A DNA stretch of 64,000 nt. Origin: an uncultured Bacteroidales bacterium. GTDB lineage: Bacteria; Bacteroidota; Bacteroidia; Bacteroidales; Bacteroidaceae. Shown piece by piece: positions 1 to 64,000 of this stretch. Where the stretch lies: contig CADCNQ010000021.1 in the NCBI GenBank assembly GCA_902802815.1, positions 1 through 64,000 of the forward strand, read 5' to 3'. The notes below the pieces were generated by a model. The model was given only the letters and a program-made list of their open reading frames with translations. It had not been told where the DNA came from and did not search any database. The first letter of the stretch is position 1; every line of letters starts with the position of its first letter. Position numbers and translations under genes: made by a program.

Positions 1-104
1 AATCCGCGACTGAATTTTTGTCTTCCCATAATGCTTAAATAAATTTAGAAATTTAACATTTAAGCCTTCTTGGGAGTCAACCTATTTCAGTACAAGACAA
101 AGTT

Positions 105-136
105 GTAAGTGAGTAAGTGCATAAGTGAATATGTGG
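105..136. repeat. 8-bp imperfect tandem repeat (4 units)
   Basis: Four consecutive 8-base units (GTAAGTGA, GTAAGTGC, ATAAGTGA, ATATGTGG) lie about 30 bases beyond the stop codon of the minus-strand gene that ends at 167. An AT-rich inverted repeat at 34-64 (CTTAAAT against ATTTAAG) precedes them. No gene is supported in 1-166: thirteen codons open from base 1 end in TAA but are too short to identify. Confidence 0.5.
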
Positions 137-166
137 AAGGCTGGCGATGGTCAATGGCAGACTGTC

Positions 167-976
167 TCAAGGAATATACTGCTTCCAGAAATCTTCATAC
201 TGATATTTTTCCCAGGCATGGCATCCAAAAGGAAGTTTACCATGTGTCACCTCGGCAAACAAATATTGCGGTGAAATCTCAAAAGAAAAAAAAGCAGCTT
301 CTTCTGCTTTGGGGATATTGAGACGATGGCGGGTGGATGCAAGCCAGTGGCAGAAGAATCTGTCTTCCCACGTCTTTTTGTCTCGTTTCAAAAAATGCCC
401 GATGGTATTGTTGCCTATAATCGGACTCATACATCGTACAAGGCAGCGTCCCAAATCCTGGATGGAGTGGTATTCTTCGCGGAAGATTTCTGTACAACTC
501 TTGATTTTGAGACGGGGATTTGTCACACGTAAGAAAGTTGATATTTTACGTAGTGAGAATCCACCGTTGCCAGCGCGCCACAGCTTATATCCTTCTTCAT
601 GACTAAAATGCTTTTCAAACCAAGGTGCACCGATGTAGTCGTAGCCTTTTTGACACCACATGTCTAATTCATCTTTAAATACCCACGCATCTAATTGGTA
701 GATAAGAAGATATTCGTAATTCCGGAACCTGTGGTAGAATGGTTGAGATGTCATAAGACGATTATAGCCTTCTATACCTTTAAAGAACTCATCTGGGAAA
801 CGTTCATCAGGCAGTTCTGTTCCGGCAAATTCGTGATAAGCCTTGACATCAAGGCTTTCCGGGCATACGAGACAAATGGGGTGTGTGCCAAGTATACGTA
901 TGCATTGACGTAATGATAATTGCTCGCTGCTGCTGAGTTGTTTTTTATATACAGGTATAATAATGATAGATTTCAT
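167..976 (-). CDS. DUF5672-type glycosyltransferase-like protein
   Basis: The 269-residue protein resembles the DUF5672 family, which is found in polysaccharide loci and thought to be glycosyltransferases. It begins with a short beta strand (MKSIIIIPVYK) typical of GT-A folds. It carries the segment YEYLLIYQLDAWVF near residue 90, where the acidic residue could act as the sugar-nucleotide/metal site, followed by DYIGAPWF and AGNGGFSLR, both characteristic of the family. There is no signal peptide or membrane span, so it probably acts at the cytoplasmic face. It follows the next glycosyltransferase by 11 bases on the same strand and is probably cotranscribed with it. The donor and acceptor sugars cannot be inferred. 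Confidence 0.8.
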   Translation of the reverse strand: MKSIIIIPVYKKQLSSSEQLSLRQCIRILGTHPICLVCPESLDVKAYHEFAGTELPDERFPDEFFKGIEGYNRLMTSQPFYHRFRNYEYLLIYQLDAWVFKDELDMWCQKGYDYIGAPWFEKHFSHEEGYKLWRAGNGGFSLRKISTFLRVTNPRLKIKSCTEIFREEYHSIQDLGRCLVRCMSPIIGNNTIGHFLKRDKKTWEDRFFCHWLASTRHRLNIPKAEEAAFFSFEISPQYLFAEVTHGKLPFGCHAWEKYQYEDFWKQYIP

Positions 977-987
977 ACAGCATCTTT

Positions 988-1803
988 TTAGGCTTTGTCT
1001 TTATGCAGTTTCTTTACGATGTTGCAAAGGAACAGCGCGAAACGGATAATTCTTCTATAGGTCTTTCTTTGATGAACGAGAAGTGCCACTTCCTGTGTCA
1101 GTTTGTTGGCTCCCTCCATACACATTGGTTTGATTGTTTCCATAATGGCGGGTGATAACTCTTTCTGACGCATAATATTTAATTCCGTTTTTACCAAATC
1201 CAAATTAGAACTCATGCCGCCAAGGCGGAAATCGCATACGTACAATGGAAGATATTCAAAACGGCATTTCTTAAGCGTTAGTTCTATCCATTTCGCCCAA
1301 TCGGCATATATTTTGTAACTTTCGTCGTAGGGTGAAGATTTCATGACGGAACCTCGTATGAACATGGCCTGATGACAGATATTGTCCTGATATATACCGT
1401 GTAATGAAAAAGTTTTTGGCGCATGCATCTCTTCCGCTCGGTCATCTTCATAGACGCGAACCCAATCGCCATAAAGTATATCTGCAGAATGCTCGTGCGC
1501 GAAGACACTTTCCAGAACGTTTTTATCATGAAATATGTCGCCGGAGTTCATGAATATCATCCATTCTCCCCTTGCGTGGTTAATGCCCTTATTCTGAGCA
1601 TTATAAACCCCACTATCGGGCTCACTGCACCACCATGCCATCTCGTTTGCATGCTGTTCAAGAAAATCCAGGTCGTCCTCCGTACTGCCTCCGTCAACCA
1701 CAATCCACTCGAAGTCTCTGTATGTTTGCGATGCTACGCTCTGATGTGTGGCTTCAAGACCTGCGAGATTGTTGCGGTTTATCGTGATAATAGATACTTT
1801 CAT
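988..1803 (-). CDS. Glycosyltransferase family 2 (WfgS-like)
   Basis: A GT-A fold family 2 glycosyltransferase of 271 residues. The N-terminus MKVSIITINRNN is the usual first strand. Later come VDGGSTEDD, SEPDSGVYNAQNKGI and the FMNSGD segment in the DxD region, a pattern typical of WfgS/WcaA-like enzymes that add one sugar to a lipid-linked glycan. The open frame extends 20 codons upstream to 1863, but the ATG at 1803 sits exactly at the conserved start and is preferred. A weak -7-like box (TACCTTCG on the minus strand, 1841-1848) lies about 40 bases upstream. It is the first gene of a two-gene operon divergent from the gene at 1942. Confidence 0.88.
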   Translation of the reverse strand: MKVSIITINRNNLAGLEATHQSVASQTYRDFEWIVVDGGSTEDDLDFLEQHANEMAWWCSEPDSGVYNAQNKGINHARGEWMIFMNSGDIFHDKNVLESVFAHEHSADILYGDWVRVYEDDRAEEMHAPKTFSLHGIYQDNICHQAMFIRGSVMKSSPYDESYKIYADWAKWIELTLKKCRFEYLPLYVCDFRLGGMSSNLDLVKTELNIMRQKELSPAIMETIKPMCMEGANKLTQEVALLVHQRKTYRRIIRFALFLCNIVKKLHKDKA

Positions 1804-1889
1804 GAATGATATTGTGCTTGAATATGAGTAAATCGCAGTGCGAAGGTATGAAATAATATGCATATTGCCATTATTTTTGTTGTTTATTT

Positions 1890-1918
1890 TTGATTATAAA
1901 AAAAAAAACGTATCTTTG
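1890..1918 (+). promoter_or_regulatory. Bacteroidetes-type promoter of the 1942 operon
   Basis: A -7 box TATCTTTG lies at 1911-1918, with a TTG -33 element at 1890-1892 and an 18-base spacer rich in A. It matches the Bacteroidetes primary sigma consensus (TTTG / TAnnTTTG) and lies 23 bases before the ATG at 1942. It probably drives the glycosyltransferase and O-acylation genes downstream. Confidence 0.7.
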
Positions 1919-1941
1919 CACCGGAAGAGAAGTATTATATT

Positions 1942-2877
1942 ATGAAGGTTGAAAATCTCATATTTTCGGAACAAAAGGTAGAACGACTTAAATTACCTAC
2001 TATTTCAGTGGTTGTACACTTACATCTGTTCTATCTGGATCTAATTCCGGATTTTTTGAAATATTTGGGGCATATTCCAGTACCATTTTCGTTGCTTATT
2101 TCTATTCCGGAGGGTGTTGTGGCAGATGATAATGATGTGAAGAAATTGTTCTGCATTTTGTCCAATATGCGGGAAATAATCATTAAACATACCCCTAATA
2201 AGGGACGGGATATCGCTCCAATGCTATGCAGTTTTGCAGAAGAAATTCAAAAATACGATGTATTGCTTCATTTGCATACAAAGAAGACTCTTCATCATAA
2301 GGATATGCTTGAGGGCTGGCTGAAGCATATTTTGGAACATTTGTTGCCTTCTGATATATGTATAATATCAATTCTTTCGCGACTTTCACGTGATGCCGGT
2401 ATGATAATTCCACCAGACTTCGTGTCATATAATGTAGCATTTGATAGTTGGGGGACGCCTAAGAATTTAGCTATTGCCCAAGACGTGATGACTCGTGGTG
2501 GTTTGAATATAAATCTCAAGAAAGAGTATCCGGAAATAGTTTATCCTGAAGGTGGTATGTTTTGGGCTTGTACAGAGTATCTTCACAGGCTTTTTGCATT
2601 GGGGCTGACATATGATGATTTTCCAGAAGAACCGATTGGCATAGATGGCACTATTGCACATGCTTTGGAACGATTGTATTGCTTGTGGGGAATTGACGGT
2701 GAAAAAAAAGTGTTTAGAACATACTTTTTTGAATCAGAACAGACTGTAACACGACGACTTGCAAAAGAACGATGGTATTTCATTGGTAAGAACAGAAAGC
2801 ATCTCATGATGTGCCGTATTCTGGGTGTTTTGTGTCTCGTGTTGTTTGTCCTTCTTTTAATATCAATATTTATTTAA
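1942..2877 (+). CDS. Rhamnan synthesis F (RgpF)-like glycosyltransferase
   Basis: The 311-residue protein resembles the RgpF (rhamnan synthesis protein F) family, which extends polysaccharide backbones. Supporting segments are VVVHLHLFYLDLIPDFL, the conserved TPNKGRDIAPML, and LLHLHTKKT in the middle, then PEGGMFWACTEYL and PIGIDGTIAHALER towards the C-terminus. It ends with a hydrophobic segment (about residues 289-311) that could anchor it in the inner membrane. The gene is AT-rich compared with later parts of the window, which is common for glycan loci acquired by transfer. Its stop codon overlaps the start of the next gene (TAATG), so the two are translationally coupled. Confidence 0.82.
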   Translation: MKVENLIFSEQKVERLKLPTISVVVHLHLFYLDLIPDFLKYLGHIPVPFSLLISIPEGVVADDNDVKKLFCILSNMREIIIKHTPNKGRDIAPMLCSFAEEIQKYDVLLHLHTKKTLHHKDMLEGWLKHILEHLLPSDICIISILSRLSRDAGMIIPPDFVSYNVAFDSWGTPKNLAIAQDVMTRGGLNINLKKEYPEIVYPEGGMFWACTEYLHRLFALGLTYDDFPEEPIGIDGTIAHALERLYCLWGIDGEKKVFRTYFFESEQTVTRRLAKERWYFIGKNRKHLMMCRILGVLCLVLFVLLLISIFI

Positions 2878-3647
2878 TGGGAATGGCAGACAAAAAGATA
2901 TCCGTAACGCTGCTGATTTCGACCTACAATTGGTTGGATGCGCTGAAGAAGGTGCTTGATGGAGTGGAGCGTCAAACGGTCATGCCCGACGAGATTATCA
3001 TTGCTGATGACGGGTCGAAGGAGGAAACGACGACATTTTTGCAGCAGTATGCAAAGACCTCGCGTGTTCCGATATACCATGTATGGCATGAAGATAAAGG
3101 ATTCCGTAAGTCAAGGATACTTAATAAGGCTGTGGCTGTAGGAAAATGTGACTACATAATTGAGATAGATGGGGATGTCATACCGGAGCGTCATTTTGTT
3201 GAGGACCATCTCAACGTGGCTCGCAGGGGTTGTTTTGTGTGCGGAGGACGAGTCATGTTGAAAGAGGATGGCCGTATATCTCCGTCGCACTATTTCAACT
3301 GTATTCGCAGTAAAATACTGCGTGCGATTGTGATGCGTATGTGTGATTCGTTCAATGTCAAATACATAAAAGGATGTAATATGGCATTTTGGCGTGATGA
3401 CTTCATTGCGGTTAACGGTTATGATGAGGCAATGGAGGGATGGGGTAGCGAGGATCATGAGTTCGCAGCCAGATTGAATTTTTCAGGTGTGAGGTATCGT
3501 CGTCTGAAATTCGGAGGAATTCTTTACCATATTCGTCATAAAATTGCATCAAGAGAGAATGCAGAGAAAAACAGAGAAATATTCCGCAGGGTATTGTTGG
3601 AGCACAGGACGTGGGCAGAGGATGGAGTAAATAAGTATTTGGTATGA
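2877..3647 (+). CDS. Glycosyltransferase family 2 with GT7-type C-terminal region
   Basis: A GT2 enzyme of 256 residues. The N-terminal half has the strand KISVTLLISTYNW, the donor-site motif IIIADDGSKEET and the metal-binding IDGDVIPE near residue 95. The C-terminal half has GWGSEDHEFAARL, the acceptor-side motif seen in galactosyltransferase-like (Glyco_transf_7C) proteins. The open frame begins at 2811, but that region overlaps the previous gene. The ATG at 2877, inside TAATG, gives the correct family start, and the ATG at 2883 is an alternative. It is translationally coupled upstream, and downstream through ATGA. Confidence 0.88.
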   Translation: MGMADKKISVTLLISTYNWLDALKKVLDGVERQTVMPDEIIIADDGSKEETTTFLQQYAKTSRVPIYHVWHEDKGFRKSRILNKAVAVGKCDYIIEIDGDVIPERHFVEDHLNVARRGCFVCGGRVMLKEDGRISPSHYFNCIRSKILRAIVMRMCDSFNVKYIKGCNMAFWRDDFIAVNGYDEAMEGWGSEDHEFAARLNFSGVRYRRLKFGGILYHIRHKIASRENAEKNREIFRRVLLEHRTWAEDGVNKYLV

Positions 3648-4561
3648 AGGTATCTGTAATTGTTCCCAACTACAATCATGCCCGTTATCTGAGGGATCGT
3701 TTGGACAGCATTCTTGCCCAAACGGTGCAGGATATGGAAGTGATTATCCTTGATGACTGTTCGACAGACAACAGCATGGAAATACTTGCGGCATATGAGA
3801 ACCATCCCAAGGTGCAGTGTGTAGTGCGCAACACGATTAATTCAGGAAGTCCTTTCCTGCAGTGGCAGCGGGGCTTTGATCTTGCACAGGGTGAATATAT
3901 ATGGATAGCGGAGAGCGATGATGTTGCTGAACCGACGTTTCTCGAGGAGAGTCTGAAAAGGTTGGAGCTAAATCCGAATATCCAAATGACGTTTTCCCGT
4001 TCCATTTTCATTGATGGCGATGGAAATCGTTTGGAGGGGTCGCCCGATAAACCGGCCCTGTATAGGGGTGACGGTGTGTACGATGGTCGCAAGTTCGCAT
4101 TGCAGAGGATGCTTTTTCGCGATGTAATATACAATGCATCTATGGTGGTTTTTCGAAAAAATGCACTTGAGAGTATTACACCGGAATTTAAGACATATCG
4201 CTCAAGCGGTGACTGGGTATTTTGGTTCGATGTTATGATACAGGGATATCTGGCAGAGATACCGCTACAGTTGAATCGTTTTAGGCAGCATGAGGGTAAG
4301 GTCACAGTTCAGGCTAACCGGGCGGGGAGGAATATGGAGGAGAATGCGAGATGTGTGCGTCATATGTGTGAAAGGCTTTGCCTGACTGTATTACAGAAAA
4401 AGAGTATAAGGGGACGTATGACATTACGTTTCAGAAAGAAAGATTTTCCAGGCAAGCAACAAGTTAAGGATAAATATCCGGAGTTTTATGATGGAACTTG
4501 GGATGATATAGTTTTCTACGAGATAGATAAATGTCTGGGCATAACCGGATTGTTAAGGTAA
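3644..4561 (+). CDS. Glycosyltransferase family 2
   Basis: A 305-residue GT2 enzyme with the N-terminus MKVSVIVPNYNHARYL, the motif IILDDCSTDNS near residue 35 and AESDD as the DxD-type metal site near residue 93. The length and the C-terminal helices (SSGDWVFWFDVMIQG, FRQHEGKVT) fit enzymes that transfer a sugar to a lipid-linked polysaccharide intermediate in the cytoplasm. The ATG overlaps the preceding stop as ATGA, so it is coupled to the gene before it. The sugar specificity cannot be read from sequence. Confidence 0.9.
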   Translation: MKVSVIVPNYNHARYLRDRLDSILAQTVQDMEVIILDDCSTDNSMEILAAYENHPKVQCVVRNTINSGSPFLQWQRGFDLAQGEYIWIAESDDVAEPTFLEESLKRLELNPNIQMTFSRSIFIDGDGNRLEGSPDKPALYRGDGVYDGRKFALQRMLFRDVIYNASMVVFRKNALESITPEFKTYRSSGDWVFWFDVMIQGYLAEIPLQLNRFRQHEGKVTVQANRAGRNMEENARCVRHMCERLCLTVLQKKSIRGRMTLRFRKKDFPGKQQVKDKYPEFYDGTWDDIVFYEIDKCLGITGLLR

Positions 4562-4585
4562 CATATAAAGCTGGATTGATTAGTT

Positions 4586-6025
4586 ATGTTATTTAACTCC
4601 TTCGAGTATCTTATATTCATGCCACTGGTCTTCGTGTTGTATTGGCTGTTAAAAGACCACTATCGTTGGCAGAATGTGCTGATATTGGTAGCAAGTTATA
4701 TATTTTACGGATGGTGGGATTGGAAATTCTTGCTTTTGATAGCATTTTCCTCTGGTATATCGTATGCTGGCGCATTGATGATAGAGCATTGGAGGAAAAA
4801 AGGTCCGCTACGCATGTCTTATTGGTCGTGTTTCACCAGCGTAACACTTAATCTGGCAGTCCTTTGTGTGTTTAAATACTACAATTTCTTCATAGATAAT
4901 ATCATCAACATCTTCCCATCATTGTTAGAGACTCATCGTTCCACTCTTTTAATTCATGTGGTACTTCCTGTCGGTATATCGTTCTACACTCTTCAGTCTG
5001 CCGCATACGTGATAGACGTGTATCGCGGCAAGGTGCAGGCGACTAAGGATGTTGTGGCATTTTTCTCCTTCGTGAGTTTCTTTCCGCAACTTGTAGCCGG
5101 TCCTATCGAGCGTGCCAACAACCTCCTGCCGCAGTTTCTCCAGCCTCGCAGATTTGATTACGCGATGGCTGTGGACGGTTGCCGGAGGATTCTGTGGGGA
5201 CTCTTCAAGAAACTGGTAATCGCCGATAACTGCGCGGTGTATGTTAATGAGGTGTGGCATGATTTCGGTTCACAGGGCGTTAGCACTCTCCTTTTGTGTT
5301 CTCTCCTGTTTGTTTTCCAAATATATGGTGATTTCTCCGGTTATTCCGATATTGCGATAGGCTCTGCACGGCTTATGGGGATAAAGATAATGGATAATTT
5401 CCGCATGCCGTTCTTTTCACGTAATATGGCGGAGTTTTGGCGTCGTTGGCATATCTCACTCAACACGTGGTTTGCCGACTATGTTTATATTCCGATGGGT
5501 GGTAGCCGTTGTAGTAAGATGAAACATCTGCGTAATATACTCTTCGTGTTCCTTCTTTCCGGTTTGTGGCATGGTGCAAACTGGACATATGTGATGTGGG
5601 GACTGTTCCTGGCAGTTTGTTTTATCCCGACGGTGTTCCGGCGCGGACCGAAACAAGACTGGCGCATCCTGGAGAAGCACCGCTCCGCGAGCGACTGGGT
5701 GCATACGCTTTTGACATTCGTCCTTGTGATGATAAGTCTGATAATTTTCCGTGCCCCGGACATCAATTCTCTGATAGATTTCTTTTGCAAGATAGGGGAG
5801 TTTTCCATGGTTCCCATTTATTATCCGTCTCATTTGCTGAATTATACGCTATCAGCAGTGGTGTTTATGATGGTGATGGAGTGGACAATGCGTTTCCGTG
5901 CCCATCCGCTGGATTTTTCCGAGAAATGGCCGAGGGTGGTTCGGGTGGCGATATATTATATACTTATGGCAACTATAGTGCTCTTCTCCGGCCAGTCGCA
6001 GACGTTTATATATTTCCAGTTCTAA
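4586..6025 (+). CDS. MBOAT family O-acyltransferase (AlgI-like)
   Basis: A 479-residue polytopic membrane protein of the MBOAT/AlgI family, which moves an acyl group across the inner membrane for O-acylation of a polysaccharide. Clear family motifs are LPVGISFYTLQSAAYVIDVYRG, FFPQLVAGPIERA, AEFWRRWHISLNTWF and LSGLWHGANWTYVMWG. The last contains the catalytic histidine, at about residue 330. About ten membrane spans are visible. The length is normal for AlgI and DltB homologues. The next gene encodes the SGNH partner usually paired with this enzyme, so together they probably acetylate the glycan made by the surrounding glycosyltransferases. Confidence 0.95.
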   Translation: MLFNSFEYLIFMPLVFVLYWLLKDHYRWQNVLILVASYIFYGWWDWKFLLLIAFSSGISYAGALMIEHWRKKGPLRMSYWSCFTSVTLNLAVLCVFKYYNFFIDNIINIFPSLLETHRSTLLIHVVLPVGISFYTLQSAAYVIDVYRGKVQATKDVVAFFSFVSFFPQLVAGPIERANNLLPQFLQPRRFDYAMAVDGCRRILWGLFKKLVIADNCAVYVNEVWHDFGSQGVSTLLLCSLLFVFQIYGDFSGYSDIAIGSARLMGIKIMDNFRMPFFSRNMAEFWRRWHISLNTWFADYVYIPMGGSRCSKMKHLRNILFVFLLSGLWHGANWTYVMWGLFLAVCFIPTVFRRGPKQDWRILEKHRSASDWVHTLLTFVLVMISLIIFRAPDINSLIDFFCKIGEFSMVPIYYPSHLLNYTLSAVVFMMVMEWTMRFRAHPLDFSEKWPRVVRVAIYYILMATIVLFSGQSQTFIYFQF

Positions 6026-6037
6026 GGAGGATGGGTA

Positions 6038-7159
6038 ATGATGAAAAAGTTTATAATTAGAATGTTGATTTTCTCTATCCCTGTGATTGCACTCTATGCC
6101 TATCCGATGCTGAGATTTGCGAATGGGGAAAGTTTTGGAGATCTTAGTCAACTCGGTAATTACTTCTTTGATAAGGAATATTTGCCGATGATGGACTACA
6201 ATCCCGGTTTCAAACGCCACGTGATTCTCGCAGAAGATGTTACGGAAGAAGTATGTGATTCGGATGTGTTGGTGATAGGAGATTCGTTCACGCAGATTGG
6301 ATTTCCAAATTTTATGGAATACCTACAGGACTTGTTCCCGCTTCGTTCAATATTTGGAATTCATACCTACATGGATAAAGAATGGCGTTATATCCATAAA
6401 TCCCTGGAAGGCTCCGGACGTCTCCTGACTTTTCCGGGGAAAACAGATATGGTAATGTATCTTTTACATCACGCAAAACGTTTGCCCTCTACAATAGTTA
6501 TAGAGTCATCGGAGATGTGGTTGATGGAGACTGTCTTAAGAACAAATTTTGATGTTTGTGAAGACTCTTTGGTAGACTATGACGGCATGCCATTGATGTC
6601 ATCTCAAGAAAAATATGAAAGATATAGTCAATTGCTGGTAACTCCGAATCCTATAAAGTGCATATTTAATGGCAGAGCATTTAATTTTGCTCAGGACTGG
6701 ATTAAGCGTCGTGCCGGAGTGGCAGAGAATTTTGTAAAAAAGTCTGTATTGTCTAAGCCGATGTTTACAAATAATGGTGATGAGAGCACGTTATATTACC
6801 TTCCATATATGATGATATGGCAGGAAGAAGAGATAGAGAAGATGCGTAATATAATGACTCGAATTATAGATGAAGGAGCGAAACGTGATGTGAACATCAT
6901 TTTTATGGTAATCCCACTTAAAGAGCACGTATATGAAAATGAAATGATAGCAAGACAGGCTTCAGCCACATATCTCTCTAATTGTCTTGTGGATAGGGCG
7001 TGCAATCCGCATTATCTGATATGCCAGCCAATATTGAGAGAGATGATAGATGGTGGCGAGAAGGATGTTTTTTTAGCCAATGACACTCATTGGTCATATA
7101 AGGGAGCACGGGTTTGTGCGGAGGCTCTTAAGTCAAAGATAGAATCAGGAAAACGATGA
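6038..7159 (+). CDS. SGNH/AlgJ-like O-acetyltransferase partner
   Basis: A 373-residue protein with an N-terminal signal anchor (about residues 5-22) followed by a periplasmic SGNH-type domain. VLVIGDSFTQIGF (near residue 80) supplies the catalytic serine, and NDTHWSYKGA near the C-terminus supplies the Asp-His pair, as in AlgJ and AlgX. These proteins receive acetyl groups from an AlgI-type MBOAT and place them on exopolysaccharide. The gene lies 12 bases after the MBOAT gene and overlaps the next gene by ATGA. The start could be 6038 or the second ATG at 6041. Confidence 0.82.
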   Translation: MMKKFIIRMLIFSIPVIALYAYPMLRFANGESFGDLSQLGNYFFDKEYLPMMDYNPGFKRHVILAEDVTEEVCDSDVLVIGDSFTQIGFPNFMEYLQDLFPLRSIFGIHTYMDKEWRYIHKSLEGSGRLLTFPGKTDMVMYLLHHAKRLPSTIVIESSEMWLMETVLRTNFDVCEDSLVDYDGMPLMSSQEKYERYSQLLVTPNPIKCIFNGRAFNFAQDWIKRRAGVAENFVKKSVLSKPMFTNNGDESTLYYLPYMMIWQEEEIEKMRNIMTRIIDEGAKRDVNIIFMVIPLKEHVYENEMIARQASATYLSNCLVDRACNPHYLICQPILREMIDGGEKDVFLANDTHWSYKGARVCAEALKSKIESGKR

Positions 7160-8217
7160 AAAAGTATTCATATTCCTTGGACGCATTTCGTGTCTTGGCA
7201 ATACTCTGCGTATTTGTCTGTCATCTTAATGTTTTCAATGAAGGACTAGAGGGAGGTAAAATCTTTTTGGGTGGTAATATACCAAGTATAGGAGGTCTTG
7301 CTGTGCATTATTTTATTTTGCTATCGGCATTCCTGGGTGCATATTTCTATGATAAAAGTATCTCACATGGATACTTGGCATATGTGAGAAAGAGAGTGTG
7401 GCGTCTTTTTCCCACAAATTGGGTTACGCTGTTTTTTTATGTTATAGTATTTGTTTGGCTTGGGATGTATACCATGTCTTTCTGGAGAGCAATAGTGGAA
7501 GTGGCGTTATCTTCCTGTTTGCTGCAATCATTATTTAAATTTTCTGCTCTTAGATTTAATGCTCCGGCATGGACTATATCAACATTGTTTGTTCTATATT
7601 TAATTACACCTTTATTGATGTGGCCATTGAAAAAAATAAAAAAACCTTGGGTGCTGATAGTGCTTGTAATATTATTGACGTGGGTGGATATTGAATATAG
7701 AGATTGGTTGATGATTGTTAAACCTAAAAATAGTTGGTTGAATTATTTATCTCCAGTCTGTAGAATTTTTTCTTATTTGCTTGGGTTGACAATGGGATAT
7801 GCGGCGAGAAGAATGACATGCCCTGTAATAGTTAGACAGTATGCCACATGGATAGAGTTATGTGTGTTTGCAATATTTCTTTACGGATGCTCTATGATTG
7901 AAAGGGATTTCAGACTATGCTATCTTATTGTGATGTATTCAACACCTCTTATTATCGCGATATGTTTTATGGGAAATGGGAAAATCTCTAAAATGATAGG
8001 GGCGTGCGGAATAAGTAGCATATCCTCTTATGTGTATGCGTTTTACATGATACATTTTTTATTCATATTGTTGGTAAAAACTATGTGTGACCGGATGTTG
8101 CTTATGTGGGGCAATATGTCAATGTCGCAGGTGTGGGTGGCGGTAATTTTTACATTTATCAGTGCTTGTGCTGCGAGTGTTCTTCTTCACCATTATGTGG
8201 AGAAACGAATAGCATAG
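7156..8217 (+). CDS. Acyltransferase family 3 (OafA/YrhL-like)
   Basis: A 353-residue integral membrane acyltransferase of the acyltransferase-3 family. The N-terminus YSLDAFRVLAILCVFVCHLNVF contains the family's R-x10-H arrangement with the catalytic histidine near residue 23, and about ten hydrophobic helices follow. Such enzymes O-acetylate LPS or capsular sugars from acetyl-CoA. The gene overlaps the SGNH gene by ATGA, so this operon carries two separate acylation routes. Its runs of A and T (for example around 7630) make it more AT-rich than most of the window, consistent with horizontal origin. Confidence 0.9.
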   Translation: MKKYSYSLDAFRVLAILCVFVCHLNVFNEGLEGGKIFLGGNIPSIGGLAVHYFILLSAFLGAYFYDKSISHGYLAYVRKRVWRLFPTNWVTLFFYVIVFVWLGMYTMSFWRAIVEVALSSCLLQSLFKFSALRFNAPAWTISTLFVLYLITPLLMWPLKKIKKPWVLIVLVILLTWVDIEYRDWLMIVKPKNSWLNYLSPVCRIFSYLLGLTMGYAARRMTCPVIVRQYATWIELCVFAIFLYGCSMIERDFRLCYLIVMYSTPLIIAICFMGNGKISKMIGACGISSISSYVYAFYMIHFLFILLVKTMCDRMLLMWGNMSMSQVWVAVIFTFISACAASVLLHHYVEKRIA

Positions 8218-8246
8218 AATTATACGAAAAATACATCGGAATAGAC

Positions 8247-9332
8247 ATGTTGTCACTAATTGTCTGTACACGCCATCCCCACGATTTGGATGAATTGCGT
8301 CGTAACGTGGATGCAACGATAGGTATGGAGTATCAGTGGGTGGTCATTGATAATAGTCAGAACCGCTATAGTCTGTGTGCTGCGTATAATGAGGGGGTGC
8401 GTCGTTCCAAGGGTGAATATCTGTGCTTTATGCATGATGATATTATTTACCATACTATGGGTTGGGGTAAAAATGTTGAGAGGCATTTCCAATCAACTGG
8501 TGTTGGTATGATAGGTGTAATCGGTTCTCATATCATACCATCGGTAGGTGATTGTAGGGTAGGCTATACTCCATACCATGTTTTGCATTTTATACAATGT
8601 CACCATTCTTTTTCCCACTATGATTCATATTTCGCCATGCACGTTCGCTCCTGTCTTCAGGGTTCGCTCACCGATGTCGCTGTGCTGGACGGCGTGTGGT
8701 TCTGCATTCCGAAGGCTATGTTTGGGAGCGGAATGCTGCGGTTCGATGAGGAGCGCTTCACTTCGTTTCACATCTACGATTTGGATATAAGTATGCAGGT
8801 GGTACAGTCGGGTAGAAAGCTTTATGTAGTGGATGACGTTCTTTTGGAGCACAATTCAGAAGGAGTGTACAACGAATCGTTTGTGATGGCTTTGGAGGCA
8901 TTCCTTGAGAAGTGGAAAGGAAAGTTGCCTGTCACGCGGGGGATGCAGATAGACACGGAGCAGATAAAGAGGAATGCCGCACATTACAGGGATGAACTGG
9001 TGGCGCGTATTGAGAGGGATCGTGACATGGTGGCGATAATAAACTACTGGAAGCTGGTGAACGAAGGAAAAAATCCTCCACCCTTGACGCATAGCCAGAA
9101 GATGTTGTCGTCTTTATCTGAGTTCCTCTTCATGAAGAATATGGTAAAGTACTATCCCGACAAAGAGATTTCACGCAATTATCTCAGAAATGGTTTACGG
9201 AGTCTTTCTCCTAAACACAGGGCTCTTATTCTGTGGAAATTCTTTATTTACCGAGTGCTACGCCTCCCCTGTAGTAAGAAGTCTGTGACTTTTGTCATTG
9301 CCAGCGGCAGTCCAACTCCCACGAAAAGGTAA
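8247..9332 (+). CDS. Glycosyltransferase, GT2-like (Glyco_tranf_2_5 type)
   Basis: A 361-residue GT-A enzyme. MLSLIVCTRHPHDLDELR at the start, WVVIDNSQNRYSLCAAYNEGVRRSKGEYLCFMHDDI (about residues 30-67), DGVWFCIPK and FHIYDLDISMQV match glycosyltransferases in polysaccharide clusters. The long open frame starts at 8106, inside the previous gene, but the ATG at 8247 is the conserved start. The C-terminal third is helical and without a recognised domain. The 3' end runs into the convergent gene at 9248 with an 85-base antisense coding overlap, so there is no room for a terminator between them. Confidence 0.85.
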   Translation: MLSLIVCTRHPHDLDELRRNVDATIGMEYQWVVIDNSQNRYSLCAAYNEGVRRSKGEYLCFMHDDIIYHTMGWGKNVERHFQSTGVGMIGVIGSHIIPSVGDCRVGYTPYHVLHFIQCHHSFSHYDSYFAMHVRSCLQGSLTDVAVLDGVWFCIPKAMFGSGMLRFDEERFTSFHIYDLDISMQVVQSGRKLYVVDDVLLEHNSEGVYNESFVMALEAFLEKWKGKLPVTRGMQIDTEQIKRNAAHYRDELVARIERDRDMVAIINYWKLVNEGKNPPPLTHSQKMLSSLSEFLFMKNMVKYYPDKEISRNYLRNGLRSLSPKHRALILWKFFIYRVLRLPCSKKSVTFVIASGSPTPTKR

Positions 9333-10303
9333 AGCAACCACCACCCCTTGGTGGAATACTCCATTATTACGGGAAATTCGCCCAATTGCCTAATGGGAAG
9401 GCCATAGACGAGGATGATTATGAGGCTCACCAGTTTGAAGGAAAGCAGATGCCAAGTGAGGATGCTGAGTGTGTTTTCTCCCACAAATAGGAAGAAGCTT
9501 TTAAGGTGGGATGCGGTCTTTCCGTAATATCTTGTAAAAATGGAATAGAAACTCCATGTGGCAAGTGTTGAAGTTAGCATGTAAGGAAATAGATGCCATT
9601 CATCGTATGATGCTTTGTCCATGGACATTGGCCAATAGAACATTCCGAGTATTGTAAGTGCCAGGCTGACAATGATTCCGAACGGCTTGAACGTTGCAAT
9701 TTTTTTTGTTTTGAGTACATAGCCGACAATGAAGAGGAATGCCGCAGCGAACGCGCGTGTATTAAGATTAAGGAATACTACATGAAAATTAGTCACATGC
9801 ACCAAGGCTAACAATGTGAGTGAGATAACGAAGGCATATTCAGCCTTCTTGGATAAACGAATCGTCCCCCATGCAATCATGGAACCGAAGAAGAGTGCGT
9901 TCAGGAACCAATAGCCGCCAAGTAGCCAGTCGGCACCTCTCATCTGCGTGACGATAATCCAGCAGGAATGCAGGATGTCAAGCCAGTTGCCTTTTGTCGC
10001 ACCTACGCCGTTTAACCCATATGCGGTGTCGTAAATATGTAGAATGAAAAAGATTGGGCGTAATAGCGCAAAAAGAAGCCCCCATTTTACAAATGGAACA
10101 TAAAGTCCTTTTACTCTCTTCCTGAAGAATGTCCATGGTGTGGTTAGATACTTTTCATTGAAACAATAGCCCGATGCAATGAAGAATAGAGGCATATGAA
10201 ACATCGTGATAAAAGTAATAGCATATGGTATGGAACACATGCTATGTCCCAGCACCATAAGTGTGATGCCGAGAGCCTTGAGGTATGTGATACCGTTGTT
10301 CAT
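9248..10303 (-). CDS. Acyltransferase family 3
   Basis: A 351-residue polytopic acyltransferase-3 protein. It starts NGITYLKALGITLMVLGHSMCS, with the conserved histidine at about residue 20, followed by HMPLFFIASGYCF, the second hallmark of the family. About ten membrane helices are present. It is the last gene of the operon starting near 12,292 and overlaps the GT90 gene by ATGA. It probably O-acetylates or succinylates an LPS or glycan sugar, but the substrate is unknown. Its 3' end overlaps the coding end of the plus-strand gene at 8247 by 85 bases. Confidence 0.9.
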   Translation of the reverse strand: MNNGITYLKALGITLMVLGHSMCSIPYAITFITMFHMPLFFIASGYCFNEKYLTTPWTFFRKRVKGLYVPFVKWGLLFALLRPIFFILHIYDTAYGLNGVGATKGNWLDILHSCWIIVTQMRGADWLLGGYWFLNALFFGSMIAWGTIRLSKKAEYAFVISLTLLALVHVTNFHVVFLNLNTRAFAAAFLFIVGYVLKTKKIATFKPFGIIVSLALTILGMFYWPMSMDKASYDEWHLFPYMLTSTLATWSFYSIFTRYYGKTASHLKSFFLFVGENTLSILTWHLLSFKLVSLIIILVYGLPIRQLGEFPVIMEYSTKGWWLLYLFVGVGLPLAMTKVTDFLLQGRRSTR

Positions 10304-11292
10304 AACTGCCTTGTGCCTTTGAAATACTTGTCAAGCACGAGCAGTGAGATAAGGTCTTCGCGCTCCTTGTTCCAGAATTGCTCCACCCACTCGTGGGCGT
10401 GCTTCACGATGGCTTTGGCCTCTTCGGGATGCGTTTCGTAGTAGTTTATTCTATCGATTAAATCGCGGTAATCGGCGCTTATCTCAATATAGTGGTAGTC
10501 AGGCTGCAGTTGCGACTCCATATACCAAGTTTCATATTTTGGGCGCGGCATCACGGCAACCGAATTGCTTGACATCACCCATTTGAGATTCGATGCTACG
10601 TCGTTGCCCTCAAGTGACATGATGTAGCGATACTTCAAATGGTCGTAAAGCGACAGACCTCCCCCCTCTTTAATATCGCACATGGGGTGCTGCTGCCACA
10701 TACGGATAAATTCTTCGCGATGAGGCTTCATGTTTGCATCGCCGCGGAACAATATGCGCGCCTCCTTCTCTTCCCAGCGGAAAGGGTCTTTTATCCACAG
10801 GAAGTGGCGCACTTTGTTCATATTGAGCAGTATGTTGTTGTTGGGTATTTCCGCCGCCAAGATGGGGCGGCTTTTGCAGATGGTGGGTTGGGGGAAGGTG
10901 TAATTCACGTCACCGCTGAACATAGACCATTTTAGATTCTTCGGAAAGAAACGGGTGTACTCCTGACAGTCGAAATAGTGTGCGCTGTGCACCACTCCTG
11001 TTACCTCCCGATCCTTCTTCTTCATTGTGAAACGGGATAGGGGATAGGCATTGTCTGCTAATTGTATAGGTGGTTCCAGATGGCAGTAGTGGTTCACACG
11101 TCGCATAATGTATGCTCTTTCTTCCGGTGTCATGCGTTCCAGAGTGCGCAGCTTCCGCCGGAGGGCCATGCGGCAGAAGACGTGGGGCCATGTGTCGCGC
11201 CAAATGCCTTTAATGTAGAAAAGCAGATGGCTGTTCTTGTGGATATGCCCTCTCACGATGTGATAGAGGCGTATGAGGCTACTGCTTGGCAT
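10300..11292 (-). CDS. Glycosyltransferase family 90 (CAP10/LPS-modifying type)
   Basis: A 330-residue protein of the GT90 group, which includes fungal CAP10 and bacterial LPS-modifying transferases. Diagnostic stretches are ARILFRGDANMKPHR (about residues 190-204), KYRYIMSLEGNDVASNLKWVMSSNSVAVMP (about 243-272) and the C-terminal YHYIEISADYRDLIDRINYYETHPEEA. No signal peptide or membrane span is seen, so it acts in the cytoplasm. It sits between a lipid A acyltransferase and an acyltransferase-3 on the same strand, which suggests LPS core or O-glycan modification. GT90 enzymes often use UDP-xylose or UDP-glucose, but the donor here is not determinable. Confidence 0.9.
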   Translation of the reverse strand: MPSSSLIRLYHIVRGHIHKNSHLLFYIKGIWRDTWPHVFCRMALRRKLRTLERMTPEERAYIMRRVNHYCHLEPPIQLADNAYPLSRFTMKKKDREVTGVVHSAHYFDCQEYTRFFPKNLKWSMFSGDVNYTFPQPTICKSRPILAAEIPNNNILLNMNKVRHFLWIKDPFRWEEKEARILFRGDANMKPHREEFIRMWQQHPMCDIKEGGGLSLYDHLKYRYIMSLEGNDVASNLKWVMSSNSVAVMPRPKYETWYMESQLQPDYHYIEISADYRDLIDRINYYETHPEEAKAIVKHAHEWVEQFWNKEREDLISLLVLDKYFKGTRQL

Positions 11293-11293
11293 C

Positions 11294-12292
11294 CTATTGT
11301 TTGGCGTCTGTGCGGTTGTGTGTCTTATTTACGTTGGCGTTGTAATCTATCAGTCCTTTGAGGTCGCGCTTCCACCTGTTGTGTGTCCACAGCCAATATT
11401 CCGGCGCGCGCAAGATGTTTTCCTCTACCAGACGGAAATATTTCTCGGTGATTTCCCAATCTGGCACCTCCTTGGATTCCATGGTGATGGGTATGACGGT
11501 GGCCTCGTAGTATCCGCGGCGAGGGCGTGACATATTCAGATAGACGCATGCGAAGTTGCATTGCTTTGCGATACGTTCCGTACCAGTCAGTACGATAGTG
11601 TCGGGATGGTTGAGAAAGTTCGTCCAATAGTGTGTGCTTTGGTATATAGGACTCTGGTCGGAGATGAATCCCACCAGCACCTGCCGCTTCATCTGGCGTG
11701 TGGAGCGTATAATCCAGCGCAGGATGACATCTCGTGTAACACTTTCTGTACCCATACTGCTGCGTAACTTCTGGAAGACGCTGTCCAGTGGCTTGTAGTC
11801 GAGTTCGTGCACAACCTGACTTGCCCACACCTCCCGCGGCAGATGCAATCCGATGGAGATGACCCATTCCCAGTTGCAGTAGTGACTCATATATAGTGCC
11901 ACGTTGTGTCCCTGCTTGAATATCTCGTCGCAGTGCTCGAGATTCTTGAAGGTGATGCGGCGGCGCATTTCCTTCTCTGACATTGAGGCAATGGCTATGG
12001 TCTCCATTATGTAGTCACAAAACCAGCGATAAAAGCGTCGTTCTATTCCGCGTCGTTCTTTTTCGCTCTTCTCGGGGAAACTGTCTTTCAAGTTACGACG
12101 CACCATTTTCTTGCGGTAACCCACGATGTAATAGACGAGCAGGAAGAGAATGTCAGAGATGAAATATAGCACCCGAAGGGGTATGAGAGAAATCAGCCAT
12201 ACTGTGCTCCAAATGCACCAATATGTCACCCGGCTCCATCCGTGAAGTTGGCGCATACAGAACTTGTGGCTCTGAAAATCCGGTCGTTTCAT
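11294..12292 (-). CDS. LpxL/HtrB-like lipid A acyltransferase
   Basis: A 332-residue lysophospholipid acyltransferase-family protein that would add a secondary acyl chain to lipid A (Kdo-lipid A) at the inner membrane. An N-terminal membrane helix (WLISLIPLRVLYFISDILF) is followed by NLKDSFPEKSEKE, the catalytic HX4E motif in MSHYCNWEW (near residue 140) and GFISDQSP. The start could be the ATG at 12,292 or the one at 12,256. A -7 box lies only four bases before 12,292, so transcripts would be leaderless if 12,292 is used, whereas 12,256 leaves a leader of about 35 bases. It heads an operon with the GT90 and acyltransferase-3 genes. Confidence 0.9.
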   Translation of the reverse strand: MKRPDFQSHKFCMRQLHGWSRVTYWCIWSTVWLISLIPLRVLYFISDILFLLVYYIVGYRKKMVRRNLKDSFPEKSEKERRGIERRFYRWFCDYIMETIAIASMSEKEMRRRITFKNLEHCDEIFKQGHNVALYMSHYCNWEWVISIGLHLPREVWASQVVHELDYKPLDSVFQKLRSSMGTESVTRDVILRWIIRSTRQMKRQVLVGFISDQSPIYQSTHYWTNFLNHPDTIVLTGTERIAKQCNFACVYLNMSRPRRGYYEATVIPITMESKEVPDWEITEKYFRLVEENILRAPEYWLWTHNRWKRDLKGLIDYNANVNKTHNRTDAKQ

Positions 12293-12296
12293 AACA

Positions 12297-12304
12297 CAAA
12301 AGTA
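12297..12304 (-). promoter_or_regulatory. -7 promoter box of the lpxL-like operon
   Basis: On the minus strand TACTTTTG (12,304 to 12,297) matches the Bacteroidetes -7 consensus. No TTG -33 element is found at the expected spacing. It lies back to back with the plus-strand promoter of the gene at 12,381, with the 7-bp repeat array between them. Confidence 0.5.
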
Positions 12305-12310
12305 CAAAAT

Positions 12311-12345
12311 AAAGTTTAGAGTTTAGAGTTTAAAGTTTAAAGTTT
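12311..12345. repeat. 7-bp tandem repeat, five units
   Basis: Five exact 7-base units (AAAGTTT, AGAGTTT, AGAGTTT, AAAGTTT, AAAGTTT) fill the centre of the divergent promoter region. The units are closely related, on the opposite strand, to the five AACTTTC units at 41,786-41,820. The array touches the -33 element of the 12,381 promoter, so a change in copy number would alter the DNA just upstream of it. Confidence 0.9.
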
Positions 12346-12376
12346 TTGGCTAATATGACTTTTTTTCGTACTTTTG
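12346..12376 (+). promoter_or_regulatory. Promoter of the gtrB-like operon
   Basis: A TTG -33 element at 12,346-12,348, a 20-base spacer and the -7 box TACTTTTG at 12,369-12,376 fit the Bacteroidetes consensus well. The ATG at 12,381 begins only four bases after the box, so the predicted transcription start is at or within the start codon. Confidence 0.75.
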
Positions 12377-12380
12377 CACC

Positions 12381-13310
12381 ATGAATACTCCGAAATTAAG
12401 TGTAGTGTCTCCTGTCTATCACGGAGAAAAGATGCTCGGAGAGCTGGTGGCACGTATTTCCAAAGCAGTGGCTCCTCTCTCGTCAGACTACGAGATAATT
12501 CTGGTGAATGACTGTTCGCCCGATGCCTCTTGGGATGAGATAAAGACCATCTGTGCTAATGATGCCAGGGTGAAGGGCATCAATCTGGCACACAATTTCG
12601 GTCAGCCGTATGCCATTACGGCCGGTCTGACGTATGCCAGCGGTGAGTACATTGCAGTAATCGATTGCGATCTGCAGAATAAGCCCGAGGACCTTCCTGC
12701 GCTTTTCACTAAGGCGATAGAGGGCTATGACATCGTGAGTGCCCGCCGTGTGCATCGCGAGGATACGTTTCTCAAGCGTATGTCTTCCGCTGTGTTCCAC
12801 CGCGTTTATGATTTCCTGAGTGGTTTCTCCACGGACAAGTCTGTGGCAGAGTTCGGCGTGTATTCAAGGAGAATCGTAGAAGTATATTGCAGCATACCAG
12901 AGTACAGCCGCTCGTTTGTGGAACTTATTCATACCCTCGGTTTCCGCAAGACGGGTATCGACGTGCTTCACGACCATAGGCTGGAAGGCAAGAGTTCTTA
13001 CAATTTCTCACGCCTCCTGCGCCTGTCCTTCAATGCGATAATATCCAATTCCAACCGCCCGCTTCAGCTGGCTGTTTCGATAGGTTTCATTATGAGTCTG
13101 TTTTCGTTTCTTATGGCAGTGTATAACGTTTTTGCCAAGTTTGCGGGATGGAACGAGGTGGTGGGCTATACCACTACAGTCTTTTCTATTTGGTTCGTGG
13201 GAGGTCTGCTACTTTTCATGATGGGTATTCTCGGCCTTTACATTGGCAAAATATTTGACCAAGTGAAGGGTCGTCCCGTGTTTATTGTTCAAGATACGTT
13301 AAATATTTAG
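12381..13310 (+). CDS. Polyprenyl-phosphate glycosyltransferase (GtrB/ArnC/DPM1-like)
   Basis: A 309-residue GT2 enzyme of the type that transfers a sugar from a nucleotide donor to undecaprenyl phosphate. The GT-A domain shows LSVVSPVYHGEKML, LVNDCSPDASWDEI and the IDCDLQNKPED metal site near residue 94. Two C-terminal membrane helices (about residues 229-252 and 265-287) are typical of GtrB and ArnC. The operon next encodes a sugar aminotransferase, a GtrA-like flippase and a polytopic GT-C-like enzyme, so the product is probably a lipid-linked, perhaps amino, sugar used outside the membrane. The promoter suggests leaderless translation. Confidence 0.92.
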   Translation: MNTPKLSVVSPVYHGEKMLGELVARISKAVAPLSSDYEIILVNDCSPDASWDEIKTICANDARVKGINLAHNFGQPYAITAGLTYASGEYIAVIDCDLQNKPEDLPALFTKAIEGYDIVSARRVHREDTFLKRMSSAVFHRVYDFLSGFSTDKSVAEFGVYSRRIVEVYCSIPEYSRSFVELIHTLGFRKTGIDVLHDHRLEGKSSYNFSRLLRLSFNAIISNSNRPLQLAVSIGFIMSLFSFLMAVYNVFAKFAGWNEVVGYTTTVFSIWFVGGLLLFMMGILGLYIGKIFDQVKGRPVFIVQDTLNI

Positions 13311-13322
13311 TCGTTTCATCGT

Positions 13323-14441
13323 ATGATACCGTTCAACAAGCCATATTTCTCTGGTCGCGAACTTTCCTACATCGAGGAGGTGTGCCACAGCGATACAATG
13401 TCGGGCAACGGTCATTTTACGAAGCTATGTCATGGTTTCTTCGAGAAACGCTACGGTTTCCGCAAGTGTCTTCTCACCACATCGGGCACAGACGCCCTGG
13501 AGATGTGTGCTATGCTGTGCGAGCTCCGTCCTGGCGATGAGGTCATCGTGCCGTCCTACACATTCGTTTCATCCGCACTGGCATTCCTGCGCGAGGGTGC
13601 TGTGGTGCGTTTTGCCGACAGCGGCAGTGAAATGCCCGGTATCACGGCCGAGACCATTGCTCCGCTCATAAATGAGCGCACGCGCGTCATCTGCGTGGTG
13701 CACTACGCCGGTGTGGCTTGCGACATGGATGCCATTATGGCTCTGGCTGCTCAGTACGGACTCCTTGTCGTGGAGGATGCTGCGCATGCCATCGATGCCT
13801 ACTATAAAGGTAAGCCTCTCGGCAGTATTGGTCATCTGGCGGCGTTCTCTTTCCATGAGACGAAGAATATCAGCAGTGGCGAAGGCGGAATGCTTGTGGT
13901 TAACGACGAGCGTTTCGTACGTCGCAGCGAGATACTGTGGGAGAAGGGCACCAACCGAGCCGAGTTCTATCGCGGCATGGTGAATAAATACGGATGGTGC
14001 GACATGGGCAGTTCGTTCCTTCCTTCGGAGTTCAACGCCGCATACCTGTGGGCACAACTGGAGCAACTGGACGATATACAGGGCAGGCGCCTGCATATCT
14101 GGCATCGCTATGACGAGGCCCTGAGGGGACGTCTGTCGCACGGCATACAGGTCATGATGGAAACTCCCGACTACGCCACCAACAATGCCCACATGTATTA
14201 TCTTGTATGTCCTTCCCTGAAAGAGCGCACCTCACTGATGAATTATCTCAAGAACCATGGAGTGCAGACCACTTTCCACTATCTGCCCCTGCATTCCAGC
14301 ACCTACTACAAGCCGCGTCACGATGGACGCCCGCTCCCGGAGTGCGACCGCTACGGCGACTGTCTGGTACGTCTGCCGCTTTTCTACGAACTCACCGATA
14401 AGGAGATAGATGAAATCAATGCGCTTCTCCTCGCTTACTGA
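13323..14441 (+). CDS. DegT/DnrJ/EryC1 sugar aminotransferase, WecE/RffA-like
   Basis: A 372-residue PLP-dependent transaminase very similar in layout to WecE (RffA), which converts dTDP-4-keto-6-deoxyglucose to dTDP-4-amino-4,6-dideoxygalactose (Fuc4N). Evidence is PGDEVIVPSYTFVSSALAF, VVHYAGVACDMDAIM, the cofactor region VVEDAAHAIDAYYKGKPLGSIGH and the PLP lysine in FSFHETKN (Lys181). The gene lies 12 bases after the GtrB-like gene and overlaps the GtrA-like gene by 32 bases. It presumably supplies the amino sugar used by its neighbours. ArnB- and PglE-type specificity cannot be excluded. No dTDP-glucose synthesis genes are in the window. Confidence 0.92.
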   Translation: MIPFNKPYFSGRELSYIEEVCHSDTMSGNGHFTKLCHGFFEKRYGFRKCLLTTSGTDALEMCAMLCELRPGDEVIVPSYTFVSSALAFLREGAVVRFADSGSEMPGITAETIAPLINERTRVICVVHYAGVACDMDAIMALAAQYGLLVVEDAAHAIDAYYKGKPLGSIGHLAAFSFHETKNISSGEGGMLVVNDERFVRRSEILWEKGTNRAEFYRGMVNKYGWCDMGSSFLPSEFNAAYLWAQLEQLDDIQGRRLHIWHRYDEALRGRLSHGIQVMMETPDYATNNAHMYYLVCPSLKERTSLMNYLKNHGVQTTFHYLPLHSSTYYKPRHDGRPLPECDRYGDCLVRLPLFYELTDKEIDEINALLLAY

Positions 14442-14811
14442 ACGCCGTTTTGTTCGTTTCTGCATTGTGGGAGCAGTGTCTACGGCATTGCACTACGGAT
14501 TGTATTGCCTGCTTCTTTGGAGTAAGGTGGAGGTGAATGTGTCCTACACGGTAGCCTATCTCCTGAGTTTTCTCGTGAACTTTTGGCTCACCAGCGTTTT
14601 CACGTTCCGTGCCCGGATAGAGTGGAGCAAGTTCGGAGGATTTGCCGGGAGCCACGCTGTCAACTATCTGCTCCACATTGTGCTGCTCAATATAGTTCTG
14701 TGGCTGCATGTCCCCCGCTATCTTGCGCCTATTCCCGTCATGGCTACGGCACTTATAGTACAATATACCATACTACGTTTTGTATTCACGCATAAATCCA
14801 CTCAAGCATGA
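14410..14811 (+). CDS. GtrA-like flippase
   Basis: A 133-residue protein with four hydrophobic helices typical of the GtrA family (RFVRFCIVGAVSTALHYGLY at the start, YLLSFLVNFWLTSVFTFR in the middle, VQYTILRFVFTHK at the end). GtrA proteins are thought to flip undecaprenyl-phosphate-linked sugars to the periplasm. The gene overlaps the aminotransferase by 32 bases and the next gene by ATGA. The start may be 14,410 or the ATG at 14,419. Together with the GtrB-like gene it forms the core of a Gtr-type modification system. Confidence 0.92.
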   Translation: MKSMRFSSLTERRFVRFCIVGAVSTALHYGLYCLLLWSKVEVNVSYTVAYLLSFLVNFWLTSVFTFRARIEWSKFGGFAGSHAVNYLLHIVLLNIVLWLHVPRYLAPIPVMATALIVQYTILRFVFTHKSTQA

Positions 14812-15965
14812 AAAAAATCATCAACGCACTCACCACGTTCTTCTCTAATCCGAGAAATGTATTTATCCTCGGTATGCTCGTTGCCATTGCGGCTACAGCA
14901 CTTGAGACCTTCCGCGGACGTTGCACTAACTTTTACGACTATCGTGATTCCACCATCGATTTCTTCAATGGGGTCTCTGCCTATACGATAGAGTGGGTGA
15001 TGGCCCACAAGATATTTTTCCTTTACACTCCCAACTTCAATTTTCTCTTTGCTCCGGTGGCATATTCTCCGTGGTGGTTGGGTCCTTTTATCTGGAATCT
15101 TGCCAACTATACTCTCTTCTTTCTTGCTGTTTGGACTTTGCCCAAGCAGTATCTCGACCATCGCCTGAAGATGTTCCTTTTTCTGCTTCTGGTCTTGGAG
15201 CAGAGCATCTTCTGTTTCCAGTACAATACAGTGGTGTGCTACATCTTCCTTTTCGCCTTCACTCTCATGGAGCGTGGTCAGTTTTTTTGGGCCGTGATGC
15301 TCATCATGTATTCCGCATGCACTAAGATCTACGGCGGCATTGAATTGGGGTTGCTGCTGTGCTATCCCCGTTTTTGGCGTCACATAGGCTATGTTGTGTT
15401 CTGTGGTCTGCTGTTCTTCCTGATGCCTGCTCTCAAGGTGGGTTTAGATGGATTGGTACCGCTCTATCAGAGCTGGTTGAATATGATATATACTCATCAC
15501 AGTACAACGGACTTTGTCGGTCTGCTTTTTGCTCCCGGTTTCAAACAACTCTTCCTTGCCAACTACCGCCTCTTCCAACTTGGCGTACTGCTTGTCTTGG
15601 CGGTTCTTTTCTTCTGGCGTCGTGACAGGTGGAGCGATTTCAAGTTCCGCGCTCATGCCCTCGGTGTTCTCATGGGTTATGTCATTCTCTTTAGCGACTG
15701 TCCCGAGACGCACACTTACATCATCGCCCTTTCGGGCTATATGCTCTGCTATTGGCTTTGGGACAGACATACTGTTTACGACAAAGTGCTCTTCTGGAGC
15801 ATGTTTGTTCTCTTCGGTATGGTGCCCAGCGATGTGCTTTGTCCTGTATCTGTTCATGAGTTCTTGCATGCCGACCTCTGGCTCGATGTCTATGGCTACA
15901 CGCTTGTGTGGCTTGAGATGGTGTGGGTGGCCGTTCGTCCCGCGAACAGTCTGATGACAGTCTGA
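14808..15965 (+). CDS. Polytopic GT-C-like transferase (DUF2029/GT87-like)
   Basis: A 385-residue protein with about ten membrane helices. The first extracytoplasmic loop contains NFYDYRDSTIDFFNG (about residues 44-58), an acidic motif where GT-C enzymes hold a catalytic aspartate. KIYGGIELGLLLCYPRFW (about 165-182) resembles the 'K-x-P' helix of DUF2029/GT87 mannosyltransferases. In a gtrABC-like order it would be the serotype-specific enzyme that takes the sugar from undecaprenyl phosphate and puts it on the target glycan or lipid A, a role parallel to ArnT. The family call is tentative; the location and partners support the role. Its stop codon lies inside an 11-bp repeat array. Confidence 0.7.
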   Translation: MKKIINALTTFFSNPRNVFILGMLVAIAATALETFRGRCTNFYDYRDSTIDFFNGVSAYTIEWVMAHKIFFLYTPNFNFLFAPVAYSPWWLGPFIWNLANYTLFFLAVWTLPKQYLDHRLKMFLFLLLVLEQSIFCFQYNTVVCYIFLFAFTLMERGQFFWAVMLIMYSACTKIYGGIELGLLLCYPRFWRHIGYVVFCGLLFFLMPALKVGLDGLVPLYQSWLNMIYTHHSTTDFVGLLFAPGFKQLFLANYRLFQLGVLLVLAVLFFWRRDRWSDFKFRAHALGVLMGYVILFSDCPETHTYIIALSGYMLCYWLWDRHTVYDKVLFWSMFVLFGMVPSDVLCPVSVHEFLHADLWLDVYGYTLVWLEMVWVAVRPANSLMTV

Positions 15966-15989
15966 CAACAGTCTGACGATAGTCTGTCT
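15946..15989. repeat. 11-bp tandem repeat, four units
   Basis: Four 11-base units (ACAGTCTGATG, ACAGTCTGACA, ACAGTCTGACG, ATAGTCTGTCT) run through the last codons and the stop of the GT-C-like gene into the spacer. The AGTCTG core recurs exactly every 11 bases. The period is the same as in the arrays at 25,097, 42,919 and 52,527, though the sequences differ. Confidence 0.9.
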
Positions 15990-16019
15990 TTTCCGCTATT
16001 TCGCTTTTTTGTTTTGCGG

Positions 16020-16943
16020 CTATCTGCCACCGGAAAGGAGGCTGTAGAGCCTGGGGAGATAGCGGTCGGTGAGGCATGCTACAAAGAGGACGGAGATTAT
16101 CACGACAGCCGGTGCTCCGAAATATGCAATATACGGAGCATACGGATGTTGCCATTCTATCAAACATATCCGCTCTATAATGTGCAGGGGCATATAGTGC
16201 ATCGCGTATAAAAAGAAGGAATACTTGAAGAAGGAGAGTGAGGGGATGGTATGCAGTCGGTTGAACAAGTCGTAGAGACCTATGCAAAGTGATGGGCCTA
16301 TCCACTGCACGGCATTCATGCTAAAATTTGAAGGCCAATGCAAATCCCAGTAGAAAATGAAGGGGTATACGGCAATGGAGAGGATGGTAATCCAACGCGG
16401 CTGATCGTGGAACATGAAGTCCTTGTAGTGCACACCCACGTAGGCGCCGGAGAGATAGATTGGCAGCCACAGCAGAGGGCTGCAGAAAGGATGGCGGAAA
16501 ACAAGGCATATAATACATGTGACGGCCAGCCAAACTGGGAAAAGCCTTTTCTTCCTCACCATCAGCCATAAGAGAGGAGCGATGAGGGCATAGACGAAGA
16601 TGACGCCGACGTACCATAGCACGGTGTACTGGCAGGAGACGATGCCAATGAGGACATCCGTAATGCTGTCGAAGTGGAAACGGTCGCTGATGAATGAGGG
16701 AACGAGGCGTAGGGCAGCATACCACGCAAGGGCGAACAAAGAATTCCAAAGCAGATATGGCACGAGAAGACTCCTAAATCGGGTACGCAGTTTCTTCAGG
16801 AAATATGCCGGAGTATAGTTGCGGAAGAAGAGATAACCGCTAATGAAAAAGAAACAGGGTACGATGACCTCCATCACATAGCCAACAGGAACTGTGGGGC
16901 GGCTGTTGTTGGCGGCAGGAAAGGCAGGTGAGAGTGCTGCCAT
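16020..16943 (-). CDS. Acyltransferase family 3, 5' end apparently frameshifted
   Basis: The open frame from 16,943 gives 307 residues with PCFFFISGYLFF, FRSLLVPYLLWNSLF and about eight membrane helices, all typical of acyltransferase-3. It lacks the first helix with the catalytic histidine. That helix is present just upstream but in another frame: reading the minus strand from about 16,966, a second frame gives FFLALGIVWQHSHLPFLP, exactly the missing motif. A third frame holds the only upstream ATG (16,995, MKSTKIINLS). Two frame changes, near the six-T run at 16,961-16,966 and near 16,920, would rebuild a normal protein. It may be a pseudogene or a sequencing error. It is the last gene of the LtaS-like operon. 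Confidence 0.75.
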   Translation of the reverse strand: MAALSPAFPAANNSRPTVPVGYVMEVIVPCFFFISGYLFFRNYTPAYFLKKLRTRFRSLLVPYLLWNSLFALAWYAALRLVPSFISDRFHFDSITDVLIGIVSCQYTVLWYVGVIFVYALIAPLLWLMVRKKRLFPVWLAVTCIICLVFRHPFCSPLLWLPIYLSGAYVGVHYKDFMFHDQPRWITILSIAVYPFIFYWDLHWPSNFSMNAVQWIGPSLCIGLYDLFNRLHTIPSLSFFKYSFFLYAMHYMPLHIIERICLIEWQHPYAPYIAYFGAPAVVIISVLFVACLTDRYLPRLYSLLSGGR

Positions 16944-17011
16944 ACGATGCCCAATGCGAGAAAAAACTCAGATTTATGATTTTTGTAGATTTCATCGGCA
17001 GAATATTTGCG

Positions 17012-17851
17012 TTACTGACCAATTAGACGGAACCAATGGTCGAACTTTTTGAAGTCGTCCTCCGAGAGCGTCTCAGCCTTTGACCTGTCCATGCGGCACA
17101 AGGGTATATCTCGATACATAGCGGCTACAAGCGAGAAAGTACTGGGCGGACCGATGATTGCATCGCACTCGGAGAGCATGAAGAGATCCTCCGGAGGATT
17201 GCCACCGAGCAGATGCACAGAGACAGAGCTCTCCTCCGTATCGGATTTTACCAGCAGTTCCATACGCTCCGCCGTGAGAGTTGCGTCATTGGTGGAGATA
17301 TACACGTGAACCTTCTCCCTGGGATGCATGCGAAGGAAGGCCTTGATATAGGAGGCATAAGTGAGGTCATCGTAAAAGAAATGGCCGTCTGCCCACTGGG
17401 CATAATCGCCCCGGCGCACATGAAGTCCCAGTCGCACTCCCTTGCCCTCGTCGAGAATGCGCATCTTGGCCTGTACGGGCAGCGTGTATGCTTCGTCGAT
17501 GCGGAAGAGTTCACATATCTCGCTGCGGTATTTCAGGAAAAGCTCGTAGTGGCGCACCTCCCATCCGGCCACCACCACGGTGTTGTGCTTCTCTACAAAT
17601 CGGTCGAGCGCTTCGCGGTCGCACCCCGGCTTGTAGGCCGCCGTGGGAATCAGACGCAGCGCTGCGGCAATCTTCACCAGTAGATAGAGAGTGAAGTTGG
17701 TGTGCCTTGTGTGGCGTATGTGGAAATACGGATACTTGTAGGAGAAACGCATGGAAAGCACATGCCTCCCGTGTTCTCGTCCGTAGGCGTAAACGTGGGC
17801 GAACTGCAACAGGTTGTTGCACATCTGGCTTTTGTCTCTGGCAAATATCAT
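17012..17851 (-). CDS. GT11-like fucosyltransferase family protein
   Basis: A 279-residue protein related to alpha-1,2-fucosyltransferases (GT11) and the wider fucosyltransferase superfamily. LHVRRGDY (residues 143-150) is the GDP-fucose-binding HxRRxD motif, and IIGPPSTFSLVAAM (about 232-245) matches the GT11 'STFSWW' region. The N-terminal CNNLLQFAHVYAYGREHG corresponds to the 'GNQMFQYA' start of GT11 enzymes but has lost the usual Gly and Met. It is coupled by ATGA to the DUF6492-type gene. It probably adds a deoxyhexose to a surface glycan in the cytoplasm. Divergence from classic GT11 makes the donor uncertain. Confidence 0.78.
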   Translation of the reverse strand: MIFARDKSQMCNNLLQFAHVYAYGREHGRHVLSMRFSYKYPYFHIRHTRHTNFTLYLLVKIAAALRLIPTAAYKPGCDREALDRFVEKHNTVVVAGWEVRHYELFLKYRSEICELFRIDEAYTLPVQAKMRILDEGKGVRLGLHVRRGDYAQWADGHFFYDDLTYASYIKAFLRMHPREKVHVYISTNDATLTAERMELLVKSDTEESSVSVHLLGGNPPEDLFMLSECDAIIGPPSTFSLVAAMYRDIPLCRMDRSKAETLSEDDFKKFDHWFRLIGQ

Positions 17852-18657
17852 CGGTTTTCTTTCATGTATTGCGGAAATGTGAGTGAGGCGCGGGAAGCGG
17901 CATATCTCTTGGCAAGTGTGTCGTAGTCGGCCATCTGCTTGTTGGGCAGTCGCTTCTGAAGCCAGGGACGCAGGAGTTTTTTCTGCACGAAATTGCCATA
18001 GAGTTCAAACTCAGAGAAGCCCGAGCCCTGTGTTCTGTCGTAGGAATCGAGCACCACTTCCCACCAGGACTTCGCTCCTCCGTTTTCAAGGCGTTGGTGG
18101 AGTTTCTTCAGGCAGTCCTTTGTGAACAGCATCTTGTGTGCCACGTAGGAAAGGTCGGAGAGTGCCAGTTCCGGTATGAGCCGGTGTATGTTTTCGTAAT
18201 AAGGTTGGTGGCACTCGTAACTCATATAGAAAACCGTCTCACCCTCCTTCGAGAGGAATACGTGGGGGCGGATGAGGATGTGGTCTGCATCAATGCAAAG
18301 ATAGTGGCGGCAAGTGCCGATGTTGCCGCTCAGTTTGATGAACTGCTGAAAAAGCCATCCGCTGCGTTCTCCGAGGTTGAGCGCTTTGGGACCGAAGCCC
18401 AATACTGTGCTCTCTTCCACAAAGGCAAGCCCGTGCTCCGTACAGAAAAGCTTCACACGCTCGTCATCGGGGGAGACGAGATAAATATTCTCTATGGGGT
18501 GTTGCACCTGCCTTTTCACACCCTCGATGCAGAGCGGCAGTGTACCCAGGTCTTTTGCTATGACAGGTATCACCACGTCAATAGGTTCCCCGGAGGGAGC
18601 GACAGGAGGAAATGTCTTCCAGGAGAAGAGCCGATATCGTAGTTCACGCCATGTCAT
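17848..18657 (-). CDS. DUF6492-type glycosyltransferase-like protein
   Basis: A 269-residue protein resembling the DUF6492 family. Visible motifs are IDVVIPVIAKDLGTLPLCIEG at the start of a GT-A-like fold, LCIDADHILIRP near residue 118 as a probable DxD metal site, and GSGFSEFELYGNFV near residue 215, which is characteristic of the family. It has no membrane segment. The gene overlaps both neighbours by four bases (ATGA) within a run that begins with two LtaS-like phosphoglycerol transferases. A role as a glycosyltransferase for the same surface polymer is likely, but no member's reaction is known to me with confidence. Confidence 0.75.
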   Translation of the reverse strand: MTWRELRYRLFSWKTFPPVAPSGEPIDVVIPVIAKDLGTLPLCIEGVKRQVQHPIENIYLVSPDDERVKLFCTEHGLAFVEESTVLGFGPKALNLGERSGWLFQQFIKLSGNIGTCRHYLCIDADHILIRPHVFLSKEGETVFYMSYECHQPYYENIHRLIPELALSDLSYVAHKMLFTKDCLKKLHQRLENGGAKSWWEVVLDSYDRTQGSGFSEFELYGNFVQKKLLRPWLQKRLPNKQMADYDTLAKRYAASRASLTFPQYMKENR

Positions 18658-20462
18658 AGTTCGTCTGCCATCTTATATAGTTTCTGGTAATAGGCTTTGA
18701 GAGTCCGGAGCGCCAAATCTTCCTGTTCCTGCGGATATGTGGAGAGCATCGTACGCTGGAAACTGTTGTCCCAGATGATGGCACCTCCCTCTCTCACCAT
18801 ACCAACAGCGTCGGGTACAGCAAATACAGCGTAGTGAGGTGTTCCGGCATCAAAGATGTCTTTCGACCAGGGGAACTCATCGTGTCTGAGTCCCAGGAGT
18901 CCCAGCAGGGTGGCCGTGATGTCGGCCTGCGAGCACAGTGTCTCCACACGGCAGGGTGTCCTCACCACGCCTCCCGTGAAGATGAGCGGCAGGTCGTAGT
19001 GTTCCAGTGTGTAGTTGTTCACCACTGTCGGAAAGCATCCCTGATGGTCGGGAAGGATGACGACGAGTGTTTCTCCCCAGTCGCTGCTTTCCTTGAGTTT
19101 CTCCACGAAACGCCCGAGACATGAATCTGCGTAGTGGAAGGCATTCAGCACTTTGTCGTCCATCGCGTGGTGGTCGGGCACATCGAAAGGTTCATGACTG
19201 CTGGATGTCTGCACCACACTCAAACTCCTTTCCCCGCATGTCCCGATGAATTCCTTTGCAGCGCGGTCAAAGACCGGACCGTCGGCTACGCCCCATTTCC
19301 CGGTGCGCAGTTTCTTTGGGAAACTCTTGTCGGAAACGATATCCTGAAAACCGGCTGCCACGAGATACGAGCGCATATTACTGAAGTTGGTGTCTCCTCC
19401 GTAATAGTAGTATGTGTGGAAACCGTCATTCTTCAGCACAGAGGCAATGGACGGCAACTTGGCATTCTTGCTGGGCTGATCCATAAGCGAGTAGGTGGGG
19501 AATGCCGGTATGGAACTCAGCACGCTCACCAGCGCACGGTCGGTGCGCATCGTGTTGCCGTATAATTCCGTGAAGTAGATTCCCTCTCCGGCCAACTGCT
19601 CAAGTTGCGGCACAACCTCCTTCACCAGTCCGGCTTCTTCCATCAGTTGGGTGGAGAAACTCTCCAATATTACCATCACAATTCTGTTAGGGCGGCGGAG
19701 GAACAGCGAGTCGCGCCGGTTGCCATCCGTGCTGTCGCTCCGTTGATTGAGTTCACAGAGCAACGAATCGGACTCCTCGTCTGTCATGAAGCGGTAGAGA
19801 GAGGCAAGATCAGTCTGGTGGGACGCACTCTCGATGAAGCAGAAGACGGGATTCACGGCAGCGTGATTCAGTCGCATGTTTTCCGAGAAATAAACAGTTC
19901 CGGTGTGGTTTGTGCCGGTTCCTACACCGCCTCTGATGGGCAGTATGAGTGCCACCGTGAGAACGAATGTTGCTATCCGGTATGCTCTGGTTTTCGCAGG
20001 GATGTATCGCGGACGGGCCAGATATACAGCCGTTGTGATGACTGCAATTCCCACCGCAGCCGCCAGCATTTGCAGCGGAGTGACGGATGCCATTGCGTCG
20101 GCGGGCGATGTGGTCAGATAGAGCACGGGAGTGTAGTCCAGAGGGAATCCCCACGGACCGTAGAGCCCCAGATTTGACACAATGGCGAGGGCGTATATAG
20201 CCGCAATAACGATGAAATATGCGTTCCACAGCAATTTCATTCCCCGCCGTTCGCGCAGCAGGAGCATCAAAGCGGGTGTGATGGTAAGATATCCCGCTAT
20301 GGCGATGTCCAGTTTGAGAGCATAGAGCAGGACGAGTACCCGCTCCAAGTGTGTGGCATCGCTCAGCAGTTCGTGGTAGATGGCGAGAAAGAGCAGATGT
20401 CCGAGTGTTCCCGTCAGTGTCCACAGGATGAATGTGTGAAAGAAAGTTCTTATAGTCTTCAT
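18654..20462 (-). CDS. LTA synthase-like phosphoglycerol/phosphoethanolamine transferase (Thr type)
   Basis: A 602-residue protein of the alkaline phosphatase superfamily with five N-terminal membrane helices (about residues 1-175) and a periplasmic sulfatase-fold domain. Metal-site segments are MVILESFSTQLMEE (about 257-270), YGNTMRTDRALVSVLSSIP with the probable threonine nucleophile, and VVILPDHQG. LtaS, MdoB and related enzymes move sn-glycerol-1-phosphate or phosphoethanolamine from phospholipid to glycolipids or glycans. In a Gram-negative such a protein probably decorates a periplasmic glycan or LPS. The gene is coupled by ATGA to a paralogue upstream. The substrate is not determinable. 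Confidence 0.88.
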   Translation of the reverse strand: MKTIRTFFHTFILWTLTGTLGHLLFLAIYHELLSDATHLERVLVLLYALKLDIAIAGYLTITPALMLLLRERRGMKLLWNAYFIVIAAIYALAIVSNLGLYGPWGFPLDYTPVLYLTTSPADAMASVTPLQMLAAAVGIAVITTAVYLARPRYIPAKTRAYRIATFVLTVALILPIRGGVGTGTNHTGTVYFSENMRLNHAAVNPVFCFIESASHQTDLASLYRFMTDEESDSLLCELNQRSDSTDGNRRDSLFLRRPNRIVMVILESFSTQLMEEAGLVKEVVPQLEQLAGEGIYFTELYGNTMRTDRALVSVLSSIPAFPTYSLMDQPSKNAKLPSIASVLKNDGFHTYYYYGGDTNFSNMRSYLVAAGFQDIVSDKSFPKKLRTGKWGVADGPVFDRAAKEFIGTCGERSLSVVQTSSSHEPFDVPDHHAMDDKVLNAFHYADSCLGRFVEKLKESSDWGETLVVILPDHQGCFPTVVNNYTLEHYDLPLIFTGGVVRTPCRVETLCSQADITATLLGLLGLRHDEFPWSKDIFDAGTPHYAVFAVPDAVGMVREGGAIIWDNSFQRTMLSTYPQEQEDLALRTLKAYYQKLYKMADEL

Positions 20463-22276
20463 TGTCCGATTATCAGTTTGTCAGCTATCATGCGTTGCAT
20501 ATAACTCTGTTCGATGGCACGTTTGAGCCGTTCGTCGCCGCCCTGCATCTGCAGACTTCCCTGCCATGTGACGGCCCACAGGAGCGAGTCGGGGGTGGTG
20601 AGTACGTCCTGTCCGAAAGCGATGTATTCCCGCTGGTGCCCCACTGCCGACAGGACCGTCGGCATGATGTCTATCTGTTGCACAGGCCCTTCCCTGCGTT
20701 CTGCCATGAAGGCTTTTCCCGACGGGTCGTAGAAGATGACGGGTACGCGGAATAGTCCCCATGGTGTCTGGTACTCTTCGTGCGAGGTGGCGTTGGTGTG
20801 GTCGCCTGTCAGGACGAATATGGTGTTGTCGTACCACGGTTGTTTCCGGGCTGTCTCAAAAAACTTTCTTAGCGACCAGTCGAGATATCTCATGCAGTGG
20901 TGCATCGAGTTGGCGGGGTCTTCGGGGAATCGCTCCCGGTATGCTTCGGGTATGTGATAAGGATGGTGGCTCGATGCTGTGAACACTGCCGCAATGAAAG
21001 GTCTCGTCCCACCGGCAGAGATGTCCGTGAGTTGCAGTGCCATGAACTGCAGGAACGGTTCGTCCCAGATGGCCCACATGCCGTCGAACTCCTCCTCTCC
21101 GCGGAACCGGCTGTCGGCATCAAACTCCGTGCGTCCGTAGTAGCGTGTAAAACCGCTGTTCCTTGCAAAGGCCTCAAATCCCATCGAACCGTTCTCCGCG
21201 CCGTGGAAAAATGCGGTCTCATAGCCATCCCAGGCAAGTTCCCGTGCAAGTCCTCCCACGCGGTTCATTGCCGCAGGAGTAAGCAGGAACGGTTCGCCCA
21301 TCATCGGTATGGAGGAGAGCACAGAGGGCATTCCGTCGATACTTTTGCGCCCGTTGGCATAGTTTTCCCTGAAGGTGAGACTTACGTTGCATAGCGAGTC
21401 GAGAAACGGGGTCTGACCCTCGTAGTCGTTGTAGAATCCGAAGTATTCCTGCCCCATACTCTCGCATATCATCACCACGACATTCTGCCGCGTCGGTTGT
21501 CTGTCGCTCTTCGGATGCACAGGGGAATAGATGTCATCGAGAGCCTCCTGTGTGTAGTATCCCGGATCGTGAAACACCGCCTTGCCCCAGGTTCTTATAA
21601 TTGAGAAGGGCGTGTTGAGCACTGCGGCAGCTTGCGCAGGTGTGCTGGCGTATTGGAACGCATTTGATATGGTGATGGGGCGCACGGCCTTGGTCCATCC
21701 GCCTCTCATGCCGGCTATCGACAGCGGTATGTAGAGGGCGAGAAGGATGAGACTTCCCGCAGCGCTTTTTATTCGGCTTGTCTTCTCCCAGACAAAGGCT
21801 TTCACGGGGCGGTATATCTTCCACGTGGCCCATATCATCGCAATTCCGGTCAGTACGACATACCAGTGTCTCACCGTCTCTGTCAGAAAGATTTTCAGAA
21901 GGTTGCCTTCATTGGAGAATTCGCTGAAAACGGTTGCTGTGGTGCGTCGTCCCGTGTAGGGGAAATATGCCACATCGCAGAGGTTGGTGATGATGCCCAG
22001 CAGAAGTGCCGCCATGTACAGCATTCGCAGGGTGTTGCGATATCCTCTCTGCGTCTTCCACGTTGCGGGCGCGGGCATCAGAACCAACAGAGCGTAGGGT
22101 GCCAGCAGATAGAGAAGGGCGGAGGTGTCAAACATCCAGCATCCCTCACACATCCTCCAGAAGGCATCTCCTCCGTTCACGGCAATGAGCCCCCAGTGCT
22201 CGGCAACGAACACCAGGCGACACATCATAAAAATGATGTATGCCCAGATAAAATTGAATATGAAAGAGCGTATCAC
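20459..22276 (-). CDS. LTA synthase-like phosphoglycerol/phosphoethanolamine transferase (Ser type)
   Basis: A 605-residue paralogue of the next gene with the same plan: about five N-terminal membrane helices, then the catalytic domain with VVMICESMGQEYFGFY (about residues 275-290), YANGRKSIDGMPSVLSSIP and VFVLTGDHTN. At the nucleophile position the motif shows Lys-Ser rather than the Arg-Thr of its partner. The start is GTG at 22,276, five bases after a -7 box, which again implies a leaderless or nearly leaderless message. It leads an operon of five genes down to 16,020. Two adjacent enzymes suggest initiation and elongation, or two different targets. Confidence 0.88.
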   Translation of the reverse strand: MIRSFIFNFIWAYIIFMMCRLVFVAEHWGLIAVNGGDAFWRMCEGCWMFDTSALLYLLAPYALLVLMPAPATWKTQRGYRNTLRMLYMAALLLGIITNLCDVAYFPYTGRRTTATVFSEFSNEGNLLKIFLTETVRHWYVVLTGIAMIWATWKIYRPVKAFVWEKTSRIKSAAGSLILLALYIPLSIAGMRGGWTKAVRPITISNAFQYASTPAQAAAVLNTPFSIIRTWGKAVFHDPGYYTQEALDDIYSPVHPKSDRQPTRQNVVVMICESMGQEYFGFYNDYEGQTPFLDSLCNVSLTFRENYANGRKSIDGMPSVLSSIPMMGEPFLLTPAAMNRVGGLARELAWDGYETAFFHGAENGSMGFEAFARNSGFTRYYGRTEFDADSRFRGEEEFDGMWAIWDEPFLQFMALQLTDISAGGTRPFIAAVFTASSHHPYHIPEAYRERFPEDPANSMHHCMRYLDWSLRKFFETARKQPWYDNTIFVLTGDHTNATSHEEYQTPWGLFRVPVIFYDPSGKAFMAERREGPVQQIDIMPTVLSAVGHQREYIAFGQDVLTTPDSLLWAVTWQGSLQMQGGDERLKRAIEQSYMQRMIADKLIIGQ

Positions 22277-22281
22277 AGGTG

Positions 22282-22289
22282 CAAAATTA
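22282..22289 (-). promoter_or_regulatory. -7 promoter box of the LtaS-like operon
   Basis: TAATTTTG on the minus strand (22,289 to 22,282) fits TAnnTTTG. The GTG start at 22,276 follows after five bases. No convincing -33 element is seen. It is divergent from the promoter of the ABC exporter gene. Confidence 0.5.
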
Positions 22290-22330
22290 GCAAAAACTTC
22301 TGAGTTCGGAGAGCACGCACATCAGTTTTT

Positions 22331-22360
22331 TTGTAATGTGAGATATTTTTGCTACTTTTG
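22331..22360 (+). promoter_or_regulatory. Promoter of the MsbA-like gene
   Basis: A TTG -33 element at 22,331-22,333, a 19-base spacer and the -7 box TACTTTTG at 22,353-22,360 match the Bacteroidetes consensus. The ATG at 22,381 leaves a leader of roughly 15 bases. Confidence 0.75.
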
Positions 22361-22380
22361 CGTCCAAATTGTAATGTGAT

Positions 22381-24216
22381 ATGCTGAAACATTTCTTTTC
22401 CATCATGGCGCGATATTTGCGTCCTTACCGCAAATACCTCGTTTGGTCTGTTCTCTTGAATTTCTTCTCACAGTGGATGAATGTATTCTCGTTCGTCGTA
22501 CTGATACCTATCCTGAACATCCTCTTCAAGATAGACCAGACGGTGTATGAATACCGCGAGATTGACTGGAGCCATATCACCAAGGACGACATCATCAACA
22601 ACGGTTACGCATGGTGTCAGGAGATGATAACCGCTCACGGTGCATTCATCACACTGGTCATCATGGGTGTCGCGCTCATCGTGATGACCGGTATCAAGAC
22701 TGCCGGTTATTTTGCATCTTCAGCTGTCATGGTGCCTCTTCGCACAGGTGTCGTACGCGATATCCGTATCCAGGTTTATAAAAAGGTGCTCAAGCTTCCT
22801 CTGGGTTTCTTCACAGAAGAGAAAAAAGGCGATATTATCGCTCGTATGAGTGCCGATGTGCAGGTGGTGGAAGGTTCCATCACAAGCAGTATTGATATGC
22901 TCATCCGTCAGCCGATAGCCATTCTCGTATGTTTTGTCACGCTGTTCACCGTTTCATGGCAGCTCACCCTCTTTGTGCTGGTTGTGGCTCCGGTGGCAGG
23001 ATGGATTATGGGTATTGTTTCCCGCAAACTGAAGGCTCAGAGCGGTAAGGTGCAGGGACAGTGGGGCGATATCATCGCGCAACTCGACGAGACACTGGGC
23101 GGACTTCGCATCATCAAGGCCTTCATCGCAGAGGAGAAGATGACAAGGCGTTTCGTGTTTGTCAATGATGAATACCGCCGTGCTATGAGCGAAATGGTGA
23201 TTCGCCAGAATGCCGCGCATCCCATGTCCGAGTTTCTCGGCACCATCATCATCGTCATCGTGCTGTGGTTTGGCGGTTTCCTGATTCTCAAGGGGTCAAA
23301 CCTCATCGATGCCTCCACGTTTATCTTCTATATGGTGATTCTCTATTCTGTCATCAATCCTCTTAAGGAGCTCTCCCGAGCCACCTATCAGGTGCCTCTC
23401 GGACTGGCTTCCATGGACCGTATCGACTTCATCCTCAAGGCGGAGAACCCCATCAAGGAACTTCCCAACGCCAAGGAGATAAAGAGCTTTGAGAAGGGTG
23501 TGGAGTTCAAGCATGTCTCTTTTTCGTATATTGAAGGACGTCCCGTGCTGAAGGACATTAACATCTTTGTGGAGAAGGGCAAGACGATAGCTCTCGTCGG
23601 ACAGTCGGGTTCCGGCAAGTCCACTCTTGTCGACCTCGTACCGCGCTATCACGATATCAAGGAGGGTGAAGTGCTCATCGACGGCGAGAACATCAAGAAT
23701 GTCACAATATCTTCCCTCCGCTCGCTCATCGGCAACGTGAATCAGGAGGCGATACTCTTCAACGACACGTTCTACAACAATATCACCTTCGGTGTGGAGA
23801 ATGCCACGATGGAACAGGTCATCGAGGCTGCCAAGATAGCCAATGCACACGACTTCATCATGGAGTCGGAACACGGCTACAACACGATGATAGGCGACCG
23901 CGGCGGCCGTCTCTCCGGCGGGCAGCGTCAGCGTGTGTCCATAGCACGAGCCATCCTTAAGAATCCTCCCATCCTCATTCTCGACGAGGCCACCTCGGCA
24001 CTCGACACGGAGTCGGAACGTCTCGTGCAGGAAGCTTTGGAGCGACTCATGAAGTCGCGCACCACCATCGCCATTGCTCACCGTCTCTCCACGATTAAAA
24101 ATGCGGATGAGATTTGCGTCCTATACGAAGGTGAGATAGTGGAGCGAGGCACCCACGAAGAGCTCCTTGCCCTCGACGGATACTATAAGAAACTCAATGA
24201 TATGCAACAATTGTAA
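22381..24216 (+). CDS. ABC exporter, MsbA-like (ATP-binding/permease fusion)
   Basis: A 611-residue type IV ABC half-transporter: six membrane helices in residues 1-330, then one nucleotide-binding domain. Walker A GQSGSGKST is at about 407-415, the signature LSGGQRQR at about 512-519, and Walker B ILILDEATSALD at about 532-543, followed by the H-loop AIAHRLS. Length and layout fit MsbA, the lipid A-core flippase, and the neighbouring LPS-related genes support that role, although other lipid or drug exporters of this class look alike. It has its own promoter and is followed after 12 bases by the SIMPL gene. Confidence 0.93.
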   Translation: MLKHFFSIMARYLRPYRKYLVWSVLLNFFSQWMNVFSFVVLIPILNILFKIDQTVYEYREIDWSHITKDDIINNGYAWCQEMITAHGAFITLVIMGVALIVMTGIKTAGYFASSAVMVPLRTGVVRDIRIQVYKKVLKLPLGFFTEEKKGDIIARMSADVQVVEGSITSSIDMLIRQPIAILVCFVTLFTVSWQLTLFVLVVAPVAGWIMGIVSRKLKAQSGKVQGQWGDIIAQLDETLGGLRIIKAFIAEEKMTRRFVFVNDEYRRAMSEMVIRQNAAHPMSEFLGTIIIVIVLWFGGFLILKGSNLIDASTFIFYMVILYSVINPLKELSRATYQVPLGLASMDRIDFILKAENPIKELPNAKEIKSFEKGVEFKHVSFSYIEGRPVLKDINIFVEKGKTIALVGQSGSGKSTLVDLVPRYHDIKEGEVLIDGENIKNVTISSLRSLIGNVNQEAILFNDTFYNNITFGVENATMEQVIEAAKIANAHDFIMESEHGYNTMIGDRGGRLSGGQRQRVSIARAILKNPPILILDEATSALDTESERLVQEALERLMKSRTTIAIAHRLSTIKNADEICVLYEGEIVERGTHEELLALDGYYKKLNDMQQL

Positions 24217-24228
24217 AAATATATAATT

Positions 24229-24945
24229 ATGGAAACGCTGAAAGAACAGAAACTGCTGATTCCATCGATTGTTATTGCAATCGGTCTGTGTGTGTTGGGC
24301 TTTTGCGTCAAGAGCGGTGTGGAGCGCTTTAAGACACTGGATCATCATGTCACAGTGAAAGGTCTGTGTGAAAGGGAAGTCCCTGCCAACAAGGTGACGT
24401 GGCCTCTCACATACAAGGAACTGGGTAACGACCCTTCGGAAATGTACGAACTCATCGAGAAGAAGAACAAAAAGGTGGTGGCTTTTCTCAAGGCTGCGGG
24501 ACTCTCCGACAGTGAGATAAGCGTGAATCCTCCTACGATACGCGACCGCCAGGCTGACAACTACGGTAACGAGATAATGACCTATCGTTACAAGGCCTCG
24601 TGTGTCATCACGGTGACATCTACGGATGTTGACAAGGTGAGAGCGCTGATGAACCGTCAGTCGGAACTGATGAAGCAGGGCATAGCCCTTGTCACGGAGG
24701 AGTACGGTGGTCAGGAAATCCGCTATGAGTTCACAGGACTGATGGACATCAAGACCGAAATGGTGGAGGAAGCTATGGCTAATGCCCGTAAGACAGCAGA
24801 GCAGTTTGCAGAGGATACCGATGCCGATATAGAAGGCGTTATTTCCGCTCAGCAGGGACAGTTCAGCATTGAGGACAGAGATCCCTACACTCCTTATATA
24901 AAGCGCGTGCGCGTGGTGACCACCGTCGACTACGGCATTCGTTAA
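24229..24945 (+). CDS. SIMPL (DUF541) domain protein
   Basis: A 238-residue protein with one N-terminal membrane anchor (IPSIVIAIGLCVLGFCVKSGV, about residues 11-31) and a periplasmic SIMPL/DUF541 domain. Family features are VTVKGLCEREVPANKVTWPLTYK, AGLSDSEISVNPPTIRDR, and the repeated helix segment MVEEAMANARKTAEQFAEDT before a hydrophilic end. SIMPL proteins are periplasmic or membrane-anchored and are linked to envelope stress in some bacteria; no enzymatic activity is established. The gene is cotranscribed with the exporter and is followed by a clear terminator. Confidence 0.9.
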   Translation: METLKEQKLLIPSIVIAIGLCVLGFCVKSGVERFKTLDHHVTVKGLCEREVPANKVTWPLTYKELGNDPSEMYELIEKKNKKVVAFLKAAGLSDSEISVNPPTIRDRQADNYGNEIMTYRYKASCVITVTSTDVDKVRALMNRQSELMKQGIALVTEEYGGQEIRYEFTGLMDIKTEMVEEAMANARKTAEQFAEDTDADIEGVISAQQGQFSIEDRDPYTPYIKRVRVVTTVDYGIR

Positions 24946-24981
24946 TGTAGGCAACAACGTTATTTTTATTTCTTTTACATC

Positions 24982-25014
24982 AAACGGTCGCCTTTTCGGG
25001 CGGCCGTTTTTTTC
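24982..25014 (+). terminator. Rho-independent terminator after the SIMPL gene
   Basis: An 11-base stem (AAACGGTCGCC against GGCGGCCGTTT, one G-T pair) with a six-base loop is followed directly by a T-rich run. It ends the exporter-SIMPL operon. Confidence 0.9.
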
Positions 25015-25096
25015 TTTTTCCTATACTGGCGCGTAAAACATCTCCACGTAAGTGGTCTCAGAGACTTATTTTCTCTCGGTCATTAGTCGGGATTTT

Positions 25097-25173
25097 CCGA
25101 TAGATGCCCGATACATCCTCGATACATCCTCGATAGATGCCCGATAGATGCTCGATAGATGCCCGATAGATAA
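25097..25173. repeat. 11-bp tandem repeat, seven units
   Basis: Seven consecutive 11-base units of the form (C/T)CGATA(G/C)AT(G/C)C occupy the spacer between the convergent SIMPL and gyrB genes. CGAT occurs at 25,098 and then exactly every 11 bases to 25,164. The units vary at the same three positions (base 1, and the G/C pair that changes GATGC to CATCC). Confidence 0.93.
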
Positions 25174-25270
25174 GTGGTGGAAATGGGCGAGAAAACGAGA
25201 TACTCAGAAGTCACCAATCGTAACATCAGGCTATGAGCTAAACTTTTGTGGCTGCCCATAATCAAGCAGC

Positions 25271-25303
25271 AAAAATTAAAGGCTACCCTTGCGGATAGCC
25301 TTT
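25271..25303 (-). terminator. Terminator after gyrB
   Basis: On the minus strand AAAGGCTATCC, a GCAA loop and GGGTAGCCTTT form a stem with one bulge, followed by a T-rich run (TTTAATTTTT). It lies 26 bases after the gyrB stop. Confidence 0.8.
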
Positions 25304-25328
25304 ATTCGTTGTATGTGGATGAGCAAAA

Positions 25329-27601
<2,273 letters not shown>

Positions 27602-27640
27602 TGTCTAAAAATTTCTTTTTCTTTTATCTTCTAATTTATG

Positions 27641-27712
27641 TAGTCCCTAGGAGAGTCGAACTCCTCTTTAGAGAATGAAAATCTCTCGTCCTAACCGATA
27701 GACGAAGGGACC
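27641..27712 (-). tRNA. tRNA-Glu (TTC anticodon)
   Basis: On the minus strand GGTCCCT pairs with AGGGACT (first pair G-U). A D arm GTCTATCGGTTAGGAC, an anticodon arm AGAGA-TTTTCAT-TCTCT with anticodon TTC at 27,677-27,679, and a T arm AGGAGTTCGACTCTCCT complete a 72-base cloverleaf with discriminator A. The CCA end is not encoded, as usual in Bacteroidetes. Confidence 0.97.
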
Positions 27713-27743
27713 AACCTCGTGCTTTAAGTCACTAAAGCAGGTG

Positions 27744-27751
27744 CAAAGGTA
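27744..27751 (-). promoter_or_regulatory. -7 promoter box of tRNA-Glu
   Basis: TACCTTTG on the minus strand lies 31 bases before the mature tRNA 5' end. A small inverted repeat (GCTTTA / TAAAGC, 27,721-27,738) sits in the leader. No clear -33 element is seen. Confidence 0.6.
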
Positions 27752-27846
27752 CGGAAAAAAGCTGAATTACGATACCTGAGGGATGAAATATTTTGAGAAA
27801 AAGTGGTTTTTGTTGTCAAAACGAACATCTTTTTCTGTAAAAAGGG

Positions 27847-27854
27847 TATCTTTG
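27847..27854 (+). promoter_or_regulatory. -7 promoter box of recO
   Basis: TATCTTTG ten bases before the recO ATG at 27,865 matches the consensus. A TTG at a suitable distance upstream is not evident. Confidence 0.55.
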
Positions 27855-27864
27855 TGGGCGTAAT

Positions 27865-28425
27865 ATGGAGAAAACGTGGGGTATAGTACTAGGTAGTGTG
27901 CATCTGCCCGGAGGTAAGACCGTCGTCCGCATCTTTACGGAGACGCGTGGCACAGTGCCGTTCCTTGTACACAACACACACCGCAACACCTCCGGTGTAC
28001 GCTCTCTTCTGCTCATGCCGCTCCATGTGGTGGAGATAGACTATGAGTATCGCGAAAGCCGGGAATTGCAGACACTCAAGGAAGTGCATCTCATGAGGCA
28101 ATATGCCACAATTCCGTACGATCCGCTGAAGCAGACGATGGCATTGTTTCTGGCAGAGTTTCTGACGCACGCTCTCCTACGGGAGGGAAAGAACCCCGCT
28201 TTGCTGCACTATATCACGGAGGCGCTGCGTTATCTGGACGATGCAGAGAGTGATTTTACCTCCATGCACGTGGAAATGTTGCGTGGTATAGTTGATTTCC
28301 TGGGCTACGGCACACCACAGCTCCAGGAGATGTCTCTCCAGGAACTTGTGGCATATTATCGTGAAGTGGTGCCGGAGTTTCCGGAGTTAAGCAGTCTCGC
28401 CGTCCTGCACGACGTCTTGAGATGA
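27865..28425 (+). CDS. recO: DNA repair protein RecO, short form
   Basis: A 186-residue protein with the RecO N-terminal OB fold (GIVLGSVHLPGGKTVVRIFTETRGTVPFLV) and the family's central helices (PLKQTMALFLAEFLTHALLRE). RecO works with RecF and RecR to load RecA on single-stranded gaps. Bacteroides homologues are about 240 residues. Here the stretch after MLRGIVDFLGYGTP, normally about 50 residues, is missing, and the chain passes directly to LQELVAYYREVVPEFPELSSLAVL, which matches the usual C-terminus. The reading frame is intact, so this looks like an internal deletion rather than decay. The last 39 bases overlap the convergent ftsZ gene. Confidence 0.9.
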   Translation: MEKTWGIVLGSVHLPGGKTVVRIFTETRGTVPFLVHNTHRNTSGVRSLLLMPLHVVEIDYEYRESRELQTLKEVHLMRQYATIPYDPLKQTMALFLAEFLTHALLREGKNPALLHYITEALRYLDDAESDFTSMHVEMLRGIVDFLGYGTPQLQEMSLQELVAYYREVVPEFPELSSLAVLHDVLR

Positions 28426-29667
28426 GAGCTGCTCGATGGCAGTCTTTTCTTCACGTGTGCGGCTATATGTGGGTTTACCGTCAACGCGTGATATGACATC
28501 GTCGTTGTCGAAACTGTTGAGATCGTAGAGGAAAACATAAGGATTCACCTTGGCTGCAGTGGGATCCTGATTCTTATAGTATATGTCAATGAATTCCTCC
28601 AGTTGACGCCTGCTTTCCTCTTCTTTTGCGGCCTCTTCGTCCTTGATTGCCTGTTCCCTTTCTGTGACACCGGTGATGCCCTGCAATCCGAAACCGCTTG
28701 ATAGCAACGTAATCTTCACCTTGTTGCCCAAAGACGGATCTGTGGCAAGACCCCACTTCACTTCTACGTCTTCCTTGAATTTGGCCATGAAGTCGTTCAC
28801 TTCGTTCATTTCCTCCATCATCAGACTGTTGTGTTCGTCGTCGGCACAGAAGTTGATATTGAGGAGCACCTTCTTGGAATTGTAGATGTCGTTATTGTTG
28901 AGAAGAGGAGAATGCAGTGCCTCTTCAAGGGCTCTGCTCACGCGACCGCTGCCTTCACCATATCCGGTGGACATTATTGCCACGCCTCCGTTCTTAAGGA
29001 CAGTCTTCACATCATTGAAGTCGAGGTTTATGATGCCTCGCATGGTGATGATTTCCGCAATACTCTTGGCTGCAATAGAGAGTGTGTCGTCTGCCTTGGC
29101 GAAGGCATTGGATACGGAAAGATCCTGATATATTTCGCGCAAGCGTTCGTTGTTTATAACAAGCAATGCGTCCACGTGCTTGCTGATCTCCGATACACCT
29201 TGCAGTGCCTGCAGAATTTTCACCTTGCCCTCGAAGAGGAAGGGAATGGTGACAATGCCTACCGTGAGTATATCCATATCCTTGGCGCATTGCGCAATTA
29301 TCGGAGCAGCACCGGTACCGGTACCTCCACCCATACCTGCAGTGACGAAAACCATGCGTGTGCCATCTGAGAGCATTTGACGGATTTCCTCAATACTTTC
29401 CATCGCAGCAGCTTTTGCTTTTTCCGGACGGTTGCCGGCTCCAAGACCGTCCTTGCCTAATTGCAGGTGGTTGGGAACGGGAGAATCTTCCAGTGCCTTG
29501 CGGTCGGTGTTGCACAATACATAGGTGACATCGTGAATGCCTTCCCGGAACATGTGATTGACAGCATTGCCGCCGCCACCGCCAACACCAATCACCTTGA
29601 TGATGCTTGGATTGCTTTTAGGCATCTCAAATTGAATGCCCATGCCAAAATCGTCGTTCATATCCAT
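28387..29667 (-). CDS. ftsZ: Cell division protein FtsZ
   Basis: The tubulin-like GTPase that forms the division ring. The 426-residue protein has KVIGVGGGGGNAVNHM near residue 25 and the GTP-binding tubulin signature GGGTGTG at 113-119. A second domain ends near 330, followed by a linker. The C-terminus (DGKPTYSRTREE and beyond) is the part that would bind FtsA; it does not carry the proteobacterial end motif. It is the last gene of the division and cell wall cluster, 36 bases after ftsA. Its 3' end overlaps recO by 39 bases, so no ordinary terminator is present. Confidence 0.98.
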   Translation of the reverse strand: MDMNDDFGMGIQFEMPKSNPSIIKVIGVGGGGGNAVNHMFREGIHDVTYVLCNTDRKALEDSPVPNHLQLGKDGLGAGNRPEKAKAAAMESIEEIRQMLSDGTRMVFVTAGMGGGTGTGAAPIIAQCAKDMDILTVGIVTIPFLFEGKVKILQALQGVSEISKHVDALLVINNERLREIYQDLSVSNAFAKADDTLSIAAKSIAEIITMRGIINLDFNDVKTVLKNGGVAIMSTGYGEGSGRVSRALEEALHSPLLNNNDIYNSKKVLLNINFCADDEHNSLMMEEMNEVNDFMAKFKEDVEVKWGLATDPSLGNKVKITLLSSGFGLQGITGVTEREQAIKDEEAAKEEESRRQLEEFIDIYYKNQDPTAAKVNPYVFLYDLNSFDNDDVISRVDGKPTYSRTREEKTAIEQLSSQDVVQDGETA

Positions 29668-29703
29668 AGTAGTTTTATTATTCTTTATGCATTCAAGTTG
29701 TCG

Positions 29704-31023
29704 TTACTCGTCGACCTCGCTTAGCCCCTCGACGATTTTATCCCAAATGGACTTGAATCCGGATTTTTTCTTCGGTTTTGGGGCAACGATGGGCTCCTCC
29801 TTTACGGGTTCAGGTGTTACTGTGACTTGAGGTTCTACCGGTTTCTGCTCAACGACCGGTTCTTCATGTTTGGGATCGAGACAGTTCTGGTCTCCGTGCA
29901 GAAGGAGGGCGAGCAGTGTGGTGTAACGGCCGTCTTCCGGCAGCATGACATCTTTGTTGACAGTGATACGGTCGGGCAGTCCTCCATATATCTTTACCTG
30001 CTTGTTGCATTTTGCTACAAACTGGAAACATTGTGCAATATCCCTTGTGTGAGATACACCGCCGGTGAGTATAATCTGACCGGAGAGCAACGTATCGGAA
30101 TAGGGCTTTATCTGATTCCATGCATTCTTCACGATTTCGTGGTAGCGTGCCTCAATGACATTTAACAGATCCTCTTCCTGGATGGTGTTACCGTATTTGA
30201 GCTTGATTGTCTCATCTTTAGAGGAATTGTTGTTGCGGTATGCAGTGCCATACCTTATCTTGAGACTTTCTGCCTCGTCCATTTCAATTCTTTTCGACAT
30301 GATGTCCTGTGTCACATTGAGACCTCCGATTGGGAGCACGATGAGGTGACGCAGAAGATTCTTGGAATAAACAGCGACAGTAGTGGTCTCTGCACCCATG
30401 TCCACCAAAGCGCACCCCGAACGCTTCTCGTCGGGACGTAAGATGGAATCTGCCAGCATGAGAGGTGAAACAAGTATTTCTGCGACGCTGAGTCCGGCTG
30501 CCTTGACGCATTTCTGTATATTTTCTTCCAATGTGGTGCGTGCAAGAACGTTGAGGAAAGTGACCTCCAAAGAATCGGACATGATACCTACGGGATCTTC
30601 CACATGGCGATTGCCTACATGGCTTTCCTGCTGCACCACTTCATGAATATTCAATCCAGGGTATTCCTTGATGCAGTTAGCATCGCGCATGGCATCCATC
30701 ATGTCGGAGGTGATTTGTGTGGTTTCCTCAAAATCCTCGCGCATCTTGTTTTTGAGAGAGTGCAACGACTGTCCACTCAGCCCGACATATACGCGTTTGA
30801 TTTCTCCGCCTACGACAAAATTCAATCTCTCAATTACCGCAGAGATGGCTTGTGTGGTTTTCTCAATGTTGTCCACCACTCCCTTGTGGATGCAACTCTG
30901 TGCCGGCTCTTCTACAGCTCCGACTACCTCAACACTTCCATTGGGCAGACGTTTTCCTGCGATACCTCGAATCGCAGAAGAGCCAAGTTCCACGGCAACA
31001 ATGAAGTCGTTTTTCATTTTCAT
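29704..31023 (-). CDS. ftsA: Cell division protein FtsA
   Basis: A 439-residue actin-like ATPase that anchors FtsZ to the membrane. The N-terminus FIVAVELGSSAIRGIAGKRL is the phosphate-1 loop, the SHS2 region follows, and CALVDMGAETTTVAVYSK is the second phosphate motif. A proline- and glutamate-rich linker leads to the C-terminal amphipathic helix FKSIWDKIVEGLSE, the membrane-targeting sequence. It lies between ftsQ and ftsZ in the standard order. Confidence 0.97.
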   Translation of the reverse strand: MKMKNDFIVAVELGSSAIRGIAGKRLPNGSVEVVGAVEEPAQSCIHKGVVDNIEKTTQAISAVIERLNFVVGGEIKRVYVGLSGQSLHSLKNKMREDFEETTQITSDMMDAMRDANCIKEYPGLNIHEVVQQESHVGNRHVEDPVGIMSDSLEVTFLNVLARTTLEENIQKCVKAAGLSVAEILVSPLMLADSILRPDEKRSGCALVDMGAETTTVAVYSKNLLRHLIVLPIGGLNVTQDIMSKRIEMDEAESLKIRYGTAYRNNNSSKDETIKLKYGNTIQEEDLLNVIEARYHEIVKNAWNQIKPYSDTLLSGQIILTGGVSHTRDIAQCFQFVAKCNKQVKIYGGLPDRITVNKDVMLPEDGRYTTLLALLLHGDQNCLDPKHEEPVVEQKPVEPQVTVTPEPVKEEPIVAPKPKKKSGFKSIWDKIVEGLSEVDE

Positions 31024-31046
31024 TTGATGTTTTTTTATTATGTATG

Positions 31047-31793
31047 TTATTTTGTTTTTTGTGTTCTCTTTACACCTACCACCTGGCCTTCAAAGGCGAC
31101 GTTGATAAACTCATATTTGTCCCGTTCGACTTTCGGCAGTGCCTTTTCGATGAATAGTTCGAGATTATTTAGTTTTTCTTCGTAGTCTTCCTCTGAACCC
31201 ATGATTACATTGAATGGTTCGTTTTTCATGATGAGGACTAAACCGTTTTTCGGGTCAAGTTGCGCTCCCTCCACTTTTTCTTTCCAGTTGCTGTTTCGGA
31301 TGTGTTGTAGCAGGGGAAGCAGTTTACGTGCACGTGCCACACTGACATCGCCGGTCACCTGCGGCAAACCGAGTTCGTAGTTTCCCATTGGCATCGTATT
31401 GCCCCGGTCTGTGAGGAAGTATTTCTTTGTGGGGGCGATGACCTGCATCACAGCTACTTTTGGCACTACACCGATGCACAACGTACCTGCCGCTGTGTAA
31501 TAGCAGAATGCAGAGTCGATATAGACATTCTTCTCCAACATTGCTTTCAGACCTCTCAGGTTGATGTCCCTCAGTGGTTTACCTACTGGTGAGATATGTG
31601 CACGTTTTATCTGGTTTGACACAAATCGGACATCCACGATGCTTTTTTCCGGTATTTCTCCCTTGTGCCTTATGAGATAGTCCACGCCGCAGCATAGTTC
31701 GTCCTCTTGCGGGTGTGCCCAGTGCACTATCGCAAAAATGAGATATGCAGTCAGGATGACCAGTGTGAGTATCTTGAAGATTATTTTAAGCAT
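31047..31793 (-). CDS. ftsQ: Cell division protein FtsQ
   Basis: A 248-residue bitopic membrane protein with one N-terminal helix (IIFKILTLVILTAYLIFAIVHW) and a periplasmic POTRA-like region (KSIVDVRFVSNQIKRAHISPVG), as expected for FtsQ, which links early and late division proteins. An open frame reaches 31,913, but the ATG at 31,793 puts the membrane helix at the N-terminus and overlaps the murC stop by eight bases; it is the likely start. The sequence is poorly conserved, so the call rests on topology and position between murC and ftsA. Confidence 0.88.
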   Translation of the reverse strand: MLKIIFKILTLVILTAYLIFAIVHWAHPQEDELCCGVDYLIRHKGEIPEKSIVDVRFVSNQIKRAHISPVGKPLRDINLRGLKAMLEKNVYIDSAFCYYTAAGTLCIGVVPKVAVMQVIAPTKKYFLTDRGNTMPMGNYELGLPQVTGDVSVARARKLLPLLQHIRNSNWKEKVEGAQLDPKNGLVLIMKNEPFNVIMGSEEDYEEKLNNLELFIEKALPKVERDKYEFINVAFEGQVVGVKRTQKTK

Positions 31794-33144
31794 TGAGTAT
31801 AGCTGTGATGTCGTCTGCGTAATTATCCAAATCTCCTGCTCCCAGCGTAACAAGCACGTCAAAGTCCCTGCGGCGTACGATGTCAAGCACATCCTCCTTG
31901 TGGCATAGTTCACACTTTACGTCCGGCTGCAGGTTTTCTGCAATCAGAGCAGAGGTGATACCCTCTATAGGAAGTTCCCGCGCGGGATATATATCTACCA
32001 GTACGATGTCCTTCACTTGCGAGAGAGCACTTGCAAATTCCTTATAAAAATCGCGGGTGCGCGTGTATAAGTGCGGTTGGAAAATGACCTTGATACGACG
32101 TCCCTCATAAAGTTGATTGATGGAACTGAGGCTCTTACGTATCTCTTCGGGATGATGAGCATAGTCGGAGAGGTATACCATATCGCTGCGTCGTACGTGA
32201 AAATCAAACCGACGGTCCACGCCGGCGAACGTATCCATGCCTTTCTTGATATTCTCTTCCGACACACCTGCAATCTGTGCTAATGCCATAGCAGCGATGC
32301 CGTTTTCGATATTCACCGTGACAGGTACACCGAGGTTAATGTCTTTGATGTTTCCGAAAGGAGAAACAAGGTCGAAACGAATCGCGCCGTTGCCTATTTT
32401 GACGTTCTCTGCGTGGAAGTCGCCCTCGTCTATGCTGTAGGTCCATGTGGTGACACCCTCAACGGTGGCGGGCTTCATCTTGAGTCCCGTGTGCATGATG
32501 AGATGTCCTCCGGGCACGATGAGCGATGTGTATTTGGTGAAGCTCTCCAGATAGGCCTCTTCTGTACCGTATATATCCAGATGATCGGCATCTGTTGCCG
32601 TGATGACTGTTGCAAAGGGTCTGAGCCAATGGAAACTCCTGTCGAATTCGTCTGCTTCAATCACTACGTAGGGAGACTCCTTGGAAAGTATGTAATTGGT
32701 GCCGTAGTTTTTGAGAATGCCTCCAAGGAAAGCGTTGCAACCGGTCTTTTCCTGATTTAGCATGTGTGCTGCCATGGACGACGTGGTGGTCTTGCCGTGG
32801 GTGCCGGCTACGCAGAGAGCCTTTTTGCCTTGCGACAGTGTACCCAGCACCTGAGCTCTCTTTTGTATGTTGAAACCGTTGGCGCGGAACCACAACAGTT
32901 CTTTGTGTTCCGCAGGAATGGCCGGAGTGTAAACCACAAGGCATTTCTGTGCGTCCCGGCATGCCTCGGGAATCATATCCACATTCTCCTCATAGTGAAT
33001 GAGGGCACCTTCTGCCTCCAGTTGGCGGGTCAGTGGTGACGGCGTTTTGTCATATCCTGCCACCAAGAGACCCTGATTGAGGAAAAAGCGTGCTATAGCA
33101 CTCATTCCAATACCTCCGATGCCTATAAAATATACTGCTTTCAT
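31786..33144 (-). CDS. murC: UDP-N-acetylmuramate--L-alanine ligase
   Basis: A 452-residue Mur ligase that adds L-Ala to UDP-MurNAc in the cytoplasm. The N-terminal Rossmann motif YFIGIGGIGMSAIARFF and the ATP-binding GTHGKTTTSSMAAHML (near residue 115) are diagnostic for MurC. DRRFDFHV and DYAHHPEEI follow in the C-terminal half. Length is normal. It lies 14 bases after murG and overlaps ftsQ. Confidence 0.97.
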   Translation of the reverse strand: MKAVYFIGIGGIGMSAIARFFLNQGLLVAGYDKTPSPLTRQLEAEGALIHYEENVDMIPEACRDAQKCLVVYTPAIPAEHKELLWFRANGFNIQKRAQVLGTLSQGKKALCVAGTHGKTTTSSMAAHMLNQEKTGCNAFLGGILKNYGTNYILSKESPYVVIEADEFDRSFHWLRPFATVITATDADHLDIYGTEEAYLESFTKYTSLIVPGGHLIMHTGLKMKPATVEGVTTWTYSIDEGDFHAENVKIGNGAIRFDLVSPFGNIKDINLGVPVTVNIENGIAAMALAQIAGVSEENIKKGMDTFAGVDRRFDFHVRRSDMVYLSDYAHHPEEIRKSLSSINQLYEGRRIKVIFQPHLYTRTRDFYKEFASALSQVKDIVLVDIYPARELPIEGITSALIAENLQPDVKCELCHKEDVLDIVRRRDFDVLVTLGAGDLDNYADDITAILNA

Positions 33145-33158
33145 CGTACCTTGTCGTA

Positions 33159-34265
33159 TTATTTTTTTCTCTCTGCGAGTTTAATGACTTCTTTAGCTAT
33201 AACTTCGGCACTGTCCTTGAATGCCATGCTGTGTGCGTTCTGTCCCAGATTTGTGAGTGCTGTAGGATTTGTGACAGTCTCGATTGCCTGATTTATAAGG
33301 TGTTCCTTTGCCTCTGCGTCCCTTACCAGGATAGCAGCGCCGCGTTTCACCAACGCCATAGCGTTGTGTGTCTGGTGGTCTTCTGCCACGTTGGGAGAGG
33401 GCACTAGAATACTGGGTTTGCCCAAAAGGCACAGTTCGGAGATACTGCTGGCTCCAGCTCTTGATATAACGAGGTCGGCAGCCTTGTATGCTTCATCCAT
33501 AGCAGACACGAAATCTGTTACGTAGAGGTTATCAGGTTTTTCTGTCTTTGATAGCGCTTCTGTGATTTCGTCCTTATAGAAACTGCCTGTCTGCCATATG
33601 AACTGTACGGAACTCTGTTTAATCATATCCAATGATGATAGAACGCTTTCGTTGATGGTGCGGGCACCGAGACTTCCGCCTACGATGAGTACCACGGGAC
33701 GTGCTGGATCCATGCCGAAACTCTTGCAACAGTCTTCCTTCTTGAGAGTGGGGTTGAGGAGGTTCTGTCGTACGGGATTTCCTGTCATCATTATTTTCTC
33801 CTGAGGGAAGAAACGCCCCATCCCATCATATGCTACACAGATTTTCTCAGCTTTGTTGGCAAGTGTTTTGTTCGTTAGACCGGCGAACGAGTTCTGCTCC
33901 TGAATGAGACAGGGGATACCGAGCTCGTAAGCAGCGTTTAGTGTGGCGGCACTGGCATATCCGCCGACACCTACAGCCACTTGCGGCTTGAAGTCGCGTA
34001 TGATGGATTTTACGCGGTGTTTGCTGCGCCAAAAGTCCCACAGGATGCCGAAATTCTTCGGCGACCAAAGGGGACGTATGAGACCTCTCACGGGAAGTCC
34101 CACAATCTTGTACCCTGCTGCGGGTACGCGCTGCATCTCCATTCTTCCCAGTGCTCCCACAAAGAGTATCTCTGTGTCCGGTTTCAGTGCCTTGATGGCA
34201 TTGGCTATTGACACAGCAGGGAAGATATGACCTCCCGTGCCACCACCGCTAATTATTACTCTCAT
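33159..34265 (-). CDS. murG: UDP-GlcNAc:lipid I N-acetylglucosaminyltransferase
   Basis: A 368-residue GT28 enzyme that makes lipid II on the inner face of the membrane. SGGGTGGHIFPAVSIA opens the N-terminal domain. VGVGGYASAATL, the UDP-GlcNAc-binding VLIVGGSLGARTINE and ISRAGASSISELCLLGKPSILVPSPNVAEDHQTHNA are standard MurG motifs. It overlaps ftsW by 17 bases. Confidence 0.97.
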   Translation of the reverse strand: MRVIISGGGTGGHIFPAVSIANAIKALKPDTEILFVGALGRMEMQRVPAAGYKIVGLPVRGLIRPLWSPKNFGILWDFWRSKHRVKSIIRDFKPQVAVGVGGYASAATLNAAYELGIPCLIQEQNSFAGLTNKTLANKAEKICVAYDGMGRFFPQEKIMMTGNPVRQNLLNPTLKKEDCCKSFGMDPARPVVLIVGGSLGARTINESVLSSLDMIKQSSVQFIWQTGSFYKDEITEALSKTEKPDNLYVTDFVSAMDEAYKAADLVISRAGASSISELCLLGKPSILVPSPNVAEDHQTHNAMALVKRGAAILVRDAEAKEHLINQAIETVTNPTALTNLGQNAHSMAFKDSAEVIAKEVIKLAERKK

Positions 34266-35505
34266 TTGTGTCTTCGATTATTTGTTGTTCTTCAATTATC
34301 TCTTGTTCCTCTATTGCCTCTTCGTTGCCCACCATCTTCGCATTGCGTGACACGGCCAACATCATACCCATATAGGCACAGTTGACGAAGGTGGAAGTTC
34401 CGCCTCTTGAGATGAGTGGCAGAGGTTGTCCCGTCACAGGCATCGCACCAACAGCAACAGCCATATTTATCATGGCTTGTATTACTATCATGGTTGAGAG
34501 TCCCATTATCAGATATGCGGGGAACAGACCTTTGCATTTGCTCGCTATTTTCATAGCGCGCCAAAGCAGGAGTATATAAAGGAACATCACACCGATGCCC
34601 ATAAGGATACCGCCTTCTTCAATGATGATGGCATAGATGAAGTCGGAGTAGGCCTGCGGCAGGAAGTCGCGTTCGATACTGTTGCCGGGACCTCGTCCGA
34701 TGACACCGCATGTTCCTATGGCAATGTGGGCGTGCGTTACCTGGATATTTTCCGTGATATCATATTTGTAGGGGTCTTCGGGAAGGGTGTTGCTGTTTTT
34801 GATACGGTGCACCCATGTGGGTACGCGATGCAGAGCACCGTCCGATTGTGCCCAATTGTCGAGAGTTGTCTCAGGTATAGAGTAGCATAGTGTGAGTCCA
34901 CCGATAGCAAGTGCGGCAACGGCACCAAAGGCCCATGTCAGCAATTTCGTGTTCACCTGTGCATAGAATGCCATAATATAGATGACAGCGGAAATCAAGG
35001 CGGCGGTGGAGAGATTCTCCGTAACAATAAGTGATAATGTGAATCCGGTAAAACCGATAAGAAGTTTCGTCCCCATCTTGGAGGTCCCGTTTTCATCGCG
35101 GAATATTGAAAGGATTGCGGCGCATGTCACAACAAGACCCAGTTTAGCAAGCTCCGACGGCTGTATCGTTTTGCCGAAGATACTTATCCATCTGGAAGCT
35201 CCGTTCACACTACCCGAGAAGAATGCCACAACGAGCAGTATCCACGAAAGGAAGAGAATGAAGACAGAACTTATCTTGTATATCTTACACGGCAGCAGAT
35301 GCATACCCCACGCCAGCAGGATACCGAACACGATGTATCCGGCGTGTTCCATCACCGGCTGCCAGTATGAACCGCTCTTATAGGTCATGCTGCTAGATGC
35401 GCTATATACTTCCACCACAGATATCATGCACAGGCAGAGAAATATCATCCACAGTGCCATGTCGCCTTGCAGCAGTCCTTTTTCTTTGAATGTAGACAAA
35501 CTCAT
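34249..35505 (-). CDS. ftsW: SEDS peptidoglycan polymerase FtsW
   Basis: A 418-residue polytopic SEDS-family protein that polymerises lipid II into septal glycan together with its class B penicillin-binding protein. FGKTIQPSELAKLGLV, RDFLPQAYSDFIYAIIIEEGG and the final MPVTGQPLPLISRGGTS are hallmark segments. About ten helices are seen, and the tail is glutamate- and isoleucine-rich (EEQEIIEEQQIIEDTN). It is placed between murD and murG, as in other dcw clusters. Confidence 0.96.
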   Translation of the reverse strand: MSLSTFKEKGLLQGDMALWMIFLCLCMISVVEVYSASSSMTYKSGSYWQPVMEHAGYIVFGILLAWGMHLLPCKIYKISSVFILFLSWILLVVAFFSGSVNGASRWISIFGKTIQPSELAKLGLVVTCAAILSIFRDENGTSKMGTKLLIGFTGFTLSLIVTENLSTAALISAVIYIMAFYAQVNTKLLTWAFGAVAALAIGGLTLCYSIPETTLDNWAQSDGALHRVPTWVHRIKNSNTLPEDPYKYDITENIQVTHAHIAIGTCGVIGRGPGNSIERDFLPQAYSDFIYAIIIEEGGILMGIGVMFLYILLLWRAMKIASKCKGLFPAYLIMGLSTMIVIQAMINMAVAVGAMPVTGQPLPLISRGGTSTFVNCAYMGMMLAVSRNAKMVGNEEAIEEQEIIEEQQIIEDTNESNN

Positions 35506-35520
35506 ATTCCGGTCTTCCTT

Positions 35521-36837
35521 TTATCCTTTAGCCTCTTCGCGAAACTGTTCGCCGCGGTCTTCCATATTTTTAAATAAATCGAACGATGCACAGCACGGAG
35601 AGAGCAGCACAGTGTCGCCGGCTTTCGCCATCTCCCGGCAGGCCTTCACGCATTCTTTCATGGAGTGCGTATCCCTCACGGGCAGTCCGAGTGCGTCAAA
35701 ACTCTCGTGGAGTTTCGTGTTGTCAGCACCGAGGTAGCACAATCCGCAGCATTTTTCCTTCACCAGGTCGGCGATGGTGGAATAGTCGTTGCCTTTGTCT
35801 TTGCCGCCCACGATAAGTATTGTGGGGCGCTCCATTGCCTCCAATGCCACCCGGCATGCATCCACGTTGGTGGCCTTTGAGTCGTTGAGCCACAGCACTC
35901 CGTCTCTTTCGCAGACACGCTCCAGACGATGCTCCACACCGGGGAAGTCCTCCAAGCACTCACGTATCAGTTTTTCGGGTACGCCGATACTCTTCATCGC
36001 CATGAATGCAGCCAGAGCGTTGCGTTTGTTGTGTTGTCCGATTTGTGAGAAGGTGAGTCCTAGAGTCTCGAAATCGCTGTCCTGGAATGGACAGAGAGCA
36101 GGATTTCCTTCTGCGGCGGGACGTGATGAGGGTGTCGGTTGCGGAGCATATCCTTCCATACGTTTCTCCAGTTCTTCCCCTATGTGTTCGTCCTGTTGCC
36201 AGTAAACAAAGAGGTCGTCTTCGCGCTGATTTTGGATGATACGCATCTTGGAGTCGATATAGTTCTGGAAATTGAAGTCGTATCGGTCGAGATGGTCGGG
36301 TGTGATATTCATCAGAATAGCCACATCGGCACGGAAGTCAAACATGTTATCGAGCTGGAACGACGATATCTCGAGTACGTACCAGTCGTGATCACCCTCT
36401 GCCACCTGGAGGGCATACGAGCGTCCGATATTTCCGGCCAGCCCCACGTCCACACCCCATTTCTGCATGATATGGTAGATGAGGGTGGTGGTTGTTGTCT
36501 TACCGTTGCTGCCTGTGATGCAGACGGTCTTCCCGCGTGAGTACTGGTGTGCAAACTCCAGTTCGGAGAGTATGGGAGTGCCTTTCTCTATGAGCTGTTT
36601 CACCATCGGTGCAGTGTCGGGGATGCCGGGGCTCTTCACTACGATGTCTGCGGAGAGTATCTCCTCGGCGCTGTGTTTGCCTTCTTCCCAGCGCAGGTTG
36701 TGCTCCGTGAGCGTCTTTTTATAATCATCCTTGATGAGACCCATATCGCTCACGAAGACATCCCATCCCTTTTTCTGGGCGAGAATGGCTGTTCCCACGC
36801 CGCTTTCCGCAGCACCTAATATAGCTATTTTCTTCAT
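35521..36837 (-). CDS. murD: UDP-N-acetylmuramoyl-L-alanine--D-glutamate ligase
   Basis: A 438-residue Mur ligase that adds D-Glu. The N-terminus KKIAILGAAESGVGTAIL and the ATP-binding ITGSNGKTTTTTLIYHIM (near residue 105) are typical. The C-terminal domain has GVEHRLERV, LNDSKATNVDACRVAL and LIVGGKDKG. The frame is open to 36,891, but the ATG at 36,837 gives the conserved start and overlaps the mraY stop (ATGA). It lies 15 bases before ftsW. Confidence 0.97.
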   Translation of the reverse strand: MKKIAILGAAESGVGTAILAQKKGWDVFVSDMGLIKDDYKKTLTEHNLRWEEGKHSAEEILSADIVVKSPGIPDTAPMVKQLIEKGTPILSELEFAHQYSRGKTVCITGSNGKTTTTTLIYHIMQKWGVDVGLAGNIGRSYALQVAEGDHDWYVLEISSFQLDNMFDFRADVAILMNITPDHLDRYDFNFQNYIDSKMRIIQNQREDDLFVYWQQDEHIGEELEKRMEGYAPQPTPSSRPAAEGNPALCPFQDSDFETLGLTFSQIGQHNKRNALAAFMAMKSIGVPEKLIRECLEDFPGVEHRLERVCERDGVLWLNDSKATNVDACRVALEAMERPTILIVGGKDKGNDYSTIADLVKEKCCGLCYLGADNTKLHESFDALGLPVRDTHSMKECVKACREMAKAGDTVLLSPCCASFDLFKNMEDRGEQFREEAKG

Positions 36838-38096
36838 CGTATCTTGAGTGTTACAATGGCCAAAGCTGCCATGATAATTGTTGTAATCCAAAATCTTGTG
36901 GTGATTTTCGACTCAAACCAGCATCCTCTTGGCCAGTTGAGCCACACCTTGAAGTCGCTGGGAAGCTGTCCGGGAGCCACGCGGAAAGCATCGTGTATAG
37001 GGGCTCGCTTCACGGCTCTCCACTTCTCGCCCACCTTGTTGCCGCGACGTGCCACCTGTGTCTGCAGGATGACAGAGATGCTCTCCATGAGGAAAACGAA
37101 ACAGATGACAGGGATGAGCAGTTCCTTGTGTATGATGATTGCTGTCACGGCGATGATGCCTCCGATGGCAAGACTGCCCGTATCGCCCATAAACACCTGT
37201 GCCGGATACGCATTATACCAGAGGAAACCGACGAGAGCACCCACGAAGGCCAGAAGGAAGATAACGAGTTCCTCACTTCCCGGCACGAACATGATATTCA
37301 GGTATGCTGCCATTCCAATATGGGACGACACGTAGGCGAGTATCGTAAGCGCAACGCCCATTATCGCGGAGTTGCCTGCACACATTCCGTCCATTCCATC
37401 GTTGAGATTCGAACCGTTCGACACAGCCATCTCGATGAATGTCACCAGCAGAACGAAGAATATCCAGCCGGCTGCCGTGCGATATCGTCCGAGGAATGAG
37501 AAGATGGCAGAGTAGGAGAGACTGTTGTTCTTCACGAAGGGAATCGTGGTGACGGTGGACTTCACGGGTTCACTCTTGTGCATCACCACTTCCGTGCCGT
37601 TTCTTTCGATTGATACGTTCTCGTGTATCACGGCATCGGGACTCTGCCACAGCGTCAGACCTATAACGACACCCAGCACAGCCTGTCCTATCAGTTTCCA
37701 TTTGGGACTCAAGCCGTCCTTCGTCACTTTCATTTTGATGTAGTCGTCGAGGAATCCTATCATGGCGAGCCACACAGTTGTCAGGAGCATCAGTAGCATA
37801 TAAATGTTTCTCAGACGTCCCAGGAGCAGACAGGGCACCACCGTTGCCACGATGATGATGATGCCTCCCATTGTGGGAACGCCCTTCTTCTCTGTGCCGT
37901 AAGGATCGATGCTGCTGTCGCGCTGTGTTTCACTCACGTTGTGGCGACGCATCCATTTGATGAAATACTCACCGAACACCATGGATATCAGCAGCGAGAG
38001 CACCAATGTCAACAGACCGCGGAACGAGATGTACTGCCACATTCCGGAACCGGGAATGCCGTATGTCTCAAGATATCTGAACAGATAGTATAGCAT
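36834..38096 (-). CDS. mraY: Phospho-N-acetylmuramoyl-pentapeptide transferase
   Basis: A 420-residue, roughly ten-helix enzyme that transfers phospho-MurNAc-pentapeptide to undecaprenyl phosphate, giving lipid I. GTEKKGVPTMGGIII, the DD motif in MIGFLDDYIK, NGSNLNDGMDGMCAG and KRAPIHDAF are conserved. The chain is about 60 residues longer than E. coli MraY because of a polar insertion near residues 175-220, a Bacteroidetes feature. It lies between murE and murD. Confidence 0.96.
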   Translation of the reverse strand: MLYYLFRYLETYGIPGSGMWQYISFRGLLTLVLSLLISMVFGEYFIKWMRRHNVSETQRDSSIDPYGTEKKGVPTMGGIIIIVATVVPCLLLGRLRNIYMLLMLLTTVWLAMIGFLDDYIKMKVTKDGLSPKWKLIGQAVLGVVIGLTLWQSPDAVIHENVSIERNGTEVVMHKSEPVKSTVTTIPFVKNNSLSYSAIFSFLGRYRTAAGWIFFVLLVTFIEMAVSNGSNLNDGMDGMCAGNSAIMGVALTILAYVSSHIGMAAYLNIMFVPGSEELVIFLLAFVGALVGFLWYNAYPAQVFMGDTGSLAIGGIIAVTAIIIHKELLIPVICFVFLMESISVILQTQVARRGNKVGEKWRAVKRAPIHDAFRVAPGQLPSDFKVWLNWPRGCWFESKITTRFWITTIIMAALAIVTLKIR

Positions 38097-38108
38097 ATTC
38101 TATAACCT

Positions 38109-39566
38109 TTAACCGTTAATTCCAAACGCTTCGCGTATCACTTCGTGGTCGTCGAAGTGGTGCTTCACACCTTTTATTATCTGATAGTCTTCATGCCCCT
38201 TTCCGGCTACGAGAATGACGTCGCCTTTGCGTGCCATCATACAGGCGGTGCGAATGGCTTCGCGTCGGTCTGCTATCGTGAGCGTCTTCTCTTTGTCCTC
38301 TGCCGTGAGTCCTTCCATCATATCTGCGATGATATCGGCGGGTTCTTCGTCGCGGGGATTATCGGATGTGATGATGACGTGGTCGCTCTGTCGGGCAGCC
38401 TCTTTCGCCATGAGGGGGCGCTTACCCTTGTCGCGGTTGCCGCCGGCTCCGCACACCGTCCACACCTCGCCCTTGTGGTTGAGCACCTCATTGATTGTCG
38501 TGAGTACGTTCTCGAGTGCGTCGGGAGTGTGGGCATAGTCAACGATGGCTGTCACACCCTTGTTCGATGAAATCGTTTCAAAGCGCCCGTTTACGGGCTT
38601 CATCATCGAGAGTGCGACGAGAGTCTCTTCCTGTGTGATACCCATCATTCTGAGGGCTCCGTACACAGCGAGCAGGTTCTGCACATTGAAACGACCTACG
38701 AACTGTACGAACACCTCTCGTCCGTCCATCTCGAGATTCATGCCGTCGAATCCCTCTTCCAGAATCTTTGCCTTATAGTCGGCTGCTGCTCTCACGGAAT
38801 AGGTCTTCACTTCGGCCTTCGTGTTCTGCACCATTACCATTCCGTTCTTGTCGTCGGCATTGGTGATGGCGAAGGCTTCTTTAGGCAGTCCGTCGAAGAA
38901 AGCCTTCTTGGCATCGCGGTAGTTCTCGAATGTCTTGTGGTAATCCAGATGGTCGCGTGTGAGATTGGTGAAGAGACCGCCCGCGAAGGTGAGTCCTCCG
39001 ATGCGCTTCTGTGCCACCGCGTGGCTGGATACCTCCATGAATGCTACCTCGCATCCCTCGTCGGCCATCCTGCCGAGCAGGCGGTTTAGCGTGATGACAT
39101 CCGGTGTTGTGCATTCTGTGGGATACGGGGTGCCGTCGATGTAGTTGCAGACGGTGGAGCAGAGTCCGCTCTTGTGTCCCATCTGTCGCATCACATTATA
39201 TAATGTAGTGGCGATTGTGGTTTTTCCGTTTGTTCCGGTCACGCCGATGAGTTTCATGCGTTGTGTGGGGTCTCCGAAGAAACATGTGGCGAGGTCTCCT
39301 GCCACATCCTCCGTGGAGGCGTAGCGCACGTAGGTGACATCCTCGGCGAGTGTCTCCGGCAGTGTTTCGCAGAATACGGCCTTAGCTCCCAGTGCGATAG
39401 CTTTGGCGATGAAAGTGTGGCCGTCCACCTGCGTGCCTCTCATGGCGATGAATCCGGCATTCTCCGTCACACGGCGTGAGTCAATCTCAAGGGCCGTGAG
39501 TTCAATGTCCGTGCGTCCCTTTACTTCAAGGGGAGTACAGCGTTCAATTAGTTTTTGGAGTATCAT
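38109..39566 (-). CDS. murE: UDP-MurNAc-tripeptide synthetase, meso-DAP type
   Basis: A 485-residue Mur ligase that adds the third peptide residue. ATP-binding [19 protein letters not shown] is near residue 110. The [10 protein letters not shown] motif near residue 405 is the DNPR signature that selects meso-diaminopimelate, so the wall is of the DAP type. AGKGHEDYQ near the C-terminus is also typical. Its start overlaps the end of the penicillin-binding protein gene by 23 bases. Confidence 0.97.
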
Positions 39567-41400
39567 GATGTGTTGTGTCTTTTAGTTCTTCGAGATTGCG
39601 GAACGTACCGTGTGACATCACGTAGAGCGACAGTTCCCTGAATACGGGGCCGCAGTGTCCGCCGCCGGAAGCTGTGCCGGTCTTGATGATGTTCACGATG
39701 CAGGAATACTTCGGGGCGTTGCTGGGATAGTATCCGCAGAACGACACCATGTAGCGTGGAGGTCCTGCGTGATAACCACCGGCTCCGGCCACCTGTGCCG
39801 TACCCGTTTTGCCGCTCACGGGGAAGTATTTCTCTCCGTTTCCGGCCTTTCTGCCGAGTCCGTCGCGCACCACACGATGGAGACATTCCTGTATCTTGCT
39901 CAGCGTTGCGGGCGAACAGATCTGCTCCTTTATCACCTCTGTGGGGAATTCACGCAGTATCTTTCCGTCTTTCATCTCGGCCTTCACGAAGCGCGGTTTG
40001 AGCATGCGTCCGCCGTTGGCGATGGCGTTGTAGTATGTCAGCGTGGCGATGAAGGGGAGCTGTGTCTCGTAGCCGATACTCATCCAGGGCAGCGCCGTCT
40101 CATACCAGTTTGCCCAGTGGCGTCCCGTCTTGTCCTTGCGGGGATGTCTGATGCGGGGGTTCTTTGCTCCGGGAAGGGGCAAGTCGAGAGGTATGCCCAC
40201 ACCCTCGCGGTTGAGTCCGTTGACGTAGGTGTCGGGGTCGTTGTGGTAGTATTTGTCGATGAGTTTGGACACACCGAGATTCGATGAATACATCAATATC
40301 TCCGGTACGGAAAGGGTTCCGTATCCACCCCGGCGCCAGTTGTGGTCCTTCATCGGACGTCCGTGCATCATCTGCACGCCTCCGGAGCAGTCGACCACAT
40401 CGTCCAGCGTGATTTTACCATCCTCGAGAGCCACCATGATGCTGGCGGTCTTGAATGTGGAACCGGGTTCGTAGAGATCCATCACGGCGTGATTATAGTC
40501 CTCACCGTAAGCCCCTCCGCCCAGATGGTGGAGATTCACCATTGCCTTGATGTCGCCCGTAGCCACTTCCATCAGAATGCAGACACCCGTCTCGGCGCCG
40601 ATGTCCTTAAGCATTTTGCGCAGCGCCTTCTCTGCAGCGTCCTGCATATTGATATCCAGCGTGGTGAGCAGGTCGTTACCGTTCACGGGCGGCTGATCCA
40701 CAAAACTGATACGCTGGTTTCTCACCTTCATGCGATGGCTCACTCCGTTGGTGCCTCGCAGCAGGGAATCGAAACTCATCTCGAGACCGCCTTTCGCAGC
40801 GTCGGTGTCTCTGTAGAGGTCGCCCAGAAGTGCCTTGGCGAGAGAACCGTACGGATGCTTGCGCTGCATTATCTTCTCGCCGCGGAAACCGCCCTTGAAC
40901 ACCGATTCGCGGAAGAGTGGCAACTGCTTGCACTCCATGTATTGTATGTATGTGGCGTTGTACGGATATATACGCCATGCGTGACTGCCGCGCTTTTTGC
41001 CGGCTTGCAGTCTCTGGCGGAAGAAATCCTCGGTCTTATCTGGGAAAATCTTTGCAAGACCCATGCAGATGCTGTCCAGTTTTTCTTCGAATACGGAGTC
41101 GCGGAAAGCCTGCGTCTTGATGCGCGACTTCTCGTTGGGGTCGATCACCACGTAGTCCATATACAGGCGGTATTCGGGCACACTGCCGGCGAGCAGTCGT
41201 CCCTCTGCGTCGTAGATATTACCTCTTGCAGCGGGGATGGGCAGATTCTCCGTCACGAAACGGCTGGCAACGGCCTGCCAATAGTTTCGCTTGTTGAGCA
41301 TGGTGTTGAGGGCGGTGAGTATGATATACGCACCCGCAACAGTCATCACGGCGATGACGATGGTGAATCTCAGGATACTGTTTTTCTTGTCCGCTTTCAT
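39544..41400 (-). CDS. ftsI: Class B penicillin-binding protein FtsI
   Basis: A 618-residue septal transpeptidase with one N-terminal helix (about residues 10-32), a pedestal domain and a transpeptidase domain. The catalytic motifs are all present: SxxK as STFK (314-317), SxN as SSN (372-374) and KTG (531-533). The chain ends about 65 residues after the last conserved segment. As I recall, Bacteroides FtsI proteins are near 700 residues with a C-terminal PASTA domain, and no PASTA domain is seen here. The gene overlaps ftsL by ATGA and murE by 23 bases. Confidence 0.95.
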
Positions 41401-41780
41401 CTTAGTGCATATGGAGGTTCGATGCCGCTTGTTATCGTGGAGTCGCCATACTGACGGAGCAAATCCTCCACCTTACTCTGTCGTGTCTTCAGTGTCAGTT
41501 CGCTGTTGCGTGTGAGGCATCGGTACTTCCAGTCGTCCAGTTCCTTCTGCAGAGCCTCTTCTTCAATTATCTCTTGCTGAGCCTGATAGCGGTTTGTGAC
41601 ATAGATGATGACTCCCACCAGTATGAGTGCGATGACGCCCAATTGTTTCTTGAACCACTGACCGTTGATACTCAGTGATTGCATTACTTCGAGGAATTTC
41701 TGCTTGTCGTCCTCGTCGCTCGTCAGACGCCGTCTCAGGTTTTTCAGTTCGTCCTTCATAACTGTGGCTTTATCTTTCAT
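41397..41780 (-). CDS. ftsL: FtsL-like cell division protein
   Basis: A 127-residue bitopic protein: a charged cytoplasmic N-terminus (KNLRRRLTSDEDDKQKFLEV), one helix (WFKKQLGVIALILVGVIIYVTN, about residues 45-66) and a short periplasmic coiled coil (QQEIIEEEALQKELDDWKYRCL), the expected layout of FtsL between rsmH and ftsI. An upstream TTG at 41,801 would extend it, but that codon lies within the 7-bp repeat array; the ATG at 41,780 is preferred. The stop overlaps the ftsI start. Primary sequence conservation is low, so the call depends on position and topology. Confidence 0.88.
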   Translation of the reverse strand: MKDKATVMKDELKNLRRRLTSDEDDKQKFLEVMQSLSINGQWFKKQLGVIALILVGVIIYVTNRYQAQQEIIEEEALQKELDDWKYRCLTRNSELTLKTRQSKVEDLLRQYGDSTITSGIEPPYALR

Positions 41781-41785
41781 CTCTA

Positions 41786-41820
41786 AACTTTCAACTTTCA
41801 ACTTTCAACTTTCAACTTTC
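41786..41820. repeat. 7-bp tandem repeat at the rsmH-ftsL junction, five units
   Basis: Five exact AACTTTC units (plus strand) cover the last codons and stop of rsmH (stop at 41,805-41,807) and reach to within five bases of the ftsL ATG. A change in copy number shifts the frame of the RsmH tail and the distance to ftsL. The units are related to those at 12,311-12,345. Confidence 0.95.
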
Positions 41821-42725
41821 TCCGCTACTCGCAGTTTTGCAGAGCGCGAACGGGGATTCCGTGCGATTTCCTCCTCGTCGGGTGTGCTCACTCCTTTACC
41901 TACGGCTCTCAGCGGTGTCTCCGTCCGTCCGAAGATGTCTTTCTCCACATCACCCTCCACGTTGCCCGAGCGGATGATGTTCTTTACCAGACGGTCCTCC
42001 AGAGAATGGTAGGAGAGCACGACGAGCCGTCCTCCGGGTTTCAGCACTTCGACGGCGCCTTTCAGCATCTCGCTGAGTGCCTTCATCTCGCCGTTCACCT
42101 CTATGCGCAGCGCCTGAAACACCTTGGTGAGTTCCTTTTTCTCGCGGTCGCGGGGCAGCACCTGTCCCACAGCCTCACTCAGGGCTCCGGTTGTCTGCAG
42201 AGATTCGTTCTCTCTGGCCTTCACTATTGCGCGAGCCACCCGTTGCGGCTCCTTTACCTCGCCGTAGAGGCGGAATATGCGGATGAGCTGCTCCTCGGAA
42301 TATTCGTTCACCACCTGTGCGGCTGTCAGGCGGCTCTTCTGGTTCATTCTCATGTCGAGCGGAGCGTCGCTGCGGAAGGAAAAACCGCGTGTTCCGTCGT
42401 CCAAATGATGGCTCGACACACCCAAGTCTGCCAAAATGCCGTCGGGCTCGATGCCGTAGTATTCAACCCAGTTCTTTAGGTATCGGAAGTTACTCCTGAT
42501 GAAACTCAGCCTGTTATCTTTTTCGAGTGCCTCTGCATTCTGTATTGCGTCAAGGTCCTGATCAAAGGCAAAAAGTCGGCCTTTCGGCCCCAATTCACCT
42601 AAGATTGCTTTTGAATGCCCTCCGCCACCAAAGGTGAGATCCAGGTAGGTCCCATCTCTCTTAATGTCGAGGCCATTGAGACACGGCTCCAACATTACCG
42701 GTGTATGGTAGCTGGGTATTAACAC
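41805..42725 (-). CDS. rsmH: 16S rRNA m4C1402 methyltransferase RsmH (MraW)
   Basis: A 306-residue SAM-dependent enzyme that methylates N4 of C1402 of 16S rRNA. YHTPVMLEPCLNGL at the start, YLDLTFGGGGHSKAIL (the SAM-binding loop), ILADLGVSSHHLDDGTRGFSF and VLSYHSLEDRLVKN are specific to the family. The start is GTG at 42,725; an in-frame TAA three codons upstream and the absence of an ATG before the conserved YH support it. It is the first gene of the division cluster; mraZ, the usual leader gene, is not upstream. Confidence 0.97.
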   Translation of the reverse strand: MLIPSYHTPVMLEPCLNGLDIKRDGTYLDLTFGGGGHSKAILGELGPKGRLFAFDQDLDAIQNAEALEKDNRLSFIRSNFRYLKNWVEYYGIEPDGILADLGVSSHHLDDGTRGFSFRSDAPLDMRMNQKSRLTAAQVVNEYSEEQLIRIFRLYGEVKEPQRVARAIVKARENESLQTTGALSEAVGQVLPRDREKKELTKVFQALRIEVNGEMKALSEMLKGAVEVLKPGGRLVVLSYHSLEDRLVKNIIRSGNVEGDVEKDIFGRTETPLRAVGKGVSTPDEEEIARNPRSRSAKLRVAEKVES

Positions 42726-42778
42726 GTTATCTTAATCAGGTTAAATTTATTGTTCAGATAAAGGGCAGATTTCCGCTC

Positions 42779-42811
42779 CAAAGGTATGACTTTTTTCTGA
42801 TATAGATGCAA
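42779..42811 (-). promoter_or_regulatory. Promoter of the division and cell wall cluster
   Basis: On the minus strand the -7 box TACCTTTG (42,786 to 42,779) fits the consensus well. A TTG at 42,811-42,809 is a possible -33 element with a 22-base spacer, slightly long. The leader to the rsmH GTG is about 50 bases. Confidence 0.65.
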
Positions 42812-42918
42812 GTTTTTTGAAAAAAATATCACAATTTGATAAAAAATTTTTTGCAGCTCTTCCCGGGACCCTTTTTTCCTGCTTCCTACCTTCCTCCGAG
42901 CAGCGATGCATCAGACTA

Positions 42919-43025
42919 CGAGTAGAAACCGAGTAGAATACGAGCAGATAACGAGCAGTTAACGAGTTTTCTCGTACTCCACTCGTAGTCCACTCGTACA
43001 CCACTCGTTAACTGCTCGTTATCTG
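42919..43025. repeat. Inverted 11-bp array (5 CGAG + 5 CTCG units)
   Basis: CGAG occurs at 42,919, 42,930, 42,941, 42,952 and 42,963, exactly 11 bases apart. After a TTTT centre, CTCG occurs at 42,971, 42,982, 42,993, 43,004 and 43,015, again 11 apart. Bases 42,945-42,966 and 43,004-43,025 are perfect 22-base inverted repeats, and 42,908-42,915 pairs with 43,022-43,029 as an alternative outer stem. The centre ACGAG-TTTT-CTCGT is itself a hairpin. No known element class matches it. Confidence 0.95.
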
Positions 43026-43183
43026 ATGCGATTCTGGCCGTATTCTCCGTGGTCTCTGCGACGTATTGGTGGTGAGAAAAAATGAAATAATAAAAATAAC
43101 GATGAAATCGGAAATATTAGTGAACAAATCGGTAGGATTAACGTTTTTTACCACTTTCGCCTATGTGCACGCGGAAAATGATG

Positions 43184-43191
43184 TACCTTTG
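43184..43191 (+). promoter_or_regulatory. -7 promoter box of the PCMD lipoprotein gene
   Basis: TACCTTTG 23 bases before the ATG at 43,215 matches the consensus. No clear TTG lies at the expected -33 position. Confidence 0.6.
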
Positions 43192-43214
43192 CACCCGAAA
43201 ATAATTTTTTAAGC

Positions 43215-44513
43215 ATGAATTTCTTTAAAACGCTGAAAACAATTCCTTTACTTTTGTCTGCAATGCTCGTGACGAGTGCTTGCTCAGATGAACCGGCTAA
43301 CATGGAGTGTGATGTGGAGACCATTTGGCTGGAAATAGATGATCCGTCATCTGTTTTTGATGACCCGTCGATGGCTTACATATATCTGGATTATATGGTT
43401 TCGACCGAGGCAGACGGTTTGAATATAAACTGGGAGGTGAAGCCCGACTGCGAGCTTGGTGCATATCCCGTTTATTTTACCCTCACTCCCGGAGCCACAG
43501 CATACATTTATGATGAAAACGGAGCGAGGATACTTTTCAGAAGCGGTGATGTGGTGGATTTCTCCGACGAGAGGAAAACAATAGTTGAAGTTGTTTCTCA
43601 GGACGGTGCTTGGTCGAAGCGCTATTCTTTGTCGATGTATCACAGGCAGATCAGCACTTCTACGTTCACCTTTGATTTCAACGAGGGAAGTTATGATTTC
43701 CATCTTTCGGCCAAGGGTGATCCGGGCAACTACTACAAGTTCAAACCGACAGATCCCCAGGCAATAGCATCGCTGTTCCGCAATCCGGATGACCCGTATT
43801 GGAAGAACGGTAATCCCGGCTTTGCCATCAGCCGTTCGTCTGCCACTCCCGATCAGTATCCCACTACTGTGGCTTTTGGGGCCGGTCCTGATGGCAGCGA
43901 CTGCGTGCTGATGCAGACGGTGTCTACCGGCGGTATCGGTGCGATGGCGAAGATATATATTGCTGCCGGCAGTCTGTTTGACGGAGAATTCAATGCTCAG
44001 AAGGCGATGAAATCTCGCTCTGCAGCCCGCACGGCCACCCAATTTGGTGTGCCTTTCGACCGCAAACCTATATCTATGACGGTGGATATGAAGTACATAC
44101 CGGGTCCTGCCTATTGGAATGAGGATAAGGTGGTGCAGCCCGCCATTGTGGACGAACCGGACGCATATATTGTATTCTACCGCAACGACGGAGGTCTGCT
44201 CGACGGCTATAATGTGCTGACAAGTTCCAAGATTATCGGTATGGGCCGTTTGAAGCACAATCTGAACCCCGACGGCAGCGACTGCCCGGGTTCACACCCC
44301 ATTCACGGACTTTCTGCCGAGTGGAAGACGGTGAAGCTCGACGTGGAGTATCCTAACGGTGATCCTGACCCTGAGATACTGAAGAATATGGGCTACAGCC
44401 TCATCATAGGTTTCTCCTCCAGTTGGCAGGGAGCCGATTTCCGAGGAGCGCTGGATTCTAAACTATACATCGACAATATCGTCGTGGAATGTGAGGATAT
44501 TTTGGGCGAATGA
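43215..44513 (+). CDS. PCMD-domain lipoprotein
   Basis: A 432-residue predicted lipoprotein. The signal peptide ends in LVTSAC with the lipobox cysteine at about residue 23. An N-terminal immunoglobulin-like region (about 30-145) precedes a C-terminal PCMD ('putative carbohydrate metabolism') domain, recognised by FTFDFNEGSYDF, GNPGFAISR, KPISMTVDMKYIPG and the final LYIDNIVVECEDI. Such proteins sit on the Bacteroidetes outer membrane, and a glycan-binding role is presumed but unproven. It has its own promoter and is followed by a beta-barrel gene after 31 bases. Confidence 0.85.
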   Translation: MNFFKTLKTIPLLLSAMLVTSACSDEPANMECDVETIWLEIDDPSSVFDDPSMAYIYLDYMVSTEADGLNINWEVKPDCELGAYPVYFTLTPGATAYIYDENGARILFRSGDVVDFSDERKTIVEVVSQDGAWSKRYSLSMYHRQISTSTFTFDFNEGSYDFHLSAKGDPGNYYKFKPTDPQAIASLFRNPDDPYWKNGNPGFAISRSSATPDQYPTTVAFGAGPDGSDCVLMQTVSTGGIGAMAKIYIAAGSLFDGEFNAQKAMKSRSAARTATQFGVPFDRKPISMTVDMKYIPGPAYWNEDKVVQPAIVDEPDAYIVFYRNDGGLLDGYNVLTSSKIIGMGRLKHNLNPDGSDCPGSHPIHGLSAEWKTVKLDVEYPNGDPDPEILKNMGYSLIIGFSSSWQGADFRGALDSKLYIDNIVVECEDILGE

Positions 44514-44544
44514 TTTTGGGAGGAATAATTAACAGTACAACGAA

Positions 44545-45360
44545 ATGGAAATGAAATCAGTAAGATATATACTTATAATGGTGGCTGTGATGGCCGCTGT
44601 TGCCGTTCAGGCCAAAGATCGTGAGGAGTCGTGGATAAAATACGGGCCCACGAGTAAGTCAACTCAGGCAGGTTTCCTCGTGAGAGCCGGCTATGTGATT
44701 GGCGGTACAACGCCTCTTCCCGTTCCTGCCGAGATTCGCGGTATCACGGAATTCTCTCCTAAGGGCGGTTTCAACGTGGGCGTCGATGCATACAAGATGT
44801 TCACAAGGCGTTGGGGTGTGGCCACCGGTCTGCATTTCTTCTATCAGGGTTTCCACACTGTGGCCGACGTGAAGGGCTACTACATGCGTCTGGAAATGGA
44901 GGGCGATGCCGTTGAGGGCTACTACACGGGCCGTAATGTGACCAACACCGCGATGTGGGGTTTCACCATTCCTCTTGTCGGCACTTTTGCCATTTCTCCC
45001 AGATGGAATGTGAGTGTAGGTCCCTACATCTCGTTCTATGTAGACACCAGTTTCGACGGCGAGGTATATGAGAACGGCGACGGTGTCAGCTATCTCCGTG
45101 TGGATGTTCCTACGGGCAGCAAGAAGGAAATCGGTAAAGGTACCAACAGCTACGATTTCGCCGATGTTGACGGCGAAAACAAGATGCGTCAGTGGGGTGC
45201 CGGTCTTGAGGTGACGTTCGACTGGAAGGCTCTTCCTCACATGAATGTGTTCGGCACGGTGGATTGGGGTCTCACCAACGCTATGCATCCTGATTTCAAG
45301 GCTGTGCAGTTTACAATGTACCCTATTTACGCGACAATAGGTCTCGCGTACAGATATTAA
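44545..45360 (+). CDS. Outer membrane beta-barrel protein
   Basis: A 271-residue protein with a signal peptide (about residues 1-23, ending VAVQA) followed by alternating-residue strands: AGFLVRAGYVIGG, GGFNVGVDAYKMF, WGVATGLHFFYQGFHTV, WNVSVGPYISFYVD and a final YPIYATIGLAYRY ending in an aromatic residue, the usual signal for Bam-dependent insertion. It resembles the porin-like eight- to ten-strand beta-barrel proteins of Bacteroidetes. Its ligand is unknown. It lies between two genes for PCMD proteins and may be cotranscribed with the preceding lipoprotein. Confidence 0.85.
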   Translation: MEMKSVRYILIMVAVMAAVAVQAKDREESWIKYGPTSKSTQAGFLVRAGYVIGGTTPLPVPAEIRGITEFSPKGGFNVGVDAYKMFTRRWGVATGLHFFYQGFHTVADVKGYYMRLEMEGDAVEGYYTGRNVTNTAMWGFTIPLVGTFAISPRWNVSVGPYISFYVDTSFDGEVYENGDGVSYLRVDVPTGSKKEIGKGTNSYDFADVDGENKMRQWGAGLEVTFDWKALPHMNVFGTVDWGLTNAMHPDFKAVQFTMYPIYATIGLAYRY

Positions 45361-45393
45361 TATAAATGTGAAATAGTATAAAAAGGTTTGTTT

Positions 45394-47046
45394 ATGAAAA
45401 AGAATGTACTTCTGTTGATGACTTTTGCGCTGATGAGCGCAATCAATGTGTTGGCTCAGGGCCAGCAAATTCCTAACGGAGATTTTGAAACTTGGACTTT
45501 CGACGGGGAGAATCTCCCCAATAACTGGAATTCTTTCCAGACAGCCACCGGAAACTTTGCAAGTTTGGGCTATGACTCCAACAACCGTCAGGTGAAGCGC
45601 TCTACAGATGTGCGTCCCGGTTCTAATGGCAGTTACTCCTGCGCCATTTGGGCACGCGACGTGATGTTCGGAATTATTGCTCAGGGGAATCTGACAAGTG
45701 GTCGTGTTAATGCAGGTAATACAACAGCAAAACACAAGGATAACTACAATTACACCGACCGCTTTGGCGCTACCAGTGCTAATGGTAAGGTTGGTGAACC
45801 TTGTGCAATACCTTTCACCGGTAAGCCCAAGGCTGTCAAGGTGTGGGTGAAGTATAAGCAGGGCGGCACTGGCTACGGTGTGTACAACAAAGCTAAGTTC
45901 TCTGCCATTATTCACAGCGATGCCGACTATATTTCTTACGGCTTGCCCGAGAACGACACGCCTGAAAACAAGGCCCTTGTTGTGGCCTCTGCCGTGAAGG
46001 AGATTGAGTACAACGGCGGTGAGTGGGAAGAACTGACGATTCCTTTCGAATACACCAACAACGGTGCAAAGCCCGCTTACATCCAGATCAACGCTTCCAC
46101 CAACGCTTATCCCGGTAAGGGTAAGAAGAACGACTACCTCTACATTGACGATATTGAGATGGTTTATGATGAAAAGGTCTTCACAGACGATCCTCTTTAC
46201 GTGACAGTAAACGAAGAGAAGAGCGGTCCCTATGCTGCTACGGTATACGTGACAGAGAATGCTGACAATACGATTAATTTCACGTTGAAGAACTTTGTTT
46301 TGCCTGTAGGAAATATCAAGGTGATGAATATCCCTGTGACCAAGGGAGATGATAAGACATCATTCACGGCCAATCAGATAATCACGATTGAGGAAGGTGA
46401 TGACCCCAACTATGACTATTGGGCTGGTCCTATGCTCGGCGAGATTCCTCTGGATATGACCGGCAGTTACGATGCCGAGCACCTCAAAGTGAACATCAAT
46501 ATTCCTTTGAGCGACGAGATGCAGGTTTACGTGGAGCTTGGTGAGCCGGAGCCAGAGCCCATGGTTTTCGATAAGGATGCACTCTACGTGACAGTAAACG
46601 AAGAGAAGAGCGGTCCCTATGCTGCTACGGTATACGTGACAGAGAATGCTGACAATACGATTAATTTCACGTTGAAGAACTTTATTCCTACGAATGATCT
46701 TGGTGACGGAGTGACTGGCTTTGCTGCTAATCAAATCATTGAGATTGAGGATGGCGATGATCCCTCTTACCCATACTGGGCTGGTCCCATGCTTGGTGAG
46801 ATTCCCTTGGAGATGTCTGGTAAGTACAACGCTGAGCACCTCTATGTGGTCATCAATATCCCCTTGAGTGAAGAGATGCAGGTTTATGTGGAATTGGGCA
46901 ATCCCGACCTCACTGACGTGAAGAGCGTCAAGGTGACCAAGAAAGGTCAGACAACCGGCAAGATCTATGATTTGAACGGTCGTGAGGTGAAGGAAATGCA
47001 GCCCGGCCAGATCTACATCGTGGACGGCGTAAAAGTTGCGAAATAA
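45394..47046 (+). CDS. Secreted PCMD protein with two calycin-like repeats
   Basis: A 550-residue secreted protein. A signal peptide (MKKNVLLLMTFALMSAINVLAQ) is followed by a PCMD-type domain (about 24-265, from NGDFETWTF to YLYIDDIEMVYD), two calycin-like beta-barrel domains (about 266-390 and 396-510) and a tail, GKIYDLNGREVKEMQPGQIYIV, like the C-terminal sorting tails of Bacteroidetes. The two calycin-like domains share a 99-base perfectly identical DNA segment (46,198-46,296 and 46,585-46,683), while the rest of each domain has diverged. The frame extends to a TTG at 45,388, but the ATG at 45,394 starts the signal peptide. Confidence 0.82.
   Translation: MKKNVLLLMTFALMSAINVLAQGQQIPNGDFETWTFDGENLPNNWNSFQTATGNFASLGYDSNNRQVKRSTDVRPGSNGSYSCAIWARDVMFGIIAQGNLTSGRVNAGNTTAKHKDNYNYTDRFGATSANGKVGEPCAIPFTGKPKAVKVWVKYKQGGTGYGVYNKAKFSAIIHSDADYISYGLPENDTPENKALVVASAVKEIEYNGGEWEELTIPFEYTNNGAKPAYIQINASTNAYPGKGKKNDYLYIDDIEMVYDEKVFTDDPLYVTVNEEKSGPYAATVYVTENADNTINFTLKNFVLPVGNIKVMNIPVTKGDDKTSFTANQIITIEEGDDPNYDYWAGPMLGEIPLDMTGSYDAEHLKVNINIPLSDEMQVYVELGEPEPEPMVFDKDALYVTVNEEKSGPYAATVYVTENADNTINFTLKNFIPTNDLGDGVTGFAANQIIEIEDGDDPSYPYWAGPMLGEIPLEMSGKYNAEHLYVVINIPLSEEMQVYVELGNPDLTDVKSVKVTKKGQTTGKIYDLNGREVKEMQPGQIYIVDGVKVAK
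46198..46296 (+). repeat. 99-bp direct repeat, copy 1
   Basis: Identical base for base to 46,585-46,683. It encodes the first third of calycin-like domain 1 (YVTVNEEKSGPYAATVYVTE and following). Flanks differ. Confidence 0.97.
46585..46683 (+). repeat. 99-bp direct repeat, copy 2
   Basis: The second identical copy, in the same frame, 288 bases after the first copy ends. It encodes the same segment of calycin-like domain 2. Confidence 0.97.
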
Positions 47047-47085
47047 GGCAAAATAGTACATTAAACGGCTAAATACCAACTTGTT

Positions 47086-48051
47086 ATGGCAAAACATGGA
47101 GTTGTTTTGCTGCTGGTGCTTGTTTCACTCACCACGAGGGCACAGTATCAGTTGGCAAATGGGGATTTTGAGACTTGGGAGAAGGTGACATACACCTCCT
47201 CCAAAGTCTGTGATGAACCTGTGGGCTGGAGTTCATTCTACGATGCAACGGGCGGCCATAAGAAAATCGGTACGAGTACCAAGTCGCAAATACATAAGGA
47301 GAAGGAGAACCGACCCGGTTCGCCTGGTCGCTTCTCCTGTCGCCTGACATCCCGCTCGGTGTTTGGTGTTGTGGCTCAGGGTACGGTGACAAACGGTTGC
47401 ATGAACATGGGTTCCCTGTCGGCCTCGGATGCTTCCGGCAACTACAACTATATCAACGAGGCTCGCAGCGATCAGGCGATGCGCTTCAGCGGTCATCCCG
47501 ACGCAGTACGTCTTTGGGTGAGGTTCTCCGGAGTGGACACAGGAGTCATCAGGGTGTTTCTTACATCCAAGGGCTATTTCCAGGATCCGGAATATAAAGA
47601 CAGGAATAAGGCCACTCTTGTGGCGCAGGCACTTTCGGCCAACCGTATTTTGAGCAACGACAAATGGACGAAATATACGATTCCTTTTGACTGGAAAACC
47701 TCAGACGCAGATCCATACTATGCGTTGGTGGAAGTCTCGACCAGTGCGGAGCCGGGCAAGGGAAATGCCAAGGATTATCTCTATGTGGACGACATAGAGA
47801 TGGTTTACAACAGCGAGGCAACGTCCGTTCTCTACGATGGGCGCAATATCCTCAAAAGTGACAGAGTGGAAGAAAAATTCAGCCCGGAAAAGATGGGTAA
47901 AATCACTACTAATGCAAGGGCCGCAAAAGCATCGTGGAAGTATGACGAAGCCGGCAGCAAACTCGTTGTGACAGTAGAGGGTGAGAACATCAGGGAGGAC
48001 GCTGCGAACAAGCACGTATATCACATCCAGTTTTCCAAGGCAGGAAAGTGA
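47086..48051 (+). CDS. Secreted PCMD-domain protein
   Basis: A 321-residue secreted protein: a signal peptide (about 1-19) and one PCMD-type domain starting YQLANGDFETWEKVTY and running to DYLYVDDIEMVYN near residue 245, with a short beta-rich extension to the end (KITTNARAAKASWKYDEAGSKLVV). It has neither calycin-like domains nor a sorting tail. The N-terminal 300 residues closely match those of the next gene, so the two are tandem duplicates. Function is unknown; an outer-surface glycan role is inferred from the family. Confidence 0.8.
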   Translation: MAKHGVVLLLVLVSLTTRAQYQLANGDFETWEKVTYTSSKVCDEPVGWSSFYDATGGHKKIGTSTKSQIHKEKENRPGSPGRFSCRLTSRSVFGVVAQGTVTNGCMNMGSLSASDASGNYNYINEARSDQAMRFSGHPDAVRLWVRFSGVDTGVIRVFLTSKGYFQDPEYKDRNKATLVAQALSANRILSNDKWTKYTIPFDWKTSDADPYYALVEVSTSAEPGKGNAKDYLYVDDIEMVYNSEATSVLYDGRNILKSDRVEEKFSPEKMGKITTNARAAKASWKYDEAGSKLVVTVEGENIREDAANKHVYHIQFSKAGK

Positions 48052-48095
48052 GAGAGAGTGAGTAAATTAGATTAGTGATAAATAGAGGGAATAAT

Positions 48096-51026
48096 ATGAA
48101 AAAGATTTTAGTGACATTTCTTTGTGTCGTAGCAGCTATTTCGACACATGCGCAATTCCAACTTGCGAACGGAGATTATGAAAATTGGGAGACGGTGGAA
48201 TATACCGCAACCAAGGTATGTGAAGAACCTGTTTCGTGGAGTTCTTTCTACGATGCCACCGGCGGTATGAAGAGTTTTGGTACCGGCACTACGCCTCAGA
48301 TTTATAAAGATGAGGATGTTCGTCCGGAATCCGCCGGACAATATTCCTGCCGCATCACCTCACGCGAGGTTTTTAGCGGCATTGTGGCTCAGGGCAATCT
48401 GACCAGCGGATGCGTCAATATGGGTTCAGCCAGTGCTACCGACGCTTCCGGCAACTACAACTACATCAACGAGGCTCGTGAGGACCAGACGATGCGTTTC
48501 TCCGGTCGTCCCGATGCCGTGCGTTTCTGGGTGAGGTTTTCCGGTGTGAAGACCGGCAACTGCAGCGTGCTGCTCACCACGAAGGGCTACTACCAGGATC
48601 CCGTGTATCAGGGTCGCAACACCGCCACGCTCGTGGGACAGGCTCTTTCCGGCACCAGCATCGTGAGCAACGACGAGTGGACACAGTACACCGTGCCTTT
48701 CGAGTGGCTCTCCGATGAGCAGCCTTACTATGCTCTGGTCAATATCTCCACATGCTCTGAACCCGGTGCAGGCGCTGCTGCCGACTATCTCTACATTGAC
48801 GACATGGAGATGATTTACAACAGCGAGGCTACAGCCATCATCTATGGCGGCGAGAACATTATGGGTCTCGAGCTGGTTTCCGAGAACTTCGATCCTGCAA
48901 AGATGGGTAAAGTCGTGACCAACGGTCGCGGCGCCAGGAAGTCGTGGAAGTTCGAAAGCAGCACTAACACGCTGACGGTGACAATCGAGGGCGACAATGT
49001 CTCCGAGGATCCCGCCAACGTACACATCTATCAGATTGCTTTTACCGGCGGTGAGGACGCAGAAGGCACTGGCGACGAAGATCCCATCATAGTAGTTGCC
49101 CCGCAGCCCGTGGAGCTCGTGAAGGGCAACAGCTATTATGTGTTCAACAAGGCTACCGGTTACTTCCTGCAGGACAACAATGCGTTCGGTCTTGAGGCCA
49201 AGACGGAGTGGACCGTCCATGAGGACAACACGATGGAATCGGCCAACGGCAAGAGTGTCAATATCACTATTGTAGGTAACAGCGGTTTGTTTGGAAACGA
49301 CAAGCCCAAGAGCGTTACGGTAAAATCCGACGCCGCTACGGCTACTACTCTGGCTGTCGCAGGTGATGTGGATGGCTACAATCTAAGTGCGTCGGCTTCC
49401 TGGAAGTATGGCCTTTTTGACAGAAATACTGCTAACTACACTGCTTACATGACCGGTAACGGCGCTGAGCTCACGCAGGCAGACAACGGCGCTACCGATG
49501 CCAGCAAGTGGCAACTTTACGATGTGAACGAGTATAAGCTGTATGTTGCGCGCAAGGCGTTCGCAGATGAACTGATGCGTGCGGAGCAAATCGGTATAGA
49601 CATCACCGCAGGGCGTGAGGCCGTAGAGCAGAGTGAGAGTGTGGATGAGTTGCAGTCGCTGCTCGATCAGTTGCGCCTGGATGAGGCCAGCTATGTGGCC
49701 GGCAAGTACACGGAAGACCATACCTCCCTTCTGGGATCTGTGGACCTCAGCGACAAGGCCAAATGGACCACCAATCTCGTTGCCAACAAGAGTCAGCATT
49801 GGAGCGATGATCCCGAGCGTCCTTACTACGAGCAGACGGGCGAGCAATGGGGGCAGACAAGTTGGTCAGTATCAGCTGAGCAGACCGTAGAGCTTCCTGC
49901 CGGACAGTATTTGCTGAAGGCCGCCGGTCGCAGCAGCTTGTTTGCACAGGCCAAGATGAGTGTGGACGGTGTTGAGGTGGCATTCCCCGCCAAAGATGAT
50001 TACGGATACGGTATCGATGTCGAGGGTAATGTGAACTTCTCCAACAATGGCGTTTACTGCAACGGCGGCGCTGGTCGCGGTTGGGAATATCGCTACATAG
50101 CCATTGATTTGAAGCAGAAAGGCAACGTCACGGTGAAGATTGAGGCTTCGACAAAGAATGCTATCCATCAATGGTTCTCCGTGGCTGACATCGAACTGCT
50201 TTCCGTGCCCACACCCGTTTTGGAGATGGTGTCGTTCGAGTACGACGGCGTGAGCTACACGCCCGATGAAGAGGGCAAGATTGACCTCTCGGAGATTTAT
50301 TACAAAGAGACGAAAGAGTGCAAGGTCGTGACCAAAGGCTATGGTGTCGTAACAACGTCCTTCGACCGCGAAACCGCCGTTTACAGCATCACAATCAGCC
50401 CGGAGGAAAGCGAGTATGACTACGAGCTGCAACCCAAGGTATATCAGGTGCAATTCCATGAAGTTCCTGCACCTCTGGTGTTCACAGAACCCTTGCTGGT
50501 AGAGATGGGTGGAACCGCTATCCCCAGCGGTGACGTCACGGTTTATCTGGCTAAAAGCGGCGATGAAATCTATGATTTTGAGCTCCCCAACTTCGTAATG
50601 GATTTTGGCGGATTCCCAATGCCCGTCGGCACTGTTCGCCTCACGGACATTGAGATGACCGAGCGTGAAGGTGTACAGTGCTTCACTAAAGAGCAGACAA
50701 TTGAGATTACTCCGGGCACGGACGAGCAGTTCAATCCCGAAGACTGGATTGGTCCGATGTTGGGTGAAGTCCAGATTGTATTGGATGAGGGCTATGTTTA
50801 CGACGGACACATTTTCGTTCATCTCTTAATTATCGAAAAAGATAGCATGCCTATCGAAGTGACTGTGGGCGACAAGAACAATATCCCCGAATCCGTCACC
50901 GGCATCGGTGAAGTGAAGTCCGACAACAAGGCCGAGGGCCAGAAGGATGGCAAGTACCTCATTAACGGTCGTGTGGTCGTTGTGAAGAACGGCCAGCGTT
51001 TCAGCCTCTCCGGTCAGCGTCTTTAA
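48096..51026 (+). CDS. Large secreted multidomain PCMD protein
   Basis: A 976-residue secreted protein. After a signal peptide (MKKILVTFLCVVAAISTHA) come a PCMD-type domain (about 20-245), a beta extension like that of its neighbour (to about 320), and a region with YYVFNKATGYFLQDNNAFGLEA that resembles ricin- or lectin-like folds (about 345-470). A helical segment (about 480-545) and a jelly-roll-like domain (about 560-710, ELPAGQYLLKAAGRS) follow, then a calycin-like domain (about 780-930). The tail DGKYLINGRVVVVKNGQRFS is a second type of Bacteroidetes C-terminal signal. The open frame begins at 48,075; the ATG at 48,096 starts the signal peptide. A strong terminator follows. Confidence 0.8.
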   Translation: MKKILVTFLCVVAAISTHAQFQLANGDYENWETVEYTATKVCEEPVSWSSFYDATGGMKSFGTGTTPQIYKDEDVRPESAGQYSCRITSREVFSGIVAQGNLTSGCVNMGSASATDASGNYNYINEAREDQTMRFSGRPDAVRFWVRFSGVKTGNCSVLLTTKGYYQDPVYQGRNTATLVGQALSGTSIVSNDEWTQYTVPFEWLSDEQPYYALVNISTCSEPGAGAAADYLYIDDMEMIYNSEATAIIYGGENIMGLELVSENFDPAKMGKVVTNGRGARKSWKFESSTNTLTVTIEGDNVSEDPANVHIYQIAFTGGEDAEGTGDEDPIIVVAPQPVELVKGNSYYVFNKATGYFLQDNNAFGLEAKTEWTVHEDNTMESANGKSVNITIVGNSGLFGNDKPKSVTVKSDAATATTLAVAGDVDGYNLSASASWKYGLFDRNTANYTAYMTGNGAELTQADNGATDASKWQLYDVNEYKLYVARKAFADELMRAEQIGIDITAGREAVEQSESVDELQSLLDQLRLDEASYVAGKYTEDHTSLLGSVDLSDKAKWTTNLVANKSQHWSDDPERPYYEQTGEQWGQTSWSVSAEQTVELPAGQYLLKAAGRSSLFAQAKMSVDGVEVAFPAKDDYGYGIDVEGNVNFSNNGVYCNGGAGRGWEYRYIAIDLKQKGNVTVKIEASTKNAIHQWFSVADIELLSVPTPVLEMVSFEYDGVSYTPDEEGKIDLSEIYYKETKECKVVTKGYGVVTTSFDRETAVYSITISPEESEYDYELQPKVYQVQFHEVPAPLVFTEPLLVEMGGTAIPSGDVTVYLAKSGDEIYDFELPNFVMDFGGFPMPVGTVRLTDIEMTEREGVQCFTKEQTIEITPGTDEQFNPEDWIGPMLGEVQIVLDEGYVYDGHIFVHLLIIEKDSMPIEVTVGDKNNIPESVTGIGEVKSDNKAEGQKDGKYLINGRVVVVKNGQRFSLSGQRL

Positions 51027-51079
51027 GACCTTCTATCCTCTATAAAGAGGTAGAAAAGTCAAAAAAACGGTAGATAAAT

Positions 51080-51122
51080 GCAATTCCGGTTCGTTTCGAT
51101 GGGCCGGAATTGCTTTTTTTTT
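51080..51122 (+). terminator. Rho-independent terminator
   Basis: A perfect ten-base stem (GCAATTCCGG, 51,080-51,089, against 51,104-51,113) with a 14-base loop is followed by a run of nine T residues (51,114-51,122). It ends the secreted-protein operon. The T run leads directly into the -7 box of the next gene. Confidence 0.95.
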
Positions 51123-51123
51123 G

Positions 51124-51131
51124 TATCTTTG
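51124..51131 (+). promoter_or_regulatory. -7 promoter box of the membrane regulator gene
   Basis: TATCTTTG begins two bases after the T run of the upstream terminator. The ATG at 51,164 is 32 bases downstream. A -33 element would fall within the terminator hairpin; none is clear. Confidence 0.6.
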
Positions 51132-51163
51132 CGCGCAGAAATTCTTGTTCACGCGCGCCGGCA

Positions 51164-52546
51164 ATGACAAAAACGACAGTACTTCTCAGTTTTGCTGCTG
51201 CTGCCACAATACATTTGGTGTTGTGCATTGTGTCTGCTGTGTTTGCTCATTACAGGGTGAAATATCTTGCCTTGGCGTGGATTCTGGGTATTTGTGCTGC
51301 AGTGATGGCTGTGGTGGGTTATTTCAGCGAGAGTGTGGCAGAAGGTCAGCCCGGTGTATTGCATCCCGCTATGATGTGGATGCTGCTCATAGGGACGTTC
51401 TTGCAGAGTATTTATACCTTCGGTTTCTCGATGCCAGGATTCTTGCAGTGGGAGAGAATGGTGCGCTATGCCTCTCCAATAATCGTTCTCGGTGTGGTGC
51501 ATGCCCTGTTCCCTGATGCCTGGTGGCTCGGGCTACTTTCCCTGTTGGTGGGTGTCGGGTATATTGCCAACATATATCTGCTGCCTCGCCGGCTGGCTAA
51601 GAAGACTCCGATACCGCATTATCTGGAGGGCTATACCTTTTTCATGGCTCTGTCGTATGCTTTTTACATATATGTTTCGTTGCACTACAATCCGATGCTT
51701 TTGTGCATATTTGTATTGTGTTTTACGCTTTTGAATTGTTTTCTGGTATTCCTTACCTTGAAGAATTTGGCGCAACATCTGCCGCAACCGGGCTTGTATG
51801 AGAAAAATGAAACGCAGGTGGATGAAAAGTCGGAACCGCAGACGAATGATGATGACTTTAATGAAAGAAATCTGGCACGATATCAGGTGATAGAGCGTTG
51901 GATGGCCGCCAATAAGTCGGCTTGGATGGATTTTACTTTCAATCGTGAATGTCTGTGCCGTGAAGTGGGGCTTAACCGCCAGCTGGTGTTGCAATGCCTG
52001 CGCTCTCAGGGGCACAATAACATACACGAATATTTGATGCTCTATCGCGTGAAAGAACTTAAGTGTCTCATTGAACGCGGAGAAATCACGCAGTTAAGTG
52101 AGTGTGTGGACGCGGGCTTTGGCGTGGTGAAGACGGCGAAGGCATGCTTCAAGAAGATAGAAGGAGTGGCTTTGGAGGATTTTTTGGAAGGACACAGAAA
52201 GGGTGAAGGTGTCAAGGCCGCTTTGGCGGTAATAATGATAATGTTATGTTGTGGCGGTGCTGTAGCAAGCAGTCAGGTACAGCAGCTTGCCCAGCAAACG
52301 CCCAAAGGTGATGTGTCGCAGAAGAGGAAAATGAGTAATTCGGCATTTCCCGTGCAAATCACAAAAATGGGCAATGCATTGAAGATACAGAGCGACCACA
52401 ATCAAATATTGCCCATATACACGCAGAGTGGAGCGTTTTACATGGTAATGAGGCTAACCAAGGGTACGAATTTCCTTAGCGGGCTGCCGCGTGGACGTTA
52501 TTTTATCAACAACAGAATTGTTAGTATCGGAATAGAATCAGAATAA
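51164..52546 (+). CDS. Membrane-embedded AraC-type regulator with extracytoplasmic tail
   Basis: A 460-residue protein with about seven N-terminal membrane helices (residues 5-210), an acidic linker, an AraC-like helix-turn-helix domain (about 240-345; FNRECLCREVGLNRQLVLQCLRSQ and VDAGFGVVKTAKACFKKIEG), a further helix (VKAALAVIMIMLCCGGAVASS, about 350-370) and a C-terminal tail that must lie outside the membrane. The tail (LKIQSDHNQILPIYTQSG and LSGLPRGRYFINNRIVSIG) resembles the C-terminal sorting folds of secreted proteins. The frame starts at 51,110, but the ATG at 51,164 fits the promoter and topology. Its targets are unknown; the neighbouring secreted proteins are candidates. The stop codon lies in an 11-bp array. 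Confidence 0.8.
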   Translation: MTKTTVLLSFAAAATIHLVLCIVSAVFAHYRVKYLALAWILGICAAVMAVVGYFSESVAEGQPGVLHPAMMWMLLIGTFLQSIYTFGFSMPGFLQWERMVRYASPIIVLGVVHALFPDAWWLGLLSLLVGVGYIANIYLLPRRLAKKTPIPHYLEGYTFFMALSYAFYIYVSLHYNPMLLCIFVLCFTLLNCFLVFLTLKNLAQHLPQPGLYEKNETQVDEKSEPQTNDDDFNERNLARYQVIERWMAANKSAWMDFTFNRECLCREVGLNRQLVLQCLRSQGHNNIHEYLMLYRVKELKCLIERGEITQLSECVDAGFGVVKTAKACFKKIEGVALEDFLEGHRKGEGVKAALAVIMIMLCCGGAVASSQVQQLAQQTPKGDVSQKRKMSNSAFPVQITKMGNALKIQSDHNQILPIYTQSGAFYMVMRLTKGTNFLSGLPRGRYFINNRIVSIGIESE

Positions 52547-52559
52547 AATCAGAATAAAA
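52527..52559. repeat. 11-bp tandem repeat, three units
   Basis: Units ATCGGAATAGA, ATCAGAATAAA and ATCAGAATAAA follow one another across the stop codon (52,544-52,546) of the regulator and into the spacer before the next gene. A degenerate fourth unit may follow. Confidence 0.85.
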
Positions 52560-52573
52560 GTAGAGAACCTGAC

Positions 52574-53557
52574 ATGGAATCCATTATTGAGAGAATACCG
52601 ACAGAACTTATTCTTGCAGAACTTACACCGGAGAAAAAGATTAGGGATACGAATAAGGCAGGCAACGAAATATACGTTGTAACGTGGCAGGATTCCCCTA
52701 ACACGATGCGTGAAATCGGGCGTTTGCGTGAAATAGCGTTTCGTGCTTATGGTGGAGGAAGCGGCAAGGCTGTGGATTTGGACGATTTCGATACGATGGA
52801 CAAGCCTTACAAAAATCTTATCGTGTGGAATCCCGAGGCGCAGGAGATAATAGGCGGCTATCGTTATATGATGGGTAACGAAACACCACTTGACGAGGAA
52901 GGTCAGCCGATTCTTGCAACGAGTCACATGTTTCGTTTCTCGGAAGATTTTGTGAAGAACTATTTGCCTTGGACAATAGAATTGGGACGCTCTTTCGTGA
53001 CGCTGGAGTATCAGAGTACGAGAATGGGCACAAAATCACTGTTTGCTCTTGACAATCTGTGGGACGGACTGGGTGCCATTGTCGTAATGGAGCCATCGGT
53101 AAAGTATTGTTTCGGTAAATTCACGATGTATCCCAGTTATAATCGTACTGCTCGTGATATGATACTTTATTTCCTTAGGAAGCATTTTCGGGATGAAGAT
53201 CGTCTGGTGTGGCCAAAGACACCTCTTCAAGTGGATTTTGATGAGGAACAGATGAAAGGGATTTTTGCAGAAGAAGATTTCAAGAAAGACTACCGCATAT
53301 TGAACCGTGAGGTGCATAATTGCGGAGTGGCAATACCACCGCTGGTGAATGCGTATATGGGACTTTCGCCCACAATGAGGTTCTTTGAAACAGCTATCAA
53401 CGATGAATTCGGAGATGTGGAGGAAAGCGGAATACTGATAGCTTTGGATGAGATATGGCCGGAGAAGAGGATGCGACACGTTGACAGTTTTGCAGCGGAG
53501 CATCCTGAATATGCAAATGCGGCAACTGCGGAAAACCGAATTTTCTACAAAGTATGA
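52574..53557 (+). CDS. GNAT-type N-acyltransferase, GlsB/OlsB-like
   Basis: A 327-residue protein of the hemolysin-like GNAT group that includes OlsB and Bacteroides GlsB, which attach a 3-hydroxy fatty acid to the amino group of ornithine or glycine to start aminolipid synthesis. Matching features are MREIGRLREIAFRAYGGG, IIGGYRYMMG, WTIELGRSFVTLEYQSTRMGTKSLFALDNLWDGLGAI and the C-terminal FGDVEESGILIALDEIW. The partner O-acyltransferase (GlsA-like) is not adjacent. The gene is coupled by ATGA to the dGTPase gene. Glycine as substrate is inferred from the phylum, not from the sequence. Confidence 0.8.
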   Translation: MESIIERIPTELILAELTPEKKIRDTNKAGNEIYVVTWQDSPNTMREIGRLREIAFRAYGGGSGKAVDLDDFDTMDKPYKNLIVWNPEAQEIIGGYRYMMGNETPLDEEGQPILATSHMFRFSEDFVKNYLPWTIELGRSFVTLEYQSTRMGTKSLFALDNLWDGLGAIVVMEPSVKYCFGKFTMYPSYNRTARDMILYFLRKHFRDEDRLVWPKTPLQVDFDEEQMKGIFAEEDFKKDYRILNREVHNCGVAIPPLVNAYMGLSPTMRFFETAINDEFGDVEESGILIALDEIWPEKRMRHVDSFAAEHPEYANAATAENRIFYKV

Positions 53558-54906
53558 ACTGGGAACAACTATTGAGTAACAAACGGTTCGGACAGGAAGG
53601 ACAACCGCATAGCAAGGATGACAGAACGGAGTTTCAACGGGATTACGACCGTTTGATATTCTCTGCGCCGTTCCGTCGTTTGCAGAATAAGACTCAGGTG
53701 TTTCCTTTGCCCGGCAGTATATTTGTGCATAATCGACTGACTCATTCGCTGGAAGTGTCGAGTGTGGGTCGTTCCCTGGGTAATGATGCAAGTAGGGCTC
53801 TGTTGGATAAACATCCGCAACTATACGCGACACACTTTACGGAATTAGGTAGTATTGTTTCTGCTGCGTGTCTGGCTCACGATTTGGGGAATCCTCCATT
53901 CGGACATAGCGGAGAAAATGCGATAGCTACTTATTTCAGCGAGGGTGACGGCCAGAAACTGAGAGACTATATGTGTCCTGACACAGGAGACAGGCTTACG
54001 GAGGCACAATGGAATGATATTACTCGTTTTGAGGGAAATGCGAATGCTTTTCGTCTGCTTACCCATCATTTTCAGGGACGAAGAGAGGGCGGTTTTGTGA
54101 TGACATACAGTACACTTGCCTCTATCGTGAAATATCCGTACACGAGTGGTCATGAGGGAAAAAAAGGAAAGTTCGGCTTTTTCAGGGCAGAGGAAGAAAG
54201 CTACTTGCGAATTGCACGTGAGTTGGGGATAAAACAACTTCCGGCAGAAGAGGGTGAATTGAGTTTCGTCCGCTATCCGCTTGTATATTTGGTGGAAGCC
54301 GCAGATGACATCTGTTATGAGATCATGGACATCGAGGATGCTCACAAACTCAAGATATTGACCACAGAGGAAACTACGGAACTGCTCCTGTCTTATTTCC
54401 CCAAAGAGCAGCAAGAGCATATCAAAATGAGGATGAGTACACTTGACGATGCAAATGAAAAGGTTGTCTATTTGCGTTCGTGTGTTATAAACTGTCTGGA
54501 AAACGAATGCGTCCGTGTTTTCGTGGACCATGAGGAGGAAATCCTGGAAGGTGTATTTGAGGGGTCGCTTATAAATTATATCAGCGATATTCCCAAGCAG
54601 GCATATAAGGCATGCGAGAAAGTGTCATATGGCCGGATATATCACAGCAAAGATGTTGTTGATATAGAGATTGCCGGCTACAAGGTCATAAGCACTCTCA
54701 TGGATTTAATGGTGGAAGCCGTGACACATCCGGACAGGCAATACTCAAAACTGTTGCTAAATCGTGTGAGCCGTCAGTACGAGATGAATGCCCCCACTTT
54801 GTATGGGAGACTTCTTGCGGTGCTTGACTATATCAGTGGAATGACAGATGTATATGCCATTGATGTATATAGAAAAATAAACGGAATGAAGATACCTATG
54901 TTATGA
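53554..54906 (+). CDS. Deoxyguanosinetriphosphate triphosphohydrolase-like protein
   Basis: A 450-residue HD-domain dNTP triphosphohydrolase. The metal-binding residues are visible as His64 (RLTHSLEVS), the His-Asp pair at 109-110 ([16 protein letters not shown]) and a distal Asp in [16 protein letters not shown]. The N-terminus [30 protein letters not shown] is typical of dGTPase. It hydrolyses dGTP (or other dNTPs) to the nucleoside and triphosphate in the cytoplasm. It overlaps both the acyltransferase gene and dut by four bases, so nucleotide-pool functions are translated together. Confidence 0.95.
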
Positions 54907-55337
54907 AGATAGAAATAATAAACGGAAGTCACCATCCTTTACCCAAATATGCTACACCTTTAAGTGCAGGTATGGATTTGCGTGCTAACTTAGAAACCCC
55001 GGTGACACTGCGTCCTTTTGAAAGAAGACTTATACCTACGGGATTGAGAATGGCCTTACCGGAGGGATATGAGGCACAGGTGAGACCGCGTAGCGGTTTG
55101 GCTCTAAAGAAAGGTATTACGGTGTTGAATACTCCTGGTACTATTGATGCTGACTACAGGGGGGAAGTGTGTGTAATATTGATAAATCTTTCTACGGAGG
55201 ATTTTGTCATTGAAGATGGAGAACGTATAGCGCAAATGGTTATTGCGCGACATGAGCAACCGGAACTCATTGAGGTGGAAGAACTGTGTGAAACAGAACG
55301 TGGCGAAGGAGGTTTCGGACACAGTGGAGTAAAGTAG
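54903..55337 (+). CDS. dut: dUTP diphosphatase
   Basis: A 144-residue trimeric dUTPase with all five motifs: [35 protein letters not shown] and the P-loop-like GEGGFGHSG at the C-terminus. It converts dUTP to dUMP and pyrophosphate, keeping uracil out of DNA and feeding thymidylate synthesis. The length is normal. It overlaps the dGTPase gene by ATGA and precedes the TPR protein gene by 14 bases. Confidence 0.98.
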
Positions 55338-55351
55338 CGCTAAAAAATAAG

Positions 55352-56851
55352 GTGAAAAGATTTCTTCTCATATTGGCAGTCTTGCCACTGTTTGCTGTGG
55401 CTGATATTCGTTACGACTTTTTCTTTCAGGAAGCGACGAGCAGGAGATTATCAGGACATCTTGATGAAGCAATGACTCTTTATGGACATTGTCTGAAGTT
55501 GGATTCAAGGCGTCCGGAAGCCTTGTTCGAAATGGGACGTCTTCAATTGGCACTGAGAGCGGATAGTGTTGCAATAGAAATGATGATGAAGGCAGCAGAC
55601 ACGGATTCCCTCAATGCAAACTATCAGGAAAATGTAGCAGCGGTGATGATACAGCGACACATGGATGATGATGCCGCTGTATATCTGGAGAGACTTGTGC
55701 GGTTGCAGCCCAAGCGTTCTGAGGTTCAAATGCAGCTTGTTGACTATTATAGGCGCAGTGGTGAAACAGAAAAGGCCTTGCAGGGGTTGGATGCAATAGA
55801 AAAGCGGGAAGGCAGAACTCTTGTCACAACGAATGAGAAGTTTGAACTTTATATGGAACAAGGAGACAGCGCAAGGGCTTTTCAGGAATATGAACTTTTA
55901 TGCGATGAAACTCCTTATGATGTTGCCGCGAAGATACAGTACGGGAGACTATGTCAATATTACGGTGATACTTTAAAGGCCCGGATGCTATTTGATGAAG
56001 CACGTAAAGTAGGACCGGAGGAGACGGAATTGATGCTTCTTCGTAGTGATGCGGTTTCACTTTTGCAGCGTGAAGCTCCGGAAGAGGAGATAGTAAGTGT
56101 ATTTAACAAAATACTCGCCCTACAACCGGATGATGAAATGGTGATGGGGTATTTGATGGAGTATTATGGGAAAAAGGAGGACTATGAGCACCTTGAAGAA
56201 CTGTGCCGCAGAGGAATGAATCTTTTCCCTGAGAATTTAGGATACGCCTATTTCTTGGGTATTACTCTTATGCAGCAAAAGAAAATGGCGGAGGCTATTG
56301 AGGTTTTTGAAAGAGGTTTGGAGAAAAGAGGGGAGGGTATGAAACCGTCTTTAATTAGTGAGGTGTGGGGACTGAAGGGCGACGCTTGCCATGAGGTGGG
56401 TAAAAGCGAAGACGCATTTCTGGCATACGATTCGGCTTTGGTATACAACAAGGGTAATATCACTTATCTCAACAATTACGCCTATTATCTTTCGCTTAGG
56501 GGTGAGCGGTTGGATGAGGCAGAAAAGATGTCACGAATCACGGTAAAGGCAGAACCCAACAACCCGATATATCTTGATACATATGCTTGGATATTGTTTA
56601 TAAAAAAGGAGTATTTCAAAGCAAAGGATGTTATGAACAAGGTGGTGTCGCCGGACAGTACCGATGAGGCCTTGCTGAGTGACAGATACTGCATGAGCAA
56701 TGTGCTGGAGCACGCTGGTGATATAGCTTGGAATGTGGGGGAAAAGGAGGAGGCTGTGCGTTTTTGGCGTTTGGCAATGGAGAGAAATGACGGGACGGCT
56801 ACAATATTATTGTCACGAAAACTAAAAAAGAAGAAATACTATGCGAAGTAA
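55352..56851 (+). CDS. Secreted or periplasmic TPR protein
   Basis: A 499-residue protein that starts at GTG (55,352) with a signal peptide (KRFLLILAVLPLFAVA), followed by tandem tetratricopeptide repeats along its length (for example AMTLYGHCLKLDSRRPEALFEMGRLQLAL, AAVYLERLVRLQPKRSEVQMQLVDYYRR, NYAYYLSLRGERLDEAEKMSRI). TPR arrays are protein-protein scaffolds. In this gene order (dut, TPR, DUF4292, EnvC-like), typical of Bacteroidetes, it is probably a periplasmic envelope factor. It overlaps the DUF4292 gene by 11 bases. Confidence 0.88.
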   Translation: MKRFLLILAVLPLFAVADIRYDFFFQEATSRRLSGHLDEAMTLYGHCLKLDSRRPEALFEMGRLQLALRADSVAIEMMMKAADTDSLNANYQENVAAVMIQRHMDDDAAVYLERLVRLQPKRSEVQMQLVDYYRRSGETEKALQGLDAIEKREGRTLVTTNEKFELYMEQGDSARAFQEYELLCDETPYDVAAKIQYGRLCQYYGDTLKARMLFDEARKVGPEETELMLLRSDAVSLLQREAPEEEIVSVFNKILALQPDDEMVMGYLMEYYGKKEDYEHLEELCRRGMNLFPENLGYAYFLGITLMQQKKMAEAIEVFERGLEKRGEGMKPSLISEVWGLKGDACHEVGKSEDAFLAYDSALVYNKGNITYLNNYAYYLSLRGERLDEAEKMSRITVKAEPNNPIYLDTYAWILFIKKEYFKAKDVMNKVVSPDSTDEALLSDRYCMSNVLEHAGDIAWNVGEKEEAVRFWRLAMERNDGTATILLSRKLKKKKYYAK

Positions 56852-57440
56852 AATATTATATTTTCTAATAGCCATAGCGGTACTGAGTTCATGTCGTTCT
56901 CAGAAAGCGGTTGTAATTACGACTCCGGAAGAAGTTATAAAAACTGAGGTTCTTCCCACGTGGCAGACGGGCGATGTTGCGACAACAACGGGACGTGTTA
57001 CAATGACATACAACGGACGGCGTGCTACACTTGATGCACACGTTCGTTTGAAGAGGGACGATGTCGTACAGGTGCAGTTTTCATATAGTATGATTATAAC
57101 CATACAGGTGGGTACTATGGAATTGACCAAGGACGAGTTTCTGTTCTTAAACCGTATTCACCGTCAGTATACAAGGGCACCATACGCAGAGGTGGATGGG
57201 TTCTTGAATAAAGATATAAATTTCGAAAACGTGCAAAGTATGTTCTGGGGAGACGGTGAAGGACAGAGACCGTCACAACTGCAGTTGGCACTGCCTGTGT
57301 CAGGAAAACTACTTAAGGCGAACTTTGTTTTTGACGAGTGGGGGAAAGATGAAAGTTGGCAAACAAGAACTCAGTTCAATGAGCAGAGATTCGATAAGGT
57401 GTCTTTGGAACAGATGATGCAAACCATAATAAATATGTAA
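56841..57440 (+). CDS. DUF4292 lipoprotein
   Basis: A 199-residue lipoprotein: the signal peptide ends at the lipobox AVLSSC (Cys at about 18). The mature part carries DUF4292 features (TGRVTMTYNGRRATLDAHVRLKRDDVVQVQFSY, FLNRIHRQYTRAPYAEVDGF). The fold is thought to resemble LolA/LolB-type lipoprotein carriers, so a role in outer-membrane lipoprotein handling is possible but unproved. It lies between the TPR and EnvC-like genes in what appears to be one operon. Confidence 0.88.
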   Translation: MRSKILYFLIAIAVLSSCRSQKAVVITTPEEVIKTEVLPTWQTGDVATTTGRVTMTYNGRRATLDAHVRLKRDDVVQVQFSYSMIITIQVGTMELTKDEFLFLNRIHRQYTRAPYAEVDGFLNKDINFENVQSMFWGDGEGQRPSQLQLALPVSGKLLKANFVFDEWGKDESWQTRTQFNEQRFDKVSLEQMMQTIINM

Positions 57441-57445
57441 ATAAG

Positions 57446-58723
57446 GTGTATCGTGTTATAACTATAATATTACTGTCTGTTGGTATTTCTGTTTGTGCGC
57501 AGACATCCAAGAAGGTTCAGAAGCTCAAGGCGCAGCAGACTCAGTTGGAGAAAACTATCAAGAGCAAGCAGCGTGAGATAGAGACGACTCAGAAGGAAGT
57601 TAAAAAGGGTGAGGCTCGCATTCATCACATTGGCTTACAATTGGAGGACCGTATTCGTCACATTCATTCTTTGGAGGGAGAACTGGAAAAATTAAGTAAC
57701 GAGATAGAACAAATCAAGGATAGTATTAATTCGCTTCAGATTCAGTTGGATGAAAAGAAGGCGCGTTTTTCCCGTGCGGTGAGAATGACAAGGCTTTATC
57801 CTAAAGTAAAGAGCCCCTTGTTGTTTGTGCTTTCTGCCAAGAATGTCACTCAGATGTATCGACGCTTGCGATACACACACGAATATGCCAGCTATCAATA
57901 CACTTTGGGACAGCAGATTCAGTCCAAACAGGCGGAAATGGAGGTAATGAGAAATCGTCTTGTTGACAAGCGAACTCAAATGCATGGTGTGATGAGTGAA
58001 CTTGTTGCTGAACGCAAAAAGTTAGCTCAGGAGCAGCTTACAAAGCAGAAGGAAGTGAAAAATCTGCGCAAGAAAGAGAAGGATCTTGCCGTAGAGGTAA
58101 ATAAAAGGAAGAAAGAACTCGCCGCACTAAATAAGAAGATAGATGATCTTATTGCTTATGAAATAGAACAGGCGCGCAAGAGAGCTGCAGAGCAAGCGGC
58201 GAAACAGGCAGCAAAGTCACTTGGCACCACAGCCCAGAAGAAGGGTTCGTCGTCATCATCTGCCTCAAGTGGTAAAGGCAGTAACTGGCTTACACCGGAG
58301 GAACGCAAACTTTCAGGAAACTTTGAGGCAAACAGGGGACGCCTGCCGGTTCCTTTGACAGGTCAATACCGCATAGCGGCTCACTTTGGACAATATCGTG
58401 TGGAAGGTTTAAGTCACGTCACTTTGGATAATAAGGGTGTGAACTATGCCGGTAGGCCTGGTGCTCGTGCACGCAGTGTGTTTGACGGTGTGGTGACGGC
58501 AGTATTTGCGTTTGGAGGCACCAAGAATGTACTCGTCCGGCATGGCTCCTACATATCGGTATATTGTAATCTGTCGTCAGTGATAGTCGCCAAGGGTCAG
58601 AAAGTGAAGACGTGTGACATCCTCGGCACTCCGGCTACTGATGATAGCGGGAATCCGTTGCTGCATTTCCAATTGAGAAAAGAAACGGCGAAACTTAATC
58701 CAGAATTATGGATTGGTAGGTAG
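57446..58723 (+). CDS. EnvC-like murein hydrolase activator (degenerate LytM)
   Basis: A 425-residue periplasmic protein starting at GTG (57,446) with a signal peptide (ending SVCA), a long coiled coil rich in Lys, Glu and Gln (about 22-260), a serine-rich linker and a C-terminal LytM (M23) domain. The LytM metal site is degenerate: the usual HxxxD is DNKGVNYAG, and the HxH motif reads LLHFQL with its first histidine lost. This favours an activator of amidases, as in EnvC, over an active endopeptidase. Its 3' end overlaps the convergent gene by 29 bases. Confidence 0.9.
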   Translation: MYRVITIILLSVGISVCAQTSKKVQKLKAQQTQLEKTIKSKQREIETTQKEVKKGEARIHHIGLQLEDRIRHIHSLEGELEKLSNEIEQIKDSINSLQIQLDEKKARFSRAVRMTRLYPKVKSPLLFVLSAKNVTQMYRRLRYTHEYASYQYTLGQQIQSKQAEMEVMRNRLVDKRTQMHGVMSELVAERKKLAQEQLTKQKEVKNLRKKEKDLAVEVNKRKKELAALNKKIDDLIAYEIEQARKRAAEQAAKQAAKSLGTTAQKKGSSSSSASSGKGSNWLTPEERKLSGNFEANRGRLPVPLTGQYRIAAHFGQYRVEGLSHVTLDNKGVNYAGRPGARARSVFDGVVTAVFAFGGTKNVLVRHGSYISVYCNLSSVIVAKGQKVKTCDILGTPATDDSGNPLLHFQLRKETAKLNPELWIGR

Positions 58724-59723
58724 TGATGGCATCTTCAATCTCGGACAGACGGATGAATTCATCTGCTGTGTGAGAGCGTGAACTCTCGCCCGGGCCGATT
58801 TTAAATGAGGGGAAACGCATAAGAGCTTGATCGGAGAGTGTCGGTGAACCGAAGGGCTTTTTGCCCATGTTAATCAGTTTTTGGACAAAGGGATTTCTTT
58901 CATCAATACAAGATGATGAGAGCCTGAAACTGCGTGCTTTGGCTGTGCCCTTGATACTCGATGAAATGAGGCTAAATAGCATCTCATTGTTATATAACTC
59001 GTTGGAGCGTATGTCAACGGTGAATGTGCATTCGTCTGGTATGACGTTGTGTTGTGTGCCTGCGTGTATGATGGTCGTGGTCATTTTCACGGGGCCTAAA
59101 AGTGGTGACGATTTTAGTGTGTTTGGCAGAGAATGTATCGTATTGATATCTTCAATAGCCAAATCTATTGCATTGATGCCTTCGTTACGTGCGGCATGTC
59201 CGGCACGCCCGTGTGAGGTGATATCCACCACCATAAGTCCCTTCTCAGCTATGGCGGGTTGCATACCGGTAGGTTCTCCCACAATAGCCATATCAATAGG
59301 AGGCAGGAGAGGCAAAACGCTTTCCACACCGGCTTTTCCACTCACCTCTTCTTCTGCGGAGAGAAGCAGTATGAGAGTGTATGGGAGGGTTTTTCCGGTA
59401 CATGCGATGAATGTTTCGAGAAGACTTACCAATGATGCCCCGTCGTCATTGCTGCCCAGACCGTAGAGGTAGTCTCCTTCTATCGTGGCTTTGTGCGGGT
59501 CGCGTGTCCAGGCGCTGACAGGATGTACCGTGTCAATGTGGGCATTCAGTAATATTGTGGGACCAACGTTCGATGGATGTACGCTCCACAGGTTATTTCC
59601 ATGGCGTTGGACTGAAAGTCCATGCTCCTTCATATATGTTTCCACAATATCGGCAGCAGCGGTTTCCTCGCGTGAGTATCGGGGTGTTTCAATGAGGCGG
59701 CAGAGTAGTTCTATATAGTCCAT
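58695..59723 (-). CDS. M20 family peptidase, ArgE/DapE-like
   Basis: A 342-residue metallohydrolase that most resembles Bacteroidetes ArgE-type deacylases (acetyl- or succinylornithine deacetylase of arginine synthesis). Metal ligands are visible in NAHIDTVHP, GLGSNDDGASL, LSAEEEVSGK (catalytic Glu), GEPTG and the C-terminal SSRSHTADEF. The frame is open to 59,762, but the ATG at 59,723 fits both the family start and the promoter. Substrate specificity within the M20 family cannot be fixed from sequence. The gene overlaps the end of the EnvC-like gene on the other strand. Confidence 0.88.
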   Translation of the reverse strand: MDYIELLCRLIETPRYSREETAAADIVETYMKEHGLSVQRHGNNLWSVHPSNVGPTILLNAHIDTVHPVSAWTRDPHKATIEGDYLYGLGSNDDGASLVSLLETFIACTGKTLPYTLILLLSAEEEVSGKAGVESVLPLLPPIDMAIVGEPTGMQPAIAEKGLMVVDITSHGRAGHAARNEGINAIDLAIEDINTIHSLPNTLKSSPLLGPVKMTTTIIHAGTQHNVIPDECTFTVDIRSNELYNNEMLFSLISSSIKGTAKARSFRLSSSCIDERNPFVQKLINMGKKPFGSPTLSDQALMRFPSFKIGPGESSRSHTADEFIRLSEIEDAITTYQSIILD

Positions 59724-59741
59724 TTCTGTATGATTTCTATG

Positions 59742-59769
59742 CAAAAGTAAGAAAAAGTTCATTGTTCAA
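59742..59769 (-). promoter_or_regulatory. Promoter of the M20 peptidase gene
   Basis: Minus-strand TACTTTTG (59,749 to 59,742) with a TTG at 59,769-59,767 (17-base spacer) lies 18 bases before the ATG at 59,723. It is divergent from the acyl-CoA ligase promoter. Confidence 0.65.
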
Positions 59770-59788
59770 GCTCCAATGTGGTATCTTT

Positions 59789-59821
59789 TTGTGTAAAAAT
59801 CGCCTTTTTTTTGTATATTTG
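59789..59821 (+). promoter_or_regulatory. Promoter of the acyl-CoA ligase gene
   Basis: The -7 box TATATTTG (59,814-59,821) lies 23 bases before the ATG at 59,845; a TTG at 59,789-59,791 is a possible -33 element with a 22-base spacer. Confidence 0.6.
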
Positions 59822-59844
59822 CACCCAAATAAAAGCTTTTACTC

Positions 59845-61656
59845 ATGTATTCTACAAGTCCTCTTTCTACACTTATTCACGACCAGGCAAAGAAGTATGG
59901 TGAGCGTACAGCAATGATGTATCGTGACTATAATGAAGACGTCTGGAAGAATATCTCTTGGAACGAATTCTCGCGCAGAGTAAGACTGGCAAGCAACGCT
60001 TTGTTGAAAATGGGAGTTAAAGTACAGGAGAATATCGCTGTATTCAGCCAAAATATGCCTGAATGTCTGGTGACGGATTTTGGGGCATACGGTATTCGCG
60101 CTGTGACTATTCCATTTTATGCCACATCCAGTGAAATGCAGGTGAAATACATGGTGTCTGATGCTTCCATCCGCTATATTTTTGTCGGAGAGCAATATCA
60201 GTATGACACGGCCTTGAGAGTTCAGCAATTGGCTCCTCAGGTGGAAAGGCTCATTCTGATGTCAAAGGATATTGAAAGGGATGAGCGTGATCAGACGAGC
60301 ATTACTTACGATGATTTTCTGGCATTGGGTGAAGGATTGCCTTTTGCAGAGGAAGTGGAGAAACGTTCGTCTGAACTTCAAATTGACGATTTGGCTAATA
60401 TTCTGTATACGAGCGGTACGACGGGCTTGTCTAAGGGCGTTATGCTGACTCACAGGATGTATAATGCTGCTATTAAAGGTCACAATGGGGCATTAAATCT
60501 TTCCGATGCAGATTTGATAATGAATTTCCTGCCGTTTACTCACGTTTTCGAGAGAGGTTGGACATATCTTTGTATAGCGGCAGGTGCAACATTGGCTGTT
60601 AATCTGAAACCTCAGGATGTCCTGAAGAGTATGAAGGAGGTGCATCCCACATGTATGTGTGCTGTGCCCCGTTTCTGGGAGAAGGTTTATTCCGGTGTGA
60701 AGGAGAAGATACGCAATTCCAGTGCGGTACAGAGACTTCTGATGCAAGATGCTTTGAAGATAGGACGGGAATACAACGTCACATACCGTATGAACGGGAA
60801 GAAACCTCCATTGGCATTGGAATTGAAGTATAGATTTTACGAAAAAACAATTATTTCGTTGCTGCTGCAGAATCTTGGACTGGAGCGTGGTAATTTCTTC
60901 CCGACAGCCGGTGCAGCAATTCCAAAGGAGGTTGAGGAGTTCGTACATTCTGCAGGTATTATGATGATTGCCGGTTACGGATTGACGGAAAGTACTGCGA
61001 CGGTGTCGTGCGACCGCTGGACCCAGAAGATAACAATGGGCAGTGTTGGCCGTGTTTTGGACGGAGTTGAGGTTTCGTTCGGTGAGAATAATGAAATACT
61101 GTTGCGCGGTGATACTATTACGAAGGGTTATTATCGCAAGGCAGAGGTGACGGAGCGCAGTATTGATAAAGACGGATGGTTCCACACGGGTGATGCCGGT
61201 TACATGAAGGACGGTGAACTGTATCTTACCGATCGCATCAAAGATCTCTTCAAGACGAGCAATGGTAAGTATATAGCGCCTCAGCTTTTGGAAAGTAAGC
61301 TCTCTGTGGACCGTTATATAGACCAGATAGTGATTATTGCAGACCAAAGAAAATTTGTGTCTGCTCTGATAATTCCGGAATACGATATTTTAATGGAAGA
61401 GGCAAAGAAGCATCTTGGTAAGACGTTCTCTTCTCGTGCAGAAATGTGTGCCGATCCGGACATCAACAGATTTATGATGTTCCGTTTGGATACGTTGCAG
61501 CAGGAGTTCGCTCACTACGAGCAAGTGAAACGTATTACTTTGCTTCCCGAGCCGTTCTCTCTTGAGAAGGGTGAACTGACCAATACGCTGAAGGTGAGAA
61601 GACCTGTGCTGAATGAGAATTACAAGGAAATTATAGAAAAGATGTACGAAGAATAA
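59845..61656 (+). CDS. Long-chain fatty acid--CoA ligase (AMP-forming)
   Basis: A 603-residue ANL-superfamily enzyme that activates fatty acids through an acyl-adenylate. The AMP-binding P-loop ILYTSGTTGLSKGVMLTH lies near residue 187, with NFLPFTHVFERGW, AGYGLTESTATVS and DGWFHTGDAGYMKDGELYLTDRIKDLFKTSNGKYIAP following. The C-terminal lysine that normally completes catalysis is likely in the region GELTNTLKVRRP. Size and motifs match the FAA1/FadD-like group common in Bacteroidetes. It probably serves membrane lipid synthesis. Confidence 0.95.
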   Translation: MYSTSPLSTLIHDQAKKYGERTAMMYRDYNEDVWKNISWNEFSRRVRLASNALLKMGVKVQENIAVFSQNMPECLVTDFGAYGIRAVTIPFYATSSEMQVKYMVSDASIRYIFVGEQYQYDTALRVQQLAPQVERLILMSKDIERDERDQTSITYDDFLALGEGLPFAEEVEKRSSELQIDDLANILYTSGTTGLSKGVMLTHRMYNAAIKGHNGALNLSDADLIMNFLPFTHVFERGWTYLCIAAGATLAVNLKPQDVLKSMKEVHPTCMCAVPRFWEKVYSGVKEKIRNSSAVQRLLMQDALKIGREYNVTYRMNGKKPPLALELKYRFYEKTIISLLLQNLGLERGNFFPTAGAAIPKEVEEFVHSAGIMMIAGYGLTESTATVSCDRWTQKITMGSVGRVLDGVEVSFGENNEILLRGDTITKGYYRKAEVTERSIDKDGWFHTGDAGYMKDGELYLTDRIKDLFKTSNGKYIAPQLLESKLSVDRYIDQIVIIADQRKFVSALIIPEYDILMEEAKKHLGKTFSSRAEMCADPDINRFMMFRLDTLQQEFAHYEQVKRITLLPEPFSLEKGELTNTLKVRRPVLNENYKEIIEKMYEE

Positions 61657-61686
61657 TCTTTGTCGGATAAAAGTTGAGGTAGAAAG

Positions 61687-62796
61687 GTGATTACACAGGA
61701 ACAACAGAAGGAGGTGCGTGACAGGGTAGAGGCCCTGAATCGCTACCTCAATATAGATGAGAAGAGAGTACAACTGGAGGAAGAACAGCTGCGCACGCAG
61801 GCACCGGGATTTTGGGACGACCAGAAAAAGGCCGAGGCCCAGATGAAACTGGTGAAGGGCATCGAGAAATGGATAAAGGACTATGAGGCCGTTTCCGCTT
61901 TGGCAGACGAGTTGGACCTCGCGGTGGATTTCTACAAGGAGAATCTTATTACGGAGGCAGAGGTTGATGAGAACTACCGCAAAGCACTCTCTGCTGTAGA
62001 GGCTTTGGAGCTCCGTAATATGCTTCGTCGCGAGGAAGATCAGATGGATGCTGTTCTCAAGATAAATTCTGGAGCGGGAGGTACGGAAGCACAGGACTGG
62101 GCTCAGCAACTGATGCGTATGTATATGCGTTGGGCTGAGGAGAACAAGTATAAGTGCAGGGTTGCCAACCTTCTTGAGGCAGACGATGCCGGTATCAAGT
62201 CATGTACGCTGGAGATAGAGGGTGCTCAGGCATACGGTTTCCTCAAGAGTGAAACGGGAGTGCACCGTTTGGTACGTGTGTCGCCGTACAACGCGCAGGG
62301 CAAACGTATGACATCTTTTGCCTCAGTGTTTGTTACTCCGTTGGTGGATGACAGTATTGAGGTGAATATCGAACCGGCCCGTATCTCGTGGGATACTTTC
62401 CGTTCCAGCGGTGCCGGAGGTCAGAATGTCAACAAGGTGGAGTCGGGCGTACGTCTCCGTTATCAGTACAAGGATCCTTATACGGGTGAAGAGGAGGAAA
62501 TCCTCATTGAGAATACAGAGACCCGCGACCAGCCCAAGAATAAGGAAAACGCCTTGCGACTGCTTCGTTCAATGCTGTATGACAAGGAACTGAAGCACCG
62601 TATGGCCGAGCAGGCAAAGGTAGAGGCCGGTAAGATGAAGATTGAATGGGGTTCGCAGATACGCAGTTATGTGTTTGACGACCGGCGTGTGAAGGATCAT
62701 CGCACCGGTTATCAGACCTCTGATGTCGGCGGTGTGATGGATGGCAAGATAGACGCATTCATCAAAGCATATCTGATGGAGTTCGGCGGAGAGTAG
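61687..62796 (+). CDS. prfB: Peptide chain release factor 2
   Basis: A 369-residue class I release factor. GGQ in GAGGQNVNKVES (about residue 245) triggers peptide release. The stop-codon-recognition position reads SPY (199-201) where E. coli RF2 has SPF, a conservative change. The start is GTG at 61,687. Many prfB genes need a +1 frameshift near codon 25; here the equivalent region (RYLNIDEKR) is read straight through with no in-frame TGA, so frameshift autoregulation is absent. The CYTH gene follows after one base. Confidence 0.97.
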   Translation: MITQEQQKEVRDRVEALNRYLNIDEKRVQLEEEQLRTQAPGFWDDQKKAEAQMKLVKGIEKWIKDYEAVSALADELDLAVDFYKENLITEAEVDENYRKALSAVEALELRNMLRREEDQMDAVLKINSGAGGTEAQDWAQQLMRMYMRWAEENKYKCRVANLLEADDAGIKSCTLEIEGAQAYGFLKSETGVHRLVRVSPYNAQGKRMTSFASVFVTPLVDDSIEVNIEPARISWDTFRSSGAGGQNVNKVESGVRLRYQYKDPYTGEEEEILIENTETRDQPKNKENALRLLRSMLYDKELKHRMAEQAKVEAGKMKIEWGSQIRSYVFDDRRVKDHRTGYQTSDVGGVMDGKIDAFIKAYLMEFGGE

Positions 62797-62797
62797 G

Positions 62798-63298
62798 ATG
62801 GCTTATCTGGAGATAGAACGGAAATTTCTGGTTAAGGGCGAGTACAAGAGTCTCGCCTTTGAGGTGACGCGTATCAAACAGGGATACATTGCTTCGGGAA
62901 ATGGCCGCACGGTGCGTGTGCGCACACGTGGCAACAAGGGCTATCTGACAATAAAAGGTCCCAGTGATGCAAAAGGATTGGGACGTTTCGAATGGGAGAA
63001 GGAGATTTCCGTTGAAGAGGCGGAAGCTCTGCTGTCTATAGCAGAACCGGGCATTATATCAAAATCCCGTTATCTTGTCAGGGCTGACGACGGACATGTG
63101 TGGGAGGTGGATGAATTCTATGGGGAGAATGAAGGACTCACGATGGCGGAGATAGAGCTGAAGAGTGAGGACGAACAGTTCGCCTTGCCTCCGTTCATTG
63201 GTCGTGAAGTTACGGGCGACAGACGATTCTATAACAGTCATATGAGAAAAAATCCTTACCGGTTATGGAAGCAAGACATCAATTTGGGAGCCGATTAG
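62798..63298 (+). CDS. CYTH domain protein (triphosphate tunnel metalloenzyme)
   Basis: A 166-residue single-domain CYTH protein. The EXEXK signature is at the N-terminus (YLEIERKFLV; Glu5, Glu7, Lys9), followed by tunnel strands TVRVRTRGNKGYLTIKG, FEWEKEIS, WEVDEFYG and LTMAEIEL. Bacterial members of this short type usually hydrolyse inorganic triphosphate; adenylate cyclase activity is less likely. It begins one base after prfB and overlaps the next gene by 34 bases. Confidence 0.93.
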   Translation: MAYLEIERKFLVKGEYKSLAFEVTRIKQGYIASGNGRTVRVRTRGNKGYLTIKGPSDAKGLGRFEWEKEISVEEAEALLSIAEPGIISKSRYLVRADDGHVWEVDEFYGENEGLTMAEIELKSEDEQFALPPFIGREVTGDRRFYNSHMRKNPYRLWKQDINLGAD

Positions 63299-64000
63299 GT
63301 GTTATTCTGGCCTCTGTCGGCAGTGCCGTGGGTCTGGGTAATGTGTGGCGTTTCCCTATGGAGGCAGGTCGTAGTGGCGGTGCCGCTTTTATTCTGGTAT
63401 ATGTAATCTTTGTTCTGATACTGGCTCTTCCTGTGATGTGTTCGGAATTCGTTGTAGGCAGAATGGGACGGGCTAACGCAGCAGACAGTTTCAAGCGCCT
63501 TGCTCCCAACGGTTTCTGGTCTGTTGTCGGCTACATGGGTGTGCTGGCCGGTTTTCTTATATTGAGTTTTTATGTGGTGGTGGCGGCCTGGACGCTCTAC
63601 TATACAGTGGAGAGTTTCCGGGGCACGCTTCTTGCCGAGCATGATTTCAGTCGGTTCTATTCGGATTTCTCCACCGACACATGGCATCCTCTGCTGTATG
63701 TATTCCTGTTTCTTGCGGCGAATACTGTTATTATTGCCGGTGGTGTGCAAAAGGGTATTGAACGCTGCTCCAAATGGATGATGCCATTGCTGTTCCTGAT
63801 TATAGCGGTTCTGGCGTGCTTTTCGCTTTCTTTGCCGGGCGCGTCCGACGGTGTGAGATTCCTGCTGTATCCGGATTTCTCAAAACTGACGATAGACGTG
63901 GTGCTGTCTGCTATGGGACAGGCGTTTTTCTCGTTATCTGTCGGAATAGGCTGTCTGGCCACCTATGCTTCTTATTTCAAGAGAGATGTGGACTTGATAC
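63265..64000 (+). CDS. Sodium-dependent symporter, SNF family (partial)
   Basis: A neurotransmitter:sodium symporter-type (LeuT-like) transporter, cut by the window end after 245 codons. The ATG at 63,265 lies inside the CYTH gene (34-base overlap) and gives MEARHQFGSRLGVILASVGSAVGLGNVWRFP. The last part of this is the helix 1 sodium- and substrate-site signature. Helices 2-6 follow, including GGAAFILVYVIFVLILALPVM and the GQAFFSLSVGIGCLATYASY segment of helix 6. Members take up amino acids with sodium. The 3' end is not in the window. Confidence 0.95.
   Translation, partial: MEARHQFGSRLGVILASVGSAVGLGNVWRFPMEAGRSGGAAFILVYVIFVLILALPVMCSEFVVGRMGRANAADSFKRLAPNGFWSVVGYMGVLAGFLILSFYVVVAAWTLYYTVESFRGTLLAEHDFSRFYSDFSTDTWHPLLYVFLFLAANTVIIAGGVQKGIERCSKWMMPLLFLIIAVLACFSLSLPGASDGVRFLLYPDFSKLTIDVVLSAMGQAFFSLSVGIGCLATYASYFKRDVDLI

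Follow-up and report, generated by a model that had tools for sequence, protein, structure and literature searches.

Palindromes scattered between genes are a common feature of bacterial genomes. Among described elements, the closest to the arrays reported here are PINSR and BrickBuilt. PINSR resembles them in being of comparable length, intergenic, non-coding and multi-copy, in its restriction to a small clade of Bacteroidales and in having most of its positions common to strains; by contrast, it counts 177-184 copies, against about 12 for the family described below (family A), and, in a comparison made by description only, it is reported without terminal inverted repeats and with no 11-bp phasing (PMC4755523). 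BrickBuilt, a MITE of Porphyromonas gingivalis present in about 19 intergenic copies, likewise has tandem units and some inverted ends, and effects on adjacent transcription have been proposed for it, yet its units are 23 nt long and run in one direction, with a leader and a tail, whereas the arrays have 11-bp units, two mirrored arms and outer units (PMC4596501). REP sequences and BIMEs (GTAG and CGTC families) are also dispersed extragenic palindromes with several families per genome. However, they span 20-40 bp and lie mostly downstream of genes, between convergent or unidirectional ORFs, whereas the arrays cover 180 bp upstream of promoters; GTAG-type REPs are thought to be mobilised by RAYT, which the host of the arrays does not have (PMC3733652).

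Precedents for proteins sitting on tandem 11-bp repeats or iterons come from other systems. The operators of the MerR-type regulators CarH/CarA are made of three to five tandem 11-bp repeats (nnnnTnnACAn), along which the protein occupies one side of the helix; like the arrays, they combine a short fixed motif with variable bases next to promoters, but their repeats run in one direction and overlap the -35 box, while the arrays have 8 + 8 mirrored units upstream of the promoter (PMC9304148). The array units do not match a CarH operator proper, their consensus YRGWNWACGAG having no TnnACA motif. ParR binds the iterons of parC, the centromere of type II partition, a single locus of direct repeats by the partition genes, in contrast with 12 mirrored arrays at chromosomal loci (PMC5016525). 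No partition operon was seen beside these 12 loci (rsmH, OTCase, acyltransferase and others), and a search for a ParM-type partner (PF06406) gave no match, in control genomes as well. Set against these systems, the arrays look like a lineage-specific dispersed intergenic palindromic repeat, for which a docking or boundary function at the DNA level is the leading, if unproven, reading.

Layout of the array between rsmH and a lipoprotein gene

The window, meaning the whole stretch of 64,000 nucleotides that was analysed, carries one such array with the following surroundings and parts:

41805 to 42725, minus strand: rsmH (mraW), Pfam Methyltransf_5, E 9.5e-97, with a GTG start at 42725 or an ATG at 42695
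42779 to 42786, minus strand: TAnnTTTG box of rsmH, directed away from the array
42879 to 43058, no strand: complete family-A element, 180 bp, with eight 11-bp units on each side of a 4-nt centre
42879 to 42911, plus strand: outer left units 6-8, of the family type that is mostly CAGAGYC-N4
42906 to 42914, plus strand: left half of a covarying inverted repeat, at the boundary of units 5 and 6
42912 to 42966, plus strand: inner left arm, CAGACTACGAG TAGAAACCGAG TAGAATACGAG CAGATAACGAG CAGTTAACGAG
42967 to 42970, no strand: centre TTTT, AAAA on the opposite strand
42971 to 43025, minus strand: inner right arm, five mirrored units, read on the minus strand as CAGATAACGAG CAGTTAACGAG TGGTGTACGAG TGGACTACGAG TGGAGTACGAG
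43023 to 43031, minus strand: right half of the covarying inverted repeat
43026 to 43058, minus strand: outer right units 6-8
43184 to 43191, plus strand: TAnnTTTG box of the lipoprotein gene, directed away from the array
43215 to 44513, plus strand: divergent lipoprotein with a PCMD domain (PF13201, E 7.7e-46)

A first-pass annotation had described here five CGAG cores (42919, 42930, 42941, 42952 and 42963) mirrored by five CTCG cores (42971, 42982, 42993, 43004 and 43015), and each lies exactly where it was placed. The limits then given to the array, 42919 to 43025, proved too narrow: CAGAGYC-N4 outer units extend the element to about 42879-43058, an approximate extent based on the unit layout and on the per-position consensus of 29 elements from three genomes. 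The 22-bp perfect arms that had been proposed (42945-42966 and 43004-43025) are exact, and they pair with an offset of three units from the mirror axis. The second, outer stem (42908-42915 with 43022-43029) is exact too, but it cannot coexist with these arms, since bases 43022-43025 are common to both and the registers differ. The phased inverted array is real and far beyond chance: its mirrored 11-bp score reaches 0.744, whereas 300 dinucleotide shuffles average 0.445 (sd 0.016) and never exceed 0.520, and periods of 9, 10, 12 and 13 score far below 11 in the window.

As had been proposed, the array lies between the promoter of the division cluster and a divergent lipoprotein gene, the rsmH and PCMD lipoprotein boxes standing on either side of it. 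In the host, the division and cell-wall cluster begins with rsmH. MraZ, the usual regulator heading that cluster, binds short direct repeats near its promoter, and the array occupies the usual position of mraZ, as an operator for this protein might do. However, mraZ is missing, as the annotation had noticed, not only from its usual place but from the host genome (no PF02381 match, 97% complete), and the same element is found at 11 unrelated loci, so that an MraZ operator can practically be dismissed. Among 12 relatives of the same genus that were searched, six have mraZ, each about 0.1-0.5 kb upstream of rsmH.

Copies, shared sites and constraint on the core

The array of the window is not a one-off feature. 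By a mirrored pattern allowing at most two mismatches, which misses copies with one decayed arm and was run on incomplete MAGs (G046 is 78% complete, the host 97%), 12 copies are found in the genome of the host, a rumen bacterium (G000, 2.46 Mb), nine in G046 and ten in G047. None of the 98 remaining genomes of this genus search has a mirrored copy, and a reversed control pattern has zero matches anywhere in it. The exact 20-base core pattern occurs at 17 loci in about 85,000 genomes, all in RGIG10342 and Tb.RUG.95, rumen Bacteroidaceae MAGs that correspond to G046 and G047. Family-A copies are absent from the plasmids, phages and viral contigs that were searched. A family-A-like array is also present in G050 and G116, upstream of the gene adjoining host locus L049. 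The 29 elements from three genomes have a common plan, 8 + 8 units flanking four nucleotides in 11-bp steps from the centre. In the inner five units of each arm the consensus is YRGWNWACGAG; units 6-8 are of a different type, mostly CAGAGYC followed by four variable bases. ACGAG is nearly invariant in units 1-3: positions 8, 9 and 11 of unit 1 are invariant and position 10 reaches 98%, while positions 8-11 of unit 2 are all invariant. The 4-nt centre is A/T-rich in nearly every copy. Short, free-standing CAGAG/CTCTG 11-bp arrays resembling the outer units of family A were also seen in the host and G047 (L160:8538, L163:1525, L193:10387, L197:9513).

Judged from the genes alongside or from alignment of the flanks, family A occupies at least 11 of the host's 12 sites in G046 and/or G047 (the window with L066 and L068; L042 with L073; L043 with L070 and L074; L045 with L077, its flanks rearranged in part; L046 with L067; L047 with L072; L048 with L065 and L069; L049 with L061 and L063; L050 with L075; L051 with L071; L052 with L062 and L206). 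For L044 the same comparison found no matching occupied site in these two genomes. No clean empty site was found for family A, a dispersed, vertically inherited intergenic family. Between orthologues, differences in the inner four units fall on 33 of 440 core positions (7.5%, positions 7-11) but on 172 of 528 spacer positions (32.6%, positions 1-6), with position 5 differing in 58%, and alignable flanks differ mostly by about 15-35%. The contrast between core and spacer is large and seen in most pairs, which are not independent of one another; it is small or absent in the near-identical pair L042-L073 and in the close pair formed by the window and L066. The ACGAG core is maintained as sequence, beyond mere pairing. 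Change by whole units also occurs: the host copy at L049 is exactly one 11-nt unit short of L061 and L063.

The first-pass annotation had held a mere slippage product to be the null. Relatives do retain the phased arrays, and slippage as the sole cause is ruled out, since at least 11 of the 12 copies have orthologous counterparts in other species, with cores that stayed constant while the spacers drifted. A different origin would be that of a palindromic repeat, selfish or once mobile (of a REP, ERIC or MITE kind), that spread in the ancestral genome and was then inherited, the 11-bp units being, or having been, binding sites of the mobilising enzyme. Identical unit types at 12 loci imply that copies did spread at some time; family A is confined to a small clade, and Bacteroidales have intergenic repeats of a similar, lineage-specific kind, namely PINSR (PMC4755523) and BrickBuilt (PMC4596501). 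Yet the element has no gene inside, its ends have no sharp boundary, the arms fading unit by unit, no copy sits in plasmids, phages or viral contigs, and the constraint on the core is long-lived. Nor is there any sign of recent movement, since at least 11 of the 12 host sites are common to other species. No Y1/RAYT transposase was found in three genomes: PF01797 (Y1_Tnp) has no match in G000, G046 or G047, while control genomes are positive, and a RAYT-REP system is ruled out. We consider such a selfish repeat unlikely, and reading family A as a MITE is disfavoured.

Promoters, pairing and a candidate docking array

TAnnTTTG is the -7 promoter consensus of Bacteroidetes. An outward box lies 98-379 bp from the centre (mostly 113-290 nt) in 27 of 29 family-A copies, and the boxes around the family divide into 48 outward and 6 inward, compared with 38 and 14 around 33 large control intergenic regions, a set that includes some array-bearing regions and in which 9 of 33 are divergent. 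By crude ORF calling, 17 of the 29 elements lie between divergent ORFs. The adjoining genes include rsmH and those of an OTCase-like protein, an acyltransferase, a patatin, a histidine kinase, an MscS-like channel and an LMW phosphatase-like protein (gene calls being crude ORF picks, and the names patatin and phosphatase a reading of translations); they have no common theme and form no obvious regulon. Three small proteins adjoining arrays have no Pfam match. Two similar-looking proteins of about 132-145 amino acids, without a Pfam match, each adjoin an 11-bp array (L049:2395-2793 and L055:3129-3566).

Since the flanking promoters are directed outward, family-A copies are probably untranscribed, which favours a role at the level of DNA over one of RNA. 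To be sure, both strands of the array fold well, and the minus strand gives a single, stable hairpin (-77.9 kcal/mol, z -6.6) with U-G wobbles in unit 1, as might be expected of a transcribed hairpin serving as an sRNA or leader. However, inward promoters are rare, the strand preference is inconsistent, with wobbles in units 4-5 favouring the other strand, and Rfam has no match above the gathering score (MIR6462 only, at 24.1 bits for a cut-off of 96). Of the three readings first offered for the array (protein-binding array, cruciform or folded RNA), the structured RNA thus appears very improbable and the protein-binding array fits best.

The cruciform reading has divergent transcription underwind the spacer, upon which the imperfect palindrome would extrude and buffer or signal supercoiling, its mismatches tuning the threshold. 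The location between divergent promoters suits it, as do the A/T-rich 4-nt centre, the potential to form a highly stable hairpin (z about -6.4) and an inverted repeat at the edge of the array, nine nucleotides long at the boundary of units 5 and 6, that covaries locus by locus under an orientation-controlled null. Over the whole family this block makes 157 of 261 possible matches, against 125.8 +/- 6.7, a value reached in none of 3000 shuffles. Yet under the same kind of null, matches between an inner spacer and the partner facing it are fewer than expected (158 of 435 against 186.5 +/- 10.9, P = 0.003), the invariant ACGAG is not needed for pairing, and in some copies the most stable fold is in a shifted register. 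These P values are indicative only, since positions were picked after viewing the per-position table and orthologous elements are non-independent. An earlier, cruder null exaggerated the avoidance, most of which in the host came from the left and right arms being different classes; a smaller, element-specific avoidance is left, and it may reflect selection against a long palindrome that would be unstable. The check for compensatory changes, proposed with the array, accordingly gives two answers, covariation at the edge and avoidance inside, and extrusion as a cruciform seems quite unlikely.

In probably untranscribed promoter spacers where ACGAG itself is constrained, once per turn, a multivalent DNA-binding array fits, with one contact per helical turn, serving as a docking site or promoter boundary. 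This is the reading that we favour, tentatively. The array, chromosomal and non-coding, would work as double-stranded DNA; each 11-bp unit would present an ACGAG contact once per helical turn, and a multimeric DNA-binding protein would align along one face of each arm. Because the arms are mirrored, the resulting complex would have two sides and stand between two promoters that point away from it, where, as a docking site or boundary, it would shape or insulate them. Protein binding, readout of ACGAG and an effect on promoters are what we infer from the conservation of no fewer than 11 of the 12 sites, the indel of a whole unit, the constraint on the core and the outward promoters, together with the precedents of CarH and ParR. 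On the other side, the search turned up no cognate protein, no regulon is apparent among the adjoining genes, and the covarying repeat where units 5 and 6 meet would not be expected of a simple binding array; in addition, with 11 bp between contacts and about 10.5 bp to a helical turn, the sites would slowly drift around the helix. On balance, the sequences point to a putative chromosomal docking or boundary element of an undescribed kind. The arrays provide a case in which to test whether divergent genes are separated on chromosomes by phased elements for protein docking or boundary formation, this one standing ahead of the division and cell-wall genes in a bacterium that lost mraZ.

Other 11-bp families and replacement of units

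Family A is accompanied by a second family (family B) of the same architecture, with CATCTATCGRG units at about 20 host loci, one of them in the window:

25060 to 25172, minus strand: second-family array, ends approximate

The second family also sits among mostly outward promoters (27 outward TAnnTTTG boxes against 5 inward), and one of its arrays is conserved in G046, at a site with 7 units there against 5 in the host. Adjoining another of its arrays, a single ORF fuses a phosphomethylpyrimidine kinase domain to an AraC-type HTH (L058:1890-2783). In sampled, partly chosen stretches of host DNA there are further 11-bp arrays with additional unit types, and 11-bp arrays, mirrored and direct, are clearly commoner than those of periods 10, 12, 13 and 15; 6- and 7-bp arrays are likewise common there.

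The sister genomes carry other units at some of the same places. The rsmH spacer holds a second-family array in G050 and G098, and so does the acyltransferase site in G050, G116 and G098. At L051 an array of the AGAAACACGAG / CATCACCGCT type is found in G050, related in G116 and weaker in G098, and the L055 site has this type in G050. No array appeared at the patatin, OTCase, L043, L046, L050 and L057 sites tested in sister genomes. Tested by flanking gene, 5 of 11 sites are array-positive in G050 (rsmH, acyltransferase, L049L, L051 and L058), against 5 of 47 background windows. This supports a conserved array position with replaced units, in small numbers and over a background above zero. Position and 11-bp phase outlast sequence, since the same sites hold different units in the sister clade, which suggests either that the binder shifts its specificity or that phase and position outweigh sequence. 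For the docking or boundary reading this is a difficulty, as one conserved binder that recognises a particular sequence would not lead one to expect other units in sister species. It is possible, though doubtful, that the arrays form a class of regulatory or architectural elements set by position and 11-bp phase and not by sequence, staying in their promoter spacers through speciation while the units change entirely, so that unrelated unit families would be interchangeable in function. If true, exchangeable units of a single helical turn, kept between promoters across species, would be a new organisation of promoter spacers.

A neutral mutational product would dispense with function altogether: tandem growth by 11 bp and template switching in tolerant spacers would give birth to arrays that spread by conversion and decay. 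The several unrelated 11-bp unit families of the host, many of them near promoters in roomy spacers, agree with this, as do the frequent 7-bp arrays and a unit family that differs between clades at shared sites. However, cores diverge far less than spacers and flanks across species, at least 11 of 12 sites are retained, and plain slippage does not predict 11 when periods 10, 12, 13 and 15 are nearly absent. Such a neutral origin strikes us as distinctly improbable.

Tandem arrays of 7 bp lie in the window near 41735-41800 and 12277, seven being the commonest tandem period in the host DNA sampled. At L155:15125-15375 a direct 11-bp array of TTYAWSTCATG units is followed by apparent 22-bp repeats of the GGTTACTTCGGACTGGCAGTTC type, and the spacer at L167:9420-9680 is composite, with at least three consecutive 11-bp unit types (TATCTACTACC, GTTGGCAAGGT and GAAGGACGAGA).
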